A stretch of 64,000 bases of DNA. It comes from Cladocopium goreaui. Taxonomy: Eukaryota > Sar > Dinophyceae > Suessiales > Symbiodiniaceae. The translations under genes and the position numbers were made by a program. Location: positions 62,001 through 126,000 of the forward strand of contig CAMXCT020001410.1 in the NCBI GenBank assembly GCA_947184155.2, written 5' to 3'. This document shows, piece after piece, positions 1 to 64,000 of this stretch. The notes below the pieces were generated by a model, which was not told the DNA's origin, made no database searches, and saw nothing but the letters and a program-made list of their open reading frames with translations. Each line of letters starts with the position of its first letter. Position 1 is the stretch's first letter.

Positions 1-594
1 GTCCGCTTCATATATATATATATACATATACACATACATACATACATAATGGTCTTCAATCGCTACATGACCAGGAGATAAAAGAGAAATGTCTGGGATG
101 CAAGCAGCCAGCAGCGGGAAACATTGACAATTTACATGGGATGTACCCTCCATTAACACACCCAGGCAATTGAACATATCCAATTGATACCAATTTGTAG
201 ATGGTTTTCCAGCTAAGCAGCTAATCCAAGATTGCTTGAAGGGAAATGTAAATGACACCCTGATCAACATGGTGCACAAAAACCATGGTTTCCATGTAAG
301 TTTTTCGTTAATTAAACTCAGGAATTGATACAATTGATTTAGGAGTGTAACTTCCAAAGATTCAAATTGATGGACCATTTCCCTTAAACCGAACGGTTGA
401 ATGCGGCTTCTAAAATCAAATATCGAGGGGTTTTAAGGATTTCATGTATAAAATTGTACATATTACATGTATTGTTGTACACACACATATATATATACTT
501 ATGTGTATATATATATATATAGATACATACATACATACATATCAACCCATTTACATATTCAGGTTGATAGATGATTTACAGTACACATCGCCAG
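1..594. other. 5' edge, no supported gene
   Basis: This stretch holds AT-rich spacer with (TA)n and (CATA)n tracts near 10-50 and 480-545. I saw no exon with protein-like character. It may be intron or upstream sequence of the dehydrogenase gene whose first recognisable exon begins at 595. Confidence 0.4.
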
Positions 595-3048
595 GCCGTG
601 GAGTGGCAGGGGGTCAAGAACCAAGTGGAGACCTTTCTGAGCACTGGCCTCTTGGCCCAATGGGTTGATGATTATTAGGCTAATTTACTGGATATATATC
701 CAGTATATAGCTATATATACCCTCTGGTGAACTAACATAGCAATGGAAAATCACCATTTTTAATGGGAAAATCCACTATAAATGGCCATTTTCCATTGCT
801 ATGTTAGTTCACCAGAGGGTATATATATATATCATCAACCAGCTTATCAATATTTACTGTATTCAATGGATGATTGATTCCATGGCTATGAATCAATTCG
901 GATCAATAGCTATTTACATAGCATCTTTACGGAACATCCATAAGTCCCGGTGATTTTGATGTCAACTTTTTTGGGGTACAAGGTTTGGACCCATCCCCAT
1001 ATATACATTAGTAGTTGTTGCAATTGATGGTGATACCCCAATTATTGGTTCAATTGATAATGAACACTTCTTGGTTGTATGGGGGAAGTCTATGATAGGG
1101 GTTGATACCGGTTACCCACCAATGGTGGATTGATGATTCGGGGGATAGAAATAGACTTTGTATATTAGGGATTATCAAACAATCCCGGTCTTCATTGGTA
1201 GAGTAGCTACTGATTTCGGAAGATCGCAGTGAAATAAGACCCTTTTTAAAAGGGGGGTTGAAAGAAAAAGTGTCATTTTTTCTCCATGGGAAATCGGAGA
1301 AGTGGTAGGTTTTTGAAGCTCAGGGTTTTTTTGTGATCACCTTCCAGATTCCCTCAATTCCTGGTGATGCAGATCGGCCACAACCACAGAAAAGCGGTAG
1401 CCGGATACCTCAAGCTGAGGTGTTTCTGGCAAACGTGTAGCCTTGATCTCAACGTCTGAATCTGAGCGAAGCACTGAAAACATCTAGGGTTGGAATGTTG
1501 AAGCTGTTTCAGGTTGTATCAGTTACAATTAGGTCAAAACTCTGGCACCCATTTGTTGTGCTAAAAACTCCCAACAGTCATAGATGATGCTGGTCACCGA
1601 GGATGGGAACCACTACGCCTCCGACCTCTGGGAACAAGGTTACCAGTGACCAGTGGAACCTGGGAACCTGCGATGGAAAAAAATATGTTGGTTTGGTTCC
1701 AGCCTTCGGTGCTCACATTTTGCACCTTAGTAACTTCGAGCACCGAAGGTGTTGGAAGGTTTTGGATGTTCTGGGGGCTCAATAACTTTAAGACCTGTTT
1801 GTATTTCCTGTACATCAGCCAAATTTGTCGATTGCCAACATCTACAAAACACATGCCAACATGTACACTTTTATTGTCTGGATACGTACGTCCTACACTG
1901 ATGTGCACCGAAACTTTTACATCAGCATGCATATTTGGATTTATGTCTATACGCGTCTGTCAACAAAGGCAGAATAGACACATAATGACAATACATATGA
2001 CAGATCGTGATCGCATGTGTATATATATATATATACATACATAGTATTAGTATAACTTGTAACAGAACGACACGCTTCACACATTGAACACCAGCATAGA
2101 TAGGTGTATCCCATCACCGGCCGGTCTCACCCGTCTCGGCCGTCGCAGGTGATGTTTTACAAACTCCTGGCCGAGTCATACCTTGCCTCTGCAGGCGTCC
2201 CCTTCTCCATCGTGAAGCCGCCACTGTGGCGGCACGATGTGGACCGGTCAAGCCCAAGGTGTCTATCTAAATCCAGGGGTCTGGGTGAAACACTGAATTC
2301 AAAGGGGATGCCATGTGTCATGGCATGCCTTTTCTTTTTCCCTCTGTTTCTCTCTCTCTCTCTTTCATATATATAGATATGATATGATATGATATATGAT
2401 ATATGATATATGATATATGATATATGACATATGATATATGATGTATGATATTTGATATATGATATATGATAATGATATATGATATATGATATATGACATA
2501 TGATATATGATGTATGATATTTGATATATGATATATGATATATGATATATGATGCATGATATTTGATATATGATGTATGATGTATGATATATGATATATG
2601 ATATGATATGATTTTGTTTGTTATATATATATATGTATACATATATACTGTATATATATATTATATAATCATGTATAGCAACCAGGATCAAATTCATCCA
2701 AAGTGGCAAACTATTTGTTCACTGGGAAATTCTCTTCACCTCGAAATCTGATGTGTAACCTGGTGGCTCACAGGAATCGTAAGTGGCTTAGTCCACCCCA
2801 GTTAATAAGTTTAATAGCTAGTGCAGTTAGCTGGGGTGATTTTAACGGTTTTAACCACTTATGATTCCTGCGGGAAGCACCTCATGGCCTTTACACAATT
2901 GGACATGGCATTTCTCTGGGGAGCTGACTGACATATCCTGAACATGTGTGGGATTCAGTTCGTTGATTCCAAAAACTCATTTAAATAAAGACTTACATGA
3001 ACCCCATAAATACGTATATATATATATATATACACATATGAATATGCA

Positions 3049-3083
<35 letters not shown>

Positions 3084-4434
3084 ATATATATATATACATA
3101 TACACATATGAATATGCATATATCATATATCTATATATGTATATATGCATATATATATATATATATGTACATACGAATGAAGCAAGGTTTCCTGTAGATT
3201 TTCCTTCAACCAAGACATAGCCTGGAATCCTACTCAGGTGCGGATTGTCCAACGATGCCGGCGGCGAACGATTGCTGATGGCCGGGCATGATGTGCCCTG
3301 ACCGTTTTTTTGTTTATGGTCAAACTGCTTGGGTTTGTCCAAAAACGGATGGCCACAACAGCAATTTTGATAGGGAACATGATGACAAATGATAAGCTAT
3401 TTGGGGATAGTATGTTTTCAGAGAATTCATCTATAAATTTAAATGGCTGATTTTCGACTACCAGGGTACACTACCTGAAGGTACTGGTTCAGAAAGTATG
3501 TGAAAAAGAGGTTGGAATGGGACCATGAGAATGGGGGAATGGATATTCAGGTATACCGGTTACTGTTTCTGTGTGAACACTAGGGCTTCCGCGATAATTA
3601 TTGACGTATACCGTATGCCCAGATGATCATTGGAGAATAATCACTTGGAATGGGCTGCCCCTTTCAAGTTTCGGATTTTCACAGATGACCCCCTAAAATT
3701 GAGCGGACTGAACAGGATTTTACCGTCGGTTTCCTGGTCCAGTGGCCGGATCAGAGTATTGCCTGCATCCGCGCTCTGAGGATAGCGAGAATTGGTTCTC
3801 CCAGGGTTTCTACATGATCCCTCGCCCGAGCACCAAGAGCACCAGGGTTTCCAAAACCCCGGAGGTTGTGTGATTGCACCAAGTCGTCCCAAGGCAAGGC
3901 TTAAAAGGCCAACTCGCAAAGTAGCTGGGTCCTGTTTTTTTGAGCCTGACCAGGGGGTAGCTATAGCTACCCAATTCCAATGGATTATCATATATTTTAT
4001 CATCACTTCACCATTCAAAAAGCCATTTTGATCCATTTTTGGGTATCCAGCAAATTTTCAGACACCTCCCATATCTATCAGAATATTGATGATGTATCCC
4101 ATTGATTCCCATTCTATATCCCATGAAATCCCCACAACAAAAGCCATGACATATCCCCATTAAGTCACCACTAACATCCATTAAATCACCATCAACACAC
4201 CAAGAAATCACCATTAACATCCATTAACATCCATTAACATCCATTAACATCCATTAAATCACCATCAACACACCAAGAAATCACCATTAACATCCATTAA
4301 CATGCATTACATCACCACTAACTTCCATACTTATGAAATCTCCATTCCTCTAAGGCGCCGATGTAGCCAATGTCACCACCATGGCACTGCTGCATGCCCC
4401 GGCGGATGCCATGCGATTCGACCTTTGTGCCAAG
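595..4434 (+). CDS. Atypical short-chain dehydrogenase (NmrA-like NAD(P)-binding), multi-exon, partial
   Basis: Four exons read as a Rossmann-fold NAD(P)-binding protein of the atypical SDR/NmrA type. Exon 595-663 gives AVEWQGVKNQVETFL, the helix that carries the 'G-x-K/R-N-L-V' pattern. Exon 2149-2219 gives FYKLLAESYLASAGVPFSIV, the YxxxK-derived helix plus the 'G-v-p-f-t-I-v-r-P' strand. Exon 3238-3292 gives CGLSNDAGGERLLMAGHD, and exon 4355-4434 gives DVANVTTMALLHAPADAMRF, the usual C-terminal 'R-x-D-V-A' helix. The second exon ends CC before a GC donor and the third begins with G after CAG, so joining them rebuilds the family's V-K-P-C-G-L. The N-terminal GxxGxxG exon and the LVSS-type exon were not found, nor was a stop. 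The substrate cannot be named. MITEs lie between exons and 46 bases after the last one. Confidence 0.72.
664..2148. other. Intron of the dehydrogenase gene
   Basis: It contains a hairpin MITE at 718-821, AT-rich spacer, and (TA)n near 2017-2045. Short open frames around 1594-2044 on both strands overlap each other and show no family resemblance. The missing strand-5 exon of the dehydrogenase should be here but I could not identify it. Confidence 0.4.
718..821. mobile_element. Hairpin MITE, CCCTCTGGT family, copy 1
   Basis: Starts TACCCTCTGG and ends CCAGAGGGTA, so TA flanks a perfect CCCTCTGG terminus. The two halves are near-complete inverted repeats (element about 104 bp). The core appears in the orientation opposite to the copies at 5541 and 31559. 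It lies in an intron. Confidence 0.85.
2370..2615. repeat. ATATGATATATG satellite
   Basis: Degenerate tandem array of ATGATAT units with interspersed ATGACAT and ATGTATG variants. Long minus-strand frames across it (repeats of Y-H-I-S) are artefacts of the array. Confidence 0.85.
2771..2870. mobile_element. Foldback element, CAGGAATC arms
   Basis: CAGGAATCGTAAGTGG at the left is matched by CCACTTATGATTCCTG at the right (one mismatch), with further pairing of CACCCCAG near the centre. About 100 bp, non-autonomous, in the intron between dehydrogenase exons 2 and 3. Confidence 0.65.
3015..3170. repeat. (TATC)n and (TA)n microsatellite
   Basis: TATC tetranucleotide run near 3050-3081 inside TATA/CATA repeats. 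It ends about 70 bases before the acceptor of the dehydrogenase exon at 3238. Confidence 0.85.
4202..4310. repeat. CATCCATTAA minisatellite
   Basis: About 10-bp unit CATCCATTAA repeated five or more times, plus a duplicated longer block (ATCACCATCAACACACCAAG at about 4188 and 4258). It sits just upstream of the dehydrogenase exon at 4355. Confidence 0.7.
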
Positions 4435-4479
4435 GTCGTCTTCGATTTTTGGATTTGAAGCACCAGAATTTGGGGGAGT

Positions 4480-4606
4480 TACCCTCTGGTAATTTAACAG
4501 TTCGCCATGGACCATGGCCCATAGAAATAGATGATAGAAACCCAGCTAGAAACCCCCATTTGTGGTTGGGATTTTCCATGGCTATGTTAGTCATAACCAG
4601 ATGATA
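4480..4606. mobile_element. Hairpin MITE, CCCTCTGGT family, diverged copy 2
   Basis: Left end TACCCTCTGGTAATTTAAC is intact. The right end has decayed to ACCAGATGATA. The core carries the AACAGTTCGCCATGGA variant also seen in the copy at 29692. It begins 46 bases after a dehydrogenase exon. Confidence 0.7.
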
Positions 4607-5540
4607 ACTGAGTTAACCAACAATGGAGGTGCCTCCACCAACCATAAGACTGGGGATATCGAGATACTCACAATATCAGTGTGTGGCCAAGTCCTGGATT
4701 TGAGCCAAATCCTGGAATAAGTGGAGGCTTCTTTAGCGTCACGTATTATACAGTAATTTTCATGGGAAATCTGACCAGGGATAGATGGGAAAAAAGGTTA
4801 GGGACATGAACCATCATCGACCACTTACGAAAATTTTGGATGTGTTGTCTGTCTGTTTGCCCCTAGTGTTGCACGTCAGTTTCTTGGTCATTCTTTGTGT
4901 CCCTGCAGTTTTTGGTGCGGTGTACACTTTTTGGGCAATTGCACCACTAGGGTGGAATCAAGTTTTGGGATGTTTTTGTTTGTTCTTTTTCTCAGCCAAA
5001 CGCAACGTGGACTTTGATATGGACCAAACTGGCAGCCGTTGGACCCCACTGGAATCCACTGGACCCCCTGAAACTGCCGGCAGGGACCGAAGTCCGGATC
5101 ATCGGACTTCCCTCGATTGCTGCAGGCAGGGGGGGATTCCAACTCTCCGAAAAAGTCGGAAAAGCGGTTTCGATCAACGGTCGATTCTGATTTGGTTTTG
5201 GGTACTCCCATGAATTAGAAAACCTCCCTGTTTGGGACTTTTTTGGCAACAGAAATTGGGTTTTGACATCTTCGAACCCAGTTACAAGTCGCCACTAGCT
5301 CCTTGGGCTATCATACTAGGAATCGGCATAAGTTTGTAACCATGTTGATCATAAGTCCCGATTCCAAAGATAAACATGAAAGGGATACCTGTTGGCCAGG
5401 TATCCCTTTCTTGGCTCGTTCTATCACCACCGAGGTTGCTTAAAATTCAAGTTTGTAGGTCGGGCGTATCTAATCTATGTCTATGGTTCCATCATGTTCC
5501 ATCCACATTTTCTTTGCAAAAACATCTTTTTGGGCTGTCT
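4607..5540. other. Spacer or intron, no supported exon
   Basis: Open frames of 85-142 codons around 4785-5250 overlap on both strands and have no family character. I see nothing further. Confidence 0.35.
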
Positions 5541-5645
5541 TACCCTCTGGTTATGTCAAAATAGCTATTGAAAATGGCCATTTATAGTGGATTTTCCCAT
5601 TAAAAATGGTGATTTTCCACAGTTATGTTAGTTCACCAGAGGGTA
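5541..5645. mobile_element. Hairpin MITE, CCCTCTGGT family, copy 3
   Basis: Starts TACCCTCTGG and ends ACCAGAGGGTA. The core ATGGCCATTTATAGTGGA and ATGGTGATTTTCCA is close to the copies at 31559 and 40206. TA flanks both ends. Confidence 0.85.
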
Positions 5646-7157
5646 TGTTCCTGCGTTGTTTCCTGAATTTCCATTGAAACCAATCTGAATTCTCTTGATT
5701 CTCCGAGTGGTGAGGACGCGCTAATGCCGTGGCAGCGTGCTGCGTCTGAAGCGGTCGTCTGAGTTGTTGGCAGATCCCGGTAGAAAGCCTCCGCACTGGA
5801 CGAGTGAACATGATGTTTTCAAGGCGTTAAAAACACCCCCAAATAGTGCTAGCAAGAGTACCAACGCTTACAACCATTATGAACACGTCCATCAGCGATT
5901 CTCCGCGCTCCGACAGCGCGCCCCAATCTGAAAAAGTTGCATGGTGCAGGAAGGGGCCGTCTAGATAGGTAAGTTGCTCCTAACCCTAAAAACAACTACG
6001 TAGGTATAGATAGGATGTATGGTGGATACATATAATTTTGTTTGTATAGAAATCGACTAGTTTGTTTTTATGTTTTAAAGATTTTTTGACTGCCAACTTA
6101 CAACTGTGACCCTTCCTTTGGACTATTTCGAAAAGGTTGGTTAAATAGCAACTGGGGATTTCCTTAGCTGCACATGGCCATGTATGGCCAGCAGGTCATG
6201 TGCTGAGCTGCAAAATTGGGTACCCAGGATGGAACCTTTTTTGGTTTCATTGGTGGATCGGTGGATCAGATTGATATTGCCAGGATGGATTGCCTAACGA
6301 AATTTATTATGGCCAGCCAGTCACCATTTTACATTGAAGTTGTGTACTTCCGTTCATGAAGGTGCCCGAAATTTCGGCCCCTTTTTCAGACTTTCCATCA
6401 GTCAATTTTTCATGAAGCCAGCTCTCAAGGTGGTGCTAATCGGAGCAGTGATAGCATTATGGATCGGATTGGATGCCCCAACCACCTTCCCATTGGTTCC
6501 CATTGGTTCCCATTGGTTCCCATTGGTTCCCATTGGTTCCCATTGGGTACATGGTGACTCGCTGGCCCAAAAAGGCCAACGGCAGTCATGGGTTCTGAAA
6601 TCCTTTTGTTTCGGGGTCCTGACATACTAAACATTACTAAACTACTTTGCTGGTGAAGGAAATACTTGTTTTCAGAACTACCTTCAAGTACCAAGAGCAA
6701 CGTCCAACCATTTTTGATGAAGTGAGCCTCAACTACCAGTATACAACAACCGTTCACACAATGTATTTAGCTCATGTGGTCTCAATGTTCCATCCGTATT
6801 TAGTTTGGTTGATGACCCAGATTGACCAACAAGCCGCCAACCAGGTAGTTGTACAGATCTTTCTCAGCATAAATTGTTATTGTTGACTGATGTTGATGCC
6901 TTTCACTTTTTTCTCATGAAGCATGGTAAAACCAGACTCTGTCTGGCACAAGAAAACACCCCAACAGACCTTCTGCAAACCGGCAGCGGAAAGCAGTTGA
7001 CACCATTTTTAGAGCAATTAAGCTTTTGCGAAGAATTCTTTGGGGTGTACAAGCCACGGGTTTCATGCTGGTGCTTTCTCAGCAGGTTTTGTGAACCATC
7101 ACATCCATGATCTTTCGTACATCTTTGAAAAGCTCCAGACTTGACACACCCGGCGTA
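5646..7157. other. Spacer, no supported gene
   Basis: Contains the CCCATTGGTT minisatellite at 6488-6547. Short open frames (for example 6334-6630 and 6647-7110) show no family resemblance and no clear acceptor-bounded exon. The 5' exons of the WD40 gene should lie here. Confidence 0.35.
6488..6547. repeat. CCCATTGGTT minisatellite
   Basis: Six perfect or near-perfect tandem copies of the 10-bp unit CCCATTGGTT. Confidence 0.9.
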
Positions 7158-7273
7158 TACCCTCTGGTAAACATACAAAAAACTACTCTGTATGGAAAAT
7201 CACCATTTTTGGGAAAATTCCCTATTTCTATGGTCATTTTCAATAGCAAACTGTCAGCTATTACCAGAGGGTA
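7158..7273. mobile_element. Hairpin MITE, CCCTCTGGT family, copy 4
   Basis: Starts TACCCTCTGGTAAACATAC and ends TTACCAGAGGGTA. A further half-terminus (TACCAGAGGGTA) lies at about 7320-7331, so a second partial copy may abut it. It lies about 110 bases upstream of the first recognisable WD40 exon. Confidence 0.8.
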
Positions 7274-7382
7274 ACTATTAACCATCAACCATAGATTATC
7301 CATAGATTAACCACAAATTACCAGAGGGTACCCCGCCCAGTAACCCGCCCAGTAACCCAGTATCTCCCCCGGAGATCATCAG

Positions 7383-7440
7383 GCGAAGTGCGTGCTGCGA
7401 AGTTTTCTCCCGACGGCAGCATGGTACTTACAGGCGGCCC
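7383..7440 (+). CDS. WD40 exon 1 seen: first half of a blade
   Basis: Follows an AG acceptor and reads EVRAAKFSPDGSMVLTGG, strands A to B of a WD40 blade ending at the FSPDG turn and the next strand. Its expected partner half is not found until 25225. The exact donor is unclear; after LTGG there is no clean GT or GC in the expected place. Confidence 0.7.
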
Positions 7441-10400
7441 ACGTTTTTTTTTGCAAAAGAAACGTGGCAATGGAAAGTCCCAATCAGATCCATATTGTGC
7501 ATAATATGTATAATATATTATATATATGATGTTTAAAGGATATCATATGTATCATAGAGATGATATATATATATGACATATATATATATATAAATGATAT
7601 ACATATATGTATGATATATATATATGATATATACACATATATATATATATATGTAATATGTATTATGTATATGTATTATGTATATATATATATATACACG
7701 TATTATATATAAATGTATATTATATATATACATGTATTATGTATATGTATTATATATATATATATAGTAGATGTAATACATACTATATGTATATATGTAT
7801 ACACCCTGGGCGTCAAAGGCCTCCTTTTGAAGGGCCTCGACCCTATATAAATGTAGAGGCCCAAAATCGGGTTTTACCACAGGTCCCCTCCAGGCCTGAT
7901 TAGCTGCTTCTGTGGAGGCCCAAGGCTCGCGAACATGTGAGCAGTGAACCTATATCATGATGAGATCCCACAAAAGAATTAGGATGATTAACGGAGTAAA
8001 TCAAACTGATATTGTATTGATGATCTGACCCAACTCAGTGACACACCGATCACTTTCCAATCCTTTTTTTTGGCAGCGCATGATCGACGCTCTAGCTGAA
8101 ACATGCCTCGAAGAGAGCGATGTTTTGACCAGCGCTGGTGTCGATGGCAGCTTAGGTGCCGCCCCCCTGCCCTGCCAACTGCACAGCAAACTACTGCATC
8201 TGACTGGCCAGGAAAAGATGTTTGAATAGTTTTCTCAAAAATGAATTGGTGACTTGAGGCTCAAAGGGGCTGTGGAGTCGCAAGATCCACCTAGGATCTT
8301 TTTTTGGGCTTTCTATATACTAGAAGAAGTATCATATATATAGGATAAGATCTATAGAGTTAAAACCACGTCATTGAAGTAATTTGAAATTGGGGAACAT
8401 GGGACATACGCATAGCTCGTCTTTAGCCATGCCGGGCCAGTGCAGGGATTCAATGGTGAAGATTCTAAAGGAGCCTTGTTGTTTTGTTTCCAATGAAACG
8501 ATTTTTGAAATTTCTCATTCACATATTAGATTATATTATCCAGTAAAACCCAATAATGACGCTTCTACAGGAGTGGTACCTTGACATTGTCAATGGGGAA
8601 GAGAAGTTTATCTCCCGACGTCGTGCTGAACAGAAGGCTGCTGAAGGTCTCTCCCAAGCTGATCCCAAGGCTCTATCCTTAGATTACCGATGGCAAAACC
8701 AGATTGTAATAAAAATCATTATATATAATATAATTATTATGTACCCAATTATATATATATATATATTATATATATATATATTATAATTATATATATAAAA
8801 CATGCAGCTAGGATTATCACGCATGCCTGAACGCATCCAATAAACATCCCACTTCAGGTGCCCAAGTTTAGCTTCGTCAACATCTCCTTCAAAAGGGACA
8901 AAAATGGGAAGCAAATCAAAAAGAATCTCAATGTTTCCGAGTCAGAGGCCGGAGACTGGAATTTACCAAACTAGCTAGCATATTAATTCCTCTGATGCGC
9001 GCGCACAGGTGCACGATGTGAGGAACTACAAGTTCCTGGCCAGTTTCCTGGCGACCTTTGCGACGGAGCTGCCCTTCAAGCGTGAGTTTGAGGCTCACCC
9101 AAGACAAATATTAATAATATAATAATATTATTATATAGCGTATATTTTCATCAACATCAGACCAAGACTTGATAGATCCATCTATATATTTGGATACTCA
9201 GGCAGACATATCTTTTAAGTTGCAGGCCGTCTTGCGGGCTCTTTCCTCTGAGCTCAAGTTGAACCCTCGGTTCTCTCAGCCTTTTGAACATGAGGCTGGG
9301 CAATGCTAGATGCTCATAATTCAGAATTGTCGAATCCATCATGATTAGCATTTCATTTTATTTGCATAGAAATAATCCACCTCATTGTCGTGTTTGATAG
9401 GCATGGGCAATCACGGAAGGGAAGTTGACCCGGGCTCTCATCAGCTATGCAATGAGAAGATTCCAGAGGAATGTTGGATGCAGGCCCTTTGGGTACTACG
9501 TGTATCAAAGATGCATAGTCATGTGAATCTGATGGAATTTATTATCTTTGTTTTTTATCTGCAAATGAAAACTCCATCGGCATTCCAGCGCACGCCGGCC
9601 AGGAACTCACACACTCACATGCAGACCTTGAAGGCCATCCTGAAAGCAAAGTACGAGGATTGGGTCGTCCTGGATTTGTTGATCGAATGAACAATGCATG
9701 CATTTTTATATTTATATTAATACCTTATTATATGACTATATATATTGAAACTGAATTCTAGAAATGAGATCTATATATGAGTCAAATTCGGTGTTTGCAG
9801 GAGGCTGGCATGCTGCGGGAAGATGGCAAAAGAAAGTGCAAAGTCAGAGGCCTTAAGCCAGGTTCCGGCAGTGGATCTTCCAAGGACATGATCGATATCG
9901 ATAACATGTACTCTTTTGACTTTTCAAAAAAATTGATGATCAGTTCATGATTCATCGAACCAAAATTTTGGAACATATATAATATTTATATTCCCCATCG
10001 CTTCGCAGGAATCTCTCAGCAGCACCCCTTCTTCGGAAGCTACGGCTCTTGAGGTCGAGGGGCATGAGGATTCGTCGCCATCTCCTGGCGCTGACTTGGA
10101 ACCCGAGTTTCCTGACCCAAAGTGGCATGATCTGGATTGGCTCGATGTTGTTGGGTATGACAAATTGCAGGGTCATGATGCAATGTTCCGCAACTATGCA
10201 GATGAATTTCCCCCGTGGATTTCACCTCCAAAGAACAACACGGTTCGCAAAAGAGATGCTTTGCAATCCCAGGCCAAGTCTTTATCTGGATCTAACCTTG
10301 ACAATGCTGAGACCCTTCCACAGTTTGTGGAAGAAACGTTGCTCTGATGGAACCACACGTGGAGGAACCTAAAGATGTGGATTCCACGGAGGTATTCAAC

Positions 10401-13400
10401 CCTGAGGAACTCAAGAGCGATGATGAGAAGAATACAAAGACTTGCAACCAGGCTAGGGGGACTAGTGGTGATTAGTTATATGATCATTGACTTCAATCAA
10501 GAATATATAATAATATATATATATATACACCGTTTTGTTTGATCGTTGCGGTGGCCATTGTGTAAGCTCCATATTTGCCATGCCAGCCATGCAGGACCAG
10601 AATCCATTGGCCCCTCTACTTTCTGAATCAGAGGCTTTGGAAAAGCAAGCCGATCAGGTTGCTGAGTCCATAGCCAAGGGGGAAGATGACAACGGAGATG
10701 TTCTCAAGGCTACAAATCATGCATGCATGGATGCCTGCATGCATGCAATACATGCATGCATGCAAACATGGTTATATGTGCACAGCATTGTTTCAAACAT
10801 AGTTTTGCCCCAACAAAAAAACTAATATATATATATATATAATATGATATTAAACTTGTGCGCTGGCAGGCACAAGCATTGATGAGGGCTTCAATCCGAC
10901 GGAAAAAACATGTAGGAGACGATGAACGAGACGACAATGGAGAGGATGAGGACCCAGACAAAGTCCTTAAGGAGCAGCAAAGTGATGAGGATCTGGAGGC
11001 AGCTGGTAAAAAGCCAGCACGTGGAAGGGGCAGGGGCAAAAACAAAGGTAAAGGCAGAGGAAGGGGCAGGGGCACAGTGCCCAAGTCAAAAGAGAGAGGT
11101 TTGCAGGTGAATGGTGACAGAGTTGCAGACCCAAGTGGGACTTCAACAAAACCTAAGCCTGATGAGAAACCTGCAGCGGATAAGGAGCCTAAAGAAGAGA
11201 AAAAGCGACCTTCCAAGAACCCACCCAAGCGTCCAGGGGAAAAACCTGAAACTTCCAGCAAAAAGGCCAAGTTGAACGAGAAGCCCGCAAAGCCCGCAAA
11301 TGAACCTGGCCAAAAGGAGGACCCACCAATCCTGAATATGCAAAGAATCCAAGTCTTGTTCACAGTTCATTTTTTGAGAAGTCAAGTAGTTAATTCAATT
11401 TTGATGCCACGCAGGAAGCCAGCTTGAAAGCGATCAAGGCAGTTGCTGCAAATGACCCGTCCTTGGTGGTGCCGTCGAACGAAAAGATCAAGTACGGAAC
11501 CCAGTGCAGTCATCATACCTCATGAGATCGATCCATGCATGCATGCATGCCATGCAATGTATTGCATGGCATGATATGAAACGAAGGTCGGGGAGGGAAA
11601 CAAATTAAACACCGCCCCATGCAGGAGCTTCACCATCAAGCATCCTACCGATAGCGCTGGTTCCACGATCGGAGTGCTGTCAACTTCTCAGATCAGGGCA
11701 TATAGGTCCTAGTTCTGATCAGCCAATCATGATGTATCATGTCGCTGTCATATACATGTAATTATGTATACAACATGCATGCATGCATGCATATTAACAT
11801 CCATTCCACTAGCTACTGACGATTATGCCCAAGGCTGACCACCAGCGGCTTTTTCATCAGGAAGATCGACCAAGCTACTGTGACTGGTGTCAACACCAAT
11901 TTCAGTTCCAACTTGAAGGCCCCCATGGGTGAAGGAATTTCAATTTCAATTTTCACTATTGGACCATGGCCTTGCATCATGCAAATAAAATTTTTACTAT
12001 ATTAATTATATAATATATGCTGGCCATGGAAGGAATGTGTTATATATAAATCTATTTTACCATCCCACATGCCAGGTCAATGCGATGGGAAACCTGAGTA
12101 TCTACTGGAGCACCAATGGTGGTGTAGAGACTGCGTGGGGGGCCCAAATGATGAAATTTGCATCTATTAAATTAAAATTATACATACATCATGCATTGGC
12201 ATGGATGCACAAACATGGATTGACAGATCATCGAAGTAACATAATTTAATATAATATTATATATATATAATATATATTAGATATAATTTAGGTTTTATAG
12301 ATCGATTGCATGATACATGATTGTCGATTCCCAACCACTAATCTGGCCTCGTCTCAGGTGGAAGATGGCAAAGATGGCAGCCCAGTGGGTCGAATGCCCC
12401 GGTGTACCTTGGGAGCGCGAGCTGGAGGAGGCTGCTGAAGATCAGGCTAGCAAGCGACATGCAAAGAAAGCTCGGGGCAAAGATGTGGACTGAACACGTC
12501 TGTTAAAGGTTGGGGCTGGTTGCAGATTCCATGCAACCCTTTTTCACTTAATTATGGTTGATCTGGTGTCAACCCTGTGAACTATACCTCTTGAAACAGT
12601 GGTATATTGTTTCGATCGATCAAGGCGATTTGGGCTTGGAATGCGGCGAAAATTGCAATGCCCTTCGCATGCATACGTATATCATCATGAAGCATTCTTG
12701 GCCTCGCATGGGTCAATCTATATAAAAGATGGAATTCCGGAATATAATTTTCCTATATTTCTTGAATAATGGAGGGGTGAGAAATTAATTCATTGCCAAG
12801 ATTCTCCCTTGAACCTCGGCTCTTTGGTTGCCAGTGCTGAGCGACCGCTGTGCATGTGCAGATCTTAGGGTGGAGGCTCGAACCTTGTCAGCTGAGATCG
12901 TGCCCGGGACCCTTTTAGTTTGACCGTACCACGCCATGCCGGGTTGGACACGGAACCCATTGGCCTTGTCCAAATCTGCATCAACGATATTGATGAAGAT
13001 GGGCATTCCTCTAGTCATGCCCCTTGATTGAACTATGGAAAAAAAGAGCCATGGTGTTACGTTACATTATTCATCATTTTGTATATATATATATATATAT
13101 TATATATATATATATTAATCCTGCCTGGCGCCCAGGCTGCACATGGTTGACTGGATTGCCCAACATGAGACCCGTGGTCGTGCAGCGTCCTCAAATTCAA
13201 CATTTTTTATGCATTAATTAGATCTGACATGGACAAATGAATTGTGGGGGTTCTTAGCCAAAATCATCCAAAAATCTAAAATCTGCCCCCACATGATTTG
13301 AAATTCGAATTGGCTGAACCACATGAATTCTCAGGATCTGATGGGGGTAGACTTCTTCGCTGGGAAGCAAGCCTGCTACAATGCCTACTGTTCAAACCTC

Positions 13401-16400
13401 AGGGCTCTTTTCAAGATGGCATGGGCACAGCTTCAACCCTTGACCGACTGACTCATGAATCCGATTCGCCCCTGTCATGTCAGTTTCCAAATGTGCTGCC
13501 CCTCTAAGGTGCTGAAGGTTTGGAAACGTGCAACTCTCAAGCTCAGATGTCGAACATGTTTTGCAAAAGTTTGCTATATAATATCATAGTAGTTTCCATG
13601 GATCTTCAACCCGTTGACAAATGATGTTGACACACTGGTTAATTCATGGATACCCAGTTGAGATGGATGACTTATCATCAGATCAATCGATCTATAGATC
13701 TATATCCATGATCCCATCGATTTTTTGACCATTGGCCATTTTTTGGGGAAAAATATGTGCATATTATTACAATATATTATATATATATATTATATATATG
13801 CATGTATAGATGAGTACGTTCGTTCATGATATGATGATATGCTACTCGCCCATGCCAAACAACTGAAAGATGCACAGACCAACTGCGCTAGCTGGGTGGT
13901 GCTGCTGAGGCGCTACTTCGAGAAGGCCATCCACAACGAAGACGATCTTCTCACCACGTTGAAGCCTCAATTGCCAAGCTCAATCTTGATAGACTTGTAT
14001 ACTTATACAATGGTGGCGTCGGGATATGTAATTGTGGTGTATTTGTTTGATTTTTTTATTCATGAATTTGATCGAAATTTAGATTATAATATGATCTATC
14101 ACAAAAGGAAACAATCTCCACTCTAGCTCTGAGAGGAATTTGATGTTGAAGGTGCCATGGCATTTATAATTGTTGGACATGTTTTTTACTACCCAAAATT
14201 GGGACCAAACATGGTTATGGCGCAATACCCGGCGCATTGCTGAGGGGCGGTTTCATCAAAGCCATCTCTCTGGTCTTGAGGACAAAAGAGGATGGGTGCA
14301 TGATTGGAGGGCCGCCATGCGGACCATGGATTTTCTTAAATTCTGGGACGCATGGAAGGCGATTGGCTAATTTATGGGGCAACCTGGATTCAGAGTACGT
14401 GAAGCGATCCAACCAGTTGCATTGGTGAATTTGGCAAAACCTTTCGATGGTTTTCTAAATGGTCTCTATCTAGGTAGCGCTAAATAAATAAATATATAAA
14501 TAAATAATTTGGTAGTAAGTTAGTATATCATGAGCTCATCTTTGCATGGACCCGGCACTTGAGGCTGGTAGCTCGTTGGTGCCTACTGCTGCTGCTAGCA
14601 GCATGCCGATGTGTGTACACACTGACAGAGCAGCCTGGCTCCTCTTTAATGAGGAGGTTTCCATATGTGGAGCACGTAAATCTGATCTTGAAATCTATCG
14701 GCTGCCCATGGATGGAAACTTTCTTGTCCAACCCTCAATCGTCCAAAACAATGACGACAGCCTTGAAAGCATCATGATTTTATGATTATTTGAGTCAACA
14801 TCTCAATCACATTATAAATATTGCACATGTTGAGCCGAGTTACATGATCTCTTGGGGGCATTCGTCCTTGAAGCCAACACGAACAATGGGAACAGCGTAG
14901 GATCCTCAGCAGCGGCGAATTGATTATACTGGGACTTCGACTGACCATATATATATAATATATTTGCTAATCCCATGTAAAAAAATATATATATTATTAT
15001 ATAATTATATATATATAATCAGCCGGCCCATTTGAGGCCTTGGGCCAAGAGTTTCAAGAAGAAAGTTTCGAAGGGAACCAAGGAGAAGCTGAAGCGCAAA
15101 GGCTCCAAGCTTGTCAGGCACTACATGAATTCAAATGGCGAATGGAAAGTGTCTTAGCCCCAGGGATTCTTCAGCTTGGAATTTCACATGCAAATCTGCT
15201 CATTTGAAACATTGTCCATTGGGAAATGAAAATATAGAGAGCGATTGCATATGCCAATCAATGGGGATACTGGGTGCGTTGATCAACATTTAAAATTTGG
15301 TTTGCCTAGGTGTGGCTCTGGAAAGCTTCGTGCATCAGCAGCCTATCCCAAAAGATTTGGTAATGCAGTTTGCAAATTCCATCTCAAGTGGGTCGAATCT
15401 AGGCTTCATGATTCGTGTATTCATGCATGCATGCAAATGCATATGAGGCTTACACATGCATGCACGCATGCAAGAATATAAAAAATGTACCAATCTTATC
15501 CCACTCCCTTCCCAATCCACGATTTCAGCCCGGCTCAGGAACAGAACCCCGGCTACCTCCGGAAAAAGATGTACAGTGCCCAAGCAAGGAACTTGACCCA
15601 GGCATGGGTTGATTCAATTTTTTCATATGGATTTATAATATATTTATTATGAATGTCGATATATCCATGTTCATTTTTTTCATCCAAATGTGGTGTACAA
15701 CGATATCATCAGCTCAGGAGAATATTTATCATTTTATTGGGAGGTTTTTTTTTTGTGAAAAGACATCTCTGGCCAATATTTAAATCAAATCAACGTAAAA
15801 TTATAAATAATATATATATATATAAATTATAAATAATATATATATATTATATTATTAGTGCCAGCTAGTAGCGTTATACCACCAAACATCCCAACCCCAC
15901 CAAGTCACCAGCTTGTGGTCCATGGAGGTGGAGAACCCATTCAAATGGGAGCATGCAGACCTTGAGCCGATTCGCAGATTCTTGGTGAAGGAGGTTGCTG
16001 AGGGTCGATATGCCCCAATCCTGAAAAAGGGATTGGATAGGCCAATTTAAAATGAACGGTCACCACAATTGCCCATGGTGCATTTGCAGCGTGGGAACCT
16101 TGCAAATTGCAGTTTACTGTACGTACCATATTTAAAAATTCATTTGGAACAATTCGATTTAGCAAGTTTCAACGTGACTTGGCTGTAAAAAGAATTATGG
16201 TTTGCGCTAATTGTGATGGCAACATGGCAGCTATCACCAGCCAACTTTGGCCAACTGAATTGTCTTGTGGAACCCCAAATGACTAGTATTCTAAAACCTT
16301 TGCGCATGTAAACCAAAAAAAAGTTAGGCCGTGGAATGACCGTGGAATACCCGTGGAAAGGCCTCAAAAAAGCGTGGAAAGGCCCAATTTAGGCGTGGAA

Positions 16401-19400
16401 AGGCCCAAATGAGGCGTGGAATGGGGCACCCTCAAAAATCCATTTTTTACGTGTGAAATGTTTTTGGAATTGCTTGGCCCACATTTGCCATATCCTCTAC
16501 GACAGGGCTCAAGAATGAGCCGTAGGGCCCTGGTCAACAAGGCAACACAGCCAAAAAAAAACTTTTGTATTTATATATATATATATACAATATTTGCAGG
16601 GGGTGGAGAATTTATCCAGCCCTAAAAACATAATATAATATATATTATATTATCATGTCTAGCTAGTGGTATATAATATGTATCGATCTATGCATTGACC
16701 CTGCTACCATCGATCGACATCGCATCCGGGCAACGCCAGCTATGGCCGATGCTGCAGCTCTGTTCTTGGCAAAGGGCAAGGCATTGAGTGCAAAGCTTCC
16801 TGGCACAGGCAATGCAAATGTGGCTCCGGAGAAACCGGCCAAGCGGCGGGGGCTCTATGATGATGATTCTCTTGAGACTCCAGCACCACATGGTCAGAAC
16901 AGAACGTTCTAGTCTTAGCGCAGAATGAAAATAATGGATCAATACTGCACAATGTCAATACAGGTGGTAAGTCCAAGGAAAGTCATTTCCCAGGATCTAA
17001 GTAATTGATTAACCCTTGCTTGTCGACTACTAGGCCGGGCTCTACACCGGCGTCGAGGATCAGGGGCAAATCACCAGGTGTGTACTTGGCCGGGAGTTGC
17101 AATCATTTGGTGTCCCACATGTTAGATCTAGATAGATCCTTTTCCTGCAGTATACGAGTATGGCACATGCTTGTGTGATCTTGTGCCCATGGACGGACTA
17201 CTTTTTGGTGGGCTCACCCCCAGTCAGAACCCTGATCAAGAATTGAGGTGTGCATGTGTATATATATATATATATATATTAGCTTAGGTGATTCATGGTG
17301 ATCATCACATTTATACAAGTATAATTTATTATTTTTATATTGAACTCATGTTGCCAGATTCCAACGCCAACTGCAAATGGAGTTTTTCAAACTGATTTTC
17401 AGGCTTGTCAGTTCCAACAATCCAACAAACTGCCCCTCATTGCAGGTCTTGCAGCTGCCCCTTCAAAGGTGGATCAGGGTGACAAACCGCAGACCACACG
17501 GACTCTGAAGAGGGAAGCAACGGATCGTTATGAGAAATCTTACTCAGGAGGGTTGCAAAAGGAACTGTTCCCTCGTGGTAAAAGTTTCCTGGACCAATCC
17601 AAGTACCCTGATGCCCAGCCCCAAAATGAGTCGATGGACTTGGATGCAGAACCGGACCCAATAGAGGAAGCAAACGAAGATGAGTTGGAAGGATTGGGGG
17701 ATGAATGTGAAGGTGGGGAGGAGGAACAACCATATGAAGAGGATTTTCCAGAGGAACAACATGCCACTGAGGAACAGGAGGATGATGAACAGGAGGATGA
17801 TGAACAGGAGGATGATGAACAGGAGGGGCATGAGCCGGAGCAGGAGGATGAGGATGATGAACCCGCAGAGGAAACCCCAATGAAAAGGCCAGCTGCCCGT
17901 GCCCCTGCACCAGTTGCCAAGGGAAAAGCGGCATCGAAAGCCAAGGCGAAAGCAGTTGTGAAAAAGTCTCCCAAGAAAGCTGCAAAGGCCAAGGCCAAAT
18001 GCAAAGCATCACCACCTAAGAAAACGAAGAAAGACAAGAAAGGGAAGGACAGAGATGCAGAAGAAAAAGAGCAGGATGAAGAGCAGGATAAAGAGCAGGA
18101 TGAAGATCCGGCAGCAGCACTCAAAAGGGCAGAGACACAAGAGTTGGAAGTGGAGAAGGAAAAGCAGGCAAAGTTTAAGGCTTATAAGGCAAGAAAAGAA
18201 AGATTCTACCGGTCCTTGCGCAGTTGGATTCTTAGCACAATTCACACCGTATAAAAAACACTAGCAAATAAATACAAATAATTCATGAGTTCATGTGTGC
18301 AACATTCATGCCCTTTATTTACAAGTTGAACACAACCATTGTGAATCTTCCCAATCCCCCAGACAGAGTGTGTCCTTGAATTCCATCGAATTCAGGCCCG
18401 TTGAGCCCACCAGAGATCGTCCAGAAGTACAAGGATAACAAAGGATGTTCCTTGGCTACAGGGGGCAGTAAAAGAAATGGGATACGGGAATTGGACGCAT
18501 AAAATAATATTAGCGGCCATATTATATTATAAGTTTGTAATGTAATGCAAGACTAATATAATATATATATATATATCATATATACATGTACTAGTATAGT
18601 ATGTATATGATATGTATTATATATATTTAAAATACAATTATAACAATTGATATATATATATATATTTGGTGATGAATCATGCATGCATTGTTTACATTGA
18701 TGGTCAATCCTAGTGCCTGAAGCCTAGGCCGTGACACCTACGCCCTCTTGTGGGAGGAATGGCTGCACTCCAACGGTGACTGGTCCCGCAGCTCCTACGT
18801 GACATCTTTGCAGAAGGTCTCATCCACTGAGACCATGGGTTGCAGAAGGTGGATGACTAGAAGCGACATACTTAAGAAGTATGATGGAAACAAAGAACAC
18901 TGTGATGCCATCATCACAGCAAAGGAACAATGCCCTACGCTCTCAAAAACACACATCAAGCCACACCCAGACGCACCAAAGTGCGAAGTAGCTAGCTTGC
19001 ATTAATTAATTTTCAAACGTATTATACTCTTGATCGATGATGAGAAATCCAAATGAGTGACTCAAGTTTCATGCTTTCAACATTTTAATGACACTATAGC
19101 TCCCAATGCCATGTGGTCCCGCAGTTTTTTGTTTTTTGGTTGTATATATATATATATTATATATAAATATATATACAATCAACATCCTTCGCCACTGCCT
19201 AGGCACTGACTCTCTACCTGGTATGGGACTCTGAGTCAGAAACTTCAAAGGAACGGACGCTGATGACTTCTGGGATGAATGTGTATGATGATGATGATGC
19301 TAGCTCTGAAAGACCCACTCACAAGAAGAAGAAGAAGACAAAAAAGAAATGCACGTCAAGCTCTTCTGACAAAGAATCCTCCGCCTCTGAGGACTGGACC

Positions 19401-22400
19401 ACAGACGATATGACTTGACATGTATATATATATATTTTATTTATTATAACGCACATACCGCCAGGCATCCAGTGACTCGAAGAAATCGAAAGCCAAGAAG
19501 AAAGTCAAGGGAAAGAAAGGTGAAAAGGATGTTCAGAAGTCAAAACGTAAGAAGTCAAAATCGAAAGCGAAAAAAAGGAGGAAGAAACTGAGGCTCAGAA
19601 GGAGCGGCGTTTGAAAAGGGAACGAGAGCAAGAGGAGAAGAAACAGAAAAAGGAGCAGGAACGTGAAAACAAACGCAAGGAACGCGAGGAGGAAAAGGAA
19701 AAAATCCGAGATGCCAAGAAGGTAAAACTGGCATGGTTGCATATGCATGCATGCATGCATCATGCATTGGTTCCTATGTCCCCATGTTCGTCCACATTTT
19801 GTAACTAAATTACACTTTATTTGATCGATTTATATATTTATATAATGACAACTGATTCTTAGATCTTACCACCGGAAAGAGATACCCACCATAGCTATAT
19901 TATAGCTATATATGTATTTTAATCATAAAATATTCGTAATTATAAATATTATAAATATTATATATATGTGGATTACATTCACCCCTCCACCCGTTCTCTT
20001 GCCAGGTTGCGGGCCAGCTCACCAGCAAGATCAGCGATGTGAGGACCAGAATTGGAAAGGCAGTGGTATTGCACCATCCTCGGATACCATCTTGTAGATT
20101 TGGTGGAGTATCGGAAAATTAATTTGACACCTACTAAGCTAGAAATTTATCACTCATGTTTGGGTGGAATTGTCCATAATGACATTGATCAATTCATTGC
20201 CATTTTTGGTGCCTAGGCCAAACAAGATCTTGTCGGAATCCCTGGTCAAAAGTTATGATAAACAGATGGCACAGCTGCAGAGAGTCCGAGATGCTTTGCA
20301 AAATGGCATCGACCGGAACGAGGCTAGATCGAGCTTTCTTTGGACTCATGATCAAAATAAACTGTATCGAACAATTTCCATTTAAATTTATTTCTTTTGA
20401 AAATGACCTTGGCCAAGCCAACACCATGCCCAGGAAGAAGCAGGCTTGAAGAAGCTTGTCCAAGCGGGTGAAATCGCACTGAGGAACTACAAAGCCTTTT
20501 TGGAACAGTTCAAATGCTAGATTAGCGGACCTAGTGGTTCACTGATGGCTGGATGCCCATAAACCCTTTTACTTTGTGGGGCCTAGGCCAATATATGTTA
20601 ACCATGTTTGATTGCTATGTTGTCATATTCGACCCAGTTGACTTCATTGGTCATCATTCAAATTCTGCTTTGGCCCCATTTTTGCTTGGAAAGGACAGGG
20701 CGCCATCAAACTGAATATATACGGCATGTGCACATGAGCGGTTGCCAAGGGTGCCATAAATTCTTCACTAATCAATTTTTATCAATATCATTGATCTGCA
20801 ATATAAATTTAATATGGTTCAACTTTGGGTTTTTCTCAAGATAAATGAAAGATGATGCCTGGCAAATCGCTTTTGGGCTGCACAAAGTTTCGAAATTGAT
20901 CGGCACTATGCAGAAAAAACTATTGAATCTGAATGACCTGCATGATCCAAAATGAAGAGATCGATATTCAAAATGGCATGCATAGCGTTGCAACACCCCT
21001 ATAGTCACTATACATTATTTAGATAACCAGATCAATCTCTTCTTCCCAACGCAGGTGACAACTACTGGCAGGATTCAGACGGCCCCTTTGTGAGCACTGT
21101 GTTGAACGAACTTTCCTCTGGAGTTTCTTGAATTCAATTCAGATGCCGAATCCAGGACAACAATATACAACCATGTGATCATATCAAAAATAATTGTGAC
21201 CATGGCTGATTACCTTCCTTCCCCTGGTATTGTTCCCTTGCCACTGCCCATCTCATTTCAGGTTTCCAGCTTCCGAGCAGCGCTCAAACGCACAAGGAGC
21301 CATGTTGAGGACACCGGGGCAAATAGTACAATGGCAGGTGAATATAGTTATTATTTTTTGATTTATTATATATATATATAATTTGTAATTTAATTAAATT
21401 TAAAATAATATATATATATATTATGCAGATCGAAATGATACGTACTGTACTAGTTGAGAATCCGATACGGTACATATGTCAATTTAACTTCATTGCATGC
21501 ATGCATGCATGCATGCATGGCCAACCATGGGATGCTTTGGTCACTGGTGGAATTTTCAGCAAGCTTGGTTGCTAGATCCTGATTTTACAATGACCATCCA
21601 TGATTATCCAGTCATGAATATTGTCGAATAAACCTAGCAGCTAGCATGGTTTTGACCTATGCAGCCCATGCATGCAGGATTGCAAGGGGTTTTGCCATGA
21701 AGGTAGCAAGAGACTGGGCCTCACAGCTCCTGGAAATGAAGCTCGTGACTTCATGAGACTCTATGACTTTGGGGGTTTGGATTCTAGGGTCTATGCTTAG
21801 CTCAAGTTTTACTATTAATTTGATGGAATGAGGGCCCCATCCAAGTATAAACCACCAAACGGCTATCAACATAACAAATTTGGTTTGATTCATCTTTTTG
21901 TTATTTCATTTATATTTGAATGCAATATCATGGCGAAACACTGTTGAAATTAATTTGGGCCAATGGGATTTTATTTTGTTTTTGATAGATCATTTGACAT
22001 CTATCTGAGGAAGTTGCAGCAGTCCCCGTGCGAATGACCAAAAAAAGGGTCAGTGATGAGTTTGAAGATACCACCACCATGGTGCTGGACCCTCACAAGT
22101 TGATCCACCACCTGTTTACAAAGGTTGGTATGAGAATTGACCCCCTGGCTGTGAAGGAATTCTGGCACATCAAACGCAATGTAGCAAAAGAACCATGGGC
22201 AATGGAGTCTCCAGCTTCAGATATGCACATACCCCTGGCTTCGTATGGAGATTCATGCCGGATTCACAATGGCCCTACAAAAATGCTGGGATTGTTCATT
22301 AGCTTGCCACTTTGGAAAGCGAAATCAACGAGGTGCTCTAGATTTTGCATTTGGGCTTGTGAAGAGTCCCGCCTTTGGAAACGATCTACCCTGGATACCG

Positions 22401-25400
22401 TGTTGCAAAGAGTGACCTACAGTTTGAATTTGTTGTATGAGGGATTGGATGAATATGGCCAGGTTTTGGCCGGTGGCTGCAAGTTTACCTGCACTGAATT
22501 ACGAGGGGATTGGTTATGGCACAAGGAATGCTTTGGGTTTTCCTCATCCTGGAATTGGAGAAGAAAGAAAGACATATGTTATCGGTGTACCGCTAGAGCT
22601 GAAGGACCATGCTCTACCCTCTACTTCAATCATTGGGATGAACATCCTAGCTGGCATGAATATGGCTTAGCGGAATGGATCGTCAACCAACTTGGCCATC
22701 GCCAAAGACCTTGTACCTTTGCTGGACTGTTGGCCCTATAGCCGATTCAATCATTTTTATTCTGATTTACTGATTCTGTGTGGGGAAAACAATTTAAGGG
22801 CCCAAGAAAATTGGTTCAATTTATGATCCACATTGTCCACCTGTCCTGCCTGCATCTCAGGTCCCTTGATTCTTCTATACGGGTTTCACCCCCAGTTGCT
22901 TCAGATATGCTCAATGCATACTCTGAATCTTGGAATTGGATATGACGTGAATGGTGTGGGCATGACACTTGCAGGACACATGTTTTATCAAGTTTTATAT
23001 CATGTTTTTCTTTTGTGTGTGTGTGTGCATGTCTTTTTGCCAAGATCTCATGACAGTTAGGAATTATGTTCATGTATAGTGTGCTTTCCTCATATTTTGT
23101 GTTCTCGATCCTAGGGCATGCTTACTTCGCTTGAACTATTTTTCGCTGGAGAATACCGATTTGCCCTTGCAAAAGAAGTTAGACCATGCGTATGATGAGT
23201 TCAGACAATGGCTTCGCTCCCAAAAGATCCAATGCAGCCAGCCGCCTTTCAAAGCTTATATGGTGTTTTGTCGTAATTCTTGGCATTTTTTTCTCAATGT
23301 TTCCCCATGCACTAAATTTATGATAGATTCATTTGGTAGTTTTCCAATGTCTACTTGCCAAGTTCGGCTCAATGCTGAGATCTTCAAACGCGATGGTCGC
23401 ACTGTATTCACTGCCAAAGCCTACAATGGACGAGTTCTCACAGAGTGGTTGGCACGGTGTCTTACCCATGCATCTGAACATCCTAATCTGTACCCAGACC
23501 CTGAGCATCAAGTAGATCTTTTGGCTTCATGCGCGCACCTTGGTTTAAACTAAATTAGATTTTAAAATTGTTTCTTGAAAGCCAATTTCTCATATATATA
23601 TATATGTGCATGCATGCCTGTTTTGCTTGCATGGTTTCACGTGAGCACTCTGATCTAATGGCTGTTGCAGTTTCCCATATTTTCCCACCAGGAATTTGGT
23701 TTTACTTCATGGGATCTTGGAATTCTGATATACCTAGGACTGCCTTGGCTAAATACTATGGCTACACCGAACGGGGTGGGAGATACCTGGATGAAGCAGA
23801 GCGAGCACCCGTTGTGCAATCTGGGATGCGTTTTGTGCAAAGGTATCTTGAGCTGGCGAAACTTGCCATCAGGCGAGGAATGTTAGATTAACATACACAT
23901 ATGGGAATTATTTTTTATGATCCATCCCGTTGTTAGTATCATGTGGGTTTTCTGTTTTTCTCCCCTGGGTGATCCCTGCGTAGGAATCAAAAGGATGAGT
24001 TCCGAGTGCGCCCAAAAATTCATGTTGCTTGGTACATGGTGGTTTTTGCAGTTATACAAAAGTTTTTCCAGTTGTATTTACTTGCGTTTGAGTAGGCCCC
24101 TGTTTTAGAAGTTTCATGGTATGGTACACACATGCATGATGTATACACAGGGTTAGTTTTTTTTCCACTGGCTAATAATCTTAGCTAAGTTGATGCTACA
24201 TCTTATTCATGATTGCCGCAAGTATGGACGCAACAGCCGGTTTCACCATTGCTTTGGTGACGAGGACGGAATGAAGTGGCTGAAACGAAACTTAGGTCTT
24301 AGCGTACTATTGCGTAGGTTTTTCCGGTGCAAGTTTTTGTTAGGCGGTTTTGTGCATCATCGATTTGGGAATCTATAGGCCATAATTACCCATAATTTAT
24401 ATTATATATACTCAGCTCATCTGTTCTTTTCAAATGATCGGCTGCTCAGGAATCTCAGAAAGAGCACACCCCTTCACCAGAAACCGCTTCATCATGCGAA
24501 TTACAATGATCAGGCTTGCATCGATGAAATCCATGATTCACACGTGACTAGGCTATATATAGCCAAATCTGCATTTTTTTATGGGCAGAGCAAGGTTTTG
24601 TTCCCTACATCCATCGCAACTCCCATATGACAATTTTTGTCAGGTTTAAAATTTACAAATGTCAGTTGGGCCAATCTGAGGCTCAATGCATCAGCTGCGC
24701 GGAGATGTCACAAGCATCTTTTGAAGCGAACGCGGTAAAAAGAAATGAAGAGTGTGGTGTTGTTTGGCCCCCTTATCTTGAGATGGTGTGCTTGGAGAAT
24801 TGTCACATATATGTCAGATAAATGTCAGATATATGACATCTATATATCATGAAATATGCTGCAAATCTGGCCTACTGGATTTGGGCCTTTACTCCAGGAT
24901 AGGGCCTCTGTACAGAGGCCTCCTTTTGAAGGGCCTTTTGAATCATAGGGTACATATTCAGAATATACATACAATATACATAATCTGTACAATATATATA
25001 TATATACATACTATAAGATCTAATACATGTAATACATACAATGGATACAATACACATCATACATATGATACATATAATAGATACACTACATTGAAACAAC
25101 AACAATACAAATATATATATATATATACTAATACATGATGTGTATATATACATATATATATATATAAACGTGTTTTCCATGAAATTTGAGGCTTTTCCAT
25201 TGCCTGTTTTGAAAGTCTTTCCAGGTGCGGGAGACGGCACGGCAGCGATTTGGTCCTCCAATGGAATGCGCTTGTGCACCCTGGACTGGGGGGGGGGATT
25301 TTGAGCGCCAAACGATGAGAACGATGAGGGAGGGGTTTATATGGTTTTTGTTTGGTGTTGCAGGTTGAAAAATGTTGAAAAACCCTGTTGAAAAAAACAG

Positions 25401-28400
25401 TTCGGAGATTTTTTTTCGGATCGTACTGCCCAATGTACTGTGGATTCTCAAAATCCATTATGGGAATCCTTTTTTTATAAGGCGGTAAACGGACGACAGA
25501 GGGTTTTGAAACCAACCCATATGTTTTTAGCCCACAAATTTGCAATTCGGAAACATCTGAACTGCAGAATCAATGGCATATTTTTAATAGAGATCAAAGC
25601 AACGATTTCGCACTATGGAGATTTATCATTGGATGTAAAGGGATATAACAATATCGGATGTATTCAAAGATGGAGGATTCATCCCCGGACATTCAACAAC
25701 AGTGTACCCTCTGGTAAATTAACAGTTGGACCCTGAAAATCACCCATTTTTAATGGAAACTAGTCTTCCAACCCCGAAAAATGGCAGGGTCTATGTTAAT
25801 TTACTGGAGGGTAAATGATTTTCTAAACCGTTGGATTTTGGGGTACCGGTTTTTCTCGGAGAAACCCTTAAGCAGAATTGTTGTCGACATGGATTTTTTG
25901 ATTTTCATTAATCTTTTCATTAATCATTTCCAACATTTTGAAGATTTTGAAGCAGATGAGAGTCACCAAAATTGAAGATTTTGAAGATTCAGTTGGTCTT
26001 TGTACCAACAAATGGTGCTGAAATTCATGGGAGTCTGTGGGATTCCGGACCCATTTTTCAAAGGGGGCGGTAGTCGTTGAGGCGACAAAGAGATACTTCT
26101 GTTGTTTTCTGAAGCGTTTAAAAAAGGTTGCTGAAAAATCCAAGATCTTGGCAGTGACATCCGAAAAAACGGGCTGGTTGAATCCGAGTTTTTCTGAAGT
26201 TGATATCATCGTTTAGCTACAGGTTCCTCAGAAATATGAGTGAACTCCATATTTTTTGGTCAAGTTGCCAACGTTTTGCGTCATGTGTATCTATATCTCA
26301 ATTCTCAACTTCCTAAATCCGGCTTTAACCATATCAGTATAAAATAGTATAAAACAATCCAAACAGACATAGAGAAGTAAATCACCACGAAAAAATCTAG
26401 GAGATAACTTGAGATGTACAGTTTTTTTTTGGTGACCCTCTGAGTTGCGCAGGAGGGGCACAGTGACGTAGTGAAGAGTGTTGACTTTAGTACATGTGGG
26501 CAGATGGTTCGGGGACCCAGATGAGATGACCAGAAGATGATCCGATCCAGATCCAACGCCAGGTTGATTGGGCGTTTGAAAAAGATACGTGGGTTCCACT
26601 CCGTGTTTTTTTGACACGAAGAAAATATGCGACAGTTTTTCTGAGTTGATGATGAAAATTGATGATCAACCATGGGAGTTTTGGGAACGTTGGTAAATAT
26701 GGTAAATGATAGATGCCGCCTTTTTTTTTAAACCACCAATTGAGGGAGGAATATATGGAACATCTCCACCTAAACAATGAGATCGTTCTCGATGGGGTAT
26801 TCAAGCAAGGGAGAATTGCTTGACCGCTTGACTTACTCTCTCTCTCTCTCTCTCCCCTCTCGCGATCTGACATAGCAATGGAACATCCACTACCAATAGA
26901 TGATTGATGTGTTGAACATAGAGTTTCTTTTGTCAGTATCCGTGATCGGGTGAATCAACCAGTTGACTCTCGCGGAAATACCTAGAAGAGTTTGATCAGT
27001 GACGGATCCCACTTTGACATGCTCAAATCCCAGCGTGGGGCTCAGGTTTTTTTGACTTTCCAAAAACAAACCTGAAACCCTGAATCCCTAAGCCCTAAAA
27101 CCCTGAATCCTGAAAGCCTAAAGTCAAAATCGCGCGGTACAGCCAGTGTTTTCATTCATCCTCTGGTGACAAGTATATTGTCTGGGCTTATTACTTTGGC
27201 ATGAGCGAACATGGGGTTTGGAGGGAAGTAGTCTAAACATGTAAACACGACCGGCTAGATAATGTAGATAATGCATAGATAATTAGTGGTAAACCCGTCG
27301 AACAGATGACGTGGACAGTAGTGGATAGCTGCCAATGAACCTAGCAAAGCATATAGTTTCACCATATTGTAAGATACACCATCGAGCATAGGCCAATCTT
27401 ATGACTTCTGTGGCTCGGAACAGAGCAAAAGACAGGGCAACAACCAGCCAGACACACTTATATAACTGCGAGTTTTGGCCGCGGCATTCCCCAAAATCAA
27501 TCAATCAGCAAAACAACGAACCTGCACCGTAATTTGGTGACCCAACAACGAACCATCCCCAACCTCTATTGGGTTCATTATTAGGTTTGGAATGATGTGG
27601 AATGAACCCCAATGGTTGGTTGATGGCATGGTTTGATTTATTGGGTTTACAACATTATTCATTTTTTTGTGGTTAAACGGTTAAACTATGTCAACTCCAA
27701 GTACGGTTGTTAAGTCCTTTTTTTCGTTGAAGCTGTTCGTCCATGATTGGATTCCCATTTCCAATTGTTCGGAGCCAATTCTTGGTGGTTTAAATTTAGT
27801 GTGGTTGTAAAGCTTCGTTTCTGGCTCTTTTCTTAGAGTCTTGGTTCTTGGTCGCAAGATTCCATTTTGTGCCCGTAATCCCCTCCTCGGTTCACATCAA
27901 CACCCCCAAAGAAAACCACGCTGGATGGAGGGGATTTACACATATTTGGGACCCTTATTGTTTTATTTTACATATTAGGAGTATGGGATTCTACCTGGTT
28001 GGCAGTTTCAACATGTTTCAACCCCGGGCTTATCAAGTGGTGTCATCATACCAACTAAACTAGCATCATCCATAGATGATTTTCCTAGCGAACTCAACCT
28101 CCATTTATGGTTGGGATTTCCCAGGAAGCGATGTTTGACTGCCAGAGAATGTATCACTAACATTATTGGCTCTTTATTGAATAGGTACCAATTCTATTCC
28201 AATATATTTTCCCAATGATACTCCCAAATAATATTAGTGTTTGATTGATAAATTGATAAGCATTATCCTATTACATTCCCATCCATTTCCCTTAATAACC
28301 CATGATTTTCCATTAAAACCCATACATTTTCCATTACCAGAGGGGTATCCCATTAATTTTATCTTTTGTCATCAAGGTCAATTGATCATTAACAGAGGCT

Positions 28401-31400
28401 ACCCTCCAGTAAATTAACAGTTTGACCCTGGCATTTTTCGGGGTTGGAAGATGAGTTTCCACTCAAAATGGGTGATTTTCGGGTCGAAGTGTGAATTTAC
28501 CAGAGGTTTTTTTTCCAGAAATATCCAGAAATTCCCCAAACATATCCACTGGGTAAATTATGATATTTCACTAACCTGAATTGTTGGGCCATAAAAGGGG
28601 ATCATTTCCCACAATCTAACCATTATTCCAGGGTTCGGGAGAACAGGGTTCGGTCGTGATGAAATTTACCCAGATTATATCAATACATCACCCACCATTA
28701 ACCACCATTAACCACCATTAACCACTATTAACCACTATTAACCACTACTAGCCATCCACCATGGGGACGTCGTTGATTCCCAGGCTGCTAGTGCCTCGGC
28801 CGATGGCACGGCGCGGGTCTGGGTGCGAAGCCCAGGGACTTTTTGAAGCGGCCCGCCCTGGGACTTCATGGAGAAAAAAAACGCAGAAGACTTGGGGAAT
28901 CTTTACTTGCCCTCTGGTAATTTAACATAGCCATTTAAAAATGATCATTTATAGTGGATTTTCCCATTAAAAATTGTGTTTTTCCATAGTTATGTTAGTT
29001 TACCAGAGGGTAACCATATAGTGAATACATAGTGATTAGTGAATATGAGTGAAAAAATATAGTGAATACATAGTGAATACAAAGTGAATATTACTATATG
29101 CTAGAAAATATTGCCATTATATAGTGATCTTAATTGATCATATATAGTGCATATTACTATAATATGACAATCCAAGTGTTAGAATGCATATTTAGTTAAC
29201 TATATGAGTACATAAGGAGTATAATGATAGTATCTGGATTCCCCACATATAGTATTGGTATGATTAATTTGATATATCTAATTCATTGTAGTATGATGAT
29301 GATGATGATGATGACGATGATATAATGATAAGTTGATAAGGATTACAATATACTACATAGTGAATATAGGTGCATCATAATGAATAATAAGACTTAGGAT
29401 ACACTATACCCTATATATAGACTGTAATGATAATTTTGAGTGATTTAGCTAGCTAGATGCTATATATATATATATATTTGACAATTCTATCATCAACGAG
29501 TATCATAACTACCTATATACTATACAGGTGTATCACAATTGAAACAATTGTTCCCAGTGGTTGGTTGATAGATGACTCCCCCCTTTCAGCAACCAATAGG
29601 TAGATGATAATAAATGCTGTAGCAGAAAGGACAACCCCGTGGTGATTTTTTCAATTTCCTCTCTACGGTCATACCGTTGAGCCAATAAAAATACCCTCTG
29701 GTTATTTAACAGTTCGCCATGGAAAATGGCCCATAGAAATAGATGGTTTGCCGAACTTAAAAATGGTGATTTTCCATGGCGAACTGTTAAATAACCAGAT
29801 GGTAACTATGATATTTCTGTATGAACATATCATTTTATATCTATAGTTGGTATGACAGAAAATTGCCAAAACTAGCTAATTCTGGAAGAATCAATCCTGC
29901 TCAAAAAACTGCTCAATTCTGTCGGGATGTCTCCGAAAGCAACTCCCAAGCTGGCAATCATGGGATCTTTCCCGGGTTGGATCAGTTGAACCGCAGATGT
30001 TGGACAAAAATGGGTGAAAAATGAAGCTGGAAGACCGAAGCTGGAAGCTGGAAAAATTTAGGGTGAAAGGCACAGGATTCTGACAAACTTGGAAGAGCTT
30101 AAGCCCTGCAAAAACATCAAAAACTAGGTATGGCACATGACTGCTCCTGAACTCCTGCTTTTGAATTCATCCTACACACGCATGCCTCTCAATGTGAGCA
30201 GCTGCATTTTCCAAGAGTGAGGTAGTATAGTGACAAACAACGGCATATATGACATATGGGCGAACATGTGTGCTTACGACTTCATTGTTTATTTTTTTCA
30301 ACTGATTACATCGGCATCATTTGCATGAGTGGGTGTTTAGCATCTAGACTGACATATATGCAGATGCTGACACATATGATGTGCTGACATTTACTGACAT
30401 GTATCTTTGTAAGGGAAGTGCTGACATGTACAGATTGGGTTCCGAATGTGGGTTTGCAAGACGGCCCTGGGTTCAAACATATATCATGTACAGTTATGGC
30501 CCTTAACAGTTATAAATGGGTTTATAATCATATATAACCCTAGTTATAGGAGTTATATTTCCATTTATAACCCTTAAAGGCCATAACTGTAGGAATTGTA
30601 CCACTCCAAAATCTGGTGATTGTAGGTGCCAAGTAAAGGTGGAACAATCAGCACTAGAAGCTGTCAAAATCAATAGTTTAATCCTAAGGCTGAACATTAC
30701 ACACGCACATATATTACTATTTATATATAATTCGATAATTATAAATACATATTATTCTATATATATACATATATATTATTCTATATATTATTCTATATAT
30801 TAGTATATTATGTCATATTACACTACATTATAGTATATTATATTATATTATATTGTATTATATTGTAGTATATTATCATATACATACATATATATATATA
30901 TACATATACATACATATACATATATATACACACATATGTCTATATACATATATACATATGTATATATGAGAAATGCATATACTATAGCATTATGTTACAT
31001 ATTATACACACGCATTTCCAGAATCAGCGTGGTGCTCCCACGAACTGCAGGCAGTGCCCTCTGGGAAGTTGTTACAAGTCTACAGAGGTGTGCTGGGGCT
31101 GTAACCGGAGATCTGGTCGCCAAGACAAAAAAGCCTTAAAACGCCAGAGGTCTTCCAAATGTTAAGAAGTTTTAAGTCCGGTTAGATGGATGTTTTTCTG
31201 CGAAAAACAACTGGTGATTCAATATGGTATATTACATGATGGGTATATATATATATGCATGCATATATATATATATATATATAATCTGAAATTGGATGAG
31301 ATAGCCAGTATTCCAGGATGGTCATAACCCCCTTCATAGGGGTTAATGTAGCCATGATAAGGATTGCAATGGACACCCCAAAAGCAATAGAGTATTTTTT

Positions 31401-34400
31401 TTTCGTGAAATGAATTTGGAGACCAGACAAAATAGGGAGTAGAAACAAACACGGCCGGCAGGGAATCTAGGCTCCGGATTCTAGGGGATATCGGTATCAC
31501 CCAATCCCCAGAAATAGCAACCTCAAACGACGACACATATGAACCATATCACCACTTATACCCTCTGGTAATTTAACATAGCTATTGAAAATGACCATTT
31601 ATAGTGAGTTTTCCCATTAAAAATGGTGATTTTCCATAGTTATGTTAGTTTACCAGAGGGTATATGGGATGATCCATATGGATTCTATATGGATGATCCA
31701 TAACCAAAGAAATCCCATTTTTTTCGCGCTCGCCAGGGCATAGCAAAGCAATTAGCTCCGTGAAGTTTGCACCAGTCGCGTGGCGAACCCATGGGGAAAG
31801 CCTTGGGAAATGATCCTAATACTATGGTGGGAACCACTCCACATCGAAATGTTAGTTTTAAATGGGGGTAATATTCAAAAGGATGAATCATCTTAAAAAT
31901 GCCCTTTTGATATCTTTTGATCGGAATCTAACCCTAACCAGGTATTTCTTTTTGTGGTTGGTATCCGGGATTGGCAATTTTTACATGGGAGTTTCATCAA
32001 TGAAATTGCGGCATTGTCCAAGCAACAAATCAACGACAGCAGTACAGGTCCACAGTCCTGTCATAGCTATCATCGAGCGGCCCATGGGCCATGGCTTCCA
32101 CCAATCCGCTCACAGTGTGAAGTTTTTAAATAAACAGAGGGTACCCGGGCTGGTAAACATACAAAAAACGATGGACCATCACCATTTTATAGCTGGGTAA
32201 ATCAACTATTTCGACTGGGCCATTTTCAATAGCGAAGTGTTTGTTTACCGGTAAATAATGATGAGGATCCAACCCCCATCAGGAGGATTTTTTCAGAATG
32301 TCACAATAAAACCACGTCGTTGTGTTGCTGTGCCACGAGCTCCCATGTGTAGCTTTCCATAGGTTTCCTAAAATGGAGGAAACGCCCAAGTCACCATGGG
32401 TGTTGGCTTTTTAATATTAAAAAGGGTCCAATGACTTGGATGATTTGGGGTAGCCCTATGACTTTGGAAACCAAATGTCGTCATGATATTTCCCGTTTGC
32501 ATCCACTCCAGCCTTGTCCGTGTCGAATGGGGCCGAGTTGCGTCATATGTTCAAGAGCCTGCTCCACTGGCTCATTTTGAAATTTACCCGCCTTCGGCGT
32601 GTTCCGCCGGCCACCATGGAAAGAGCTATCCTATAGGCTGCAAGCAGCCCTTGCACAGGCCCAGCAAGAACATGGCTTTTGTGTAAAACATGGTGTTTGT
32701 GGATAACACAGTTTTTGTGTAAAACAGCTCTTTGTGTAAAAGATGGTTTGGACGCAAAAACATTGGTTTTGTTCAAACCACGGTTTAAGTTTAAACCAAA
32801 GCATGTGTGTAAACCAGGGTTTTGGAAAAAGCCATATTAAGAACGGCTTCGGAAAAGGCGTGTAGAAGGTGTTCGGCACAAAAGCCAGTGGATCAAGTAT
32901 TGGATATAAGAAGGGACGGAGCAAACCGATGGCAAACACAACAAAAAACGGAAGCAACCATCGAAATGACAGCAAGATGTGCAAAACCGAGCCGGTGTTC
33001 AGCGAGGCGTGGGCAGAGTTGAGCCCACCACAACGTAAGGAAAGATCAAGACGAAACGAAGAAGAGCTAGGTGGGGAGGGGGGAGGAGGGGGGGTTCAAG
33101 TTAGACGAGGCAAAAATCCGCGCCAAGGGGAAAGTCTAGACAAGACAAAGACAAAACAGACAGTACAACTACGAGCGGACAAGATCCACAAGACACGCCG
33201 GCAGGCCAGCAGATTTAGATTGCCATTCCATATGGAGCACAGTCTATTCATGTCTATTCAGTGATCATCCAAATTTGAATTTCAGATGATGGAATTGGAG
33301 TATTTGGTGAACATGTTGACATTTCTGGTTGGAAAGTCGCCTACGCAGGGACATCCCATGTACAATTAGGAGACCAACGACGCGTGAATCATTTGAGATG
33401 CTTCGTCCGAAAATCCGGTACCGGAAAATACACTACCTACTAGTTGATCATTTTTCCCATCTGGAGCATTTCTGTTCATCTGGAAAAGCTGCAGATAAGC
33501 TCCATTAATTCTTAAAAGCCATACCATTTTTCCCAACTGATTTGTTTTCGGGGTATCCGACGTTGGCCTCGATGGTTTCAGGGCTGGGGCCGGACCCAGG
33601 ATGGCCAACGGCTCTTGACATCTTCTGCCTATGATGGCACCGCACGGCTTTGGGATGTGGCCACTTGGCCAAAAATGAAGAGGGTGATATCGCGGGTTTT
33701 CAGCCATGAAGTTTGGTTGGTAGTTGGTGGGGTTGGTAAATGTCCCGTTTTTGGGGACTTTGAACATCACTTGAAACCGTCTTTGTTGAAGATGACATTC
33801 TCTTTTTGTTGGGTGATGTGGAAAATAGGAGATTTACCAACCCACCACGAAGTGATCGAAACCTTTCAAGATGATGGGGCTACCCTTGGGTTCTGCCAAG
33901 ACACGGCAACATCAACATAATCTATTTTCATGAGGCATTGGCTTCCCTCGCAACAGAGCTTGTGCATTGGGAGTGCCATTGTTTTTTGCAAACAATCACA
34001 CATCATCATACATCATGCATTATCATACATCATCATACATCAGTTTTTGCAATACATACAGACATACAGCTGTTATTCACTTATTGTTCGCTAGACTTTG
34101 TAGTTATCCAACTTTACTCCACGGGATACTCAAAGTCCCTGAGCCAAAAGATCTCTTGATGCCTGTATGTTTTCTCTTAAAAAGTACTTTGTAAAGCTCC
34201 AAGCAGCCGAGTACACAAAAATGATCAATCATGTAAGCTTGAAATTTCAATGTTGTGGTCAAACAAGTTTTTGCGAACTATTGGTTTTCGATTCTTGAAA
34301 TGGGGTATTGTCATCATTCATCATAGATGTTTTTTTTCCCATTGGTTGGTTGATTAATCGTATACCAAACTGGCCCCTCTATTTTTACCAAAAGGATATT

Positions 34401-37400
34401 ATCTGGTTGGTGGTTTGGAACATTAATTTTATTTTTCCATATATTGGGAATAATCATGCCAACTGACGAACTCATATTTTTGAGAGGGGTAGATCAACCA
34501 CCAACCAGTATTAATGCTCAACTTTCATCCATATTATGGAATACTTCATATTTACCCATATTACTTAAACTTGATATCCAAAAGGACATTATTGTTACCA
34601 GATAGGGTTAATCAATCATTGTTAATCATCCGCACATTGGGAATCATCATCCACATTTTTTTATTTTTCAAGATGGGATGGTTGAAACCACCAACTCACA
34701 GAATTTTTGATGATGGGAAAATTGGAACCGGAAAACCCTATATTTGATGGTAAAAACCCCATGGTTTCCGGTGAAGATTTCCCCTTGAACCAATCCATTG
34801 ACATGGATTATTGTTATTGTTTATCATAAGTGTTTTTTTTTATTCCCAATATATGGATGATTATAACATTATAACAATGATTAATTAAAACAATGATTAT
34901 TGAATGGTTAGAGGCAATGCAGTGTCATAAAATTTAAAATTTAACAGCAAAGTCATAAAAACAATGATTATTCCCAATATATTTTTTCATCCATTGAAAC
35001 CACCAAGAGCAGGTAGAGTTTAACGATCGAGGTCAGTGGCAATTGTCACTTGGTCATCCCTGGAGATGGCAAGGCCTTGAAGAAACCAGCGATCCGATTT
35101 TTCTGGATTCGGTGTTGATGGAAATGGAGAATCCCATGGTTTTTTTCGAAAAAAATCTTGGCTTATTGGGATTTTACTATAGAAAAAAAGTCCGACTAGA
35201 ATCTAGATACGTTTTTTTTTAGATGCCCAAGAGTCACCAATGATAATTTTCCAAGAAGATATCACCGTGCAGGATCCACGGAGTGCCACACGTCACAGCA
35301 TGCCAATCCACCAATTTATGAATAGAATGGCTTCAAATCATCCATATACACATATACTATATATATATCACATAAATAGATGAACAAAATACGTAAGTAA
35401 ATGAATTATGTAAGTAAATAAGCAACCATATATATATATATATTATGTATATATATATTATATATAAAGTATAAAACCATACCAGCTTGGAGCGTCCATT
35501 TTGTTGTCTGTGCAGGTGGTAAACGATGCCGTCTTCTCGCCAGATGGACAGAAGGCCGGGTCAAGGAGTTCGGTTTGAAACATGGGGAATTTGATGAATT
35601 TGCCCACTGATTAATTTAATGATTATGGGGATTTAAACAAGTACATTAATTATTTTACTATAGTGAAACCCACTGATAATTATTTTACTACATGTCATGG
35701 GGATTCAACACTAATTGTGCCTTTTTTGGTGATTAGTAACTAGTATGAATCAAAGTTATGGGCCATATGGGGCTTGCATCGGAGACTACTGCACAGTTAG
35801 TCTGTTTGATTTGTAATGACTTTACCATGACTGGTTGGTGGTTTGGAACATGGCTTTTATGACTTTCCATATATTGGGAATAATCATGCCAACTGACGAA
35901 CTCATATTTTTTAGAGGGGTAGGTCAACCACCAACCAGATGATGTTTTTCTTGTAACTAGTCACGGATTATTCAACTTAAGGAGATGGATTGCCAATGGC
36001 TCAAACCCTAGACATTTCCAAGCGCGGATTGCTTCGACCTCACTTTACCACATCACTTTCCCATATGGGAAGTGCCCAACATTTTGCAAGTCAGATTGGT
36101 GAAATATCATGACATACTGATCGAAGAAATCTTGCACCACCTTGGATGGTCGAACCCCTACAAACAATGGGATGTTTACCGCTGTTTTCAACTGGTGCAG
36201 GATTTCGCAACCATCAACAGTACCATAAATCCAGAATCTTTTTGGATCTTTTTGGGGATCCTAACTATGCGGCTCCTTTCTGTGTTTGTGACCCTGGTTC
36301 CGCGGCAGGTGTTGTTGGCTTCCGCTAGTGAGAGCCTTCGCATTTTCGATGTTCCTTGGTGCCTTTTATTGTCTGCGAGAGGATGAAAAAAGAAGGGCCC
36401 CCTGGCACCCAAACGACAAGTGAGTTGGTCTACATAAGCTGCTTTGCGAACATATCATGGCAGGATTCGCCCTGGGAAGTTATAAGATGTTATAAGGTAC
36501 ATTTTCTCATGGCCAAACATCCAAAGTCTGAGAAGAATTACGGCGCAATGCGTCCCGAATAGGGTGCTAATTTTATCTATTTTTTCTCATTTTTGGACAA
36601 TCTCAGTGGTGGTTTTCATAGCGACATGCTGAGGCAGAGAATGGTGAGTGTGTCCGGGTCCCAAGGGGTCCCAAGGGGCCCCCTTGGGGCAGCAACCAGG
36701 AAGAGGATGATCCTTCAAGCAGGAGGATTGTGGTTGTTGTTTGGGGATTTTGAAGCAACACTGATGATATTAGAAGAAATTCTGGAATATCAGGGGAAAG
36801 TTAGGCAACCACTTAAAGAAGTGCAGGCCCTTGAGGCACCCGGGAATCATATGTTGGGGTAGCCAAGTGCCGTGATGGTCCATGGTCCTTGTTGATTCGT
36901 TCTGGTGTTGTGGCGCTCTACGAAGGGGTACTGCAACTGCTGATTCTTCGATATTCCCAGTTCGTCAGGCCCTGACGTGGTCCCGGAGGGTTGCTACACC
37001 ACTTCGCTGATTGAAAGGGTATATATGCGGCCTACCCGAAGTTGGTAGCACTGGGTGCCCCAGTTAGAAGTTGTTTACAATCCTCATTATATAACTAGTT
37101 CGATATATCATTATAGATTTTCAGTGACTGGAGTCATGTTCACCAACTTAGCTAACTATGGGGCACCACCTTGTAGTAGCTGTTGATCGAGGGTTGGCAT
37201 CTTTGAGTTAGCAACACCCTTTTTATCGGGTAGAACAGTAAAATCCTACTAGCAAAAAGTGATCAATGACATCTCTATCTTGTTTTGAGGTTTACTATAG
37301 TAGGATGTCATGATAATTACTATAGTGATGTAATGATTACTATACTATAGTAGGATTACGATTACTATAGTAGATTCAATCATTACCATTACTATAGTAG

Positions 37401-40400
37401 ATTCTCAGTGTTTTTAGGTAATTTACAATGGTAATCCACCTATTTTTCCATAGCATGGAAAAAAAACGTCGACGTGAATCATCGAGGTCTTGACATTGAC
37501 GGGTCATGACGATTGGGTGCGGGAACCGAGCCAACCGAGCCAGAATGGACGGGACGGAGTCCGAATTTTGGATATATTAGTTGGATGTTTCCAATATAAA
37601 AACGGAAATTGTTGAAGATATTGAAGTCCCATATGAAATTATATGAACATATGTTCAATTTGGATCCTTGTTGAAACTCTTAGTTCAATTTAGTTCATTG
37701 AAGCTTGTCTATCAGATACCTATGGTGGAGAACAATTGAAGATCTGAATCCCGAGTATGAGGTCAAACATGGATTCATTTGTGATGGACCCTAGAAATTG
37801 ATACAAAATAGCCATGATAATCTTCCAAACCCATCTTACTTATGTTGCATGGCAGGGTGAAATTTTCACAACGCCATGGCAGGGTGATTCTTTGGCAACA
37901 AGTCCATCGCAGAAAATAATGTGTAACCGATTTCTGTTTGTCATTCCCCCACATCTATGAAATGTCATGAAATGTCATGAAATGCCCCACAAAAAGTCAA
38001 CATAACTTGGACTTTTACCGGTAAGTGGCGAAAGCACTGGACCCTGTCACTGAAAGGCTCCTCTTTTTGCAGGCCAACATTGTAACAGATGGTATATGGA
38101 TGTATATGGCATTTGATGTGTCCCAAAATTTTACCCATGAGATGTTGGGTGAACAATTCATCGCTCAGCGTTTTTTTCCAGGTTCGCTCTGCAGCGTTTT
38201 CGCCTGACGGTGCGCCGGATGGCGATGAAGCTCCGAAATTTCATGGGGATGGATCGCATGGACCATTTGCTGACCCAGCTGACCCATTTTGACCCCATTT
38301 TTGTCATGAAATCAGATGCTTGGAATCAGGTGTTTAGAGAGATAGGTCAGATAGGTAAACAAATGGAAACCATCTATCTACTGTCTTCAACATGTTTTCG
38401 TCCCAAGCTTTCAGGTACCATCATTGGCTCCAGCAGCTATGATGGCACCGTCCGCTTGTGGAGTGTCACAGGAAAGTGCCTCAAGGTCTTAGAAGGTCGG
38501 TCACGACCGTATTGAACCAGCAATGATGGCTTGGGACATGATTTAAATTTCGGGGATATATGTGTACATATATGTACATATACGTATATATATACACACA
38601 CACTACATATCTAATGCGGCATATAAAACGTTACCTTGGTGATATAACCAACATTGGGATCATGTGGGATATATAACCAAGATTGAACCATTAAAACAGG
38701 TTTGGTTAATGGATAACCACAATATGTAGGGCTTCTTTTGTGGTTTTAGCATGTTTTACCAGTTATCAAACATATGGGGATATGACAAATACATACACAT
38801 ATACATACACACACACATATGTATATATATATATGTATCAATATATGTATAGAAATATCTCGATCCATATGTAAATGTATCTTGTTGGATATAGATTTAT
38901 GGGATAATGGCGATGTTTCCCTAACTAATGTGGTTGTATGTCACCAGTAAGACTGGGATAATGGGAGCATTTTACTGGGAGATTTATGGCCAACTCAAAG
39001 AAAACAACAGCATGAGATTAGGGTGTCCAGAAATGGTCGTGTACCACAAAATTGCAAACTTGATGGAACTATGATGCGATACTATATTAAACTGTCAAAC
39101 TTGGGTTTACTCCATTTTCAGACAAGCGCATATGGCCTAATTTCATATTTTCATCCTTTGCTGTAAATGGGTATTTGTTGACCTAACCAGCTCAAAAACT
39201 TTGTTTGCAGGGCATCTAAAATCGGCCATGGATACAGCCAACCATTTTCTGGGAATAAGTATGTTGGGACAAGATATTTTTGGGGAACACATAATTAGCA
39301 CTTTTTCTAACTGTTATTGGCATGATTTTACTGGGGACAATTCTGTTCTTACCAGCATTATATGATATATATATATATATAAAAAGCTAGCAGCATACGG
39401 ACTAAACCAACCATTGACAATTTTATGTGGATATGAGTTGAACTTTATTCAATATACTGGGACATAAAAGCAACATTGTATGATGCTACTCCCAAATGTG
39501 GTAATTTTACTGCAGAAAATGGTGGTTTACCGGACATGCGGCTTTGAACATGGGCGGAATGTGGGCATTGAGGAAATCGCAATAGCAACACTCCGCATGG
39601 TAGATAAATCAGCCATATTTTCACCATCATCCTAAGTGGGGAAACGACTTGGTCCTCGGCAATTCTGGGTCATATATTCTAAATATGTTATAATTTTCCC
39701 CGGCAAAAACGTGCTCCAACCATATGCTATACGTATAGCTCCAACCATATGTTATACGTATACATACATACATACATACATACATACATACATACATTCA
39801 TACATACATACATACATAAATACATACATACATACATACATACATACATACATACATACATACATACATACATACATACATACATACATACATACAATAT
39901 GTATGTAATTTTATGTATATTATGTGTATATCACATATATATATATGCATATGTAAACTTATTATATGCATATATGCACACATGTTTGTAGGTTGATATA
40001 ATCTGATATCATCTGATATCCATTTATGCGATCAAATTCCTGCGGGAGAGGTCACGATGGGGCTGTCATTTCTGTCGCCTTCATTGAGGGATAAGGCCGG
40101 GACGGCGACAGACGTGTCTCGCCGTCCTCGAGAGTGGGAGATGGGCGGATATGACTAGCATTGACTAGGTATCAAACCAAGCATTTTACGGGGAACAAAT
40201 AGAGATACCCTCTGGTAATTTAACATAGCTATTGAAAATGGCCATTTATAGTGGATTTTCCCATTAAACATGGTGATTTTCCATAGTTATGTTAAATTAC
40301 CAGAGGGTATATTCTGATATATAATTAACAATATAGTATGAGAGATGGATACTCCAAAAATATGGCAATCTGAATGGATAAATCTTGATTATCAAACATG

Positions 40401-41640
40401 AAATATTGTTTTTGTTTTGAGACAAACCCAAATCTCGTGTTTCACAAGCCACAAACCAATGGATCAAGTCCAGTGATCATCTACCGGAACAAATTGGTCT
40501 TTGTTTGCGAAAATCATGAGTCAACTGAGCCAACTGGCATAAAAATTGGGAACATTTTGGCGTTTCACATAAATGGCTAGAATCAATAGGGTTTTGCAAG
40601 GCAAACACTACCACATTTGAGCAAGTGGATGGCACCCGGAGGTTGATTTGTCATGATCCAACCCTGAGATGATCCGTAATTTCGATGTGGCAAAGCCGTG
40701 GCAAAGCAGCCTGTTGTGATTACTCCTGTGGCATTTCTGTGAATTTACTGCAGATTACCCGGCCTGGTAAACATACAAAAAGCTACTGAAAATGGCCATA
40801 GAAATAGTGGATTTTCCCATTAAGAATGGTGATTTTCCATAGTTATGTAAACGTTTACCAGAGGGTACAGCAAGTCTTCTGTAGGTTTCATGATTTTCAT
40901 GCTGCTTCATTCAGTTCCCTGAAGATACAACTGGTGTTGCGGGGGCGTTGTTTGGTCAGGTGCGAGAAGAACTTTTTGGCACTGCATGTTCCGGTTCGAC
41001 TTCAACTTGTACAATTGTGGGCGCATTTTGCAAAAAAGGACGACCCTTCACCCCGGGTGTCGACACTTCAGCCAGCCGATTTTCCACATGTCCTGATGAA
41101 ATATGATCCCATGTCCTGAGTCAGCTCCGATTTCAAACAGCGATGTAGCCCCGCCTTAAATGGGATAAAGCCACGAAAAATGGGGACATATTATGTGACA
41201 TTATGTGACCATGGTTCTTAATCACCAATCTGGCTGATTTTCTGTGAGTTTGGGGGACATGGATTTTTTATGGCTAAATTCTGATGGACCCCCACCGGCG
41301 TCACTGTAATTCAGCCAGATTCGAAAGCTAAAGGTTGACACCCCTTTCTTGGTCCTGAAACCAGAAGGTTTATACCCACTACGAACCAACCAATATCAAA
41401 TAAATGTTTGTTCTCGGGGTTGCATGCCAGTCAGTCATAGAGTCATACTCATACCAACAATTCATAACATCCTCTCACGCACCAAGGAGCCATGATGAAC
41501 GAACGACCTCTGGATTGATGCCCCAACTGGGCTGACTTTTTATGGCTCAAGCTGACGATTTTCCGGGACGATTTTACGTACCGTGGAAGCCACGGGCCTT
41601 GCCTGTGCCATGGTGAAAGTCTGGGAAACTCAGTGCTCAC
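7383..41640 (+). CDS. WD40-repeat protein gene, multi-exon, partial at both ends
   Basis: Exons along about 34 kb of the + strand each encode half or most of a WD40 blade. In order: 7383-7440 (VRAAKFSPDGSMVLTGG), 25225-25290 (GAGDGTAAIWSSNGMRLCTL), about 27146-27183 (CFHSSSGDKYIV), 28784-28838 (AASASADGTARVWVRSPG), 33600-33665 (LLTSSAYDGTARLWDVATW), 35516-35554 (VVNDAVFSPDGQK), 36309-36356 (VLLASASESLRIFDVPW), 38182-38209 (VRSAAFSPDG), 38415-38495 (TIIGSSSYDGTVRLWSVTGK), 40051-40085 (GHDGAVISVAF) and perhaps about 41590-41640 (CAMVKVWETQ). Joining neighbouring exons restores standard blades, for example FSPDG+TIIGSSSYDGTVRLW. This argues for one beta-propeller gene of at least six blades. WD40 propellers are protein-interaction scaffolds; no partner can be inferred. 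The 7.4-to-25.2 kb gap holds four other genes. Confidence 0.75.
7441..7800. repeat. (TA)n and TATG-rich microsatellite
   Basis: Mostly TATATG, TATA and TACA runs between about 7500 and 7800. It forms the left flank of the candidate 17-kb element. Frames across it are low-complexity artefacts. Confidence 0.8.
8077..12493 (+). CDS. Gene A: hypothetical multi-exon protein with RGRG-rich tail
   Basis: About fifteen exons, each after an AG acceptor: 8077-8227 (uncertain), 8571-8705 (EWYLDIVNGEEKFISRRRAE), 8858-8958 (PKFSFVNISFKRDKNGKQIK), 9009-9081 (VHDVRNYKFLASFLATFATE, consensus GTGAGT donor), 9401-9510, 9589-9690, 9801-9905, 10019-10347, 10595-10708, 10870-11341, 11415-11495, 11625-11695, 11834-11928, 12076-12160 and 12358-12493. 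The last ends RHAKKARGKDVD and a TGA stop. The middle is acidic and Ser/Pro-rich. Exon 10870 carries GRGRGKNKGKGRGRGRG, an RGG/AT-hook-like nucleic-acid-binding tract, then a Lys/Pro/Glu-rich segment. Frames of exons 9401 and 12076 are ambiguous, since two frames are open in each. I do not recognise a family. A frame break near 10345 suggests partial decay. Confidence 0.5.
12494..13334. other. Intergenic region between genes A and B
   Basis: Contains (TA)n at about 13082-13115. A minus-strand frame at 12785-13018 shows no family character. Any 5' exons of gene B were not identified here. Confidence 0.4.
13335..16033 (+). CDS. Gene B: degenerate cytosine-C5-methyltransferase-like protein
   Basis: Exon 13335-13455 reads LMGVDFFAGKQACYNAYC, resembling C5-methyltransferase motif I (D-x-F-A-G-x-G), though the second glycine is replaced. 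Exon 13845-13985 reads ASWVVLLRRYFEKAIHNEDD. Exon ~14195-14425 reads GCMIGGPPCGPWIFLNSGTH, containing the motif IV G-P-P-C whose cysteine is the catalytic nucleophile in true enzymes. Exon ~14550-14725 reads CVYTLTEQPGSSLMRRFPYV, where E-Q-P stands in the place of the motif VI E-N-V. Exons 15023-15158 and 15311-15365 give KLVRHYMNSNGEWKVS then GKLRASAAYPKRFG. Exons about 15535-15605 and 15918-16033 follow and no stop is placed. From memory this resembles a large dinoflagellate family with 'GPPC..F..LN.GTS' and 'EQP.SS'. Without a clear S-adenosylmethionine loop, activity is doubtful. Confidence 0.55.
16034..16689. other. Spacer between genes B and C
   Basis: Contains the CGTGGAAAGGCC tandem repeat at 16326-16425 and (TA)n tracts. 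No supported exon. Confidence 0.4.
16326..16425. repeat. CGTGGAAAGGCC tandem repeat
   Basis: Six to seven degenerate copies of a unit centred on CGTGGAAAGGCC, spaced about 15-20 bp. Confidence 0.75.
16690..20520 (+). CDS. Gene C: acidic/basic low-complexity protein with coiled-coil C terminus
   Basis: Exons: 16690-16910 (MADAAALFLAKGKALSAKLP), 17357-18235 (290 codons: acidic tract with EQEDDEQEDDEQEDD, then Ala/Lys-rich KAKAKAVVKKSPKKAAKAKA, then a Lys/Glu coil), 18735-18985 (LLWEEWLHSNGDWSRSSYV, then MGCRRWMTRSDILKKYDG), 19205-19415 (LYLVWDSESETSKERTL, then Lys/Ser-rich), 19467-19725 (Lys-rich, then KREREQEEKKQKKEQEREN), 20006-20070 (VAGQLTSKISDVRTRIGKAV), 20218-20345 (LSESLVKSYDKQMAQLQRV) and 20433-20520 (ALRNYKAFLEQFKC, stop TAG). 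The W..W.....S and HPD-x-P segments fit, from memory, a multi-copy dinoflagellate family. It could be the C-terminal half of gene B, because the strand and spacing would allow it. There is a one-base frame break in an A run at 19570-19576. Function unknown. Confidence 0.5.
18540..18665. repeat. AT-rich microsatellite in gene C intron
   Basis: (TA)n with TATG and TACA variants. Confidence 0.75.
21055..24378 (+). CDS. Gene D: dinoflagellate multi-copy family protein, candidate DDE-type transposase
   Basis: Possible leading exons lie at 21055-21130 and 21263-21338. The core exon is 22028-22690, an uninterrupted frame with HIPLASYGDSCRIHNGPTK, PLWKAKSTRCSRFCIWACEE, ELRGDWLWHKECFGF and the knuckle-like CYRC. 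Then 22861-22951 (GFHPQLLQICSMHTLNLGIG), 23115-23264 (YDEFRQWLRSQKIQCSQPPF), 23363-23535 (TVFTAKAYNGRVLTEWLARC), 23693-23889 (ERGGRYLDEAERAPVVQSGM), 23984-24030 (FRVRPKIHVAW) and 24190-24378 (NSRFHHCFGDEDGMKWLKRN, stop TAG). These motifs in this order match, from memory, a very abundant family of unnamed dinoflagellate proteins. The scattered acidic residues (Y-G-D, E-L-R-G-D-W, D-E-D) and the high copy number would suit a KDZ/Zisupton-like transposase. That is inference; no catalytic triad is proven. It is the last gene before the candidate right terminus at 24951. Confidence 0.55.
21500..21522. repeat. (TGCA)n tract
   Basis: Short GCAT/TGCA run. Similar short runs occur at 10727-10765, 11530-11552, 11778-11792, 15422-15440 and 19744-19760, all in introns of genes A-D. 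Confidence 0.8.
24953..25224. other. Right flank of candidate element, AT microsatellite
   Basis: CATACAATA-, TATA- and ATACATG-type repeats up to about 25170, then a short unique stretch ending in the CCAG acceptor of the WD40 exon at 25225. Confidence 0.6.
25225..25290 (+). CDS. WD40 exon: second half of a blade
   Basis: After CCAG reads GAGDGTAAIWSSNGMRLCTL, strands C and D with the W of the W-D position followed by serine. It fits directly onto LTGG from the exon at 7383, making one blade across a roughly 17.8-kb intron. Confidence 0.7.
25705..25813. mobile_element. Hairpin MITE, CCCTCTGGT family, variant-core copy
   Basis: Starts TACCCTCTGGTAAATTAAC and ends TTACTGGAGGGTA. The core (ACCCTGAAAATCACCCA and CTTCCAACCCCGAAAAATG) differs from most copies but is shared, inverted, with the copy at 28400. 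Confidence 0.75.
25814..27145. other. WD40 gene intron
   Basis: Includes a (TC)n run near 26834-26853. Overlapping minus-strand frames at 25868-26873 have no family character. An exon linking one blade's D strand to the next G-H position is expected here but was not identified. Confidence 0.35.
27146..27183 (+). CDS. WD40 exon (tentative): first half of a blade
   Basis: After CCAG one frame reads CFHSSSGDKYIV, which joins to AASASADGTARVW at 28784 to make a normal blade (C-F-x-S-S-G-D-K-x-I-V-A-S-A-D-G-T-A-R-V-W). The exact ends are uncertain. Confidence 0.45.
28400..28508. mobile_element. Hairpin MITE, CCCTCTGGT family, inverted variant-core copy
   Basis: Starts TACCCTCCAGTAAATTAAC and ends TTACCAGAGG. 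Compared with the copy at 25705 it is in the opposite orientation and shares the GGGGTTGGAAGA / TCTTCCAACCCC core. Confidence 0.7.
28784..28838 (+). CDS. WD40 exon: second half of a blade
   Basis: After CCCAG reads AASASADGTARVWVRSPG, with the S-A-D-G-T-A-R-V-W core. The frame meets a stop soon after, so a donor lies near 28838. A MITE begins about 70 bases later. Confidence 0.75.
28908..29012. mobile_element. Hairpin MITE, CCCTCTGGT family, copy at 28.9 kb
   Basis: Left end CCCTCTGGTAATTTAAC is preceded by TG instead of TA. Right end TTACCAGAGGGTA is intact. The core has two small changes (ATGATCATTT and AATTGTGTTTT). Confidence 0.85.
29692..29804. mobile_element. Hairpin MITE, CCCTCTGGT family, AACAGTTCGCC subtype
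   Basis: Starts TACCCTCTGGTTATTTAAC and ends ATAACCAGATGGTA. The arms carry AACAGTTCGCCATGGAAAA in place of AACATAGCTATTGAAAA, pairing with TTTTCCATGGCGAACTGTT. Confidence 0.85.
30489..30591. mobile_element. Foldback MITE with TACAGTTATGGCC ends
   Basis: TACAGTTATGGCCCTTAA at the left is matched by TTAAAGGCCATAACTGTA at the right, with ATAAATGG/CCATTTAT further in. Total 103 bp. The ends TA-CAGT are the type expected for Tc1/mariner-mobilised MITEs and are unrelated to the CCCTCTGGT family. Confidence 0.75.
30710..30965. repeat. TATTATATTA / TACATA microsatellite
   Basis: Runs of TATTCTATATAT, TATATTATAT and then ACATACATAT. Confidence 0.85.
31559..31662. mobile_element. Hairpin MITE, CCCTCTGGT family, near-consensus copy
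   Basis: Starts TACCCTCTGGTAATTTAAC and ends AGTTTACCAGAGGGTA, 104 bp, TA on both sides. It differs by only a few bases from the copies at 5541 and 40206. Confidence 0.9.
32138..32252. mobile_element. Decayed hairpin MITE related to the CCCTCTGGT family
   Basis: TACCCGGGCTGGTAAACATAC at the left resembles the left end of the copy at 40756. The right part (TTTGTTTACCGGTAAATA) is degenerate. Confidence 0.5.
33600..33665 (+). CDS. WD40 exon: most of a blade
   Basis: After CCCAG reads DGQRLLTSSAYDGTARLWDV, then ATW. This is the best single blade in the window, with the S-x-Y-D-G-T-x-R-L-W-D core. Confidence 0.85.
34403..34508. mobile_element. CTGGTTGGTGGTT foldback element, copy 1
   Basis: Ends CTGGTTGGTGGTT and AACCACCAACCAG are exact inverted repeats (13 bp). 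The interior (ATATTGGGAATAATCATGCC and AACTGACGAACTCATATTTT) is shared with the copy at 35831. Confidence 0.75.
34511..34595. repeat. Dispersed 80-bp repeat, copy 1
   Basis: TTAATGCTCAACTTTCATCC through TTACTTAAACTTGATATCCA is repeated at 42875-42955 with few differences. Confidence 0.7.
35516..36356 (+). CDS. WD40 blade split over two exons with a GC-AG intron
   Basis: Exon 35516-35554 reads VVNDAVFSPDGQK and is followed by GC. Exon 36309-36356 follows GCAG and reads VLLASASESLRIFDVPW. Joined in phase 0 they give FSPDGQKVLLASASESLRIF, a full blade. Residue S-E-S replaces the usual S-x-D-G. Confidence 0.75.
35831..35938. mobile_element. CTGGTTGGTGGTT foldback element, copy 2
   Basis: Same 13-bp ends and interior as the element at 34403. 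ATGA flanks both sides, a possible 4-bp target duplication. Confidence 0.75.
36357..38181. other. WD40 intron
   Basis: Contains ACTATAGTAG repeats (37290-37400) and short GGGTCCCAAGG duplications near 36655-36690. A frame at 36593-36862 has no family character. Confidence 0.4.
37290..37400. repeat. ACTATAGTA palindromic tandem repeat
   Basis: The self-complementary word TACTATAGTA recurs five to six times separated by GAT/ATGATTA spacers. Confidence 0.65.
38182..38495 (+). CDS. WD40 blade split by a canonical GT-AG intron inside the FSPDG glycine
   Basis: Exon 38182-38209 (after CCAG) ends GAC-G, then GTGCGCC. Exon 38415-38495 follows TTTCAG and starts GT. Joining gives VRSAAFSPDGTIIGSSSYDG and TVRLWSVTGKCLKVLEG, an ideal WD40 blade. 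The second exon ends GAA-G before GT and continues in phase into the G-H exon at 40051. Confidence 0.9.
38496..40050. other. WD40 intron
   Basis: AT spacer with TACATA tracts at about 38560-38600 and 38790-38840, and the (TACA)n array at 39757-39897. No supported exon. Confidence 0.5.
39757..39897. repeat. (TACA)n microsatellite
   Basis: About 35 near-perfect copies of CATA/TACA. The long frames across it (repeats of T-Y-I-H) are artefacts. Confidence 0.95.
40051..40085 (+). CDS. WD40 exon: G-H and strand A of a blade
   Basis: In phase with the exon ending at 38495, it reads GHDGAVISVAF. The frame runs into a stop soon after, so a donor lies near 40085. Confidence 0.75.
40206..40309. mobile_element. 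Hairpin MITE, CCCTCTGGT family, near-consensus copy
   Basis: Starts TACCCTCTGGTAATTTAAC and ends AAATTACCAGAGGGTA, 104 bp. Nearly identical in the core to the copies at 5541 and 31559. Confidence 0.9.
40756..40867. mobile_element. Hairpin MITE, CCCTCTGGT family, diverged left end
   Basis: Left end TACCCGGCCTGGTAAACATAC, right end AACGTTTACCAGAGGGTA. The core retains AGTGGATTTTCCCATTAAG. Confidence 0.8.
41590..41640 (+). CDS. Possible WD40 half-blade exon
   Basis: One frame reads CAMVKVWETQC, like the D-x-x-V-K-V-W-D/E end of a blade. It is weak because no clear acceptor precedes it. Confidence 0.35.
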
Positions 41641-42631
41641 AGGGCGTTCCGGCGCGTTATCTCCCAACTGATTGGGGTTATTATAACCATAGTTGTATGG
41701 ATATTATATATATATATTATATAATTATATATATATATATATGTACACATGGGAGTATATCGGATTATATAAGTTATATCTGGATTATAAGACATAGTTA
41801 TAATCCACCATAGTTATACCAGCACCGCAGATTTGTCTCCAAATGATGGCGATTTGATTGGCGTTTTGATGGCAACAGACCATGAGATGGAACGGGGGTC
41901 GAGCCAGATTCGAAGTGATCGATGACTCCCAGGCTCCCAGGCCTGTCGTTTAGTCAGATTCCATTGGTCAATCAGAATTCCTAGGTCAATCTTACATTAG
42001 GAATTTTAATCCTAACTAGTCTTTTGGTATCAGGAATATCTACATTTTTTATTGGCATTCAGAATTTTTATGAATTTTTGCAGGGTATCTGGCAGATTGG
42101 CAATGATTCCACTGTGGTTAATGGGATGGTGACAATGGCATTCATGGGAAAGCCTTGGCCATGTGGTGATTCCATCTCCAAGTCATCAGCATTTTTATGG
42201 GTTGTATAATGTTGTAAAAACCATCCCCAGTCATGGTAGGGTTTTGGGATGTTTTGGGTTTTGATCCCACATCAATTAACGATTAGCTTTTGAAATCACA
42301 ATGGGAGACCACAAAATTAGCTAGTGAAAATCACAATTTTTCACAGGCAAATCATTTGAACTCAATTGGCAATTTTCCAGCTACTTAAGACAGTGAATGT
42401 AAAAGGGAAGCCAGTGCCCCAGGGCTTTTTAGAAAAATCTTGGAACTACATTCGAATCATTCGATATTTTTTGATATGTTGATATCATTTGGCCAGGCTG
42501 CAATGGTGAACACTGAACATTGAGAATTTGCTGGTACAGCTTGATGCTCATCTTCCCATCCACCAGATCTCCATCAATGGTTGTGAAAATACCCAACCAT
42601 TGCCCAAATATGAAAGGATCTGCAAGGGACA

Positions 42632-42743
42632 TACCCTCTGGTTATTTAACATAGCCATGGTATAGATGGCCCATAGAAATAGTTGGTTTACCGAACTAAA
42701 AAATGGTGATTTTCCATGGCTATGTTAAAAAAATCAGATGGCA
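42632..42743. mobile_element. Hairpin MITE, CCCTCTGGT family, decayed right end
   Basis: Starts TACCCTCTGGTTATTTAAC and ends ATCAGATGGCA. The middle GGTTTACCGAACT matches the subtype at 29692. Confidence 0.75.
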
Positions 42744-42874
42744 AATATCCACAACCCTCATAAATTGGGTACAAAATGCTATTTTATCTTGATAATCTAT
42801 GATAATCCCGATTTATCCGGTGTGAAATTATGACATGGCACACAATTTCTTGATAAACTTGATGTCCAAACTTA

Positions 42875-42955
42875 TTAATGCTCAACTTTCATCCATATTC
42901 TGAAATACATAATATGTACCCATATTACTTAAACTTGATATCCAAGCTGTACCAT
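42875..42955. repeat. Dispersed 80-bp repeat, copy 2
   Basis: Matches 34511-34595 (TTAATGCTCAACTTTCATCC through TTACTTAAACTTGATATCCA). Confidence 0.7.
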
Positions 42956-43473
42956 TTCCATATGAGAAGTGTCCAAAAGCCCTATTGAAACTATTGGTTG
43001 ATTATTATAATATGGGATTATACACTACCATACTATCTTTGATATTAATTGGGAAGCAACCACAATCCAACCTAGGGCCAATCCCATTCTCAACCAAGCC
43101 ACAAGTTTCAGCCACTTTACGGTGCGGGCCCCACTTTGTCAATGGATTATAGGACCAGTTACATACTGTATATATATATATATGGATATACAATATAATA
43201 TATATATAATATAATATATAAAATATATAATATATAAAATGTATAATATATAATATATAATATAATATATATATATATGGAATATCACCATTGGAGTATA
43301 TGGGATGAAATATGGCTTACATCTGGAATCAGCACGGATCCATACGGTAATACGGATCCGTTGGCTTTCTCATCTCGGGATGATGATATTTCCATTAAAA
43401 ACACATTCTATGATCATCATGATATTCCCAATACATTCCTATACCCATTTCATATTCTATTCCCAATATCAAT

Positions 43474-43630
43474 GGGAGATCTTCAGGACCCAATTGATGG
43501 AGGTACGTAAACGTACCATATGTTTGGCCATATGAATTGTGGGGATATTCCCTGAAATTTAGGCCTGACAAAATAGGCCTTATATATGGTACGTTTACGT
43601 ACCTCCATTTTAGGATCCTGAAGATCTCCC
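43474..43630. mobile_element. Foldback element with nested hairpin
   Basis: GGGAGATCTTCAGGA and ATGGAGGTACGTAAACGTACC at the left are matched by their complements at 43583-43630, leaving a loop of about 60 bp. Within each arm GGTACGTAAACGTACC can itself fold. Confidence 0.75.
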
Positions 43631-44414
43631 AGTTGATCATTGGTGAATATTGGATGTTACCAGCTATAAATTTCTAGAGATTTCAAGTTGCCACGAAAAA
43701 AATTACCGGAGGCTAGATTCACTATAATCATTGGAACAAACTGAAAAATCAGAAAGCATTAATCTTTCCAATACATGTTCCCAATGATATGCCTAATCCG
43801 AATCATGTTAGTGATATATTGCCCATTTAGGTTTAAATTGGGGAATATTGGGGATGTTACCGACTTCAAGGATCCAAGAACTGTAGCTGGAAATTGTGGA
43901 CCCCATCAACTGGTCCCCCAGGACCCAACTATCTCCCTGTGATATTCCGGTGATATTCCGATGATATTCCCACGAAAAATGCCCATCATTCCCATCACGA
44001 CGGGCACCGGATCCGCCACGACGATTCACGGATCCGACGGGCGCCCCAGGTGGGTGTGGTGGGCGCCACGGGCGCTGTCGGAGAAGAAATGATCGAGGCG
44101 CCGGGGGGGGGGGGTAACCCCCATGACAAACTCCCCAAATATTTATAAGCCAAGAATATATATGGATATATTATATGGATATATATATATATATACATAT
44201 ATGTAAATATAGCTTTACTCCCCATAAATCTTAATATAGACCATAGCTATATCTATATTACTACCCATAGTTATATATTAATATCTTTGCTCCCCATATA
44301 TAAACCAATAATAGCCAGTAATTATATCGATATGTTCCAGGTTCCGGGACACCCCCCCCCTCCCCCCCATGGTCATGGTTCCGCCCTCCCCCCTGTGGAT
44401 GTGGGAGTTGGGTG

Positions 44415-44590
44415 GGTGAATATATGTAAATATGTATATATGTACGTATGTACATATGTAGATATGTATATATGTATATATGTATATATGTGTATATATG
44501 TGTATATGTGTATATGTGTATATGTATATATGTATATGAATATATATGTATATAGGTATATATGTATATATATATAGTATATATAGTAAA
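44415..44590. repeat. TATATGTA / GTATATGT microsatellite
   Basis: Degenerate TATATGTATATATGTG array. Frames across it on both strands are artefacts. Confidence 0.9.
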
Positions 44591-44991
44591 GCAACATTTA
44601 TCAGATTTATCATTCATGTTCATCATGTTCTCCAGCATCTCTCAATCCATCAGTCTTGCTTTCGAAATCTCATGATTGCTTGCTGTATCTCTCCTTTTTT
44701 GTGGCTGCAAAGGTCCTTTTTTTGTTTTTTTTGATCAGATTGTGGGACCATCTCCAGATGTTTCCGTCGTGGCATTTTTACTATTTATATCTATTCATGC
44801 TGGTCACCCCTATCAATTTTTTACATTTTTTTTTGGGCCAGTCCTTAAACAAAAATGAATCTGCACATTTGATTTCGACCAGCCAGGTGTTGCATGCCCG
44901 GCAGTTCCCATTGACTGAGCGGCTTGGCAAAGGAATGTGACCAGAGCAATGATGGAGACAAGTAATGCACCGTTGTATTATAATGTATTAT

Positions 44992-45108
44992 ATGGAGGCT
45001 TCCCAAAATGGGGGTACCCCAAAAATGGATGGTTTATATTGGACATTCCAAACATAAAATGGATGGTTTATACTGGGGTAGTACACCCCTATTTTAGGAA
45101 ACCTCCAT
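44992..45108. mobile_element. Foldback element with ATGGAGG ends
   Basis: ATGGAGGCTTCCCAAAATGG at the left pairs with AGGAAACCTCCAT at the right. An internal duplicated AAATGGATGGTTTATA occurs twice. 117 bp. Confidence 0.7.
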
Positions 45109-45660
45109 GTATATAATATACGTATGATGAGGATTTAAGTAGCCAGAAAAATCAAATGATGGGTGACATGATGACTGAGATTTTGGGCTATCCTATTTTC
45201 AAACAAACCCATGAAAGGTGATAAATTCACTGTCATTGGTGGCTACCAGGTATCTCTTAAAAATCTCAGTTACTCTTAGAAATCTCAGCTATTGTGAAAT
45301 TACTAACCAACTTATAGCAACTCCCAGTGATCGATAGAAAACACCTTGGACACCATCGAAACACATATCTAGGGAAAACACCATTGAACTAGCATCCTGG
45401 TTTCACAATGGGTCACACTCTTCAACATCTTTTTGAGGGTTGCTATACCTATCTTGGTTCACAACCCCCATGAACAGACGTGACGCATCTGCATCTGTTA
45501 TAAATCCCAGTTGTTGAAATTATAGACCAATTTGCTGATATCAACAGTTAACGATATATTTTTTCACCAGTTCTTGAAATATTTTTCTTGAAGTGACAAA
45601 AACCCATCCCAAAAAAATGAGAAAATGATTATCAATGGTGAACCCCATCATGAAATCCAG

Positions 45661-45765
45661 TACCCTCTGGTAAACTAACATAACTATTGAAAATCACCAT
45701 TTTTAATGGGAAAATCCACTATAAATAGCAATTTTCAATAGCTATTTTGACATAACCAGAGGGTA
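45661..45765. mobile_element. Hairpin MITE, CCCTCTGGT family, last copy
   Basis: Starts TACCCTCTGGTAAACTAAC and ends ATAACCAGAGGGTA. The core is in the same orientation as the copy at 718. Confidence 0.88.
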
Positions 45766-46529
45766 TTGTCGTCATGATTTCCCTATGAAATCCCCAGAAA
45801 AAATCATGGTCCAAGTCACCGAGGTTGGTCCTTTTGGCCTCCGAACGCTCAGCTGGCAAGAGCATGGCCACGGCCTACGGAGAGAAGCAGGTCCCAGCCT
45901 GGGCTGCGACTGCGTTTTATTATGGGGATACTATGGGGATTTTTGTATTTGTGGGACAACATGGCATGTAGTATTTAATATGTAATTGATATATATAAGT
46001 ATACATATACATTATTGCATATATATATATGATTATATATGTGTAGATTTTTAAGCAATACTATGATGATGATCCATATGTTCCACGGTGAAAGAGTCGA
46101 AGGTTTTTCTGCCTGTCCGCCTGGAGTGAGATGAGCCCGTAGAGGATGGTCATCACCAATTTTCAGGAGGGGAGTTGTATAGCCATTGTCAGGAATTTCG
46201 GATCATATATAGTTAGTTCAGCTAGTTGTAGAATTTTTGGATAGATATGGCTATGTAAGAACTCTCATTAATATAGATATATATATATATATATTACGAA
46301 AGCCAGCTAGCTGGCTAGTTGCTGTTTGCGAACGAAGTGAGAATAGGGGGTGTGGGGGGGGGGGGTTGCCGAAAGGGAACGAAATCTCGCCGTGCCCCTG
46401 TGTTGAGCGCCAGAAAACGGAGCATTTTGCTGGATTATGTACCACTAGGTAATTTGCTGACGGTGGGGTATCGATTCCCCCTAGGTCCGCCTTTTTCGTG
46501 GCCGGAGAGACCATGAGGATGTATTAGAA

Positions 46530-48010
46530 AATACAATGAAACTGCAGGAAAACATGATAACGATCAGAGGAAATCGTACAAAATCCCCTGGAAAACGGAC
46601 GAAAACGGAGCGAATGCTAGGAACAAACCATGGAAAATCCCTTGGAAAATGGAGGAAACCGGAGCGAATGCTAGGCGTAAACCATGACGATGCAGTAAAC
46701 ACGCTGGAAAAATACAGTGAAAGTGCAGGAAAATGTGATAACAACGAGAGGAAATGGTGCAAAAAGGATCGGAAAATGAAGGAGGCAGGTAAAACTCTTG
46801 GATTAATATTAATATTGAAAAGGTATGAAAATGCAGGAAACCAGAGGAAATGGTGCAAAAACCTATGGAGGAAAGAGGTGAAAATGATAGGAAACATGTA
46901 GTAAAAAAATGCTGGACAAAACATATTGAAAACCCACGAAGAGGATGTATTGGAAAATACAATGAAACTTGAGGAAAACATGATAACGATCAGAGGAAAA
47001 TGCTAGGAACAAACCATGCAAAATCTGTTGGAACTTGGAGGAAACCGGAGTGACTGCTAGGAACAAACTATGACGATGCAGTAAACATGTTGGAAAAAGA
47101 CAGTGAAAGTGCAGGAAAATGCGATAACAACCAGAGGAAATGGTGCAAAAACGATCGGAAAAATCAAGGAGACGGGTAAAATTCTTGGAAAAATACATTG
47201 AAAATGCAGCAAACCAGAGGAAATGGTGCAAAAAGGAGACGGGTAAAAATCTTGGAAAAACAGATTAAAAATGCATGAATAGACTGAAAACCCACGAAGA
47301 GGATATAGAAACTGCAGGAAAACATGATAACAATCAGAGGAAATCGTGCAAAATCCACTGGAAAATGCTGGAAAGATACAGTGAAGGAAAATGTGATAGC
47401 AACCTGGCAGGAAAATGTGATAACAACCAGAATAAAGGGTGCAAAATCTGTTGGAACATGGAGGAAACCGGAGCGACTGCTAGGAACAAACTATGACGAT
47501 GCAGTAAACATGCTGGAACAATACAGTGAAAGTGCAGGAAAATGCGATAACAACCAGAGGAAATGGTGCAAAAACGATCGGAAACTGAAGGAGACGGGTA
47601 AAACTCTTGGAAAAATATATTGAAAATGCATGAAATGCAGGAAACGAGAGGAAATGGTACAAAAAGCCATAGAGGAAAGCGGTGAAAATGGTAGGAAGCA
47701 TGTAATAAAAAAAGCTGGACAAAACACAGTGAAAACCTACAAAAGAGAAGAAAGTAACCACAGGAAACGGTAGAAAAAGCAGTGGAAACTGGAAGAAAAG
47801 TTGTGACAATATTAGGAAAACGGTGTACAAGCTAGGAAATGCTTGTAACAACTAGAGGAAACGATGTAGAAAACAGTACAACATGGAGGACACGCGTGAA
47901 CATGCTAGGAGGCATGTAACATGTTAGAAAAATACAGTGAAAACCTAGGAAAATGTTATAACTAAAAATGCTTTAAAAATATAGTGAAAACCAAGACAAT
48001 GTTAACGAGC
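46530..48010. repeat. Higher-order GGAAA-rich satellite
   Basis: An Aaa/Gga-rich array built of 20-30 bp sub-units. A signature block AGTGCAGGAAAATGYGATAA recurs at about 46720, 47107 and 47529 with shared downstream text (AGAGGAAATGGTGCAAAAA), giving a larger period of about 390-420 bp. Long minus-strand frames (Phe/Ser-rich) are artefacts. Confidence 0.75.
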
Positions 48011-50046
48011 GGAAACGTTGAGCAGGAAATCCGATTTGGTTTCTGTAGATAATGTTAAATGATGAGCAATGTAGTTTGGTGATAGGAAATAGTGGCTGAC
48101 TCGCGTACAAGACATTGCCATGAAACCTTGGAGCAAGATGCGGATGGTATAGGAAAAAAGATGTATGAGTTGTAAGATTTTAAGAGTTGCATGGGAAAAT
48201 TGGTTTCATGGTAATCTGTGTGAAGTTAGAAAAGTGTGATTTCGTTCACAGAGTAAGAAAAATAAATACAATCTGCAGATTACAGTATTTATAATGCTTA
48301 AAGCTGTTTGACGTTTTTTGGTGCCTCCCTGATTCTGGTAGTTTTGTGATAAGAACTACAAAAACGATCTACTGGTAAACGGAAGGAATAGTCTTTCCGG
48401 TTTAGAACTGAGTCGACTGTCAAGTGATGCATAGGCTCCAGGCCTCTGGTTATTGTCACAAAGCATTGGAATGAAGATTGCGACCAGGAGCCACCTAGGT
48501 TAGGAGACAAATGCTGTAATATCATTGTAAGGGGCCGTACTGAGAAGGCTGAAACAGAACTAAAAGTGAATCTTGTACTAAAACATCGAGAAAGAATTTG
48601 AATCTTCTAATGGCAATGACGGGAATGATATGCATCTGTACGTCCGTGATAGTATGTGTGCCTTTTAAAAGGGATGTTTGGCGAGTGTGATAGCTGAGAA
48701 GATTTTCCGGGATGCCAAACAATTATCTCTATCGATGTCAGGGATGATGCTATTCCGCGACATTTCCTGTAAAATACCTATTTTCCAGACCCTTGGGGGG
48801 TGGGGGGGGTACCCAGGTCTGTAAATGGCCTAAATATATATACTTTTGATTTGGACTGCATGTTCGCCACTGTTCTATATTTCCCGTGGGTTTTGCATTG
48901 TTTTCCTCGATTTTCATTCGTTCTTATACCCTTTCTTACGTATGTTATAATATTGTCTTGGGTTTGCACTGCCCATTTTGCGAGTAGAGCTATGTTTTGA
49001 TTTCTCACCGTACGGCCAAAATGTTGCGAACTTCGCGGAGAAGCATGGACCACGATTCTGGGGAGAAAACAATTTAGACTGTGAGAGGTCACATGACCAC
49101 TGTTCACACAAAAAAGCGGGTATTATTTATCTACAATAGGTGGGAGCAAACTTGCGCTGTTTTAAGATAAATGAGCAACCAAAGGCGGATTTACGGAACT
49201 TGAGATAGAACTTTTCACAATGCCGCAGTACATTGTAGGAAACATATTTGGATATAGAAGTTACAAAATCGCGGAGTTTACCCTAAAAAGGTCCATTTAA
49301 TGATTGGAAAATTATGACCCGATAGCAATTGTTGATGTTGGGGCGCTTCATGTTTGAGCCATGCCATAGGGATGAGGTGGAGTTTCACGCGCCCCCGTGC
49401 GAGTCAAAAAGCAAGCGCTGGCTTTCGTTCCACCCCTTCTCAGGTATATATATATATACATAGTACATGTAAAGATAAACAGACGCATAGATATAATGAC
49501 GTATAAATGATATATGATATATTTGGCACACATTTATACGATGTAGAGATGCCTTGCTACTTGGTTTCTTTATGTTTCTTTTGTTGATTCCCAGGTGCCC
49601 AGATGTCGCCCTCCTTTGAAGGCGTGCTGAAGTCTGTCTTGGTTGGGAGCTCAGCGGAACGCGATTTTAATGTGTAGCTGATGTGGAACCACTGGATTTT
49701 GGGATATTTTTTTTGAAACCAATTTGGACCTGTCGGGTTGGTTAAGGGACAGGGACAGAACATCATGGATGAAATCTGGCTCTAAGCGAAGGGAATCCAA
49801 ATTCTCCCGCGTTTCCACCAAAAGAAGTGTGGAACTGGACTGTAGTGATGTTTTTTGCATCAAAACTTCGTGTGTCAAATTTACCCACGGAACCCACCCA
49901 AAAATCGCTCAGGCTGGCATACCAAAGCAGTATGCCACAAATCAGGCAGAGGCAACTAATGCAATGATTTGGTTTGGCTTGTCGCTTTATCAACAGTCCA
50001 AACACTTTCTGTAGTATTGACTGTCTGGGGCACATAATTTTCTTCT
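48011..50046. other. Region without supported genes
   Basis: Unique-looking sequence with frames under 110 codons that overlap on both strands. An acceptor-bounded piece at about 49595-49680 is open for some 25 codons (MSPSFEGVLKSVLVGSSAER) but is unassigned. Confidence 0.35.
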
Positions 50047-50155
50047 TTCCAGCTTTTCAAGTTGATGGGAGACTCTCATGAAATCCTCCAGTTGATTAAT
50101 TGTTTTCCCAATCCGGAGGCTGGCACACTGGAGGCGCCGCAGAGCCACTGAAAAA
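50047..50155 (+). CDS. Possible exon, unassigned
   Basis: After CCAG reads LFKLMGDSHEILQLINCFPN and continues to a stop at about 50150. Composition is protein-like. It may belong to the glycosyltransferase-like gene that follows. Confidence 0.3.
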
Positions 50156-50652
50156 CCAGGCGAATTGGAGACTGGAGACTGTGTTTTTCTCTGTTTTCAA
50201 GGTGAGGCACTTTTTGTACATCACCATGGTCTTTGGTTCCCAGTGCGCCCTGCATATTCATGCCACTAAGATGTAGACACTGACAGGCCTTTGGCGTCCA
50301 ATTTGCTTTTTGGAAAGTTCAGCAGGTATGTGCCATACATACCAAGATTTGTCTCTAGAGCAGAAACTTTTGGCCTGAAACTCGGTGTGGGACATGTGCT
50401 GAACCTGAAGAGGAAACCTTGCTCCGTTGGATGGTCAAAGCGTTGTGCAGATTCCCATCGCTATTTTGAAACCTGCCTCTGAAAAGCAGCTTTCCTGCCC
50501 GCAAAGAGGACTCTGAAAATCCATCATGCAACTTAGTGGAACTTTGCATTGAGACTTCTATGCCAACGATGGAAAACAATGGGATCTTCACAGAGATCAC
50601 AGAGATTGGCACAGTTTTTTCCAACTTTTTTTGGAACTTTCCAACCACCAAG

Positions 50653-53040
50653 GCCTTTCCAACCTGGTCCTCTTCTGTTTGGATGATGCCGCTCTAGATG
50701 CCTGCCGGGCGCTGGGCCAGACAGAGAGGTGCAGATGATAAAATTGCGACACAGCCATTGCCAGGTGGAAATGTCATGTCTTCAGCATAAAACTATACAA
50801 AACCAACACATATTGGACTGTTGCCTGAATTCCTGGACGAAAGCACACTACACATCACTACACCGTTGCTAAGAGTTCCCAGGATGACCTTGACGACCTT
50901 TGGTGACCTTTGGCGACCTTTGGTGAGTCATGGCCAGGTGCGTGCCAGGAACCCCCTCCATTCTGAACAAATTCACTTTGCGCGACTCCCAGGGGATGAA
51001 GATGTTCCGGCAATGGGCCATGAGAGTCTCCGACCGTGGGGAGAATAGGGTTGAGCCGACTATGGTTAGGTATGGATAGTTATGAAAGGAGGGTGTATAT
51101 ATATATATTTTTTTTTGCTTTGTTTTTTTTAGTTTTTTTTTCAGCCTGGGGCAGTTTTTCTTGCTATTTGCTGCATTTTGGAGCTTAAATCTGTGTTTTG
51201 CATGCATTTTTATTTTGGAGCTAGAATCTCCCATTTGCGTGCGGACTTGGCTTTTTTTGGCTTTTGGCTTTTGGTTTTGGTTTCACTTGGCTTTGGTTTT
51301 TGACGTTAACTTCACTTGGCTCTTGGCGTTTGTTGGGTTTTAGTATTGTAGTTTGCAGATAACATTTCATGTAATACATCGCATATATATATATATTTCA
51401 TGTAAACTGCACAAAAACAACAGACGTAGAGTATAGGAGCTTGTATGCATGTTGTTATAAGAAAATAACGAAACCATCAAAAAAAAACCTAAAGAAACCC
51501 TAAACGACACCCTAAATTTCCTTAAAAGAAACCCTAAACGAAACCCGAAAGAAACCCTAAAAGAAACACTAAAGGAACCCTAGATGAAACCCTAAATGAC
51601 ATCCTAAAGAAGCCAAAAACGTCACCCTAAAGAAACCGTAAATAAAACCCTGAATAAAACCCTAAAGAAACCTTAAATAAAACCCTAAAGAAACCCTAAA
51701 CGACACCCGAAATGAAACCCTAAATGAAACCCTAAAGAAACCCTAAATGAACCCTAAATGACATCCTAAAGAAGCCAAACACGTCACCCTAAAGAAACCC
51801 TAAATAAAATGCGAAAGAAACCCTAAAGAAACCCTAAACGACACCCGAAATGAAACCCTAAAAGAAAACTGAAATGAAACCCTAAAGAAACCCTATATGA
51901 AACCCTAAAGAGACCCTAAATGACATCCTAAAGAAGCCAAAAACGACACCCTAAAGAAACCCTAAATGAAACCCTAAAGAGACCCTAAATGAACCCTAAA
52001 TGACATCCTTAAGAAGCCAAAAACTTCACCCTAAAGAAACCCTAAATAAAATCCTAAAGAAACCTTAAAAGAAACCCTAAAGAAACCCTAAACGACACCC
52101 TAAAGAAACCCTCAATGAAACCCTAAATGAAACCCTAAAGAAACCTTAAAAGAAACCCTAAAGAAACCCTAAACGACACTCTAAAGAAACCCTAAAGAAA
52201 CCCTAAACCCTCAAGAACCCTAGAAGAAACCCTAAAGAATCTTTGTAACCACGGAAAAATCATTGAAGGAAAGCGATGAAAACCATCCAGACATCGTTGA
52301 AAACCGTGGGAAAATGGGTGAAAACTAAAATGTTGCAATTATCGTGCAAATTTACGATTTTAGCTACCCAAATTTGCGACTTCAGCTCCGAAAGGCTGCA
52401 AATAGCATGCAAAATGAGAGATTTCAGTTCAAAAACGCAGCAAATAGCACGCAAATCAGAGAGATTTTGGCTCCAAAATGCAGCAAATAGCACGCAAATC
52501 AGAGATTTTGGCTCCAAAATCCAGCAAATAGCACGCAAATCAGAGATTTTAGCCCTAAAATGTAGCAAATAGCAAGGAAAACTGCCCCAGACTGAAAAAC
52601 AAAAAAAACAATGCTAAAAAGACAAAACAAAAATCCAAAAAACAATCACCATCCTCAGATGTCACGAAGTGTGCCAGCACGCAAATCTGTGGATGATCAT
52701 TTCAATTGGCCCTGCAATATGACTTGAAATCATGAAACATTGCACAATGGTGATTGAAATGATGGACCATCGGTGACCATCGTCATCGTCAACCAAGAGT
52801 GCTTTACATCCAAAGCGATAAAACAGTCGTGCCCAGGGTGTCCGGCCAAAGGCCCTTGATGTACCTGTGGCTGAAGATCGATGTTTTCTGGCCGCTGCCC
52901 TAGCGCTGGAAAGCTGGAAAACTGGAAAGCTGGAAAGCTGGCGAGCTGGCAGACGCCAGGTTGGATTTCGACGTCTTCTTATTGCAGGATCCCACACCTT
53001 TTGTTCTGGGAGAAGCACATAGGAGGCCATTTGGACAAGA
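50653..53040 (+). CDS. Nucleotide-diphospho-sugar transferase-like gene, two exons seen, partial
   Basis: Exon 50653-50728 reads NLVLFCLDDAALDACRALGQ and ends AG before GTGCAG. Exon 52960-~53035 follows CCAG and reads LDFDVFLLQDPTPFVL. These match two hallmark parts of the PF03407-type glycosyltransferase fold: the 'N-x-L-V-x-x-L-D' strand with the following helix and C-x-x-x-G, and the metal-binding D-x-D followed by 'F/W-L-x-D-P'. Enzymes of this type usually act in the Golgi or secretory path. Signal-anchor and C-terminal exons were not found. The intron between the two exons contains the telomere-like foldback at 51.1-52.6 kb. Confidence 0.55.
51486..52238. repeat. Degenerate AAACCCTAAA (TTTAGGG-like) array
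   Basis: About 750 bp of AAACCCTAAAG / AAACCCTAAATG / ACACCCTAAAG units of 11-12 bp, related to the plant/dinoflagellate telomere word CCCTAAA but spaced by G/ATG/CGAC. Internal duplications of about 250 bp are visible (AAGAAGCCAAAAACG occurs several times). Confidence 0.85.
52383..52575. repeat. 41-43 bp tandem repeat, GCAAATAGCACGCAAATC
   Basis: About four copies of a unit with AGCAAATAGCACGCAAATCA and GAGATTTTGGCTCCAAAAT. It forms the right inverted arm of the telomere-like structure. Confidence 0.85.
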
Positions 53041-54190
53041 AAACATGTGCAAAGTCATTTTGAAAGGTTTTGTAAAATTGCGCAGTTTTGCTGACATTTG
53101 ACTTCTCACTTCTGCTAACAAAGTGGGACTTGTGATCAACAAAAGTCACCTGTACAAACATGTTTTGGACGCAAAAGACTGATTTCTCCTACAAACACCT
53201 ATCATTGTTGGGTTGCATTCTGGGGCCCAAAGACTAGTTCACGTATTTGCTCACAGCAAACTGAGTGATTGAACCGCAGGTTTCCATTTTTGGTTTTACG
53301 GGCGGGTAGCCTGTTGTTTGTACAGAGAGGACAGGTACCATCGGCTAGTGATTTTGGCAGTTCTCATGGAGTTGCAGATGGCCAATGCTGGGAGTCTGAG
53401 GGGGTGGAGATGGATTACAGTAAATTTTCTCAGTTCTTTGCACAAAGGGAATAAGTCCAAACACACCAACCCAAACGTGGATATCATTTGATATCAGAAA
53501 TTCATATCCCAACCTTGACCATCTCAGGAACTCTTGGAGAGTAAGGTGGGATTCGAGCGCTGAAACATCCTGAGGTCCTCAGTTACTTGAGCCTGAAGAA
53601 CATTTTTGCTGCCAAATGCTGTAGTCGCCTCATCAACCAACTAGCCTGCAACTCAGCAGGCTCAGGGATGACAAGGGATGAAACATGACCAGACAGGATG
53701 ACCTGTTTGCACCGTAAGCTGCGAAGGTGTTGGGTGGAGATTGGTTTTCGGACGATCAATGAAGTGTTTATGTGTGCAGAGACGGAGTGTTTGCACATGT
53801 GCCTCAGATAGGCAGAGTGGACAGCGTAGCCAGCGTAACTGAGGTTTGCAGTAGGCGATCAACTTTTTGGAGCAAGATCCTGTTTCAGCAGTGCATGGTA
53901 CCATATCTGGAGAGCATCTTGGCGCCTGGGTGTTTTTTTTTGTGCTGTCCAATGTACTTTATTTTTCACAAAATCGCTGGATTTGAGGAATGGACGCTGA
54001 TCCAGGCTTTCTGTCCAGTATCCTTGCGTCAAACTTAGTTCAATGGGCCCACTTGGGACAAACTCCAGTTGCTCGGCATAGCAGCTGGCCACAAGCGGCG
54101 CCAGGGTCACCAGGCCATGAAGCTGCAGCTATGCAATGATTAATGTAATGATGTATAGTTGTACCTGGACAATGTGTTTTGTATATTCAT

Positions 54191-54345
54191 ATATATATAT
54201 ATAATATAATATATATATTATATTATATTATATTATATTAATATTAATATTATATTATATTATATTATATTATATTATATTATATCATATTATATTATAT
54301 TATATCATATCATATTATATTATATTATATTATATTATATAAATA
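54191..54345. repeat. (TATTA)n microsatellite
   Basis: Near-perfect TATTATATTATATTATAT runs with three ATCAT variants. Confidence 0.95.
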
Positions 54346-55013
54346 ATATACACACAAGTCACTCACCTGCTGAGGGACACAAGGATCATGGATAGATGGA
54401 TGTACGAATAAATCGATAGATCCGATAGAACCGATACACAACTAGGCAAAGGGAAACTGTACAAAGATACTTGTTGGTGACGGAGTTTGCTCATGTCGTG
54501 CTGCGTGACTGGGCGAGTGGAGCCAGTGGTAATGGAACTGGGGGGAATTCGCAGGGCCACAAGCACTCGGGCTTTTGTTTCTAAGGCTTTGGCATGCCAG
54601 TTGGGGAATGAAAGTGGAGGTCGTGGAGGCGGTCTAGCCACACAAAATACGGAAGTCACGCAGCGTTTTCTGCAGCTGGACAGTGTGATTCTCAGGGTGA
54701 TTTCAGAGTCAGTGTTTATCTCGCTGCCTAATTGTCTTACTACTTCTTGCTACGTTTATTTAAAGACGGGGTAGGTTCCCAAACTGACCCTTTCTTTGTC
54801 ATAGTTCTGACAGCAGGAAGTTGATACGAGACCATTTATGACTTCAAGAATCCAGTGATGGGCAATCCCAGTAGACAAAGGAAATGCAATTAAGATTGTG
54901 GTATTGTTGCCACTCCCGTTCGTTTGCATCTGTGCCCTGCTCGACTTGGCCAGTCTGGTCATGCAAAATATGGTTCTCCTGCGTGTCATCAAGTGGTGAT
55001 GCTGATGATACCA

Positions 55014-55082
55014 TAGGTGGTGGTGATGATGGTGGTGGTGGTGGTGATGGTGGTGGTGGTGGTGCTGCTGCTGCTGCTGCAG
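55014..55082. repeat. (GGT)n-(GCT)n trinucleotide run
   Basis: GGTGGTGATGGTGGTGG runs followed by (GCT)6 ending in GCAG. On the minus strand it reads poly-His then poly-Gln; on the plus strand poly-Gly then poly-Ala. A GCAGGTAATT follows. Confidence 0.8.
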
Positions 55083-56273
55083 GTAATTAGTAAAGATTAC
55101 GAGAGTGAGCTGCGTCCAAAACCCCCGAAGTGACAATATAAAGAAGCGCTAGAGTAGCATGCCTTAGCGAAAGCCCCCTCGAAGAGAGCAAAAGCATGCA
55201 AAAGCGAAGATCACAGCCGCGAATTCGCGAAAGGAAACGCAAGTGAAGACACAGTGAAGATACCATCTGAAAGAGTTTCGAGAGAGAAACGGCGAAACAG
55301 AAGAACCTGTGTAGAACAAATCCGCAAGAGATTTTGGCCACTGGTCAAGTGAAGAAGACACGGCTATACAAAGTAGAGGCAGAGGCAGGACTGGAGTGAA
55401 GCAGTCAAGCAGACAGTATTTTGGTTTTGGATTTTGGAGTACTCAAAGGACGGACTGAGGGAGCCATGAAGAGAATTGTTGGGGAACGAGGAAACTGAGG
55501 AAACAAAACTGGAAGAAGATAAGATAACAACGACCTAGGTGCTCTGGCAAGGATGATGGCATGCGCAAATCTCAAGCAAACTCGGCCGGCAGCCCAGGTT
55601 TGTGCAGCAATTTCTGAATGGACAGGGTTTGGGTCTCTTTCGTTTTTGGATCTCAAGAAAGTAAGAACCTGAGTGTTTGACTCTTTTGAAGCAAACTTGG
55701 GTGCAGTCTGAGACAAACTGCGTGACCGTCTCAGTTTTAAATGGTACCCATGGGTGGAGAGTTCAGTAACAGGGGTTATCAGGGGAGTATTCCAGTTTTT
55801 CTATGGGCTCAAACCGAACCTGTTGTTCAGGTTTGCCTCCGCAGCTGAGAACAAAAGACTTGAGATGCTAGTGGCAAGTTTGCCATTGGCAAAATGGGAC
55901 AACGTTCGCTATTATGATCCTTGGCCACAAAGCTGAGGGATTAATATGAAGCAACATGAGTCAAGGGACGTGTCCAAAGCTCTGTAGAAATAATGTATAA
56001 AACTCTTCGCATGCTCCATGTTTGAGGATGCCTTGGTTACAATCCACGACGCAGAGCACATGCCAAAGGACAAAGCATGGATATGCCAAAAGCAACTTGC
56101 GAACGCATTATTTGCAACAAATGGCACATGCAGAAACAACTTGCCATGAGATGTGAGACGGAATCAAACTCTTGGATCGCTTGAACATCGTATTGATCAT
56201 ATTGCAGGGCAATTAAACATAATTAAACAGTACTGTAACTACCTTTTAACTACCTTTAACTACCCAAATATCA

Positions 56274-56392
56274 GGAGAGAGCGACACTAAAGAGCTCCAG
56301 AAGCTGGCGCAGGTATGGTGCGACCGTTTTGATCCAGACCCCTGGAGGCAAGTTGGAACTGCCGCTCGGGCGAAAATTGGCCCAGGTCTGCC
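56274..56392 (+). CDS. Possible exon, unassigned
   Basis: Reads DTKELQKLAQVWCDRFDPDP then WRQVGTAARAKIG. Charged, helix-like, and open beyond 35 codons. No family recognised. Confidence 0.3.
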
Positions 56393-56562
56393 GCATGTTT
56401 TACCGTTTTTTTTCTTTTTTTAAATCCATTTTTAGCCTGCAAATCATCGAATTCTGTCAGCTGATCAGATTCTGAAGTACGTGATCACACAGAAATCTAG
56501 GGGAATGCAAATCACGAAAGCCAGTGGTTGCGGTAGCTGCATGAAGGTTCTGGCATTTCTGG

Positions 56563-56632
56563 GGTCCCAATTCGAAGCCGTCCCAGGGTCCCAGGGATTC
56601 CAGGGTCCCAGGGATTCCAGGGTCCCAAGCCC
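56563..56632. repeat. GGGTCCCAGGGATTCCA tandem repeat
   Basis: A 17-bp unit (GGGTCCCAGGGATTCCA) repeated about three times. Confidence 0.85.
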
Positions 56633-57083
56633 TGCAGTTTCAAGGAACTTTGTAGCAAGCCACGAGTTGACAGAGGTGGTAGAGGTGCCGACGGTCACCC
56701 TTAATTTCTGGTGAAGTTGTGAGACCCATTTTGTGGGGGTGCTCTTTGGACCAAAACGGCTGGTCCTTAGGAAGGGACTCTGATTATAAAAGTTCTAGTA
56801 TTTCTGTACATTTTTTTCTGAAACATTGAGGCATCCAACTTTTTCTTGGATCTGTTTTAGTTGTCTTGACAAGTTATGAAGGACAGCTGGAACATGTTTT
56901 GTAAGCTCGCAGGAAGACATGCCTCTGTCCTTGTGTGCAAGCTTTCTACTTTGAGCCGTGTTTCTTTAAAAGCCTCGCTGGCCTCGTTTCAAAGAGACCT
57001 CCAAAGACCTGGAACGCCATCATTGAAGTACTCTAAAACCCTGGAGTTTTCAAAGATCATCACGTAGGGCTTTTTTTTTCAGG

Positions 57084-57225
57084 AGCGCTCGGTCTATTGT
57101 TCAGTGAGCTTCCCTGGGCAGAGCTGCAGCACCCCCCTGCTGCATACGAGAGCCGAGCGCTGCATTGAGGAGGAGATCCTCGGTGATCCACTGCATTTTG
57201 ACAAGTACCCATTTCAAATCAGCAT
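57084..57225 (+). CDS. Possible exon, unassigned
   Basis: After a TTTTTCAG acceptor reads ERSVYCSVSFPGQSCSTPLL, then HTRAERCIEEEILGDPLHFD. Protein-like, with no family recognised. Confidence 0.35.
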
Positions 57226-58457
57226 TCCCAGGTGTTGATTTACACATTGTGTTCTTACAGCCTAGTCAGTACATGTCTACGTACATGTGCATATATGTAT
57301 ATATATATACATACAGACATATTTACATGTCCATATATATATATATATGTAACGTACATAATTAACTATATATAACATAACTATATGTATGATTATATAT
57401 ATATGTATTACATATATATATATATACTATAATATGTCTATAGATAGATGTATGCAGAATCAATAGTCGTGCGCAACTTTACATATGTGTGTATATGCAA
57501 TATATATATATATACACACCACATTGGATTTGCGATATCCCTTCTCTCGGCAATGCCGCTTTGCTTGATTGTATTCTGGTGGCTTTGCGACGACAGCCAG
57601 CACCGGAACTGCCTTCTCACGGTCGAAGGTGTGAGCTCTCTCAGGAAGACTAGATCACAACAAGACATTTTTTGTGACGTTTTGTTTTTTTTTCCAAAAC
57701 TTTGTGAGACTATAGACTTTTTTCCCCGGTCAAGTCCAGATAAATGATACCCTAGATATAGACTTCTAAGATTCTGAGATCCTCGTAGAAATTCTATGAT
57801 GTGGTCGTTTTTGGCGTATTTTGGGCTCATTTGTTGGTTTTGGGGCAATGTTTAACATATTTTCAGCCCAAATGGAGGATATTGAGCTATTTGTGCCTAT
57901 TTTGGATTGCTATTTGGTCCCATGCTGGACCCATTTTGACCCCATGTAACCTGTGTTGGGACACTACTGGACTTAAGATATAGATTGGGGGTCAACATGG
58001 GAGCCAACGTGGCCGCAAGCTATCCTTCCAAAATAGCACAGTGCAAAACAACCTCAAATCAACCAATATGAGCTCAATCTTCCGGGAACGCAACACCTGA
58101 ATATAGGTTCGATCTGGGGTTGGCACGGGCGTGAACATATACTGTACAATATAATACAATGTATGTATGTGTATATATATATATATTCCATGTGCTTTTT
58201 GCTTAGTTTTTTCTTGAACAACTTGAAATATGACCACATTGGCATTGAAGAATTTATGCTGCTGCAGGCAATGTTGACATTTGGATCTATTTTGAGCCTA
58301 TCTTAGCCGTATGTTGAGTCCATGTTAGGGCCATTTTGGGCCATTTTGTGTCCATCTTGTGGCAGGGTTTATGTGGACCCATGTTGGACCCATGTTGGAG
58401 CTATGTCGGACCTATATATGGCAGCCCCAAGCTAAAACTCAATAGATTCAATAGCTA
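57226..58457. other. Region without supported genes
   Basis: (TA)n and TATG tracts at 57290-57430 and about 57498-57515. Short frames overlap on both strands. GACCCATGTTGGA-type short direct repeats occur near 58375-58410. Confidence 0.4.
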
Positions 58458-58673
58458 TTGCAATTGCTTCTGGATGCGCCGAGGAATTTCACGAGCTTCG
58501 CACCATCCGTGGACATTGAGGAGTGGCACAAGTTGCACTGCTGTTTTTTTGGCCAAGAAAAAAGCAGCATCAGCAGCGACTTGGTGATCAACAAGACAGC
58601 CCTTGATTTGACTAAGCTGTGGAATCTGATGAGTCAGAAAATGAGCATCTGTGGATGTGATGCCCGACTTTAA
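58458..58673 (+). CDS. Possible exon, unassigned
   Basis: An open frame of about 70 codons with IEEWHKLHCCFFGQEKSS and LDLTKLWNLMSQKMSICG, ending in TAA. The composition is plausible for coding. The minus strand is also open, so support is weak. Confidence 0.25.
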   Translation: MQLLLDAPRNFTSFAPSVDIEEWHKLHCCFFGQEKSSISSDLVINKTALDLTKLWNLMSQKMSICGCDARL

Positions 58674-59016
58674 AAAAGAGATCCACAAAATGACCCAGTG
58701 ACTTTTGCAATCTGTTCCAGTCATTTCCAGTCCGTAGCAGGTACGACCACGACTGTTGCCCTCGTGTTTCGACTTTTAAGCGCTCCCAACTGGAGATCTG
58801 AATGTTTGGGCAGATCAGAGGCGCCTTCGGAGAAGGAGTTCCGAGACCTGGAAATGGTGGGCATTGTCATTACATTCCGAGTTTTTATTCCATGATATTC
58901 CCACAACAACATCCCCATTCTTCCAGGGTGTTGAACACTGCTCATATGGGTTTGTAAATGTGGGGACGACTCACCGTGTTTGATGGTTGAGAATCGAGAA
59001 CATCAGTTTCCCTACA

Positions 59017-59105
59017 TGGGCTTGTCTGAAAATCGGGTACGCCAAAATTTGAAATAGTACTCTGCGGGTATCCCACGGGGTATCCCCCATTTTCAGACAA
59101 ACCCA
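59017..59105. mobile_element. Foldback element with GGGCTTGTCTGAAAAT arms
   Basis: TGGGCTTGTCTGAAAATCGGG at the left pairs with CCCCATTTTCAGACAAACCCA at the right, one mismatch in the outer 17 bp. 89 bp. It ends 42 bases before the Rep/transposase element. Confidence 0.75.
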
Positions 59106-59147
59106 AATAGTTATGGTTGGTTATATAAATAAAAAAAAATATATATA

Positions 59148-59430
59148 CTTCAGGAGGAAGAAAGTTTATGTTTCTTGAAAGCTTGACAAAGCACCCATGT
59201 CGGTCAACGGTGGATCACATTTCCAAGTCCATTTCGTGTGGCAGGTGTGGGATGGTCAATTATCACCCGCTTTTCAATCTATAAGATTATAAGCTTTTGG
59301 AGGGTGGAAAGTCGACCGGGGTACGACACAGCTCCATGCTAGGATTCTACGGGGAAAGGGTGTGCAGAAGAAGAAACCAAACAAGTTCACTGTCGGAAGC
59401 TCAACAAGCGCAACTTTTGTCCTACCAGTG
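59148..59430. repeat. Left 283-bp direct repeat of the Rep/transposase element
   Basis: Aligns without gaps to 62585-62867. The only differences are T/C at 59171, T/C at 59211 and C/A at 59275. It lies downstream (3') of the transposase gene and may supply its terminator or polyadenylation signal. Confidence 0.97.
59158..59176. other. Candidate stem-loop near the edge of the left repeat
   Basis: AAGAAA-GTTTATG-TTTCTT can form a 6-bp stem with a 7-base loop. In the right repeat (62595-62613) one substitution shortens the stem to five. A stem-loop with an AT-rich loop is where a Rep would nick, but no canonical CRESS nonanucleotide is present, so this is only a candidate origin. Confidence 0.3.
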
Positions 59431-59505
59431 CGTCACGGCACAGGTGTAGCATTGCAGAGAAAGAGGATGGACGTTTCCCAAAATCCTCAATCGACAACAG
59501 GCACA

Positions 59506-60681
59506 TTAGCCAGAGGATGCAGCACCACTTTTGCGGACTACCTCCCGGCAGGTTTTGATGTAGCCTTTGGCGATCCGCTTGGCTGCATTTTGTGCGTGTG
59601 CAGATTTCAGCAGATTCTTGATTCTGGTCTTGTATGCCAACTTGCCAATCCACGGCCTGTTCTTCAATGCATCTTGGAGATCTAACTTATTCAGCCGCTT
59701 GCGCAAGTATGACCAGAATCTCTCAATTGGATTTAAATCAGGTGATTTGGCAGGAATCCTCCATAAATGTATTTTGGCCTTCCGGTGCTCAGCTCGGCAA
59801 TCACTTGACACCAAGAAGGCCTCATTGTCGCAAAGCACATGCCACGGTCCATCCTCTTTGACCGGGCATAGGCTCTTGATTGCAGATGCTACCTTTCCAG
59901 CTTGCAAGACACGGATCCACTCAGCCTTGGTGAGCTTCTTCCTTGCATGGAATACTACAGTTGCAAAACCTCCTTCGCTCAAGCCACCCCACAGAGGGAT
60001 GCATCTATCCAAGGGGCTCTGCTTTGCGAAGCAATCCTGCCCCGCCAGAGAAGGCTCTAGCCTTTCTGACTTCAACCGCCACATGTGAGTTTGGCCAGAG
60101 CGAAGGTAGTTTAGCCTGTCAGTCGGATTTTTGGGAGGCATGGTTAGGACGCAGCCATCCATGGAGAAAGACAACTTCTGCCGCAGCTGACGCGGCCCGA
60201 GTGCCACGACAGCTTCGGCAAATGCCTTCCTCTCGCTCATTTGCTGGGGAGTGTACTTGCGCTTTTGCCCTCGAGGTAGCCATCTGTAGCCTTTTGAGTG
60301 CAAGAACTTGCGGATGGTGCTTTGATCAACTGCTACACCACGGGCCCGGGCCAGCTCAGCTTGCAAAGACTCTGTGGTGCACATCCCTTGCTTCCTCATC
60401 CTCCGCAAGGAGCGCAACACAAATCCTTGCGTATCTGCTGTCAGCTTCCAAGGCCGACGGCCACAATTGTTGTAAGCAGTTTTTTTCCTGCCACGTGACA
60501 TTGAAAATTGTTTGTAGTACTGACAGCAAGTCCTTGGAGATGGCCGCTTGCCAGCCAAATTTTTCACTTGTGCAGCTATGTCCACAAATGATAAGCCTTG
60601 CACATCCCGCAGAATCACCAGTTTGCGTTGGTTTTGGAAATCCAATCCTGGAGGGTGTATGTTTTCACACACCAAGACCAT
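59506..60681 (-). CDS. Tc1/mariner-IS630-type DD34E transposase
   Basis: The product cuts and joins DNA ends at TA targets. Counting from an in-frame TTG at 60729 there are 407 codons; the first ATG is codon 17 (60681), leaving 391 residues. I use that ATG. Residues about 31-75 form a first helix-turn-helix (LSFVDIAAQVKNLAG). Residues about 90-155 form a second DNA-binding unit (VDQSTIRKFLHSKGYRWLP). The RNase-H-like catalytic core has D191 in SFSMDGC, D301 in HVLCDNEAF and E336 in SPDLNPIERFW (numbering from the TTG). Exactly 34 residues lie between D301 and E336, hence DD34E. The frame is intact. It is downstream of rep on the same strand and probably shares the element's mobility. A plus-strand 297-codon frame over it is a shadow. 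Confidence 0.9.
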   Translation of the reverse strand: MVLVCENIHPPGLDFQNQRKLVILRDVQGLSFVDIAAQVKNLAGKRPSPRTCCQYYKQFSMSRGRKKTAYNNCGRRPWKLTADTQGFVLRSLRRMRKQGMCTTESLQAELARARGVAVDQSTIRKFLHSKGYRWLPRGQKRKYTPQQMSERKAFAEAVVALGPRQLRQKLSFSMDGCVLTMPPKNPTDRLNYLRSGQTHMWRLKSERLEPSLAGQDCFAKQSPLDRCIPLWGGLSEGGFATVVFHARKKLTKAEWIRVLQAGKVASAIKSLCPVKEDGPWHVLCDNEAFLVSSDCRAEHRKAKIHLWRIPAKSPDLNPIERFWSYLRKRLNKLDLQDALKNRPWIGKLAYKTRIKNLLKSAHAQNAAKRIAKGYIKTCREVVRKSGAASSG

Positions 60682-61070
60682 GGCCGAGAGAATTTGCGTA
60701 TATAGCAAGCCCTTGGTGGTCTGAGCCAAAGGGATCAGAGATTCGTAACATGCTCAACAGCCTCAGATGGAGATGTGTCGGCCAGTCAGTGAAGCCTCCA
60801 CAAGTCCAGTTCCCAGAGGTGCCTTGCATGCGCTGACGTATATACATCTTTGTGACAGAAAGTTGCAACAAAGTTGATTTTGGCAGGTGGGTTTTGGTTT
60901 GTACAGGTGGAGCATGTGTCGTACCCCGGGCTAGATTGGTGGTTCTAGGCTGTATCTCAGAAACTGGCAACAGAAACCCTGCACACTCAAGCCCCAGCTT
61001 TTTCCAAGCACATTGACTGTTGTTGGCATTAGCTTGACACCACAGAACCGCTTGAATGAGTGCATGTGGC
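60682..61070. other. Gap between rep and transposase genes
   Basis: About 390 bp. A minus-strand frame of 229 codons (60665-61354) crosses it but overlaps the end of rep out of frame and has no family character. No clear promoter is visible; a downstream promoter or trans-splicing signal for the transposase could be here. Confidence 0.4.
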
Positions 61071-62438
61071 CTAAGAGGAGGATGGCGGCCATTCAACCAC
61101 AACACGATTCTGTGGTTTACTGAGCCAATCATTGGCCTCCAAGTAACCTCGGTTCTTAGTGGTGTAATTGATGGTGACCACTGTGGGAACTTTGAACAAA
61201 TACTTGGTATAGAAGCAAGTCCCTCCCTGCGTGGTTGCGAATTCAATGCGACTGTCATATTTGCCCTGAACCTTCTCCTGGTGTGAAACCAAGAAGTCAA
61301 GGTCCCGGACATCATCAAGGATGAGGGCATCGTGCACCCCTCGCTTGAATTCAACCATCTTCGCTGGGAAGACCTCGCTGCTGCCCACCTTCAACTCAAG
61401 CGGCTTGTGGAAGAGGCTCTTGGCGTATTCCGTCTTCCCTGAAGCTGATGCACCAAGCAAAATGAGAAGAGGATACCTCAACAAGTCAGTCTTGAAGTGC
61501 TCCAGCCAAGCTGACACAGCTGGCACAGCTGGCACAGCTGGGAAAGGCTTATAAATTGATGGATTGGAGCGGATCCGTTTCACTGTAGCCGCAAGTTCAG
61601 CTTCCTCAGCCTGCGCTTCAGACCATGCTTCGCATGCATCCAAGTTCCTCTTGCGGGCTTGGACACCATCGCGGGTCAGATAGAGGTATTCTTCATAAGT
61701 GGCATGGTCCAGCTTGTAATGCTTCCAAAGAGCCTCTGGCCACTTCCCTTGTACCCTGTATGTGGCCGCACCATCTTGGGTGCACCATGCCGGCACGTAG
61801 TTCCCGGTGACGCACTCGTGCCCACCTTCATCGACCACAGTGCCAAGCTTCTTTGCGAAGACATAGAAGAAGCCGCGATCGATGCTCTGTTGTGGGTTTC
61901 GCCTACCAACACCCTCGCCCAAGTAATCATGGGCGTTGACATTGGGATGGATGCCTTCAAAGGCAAATGCGCGGCTGCTTCTGTCTTGCTTCACCCAGAA
62001 CTGCAGCATCAGGTGCACATGCAAACGGCCAGACTTGCAAGTCTCCAAAGTGGCACACCAATACTTCACATTCCAAGACGACATGTTGGCTTTCACACAG
62101 TTGACAAACCTGCGCCATTGGTCCAAGGAGGTGAAGGACTGATAGGTGAGCAGCACAGCAGAACTTGCAATGCGGTACACTGCTTCGTGGCCCGCTGGTC
62201 TGCCTTGGGGGCCCTTGTTGTTCAACGCCTGTTCCCAAGCGACCTTTGCAGCACGCAGGCTTTTCACGGCCTGACCATCGGTGCGGCCCCGTGCTTTGCG
62301 TAGGACTGTGCCATACGCTGCACGCAGGCATGGTGGGTCTGCATCTCTGTTAAGACTTGGCTCTACGTTCAAGACGGCTGCCACCGCCAGGAGCGCAGAC
62401 ACCAATGCACGCTGACAAAGTTGCAGATGAGACACCAT
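61071..62438 (-). CDS. rep: CRESS-DNA-type Rep: HUH endonuclease plus superfamily 3 helicase
   Basis: 455 residues from a true ATG with an in-frame stop upstream at about 62525. Residues 95-102 VLLTYQSF are HUH motif I. Residues 137-146 GRLHVHLMLQ hold the H-V-H metal site (motif II). An F-E-G-I-H-P-N-V-N segment at 160-168 resembles the GRS region of geminivirus/genomovirus-type Reps. The presumed motif III tyrosine is Y192 in FFYVFAKKLG. The helicase has Walker A GASASGKT (329-336), Walker B ALILDD (371-376) and motif C VVTIN (420-424). A Pro/Val/Ala-Val run (AVPAVPAV, 301-308) links the domains. Such proteins nick one strand, join to its 5' end and drive rolling-circle replication. The first ~90 residues are outside the usual family. 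Intronless and intact, unlike all neighbours. Confidence 0.9.
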   Translation of the reverse strand: MVSHLQLCQRALVSALLAVAAVLNVEPSLNRDADPPCLRAAYGTVLRKARGRTDGQAVKSLRAAKVAWEQALNNKGPQGRPAGHEAVYRIASSAVLLTYQSFTSLDQWRRFVNCVKANMSSWNVKYWCATLETCKSGRLHVHLMLQFWVKQDRSSRAFAFEGIHPNVNAHDYLGEGVGRRNPQQSIDRGFFYVFAKKLGTVVDEGGHECVTGNYVPAWCTQDGAATYRVQGKWPEALWKHYKLDHATYEEYLYLTRDGVQARKRNLDACEAWSEAQAEEAELAATVKRIRSNPSIYKPFPAVPAVPAVSAWLEHFKTDLLRYPLLILLGASASGKTEYAKSLFHKPLELKVGSSEVFPAKMVEFKRGVHDALILDDVRDLDFLVSHQEKVQGKYDSRIEFATTQGGTCFYTKYLFKVPTVVTINYTTKNRGYLEANDWLSKPQNRVVVEWPPSSS

Positions 62439-62584
62439 AGCGACAATGAAGAAGGAAAGGGCGCTGCAAGGAAAAGCTTTGAAGCCAGAGGATACAGATG
62501 TTATGTGGATGATAGACCAAGCTCAAGAACGTGCAGCAAGCAGCAACGGACTCGACAATTCCCACTAAATATGCTTTTTTTACC
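62439..62584. promoter_or_regulatory. Upstream region of rep
   Basis: About 146 bp between the rep start and the right 283-bp repeat, so the repeat itself is likely to carry the promoter for leftward transcription. No TATA-like word is convincing, though on the minus strand an AGCATATTTAG lies near 62566-62576. Confidence 0.3.
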
Positions 62585-62867
62585 CTTCAGGAGGAAGAAA
62601 GTTTATGCTTCTTGAAAGCTTGACAAAGCACCCATGTCGGTCAACGGCGGATCACATTTCCAAGTCCATTTCGTGTGGCAGGTGTGGGATGGTCAATTAT
62701 CACCCGCTTTTAAATCTATAAGATTATAAGCTTTTGGAGGGTGGAAAGTCGACCGGGGTACGACACAGCTCCATGCTAGGATTCTACGGGGAAAGGGTGT
62801 GCAGAAGAAGAAACCAAACAAGTTCACTGTCGGAAGCTCAACAAGCGCAACTTTTGTCCTACCAGTG
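62585..62867. repeat. Right 283-bp direct repeat of the Rep/transposase element
   Basis: About 98.9% identical to 59148-59430 (3 substitutions, no gaps). Upstream of rep and followed directly by TATATAC. Confidence 0.97.
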
Positions 62868-62962
62868 TATATACACAGTATATACATCATTTTTTTCTAT
62901 CTTTATATCCCTATTAGATCCCCATTGCATCTCTCTAAATCCCGCATGGCTCATGTTTTCAG

Positions 62963-63168
62963 GGCCTTGGCCGACTGAACTTCGAAGACCGACCCACCAT
63001 GCTGTGGCTGCGGGACGAGTTTGCACTGGTTGCTGATCGTCTTGAGACTTGGACCACATGCCACCAATATGGGGATTACCAGGCGCCCGGCACCAGCCGG
63101 GGCGGAAGTTTCAAAAAAGGACATGGCTATAGGAACCGGTTTGCTTATAGGAATTCTTGGTGAGTTGG
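62963..63168 (+). CDS. Possible exon next to the element, unassigned
   Basis: After TTTTCAG reads GLGRLNFEDRPTMLWLRDEF and ALVADRLETWTTCHQYGDYQ, open for 68 codons to a stop. The L-G-x-L-N-F-x-D pattern recalls FAST/octotricopeptide-type helical repeats of organelle RNA proteins. That is a guess. If real, the Rep/transposase element sits in the intron before it. The long minus-strand frame over it continues into the microsatellite and is spurious. Confidence 0.4.
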
Positions 63169-63172
63169 AAAG

Positions 63173-64000
63173 AAGTGAAATGACATGAAATGAAATGACA
63201 TGAAATGAAATGAAACAAAAGGACATGCAATGAATGAATGAATGAAATGAATGAATGAATGAACGAATGAATGAATGAATGAATGAATGAATGAATGAAA
63301 TGAAATGAATGAATGAATGAATGAAATGAAACGAATGAATGAAATGAATGAATGAATGAATGAATGAAATGAAATGAAATGAAATGAAATGAAATGAAAT
63401 GAATGAATGAATGAATGAAATGAATGAATGAATGAATGAATGAATGAATGAAATGAATGAATGAATGAATGAATGAATGAATGAAAGAAATGAATGAATG
63501 AATGAATGAATGAATGAATGAAATGAATGAATGAATGAATGAATGAATGAAATGAAATGAATGAAATGAATGAATGAATGAATGAATGAATAAATGAAAT
63601 GAAATGAATGAATGAATGAATGAATGAAATGAAATGAATGAATGAATGAATGAGTGAGTGAATGAATGAATGAATGCATGAATGAAATAAATGAATGAAA
63701 TGAATGAATGAATGAATGAATGAATGCGTGAATGAATGAATGAATGAATGACTGAATGAATGAAATGAAATGAATGAATGAATGAAATGAATGAATGAAT
63801 GAATGATTGACTGAATGAATGAATGAATGAAATGAAATGAAATGAAATGACATGAATGAATGAATGAAATGAAATGAAATGAAATGAAATGAATGAATGA
63901 ATGAATGAATGAATGAAATGAAAGAAAGAAAGAATGAATGAATGAATGGATGGATGGATGGATGAATGAATCAATGAATCAATGAATCAATGAATCAATG
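63173..64000. repeat. GAAT/GAAAT microsatellite, runs off the window
   Basis: About 830 bp of mixed GAAT, GAAAT and minor GGAT and CAAT units to the end of the window. The two long minus-strand frames (287 and 300 codons of S-F-I-H) are artefacts of a frame-compatible repeat. Confidence 0.97.

Follow-up and report, generated by a model that had tools for sequence, protein, structure and literature searches.

A mobile element of 3720 bp was found at positions 59148-62867 of the window, the whole 64,000-nucleotide stretch of DNA analysed from Cladocopium goreaui, a dinoflagellate and coral-symbiont alga. The element harbors two intact genes, encoding a CRESS-type Rep and a DD34E transposase, inside 283-bp direct repeats (DR), and the sequence-only reading of a mobile element pairing Rep with a transposase is supported. 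The copies detected in the genome are probably best explained by a Rep-made circle or concatemer serving as the substrate of transposition, a reading that is favoured because the inserts consist of an arc plus whole units, with the transposase lying outside the minimal arc.

The transposase gene lies at 59506..60681 on the minus strand and encodes 391 aa from a conserved ATG at 60681, the point at which its relatives also begin; the open frame reaches 60729. The transposases of the C4 (two copies), C2234 and C3580 units show one stop in the aligned frame and none downstream of the conserved ATG. Residues D191, D301 and E336 are invariant in the 27 transposases aligned, and 34 residues separate D301 from E336, within the D, D, E/D spacing of 34-37 of the IS630/Tc1/mariner group. 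Matches to Pfam DDE_3 (2.4e-11) and HTH_Tnp_Tc3_2 (1.8e-8) were obtained, together with one to the IS630 model at 2e-20, which is below that model's cut-off. The transposase had thus been read correctly as an intact IS630/Tc1-type enzyme.

The Rep gene is located at 61071..62438 on the minus strand and encodes 455 aa, predicted to comprise a degenerate J-like N-terminus, an HUH endonuclease and an SF3-type helicase; the fold assignments of both proteins are drawn from their sequences. HUH motifs I-III and the SF3 helicase motifs of CRESS-DNA Reps are retained in the 25 Reps aligned, in agreement with the intact HUH and SF3 Rep described earlier, with H140, H142, Y192, K197, G334-K335-T336, D375-D376 and N424 invariant and LLTYQ largely retained. 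The usual form of motif III is YxxK, and the catalytic tyrosine is uncertain because motif III here (Y192..K197) is wider. Scores against known families were weak, with 0.018 for the window protein against Gemini_AL1, a Gemini_AL1 match in 14 of the 25 members (best 0.0015) and a profile match of 0.002 to a solved replication-associated protein (Rep chain). Overlapping the two genes are four additional open frames, 173-297 aa long; none matches a Pfam family, and no capsid gene was recognised in this Pfam search of the four frames.

The left DR (59148..59430) and the right DR (62585..62867), both on the plus strand, are 98.9% identical, with three substitutions and a spacing of 3437, confirming the matched direct repeats reported around both genes. 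Within the DR, the left edge is formed by an L end and the right edge by an R end. The L end (CTTCAGGAGG..., 59148..59166, plus strand) is imperfectly repeated, in inverted orientation, by the R end (...CCTACCAGTG) in which the right DR terminates, the two matching at 12 of 19 positions (P ~0.001 against random ends and 0.011 against TA-flanked ends). The insertion junctions read TA at 59146..59147 and 62868..62869. A 1.17-Gb assembly of Cladocopium goreaui was searched, and 20 stretches hand-picked among the matches listed were fetched; together with the window they contain 41 full copies of the DR, 34 of them distinct. The TA target of IS630/Tc1/mariner elements adjoins 17 of 18 left ends (offset control 14/15) and 18 of 19 right ends (offset control 15/15) examined, so that independent copies are TA-flanked at the very unit ends proposed from the sequence. 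Exceptions recorded at junctions in this genome are C3580, whose left side reads TG, C909, in which the last base differs, and C772, whose right side has no TA. The DR ends are therefore real and shared by other copies, and they are no accident of assembly.

Where the DR occurs alone (L030, L031), TA stands on either side of it as at a complete small transposon, and the same would be expected of a composite transposon in which two independent 283-bp MITE-like elements happen to flank the genes and mobilise both. We regard such a composite as very unlikely, since, in the eleven copies listed, no TA flanks the inner DR edges, which lie in one conserved context (TTTACC, CGTACC or TGTAC(C/T) before L; CGTCAC, once CGTGAC, after R), and since tandem copies share their DRs.

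A conserved 15-bp site, CCGGGGTACGACACA, is present within the left DR (59316..59330, plus strand), in the right DR (62753..62767, plus strand) and, inverted, between the genes (60915..60929, minus strand), the intergenic position also being occupied in L032, L034 and L035 with one or two changes. All 20 fetched loci (L030-L049) have at least one such site with two or fewer changes. The exact inverted pair lies away from the element ends, and the idea that it forms the transposon ends was abandoned because the copies terminate at the DR edges. This inverted site flanks the transposase ORF, as would be seen if a CRESS virus or plasmid had become endogenised by chance integration at slightly more than one genome length and had then been hit by a Tc1-type transposon, only the 1.6-kb transposase piece (59316-59330 / 60915-60929) being mobile; a terminally redundant circle insert does have this look. 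Such a history is scarcely credible. It is refuted as to the ends, as the examined copies stop at TA-flanked DR edges and not at the 15-bp sites; all 14 subfamily transposase matches share their contig with a close Rep (three remote matches, of 24-45%, are outside this count); and the pairing of the two genes is old and congruent, as their divergence given below indicates.

Linkage of the two genes, on which the sequence-only reading had staked itself beforehand, was observed from both sides. All five full transposases of the subfamily, and the broken ones at C3954, adjoin a Rep (27 candidates, all scored), and the six Reps that are 84-100% identical all adjoin a transposase (93 matches scored, 761 candidates). 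The further copies with the same gene pair that had been anticipated amount to five units besides the window (C4 twice, C2234, C3580 and C3954), including one that is decayed (C3954), one with a stop in Rep and one without the left DR.

The inserts vary in make-up and consist of the DR alone (two cases) or of the DR together with one to three units. Single-unit inserts comprise the 3720-bp form and short forms, a dimer insert measures 7006 bp with its two units differing at 2 of 3361 positions, and a trimeric insert holds three 520-bp units plus the DR (1843). Irregular inserts were also detected, namely C3954 (no inner DR), C909, C2236 and C824 (one unit of differing length), and several short derivatives carry 240-bp repeats without a DR. 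The shortest non-autonomous derivatives retain element positions 1-324 and 3343-3720, and hence the short internal flank at 59431..59471 and the region upstream of Rep at 62490..62584, the latter being a candidate part of the replication origin. A nonanucleotide scan of the unit for the hairpin origin of CRESS-DNA viruses gave no NANTATTAC and no TATTAC match, and the DR folds no better than shuffled sequence (z 0.07 and -0.34).

Unequal crossing-over yields the same series of 0, 1, 2 and 3 units, and the DR-alone and tandem forms could also stem from such events between DRs after a single insertion. The element would then be an ordinary cut-and-paste IS630/Tc1-type transposon with 283-bp direct-repeat termini, carrying Rep as a passenger or regulator and giving rise to lone and tandem copies like solo LTRs. 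Though the TA insertion, the transposase and the end positions are all accounted for in this way, we consider it unlikely. A terminal repeat bearing both L and R ends is left unexplained, as is the same arc-plus-circles rule in a second family with a DDE_1 transposase and a 6137-bp Rep-only repeat, and Rep is selected as strongly as the transposase, with which it has co-diverged. Units differ at 3-10 positions per 3595 within arrays and at 3-17 between loci; this lack of greater similarity within arrays also speaks against crossing-over, and for the same reason the units of an array need not all stem from one circle.

Both genes are under purifying selection, with dN/dS values between the window and C4, C2234 and C3580 of 0.125-0.127 for Rep and 0.149-0.159 for the transposase. 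Between C4 and C2234, which are very close, the Rep changes comprise 5.5 nonsynonymous and 1.5 synonymous (ratio 1.1). Rep and transposase have co-diverged, and their pairing is old and congruent (Mantel r 0.947 for nine pairs, the window and pairs from outside this genome, and 0.737 for ten including one doubtful pair; both p 0.0001). Outside this genome, with the best 120 of 347 Rep matches used for pairing, nine Rep/transposase pairs were obtained on equal-sized contigs able to hold both genes, whereas 60 shifted controls averaged 0.4 and never exceeded 3; one of the nine (P0115/P0183, identities 48 and 61) is a probable coincidence, leaving eight, and three more equal-size pairs were left out as too small for both genes. 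In addition, Rep and transposase stand joined in 4 of 238 proteins.

In the second family of this genome the partner of the J-domain Reps is another transposase, DDE_1, and the inserts are likewise TA-flanked (8 of 9 ends), with lengths of a fixed arc plus whole circles. This family's single insert of 6137 bp, a repeat with Rep inside and no transposase, is matched by a paralogous empty site, a comparison in which one TA is seen to have become two. The arrays C5917 (22,489 bp, the arc plus 1.996 circles) and C1002 (32,890 bp, the arc plus 3.27 circles, with a 2-kb duplication) are bounded at the identical two unit positions. In both families, with units ranging from 3.4 to 8.2 kb, the minimal arc from end to end does not include the transposase. 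When 44 DDE_1 relatives were compared by eye with the best 120 of 347 Reps, one equal size (2011) was seen, too small for both genes.

In the Rep-made circle or concatemer reading, the two genes and one DR would make up a circular unit of ~3.4 kb, on which Rep may nick an origin in or beside the DR, rolling-circle replication then giving circles and head-to-tail concatemers. The L and R ends, separated on the circle by just 283 bp, would be recognised by the DD34E transposase, which in a concatemer would bring together the L end of one unit and the R end of another further along, cut there and insert the piece at TA, as the observed TA flanks and end positions suggest. Inserts of the DR plus 0, 1, 2 or 3 units would follow from this pairing. 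Since a full insert has two DRs, Rep could begin at one and finish at the other, presumably releasing a new circle, just as partial-dimer geminivirus clones release circles. The second Rep lineage appears to obey the same rule with its DDE_1 transposase. We lean slightly towards the broader view that dinoflagellates host 'replicating transposons', in which only a multimer carries the genes into the chromosome and rolling-circle copying is therefore an obligatory step, with at least two TA-inserting transposases (DD34E and DDE_1) recruited and many of the Reps being J-HUH-SF3. This domain order is known from the polyomavirus large T antigen, on the origin of whose architecture such Reps would bear.

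If this is true, a circular replicon resembling a virus and a transposon that cuts and pastes at TA, usually treated apart, are joined in one intact, selected element that multiplies outside the chromosome before inserting, and the multimeric tandem inserts in the dinoflagellate genome are explained. The element shares the DDE_3 domain, Tc3-type HTH, DD34E and TA insertion with IS630/Tc1/mariner transposons, but has a Rep on board, long direct-repeat termini with imperfect inverted tips, and multimeric inserts. In Helitrons the helicase protein is of the Rep-PIF1 type, and insertion takes place between A and T with no duplication; an HUH protein in a chromosomal mobile element is common to both, whereas SF3-type motifs, a DDE transposase and TA on both sides set the present element apart. 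As CRESS-DNA viruses and Rep plasmids are described (PMC6668415), the HUH and SF3-type Rep with LLTYQ, HxH and Walker motifs is shared with them, but the present element is chromosomal, encodes its own integration enzyme and has no recognised capsid gene, and relatives of its Rep bear an N-terminal J domain.

The statement that no named family has this layout proved too strong, since a 'geminivirus-like transposon' of Tuber melanosporum, as described, pairs an interrupted Rep ORF with two broken transposase ORFs (Liu et al. 2011, PMC3198968). Both are eukaryotic repeat families with a CRESS-type Rep ORF and transposase ORFs, and the truffle case shows that the combination is not unique, which points to more than one origin. 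The Tuber element is described with 37-bp TIRs and no obvious TSD (PMC3198968), whereas the window element has both ORFs intact and selected, direct-repeat ends with weak inverted tips, TA insertion, and inserts of an arc plus whole units. Teratorn, which with the truffle element provides the nearest precedents, is presented as a 180-kb piggyBac-herpesvirus composite of fish with herpesvirus replication genes; in the model proposed by its authors, rolling-circle concatemers contain transposon copies, and a unit with a copy on either side can thereby integrate (PMC10175614). Such an arrangement, with the segment of the transposase ends on both sides of a unit, is also what was found here, the DR with L and R standing at both termini (n = 0-3), and in both a replicating circular genome, the circle being inferred here, is joined with a cut-and-paste transposase. 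Compared with Teratorn as described, the present elements have one Rep and one DD34E or DDE_1 transposase in units of 3.4-8.2 kb, and offer a small system for testing its concatemer model. No dinoflagellate Rep-transposase element was recognised in the open-licence literature searched.

Pattern scans of IMG/VR viral contigs gave no Rep relative and, with the transposase alone, no relative, and no Rep match was obtained in plasmid and phage collections. The CCGGGGTACGACACA site occurs in 11 viral stretches with a single match each, which were taken as chance, and a scan of viral contigs with alignment A2 returned nine short IS630-type matches. The genome-contig search yielded one relative, the MAG contig L001.

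The element at 59148–62867 (3720 bp) is bounded by direct repeats (DRs) of 283 bp each, with three mismatches between them, and between the DRs two genes lie on the minus strand, a Rep gene (61071–62438) upstream and a DD34E transposase gene (59506–60681, counted from the conserved start). The transposase contains DDE_3 and Tc3-type HTH domains, and its DD34E residues, D191, D301 and E336, were invariant in all 27 aligned sequences. Its sole solved relative by sequence was the Sleeping Beauty transposase (E 0.0001), and the IS630 model matched it at 2e-20, under the model's own cut-off. The Rep matched known families more weakly (Gemini_AL1, 0.018), while a Rep profile searched against solved chains scored 0.002 and 0.01 with Rep chains, and from 0.008 with those of DnaJ. 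The residues expected for an HUH endonuclease and an SF3 helicase are kept across 25 aligned Reps, from which the Rep is predicted to join these two activities. Motif III of Rep proteins usually has the form YxxK; here it reads YVxAxK, with a wider gap between tyrosine and lysine. A Pfam search of four extra open frames (173–297 aa) overlapping both genes matched no family. Directly left of the element lies a 99-bp foldback (59012–59110; 26-nt arms, 85% complementary), perhaps a separate small inverted-repeat element, and about 300 bp to its right a long simple repeat of the (TGAA)n/(TGAAA)n type (63168–64000) reaches the window end.

The assembly (1,165,616,438 bases), in which the window occupies C1410:62001–126000, was searched with the element DNA, the Rep and the transposase. 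The element DNA gave 398 matches, listed in part, the Rep 93 matches scored out of 761 candidates, and the transposase 27 candidates, all scored, with 17 matches. The latter comprise five full transposases (contigs C1410, C3580, C2234 and two in C4), nine pieces of broken copies (C3954) and three remote matches (24–45%). Among the 93 scored Reps, six at 84–100% identity were found at C1410, C4 (two), C3580, C2234 and C3954, and the linkage of the two genes proposed by the sequence-only reading is borne out: all five full transposases and the C3954 pieces coincide with these six close Reps. Among these copies with the gene pair, both units of the C4 dimer hold open Rep and transposase frames. 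The Rep of C3580 has one stop, and the C2234 copy is without its left DR. Outside this genome, nine Rep/transposase pairs were observed on equal-sized contigs able to fit both genes, one of them probably a coincidence; a control with sizes shifted by 1–30 gave 0.4 on average and three at most. This comparison covered 118 × 118 rows, from the best 120 of 347 Rep matches and 119 transposase matches, after dropping rows with no contig (2/120 and 1/119). Gene models running from Rep into transposase, Rep first in each, were present in 4 of 238 proteins. In one gene model, P0025 (eukprot s2657_g9.t3), pieces of Rep and transposase are joined with domains of the JmjC type (PF08007, PF13621, PF02373); it may represent a host gene whose fusion stems from annotation or from capture.

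The Rep and transposase protein distances were strongly correlated for the window plus eight pairs (Mantel r 0.947); r fell to 0.737 with the doubtful pair added and was 0.775 once the four joined models were also included (p 0.0001 in every case). Both genes are under selection: when the window was compared with the C4, C2234 and C3580 copies, dN/dS was 0.125–0.127 for the Rep and 0.149–0.159 for the transposase, with similar dS. Between C4 and C2234, whose copies are very close, Rep dN/dS was ~1.1, but this comes from seven changes, a number too small to carry weight. The linkage, the matched distances and the low dN/dS thus indicate that both genes seem to serve the element and have been its companions over a long period.

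The ends were inspected in 20 stretches chosen by hand among the matches listed, with L036, which has no clean end, omitted. Left ends fall at DR position 1 (CTTCAGGAGG) and right ends at position 283 (CCTACCAGTG), the only departure among the ends examined being C909, where the match stops one base before the DR edge. TA directly precedes 17 of 18 left ends (TG in C3580) and directly follows 18 of 19 right ends (exception C909), and the copies represent separate insertions because the 30-bp flanks shown differ from copy to copy; the outer DR edges are therefore the element's ends, as had been supposed. Of the 15 copies with both ends, 14 had TA at offset 0 of the left flank and all 15 at offset 0 of the right flank; no other offset exceeded 7 left and 11 right flanks, with (TA)n-rich flanks there repeating the dinucleotide. 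At the inner DR edges of the eleven copies listed no TA was found at any; the edge before L, the left edge of the DR, reads TTTACC, CGTACC or TGTAC(C/T), and that after R, the right edge, reads CGTCAC, once CGTGAC. The positions of L and R on a circular sequence are thus fixed, and the outer flanks belong to the target.

Inserts consist of the arc, the minimal stretch from L to R, plus whole units, with some exceptions. Lone DRs (L030, L031) are flanked by TA; one-unit inserts include the window element (3720 bp) and short derivatives of 803, 703, 703 and 1042 bp; C4 holds a 7006-bp dimer whose units differ at 2/3361 positions; and C739 holds three 520-bp units and a DR (1843 bp). Some copies are irregular: C3954 (5196 bp) is without an inner DR, C909 and C2236 are rearranged, and C824 has one unit of different length.

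A sister family with a DDE_1 transposase is far more abundant in this genome, since 87 of the 93 scored Reps show 49–51% identity, many with identical scores. Twelve stretches were sampled (L058–L069, from C1002, C3463, C1362, C5917 and others), and the Rep read in each has an N-terminal HPD(K/R)GG motif. DnaJ was detected in 12 of the 25 aligned Reps (best 1e-5), and of 122 Rep-matching proteins 79 have HPD, every one of them in the group below 57% identity; the aligned Reps of this group include ones with an HPDKGG J domain ahead of HUH and SF3, an arrangement shared with polyomavirus large T antigen. HPD has been lost from the Rep of the window element. Both kinds of transposase partner are represented among J-domain Reps in the Rep tree, and explaining the labels takes two changes, of which the starred branches force only one. 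A DDE_1 gene lies on the same strand as the Rep in 10 of 12 stretches and is absent from the single inserts C732 and C772. Where a repeat was seen, units are tandem, of 8193 or ~7468 bp. C732, C772, C1002 and C5917 are bounded at unit positions 6031 and 4009 (4008 in C772), and the one end seen in C1435 is at 4009. TA occurs at 8 of 9 ends, and C732 has next to it a paralogous empty site, GAGCG-TA-AGTG, which in the filled copy reads GAGCG-TA-element-TA-AGTG. The C5917 array (22,489 bp, three Reps) amounts to the arc of 6137 bp and 1.996 circles; the C1002 array (32,890 bp, four Reps) amounts to the arc and 3.27 circles and includes an additional 2-kb duplication of the DDE_1 region. Because the DDE_1 gene sits outside the arc, on the stretch from R to L, only multimers carry it. 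A related contig from a metagenome-assembled genome (L001, 1–7582; Cohaesibacter label, assembler k141) has an exact 141-bp end overlap, giving a 7441-bp circle or tandem unit with a DDE_1 transposase and a J-domain Rep that is broken; the contig is probably eukaryotic DNA that was binned as bacterial.

These forms suggest that the Rep would make circles and concatemers, on which the transposase would pair L with R, and that an insert with two DRs could release a new circle. Unequal crossing-over after insertion would yield the same copy-number series, but leaves unexplained why two families whose transposases differ both have genes outside the L–R arc. Units differed by 3–10 per 3595 inside arrays versus 3–17 between loci; that array units are no more alike than units of different loci argues against slow local array growth, although it falls short of proving a single circle as their source and may be affected by assembly error in near-identical repeats.

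According to PMC3198968, a decayed truffle element already pairs a Rep with a transposase, whereas the C. goreaui element is intact and under selection; concatemer logic was likewise proposed for Teratorn (PMC10175614). The earlier statement that no named family has this layout is consequently too broad, since the gene pairing has this precedent, although the truffle element differs in its ends. New, as far as the open-licence literature searched shows, are an element that is intact and under selection, its occurrence in a dinoflagellate, the combination of insertion at TA with termini that are direct repeats, the arc-plus-units rule shared by both families, and Reps with a J domain.

The shortest derivatives retain the DR with ~41 bp and ~95 bp of inner flank, and this kept region, upstream of the Rep, is likely a cis-acting region. 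A conserved site, CCGGGGTACGACACA, is located inside the DR and once more between the genes in autonomous copies. Some short derivatives contain 240-bp inner repeats without a DR; in the non-autonomous copy of C5967 (L040, 1304–4737) about twelve stand in tandem, with a DR closing each end, an amplification even of units without cutting sites.
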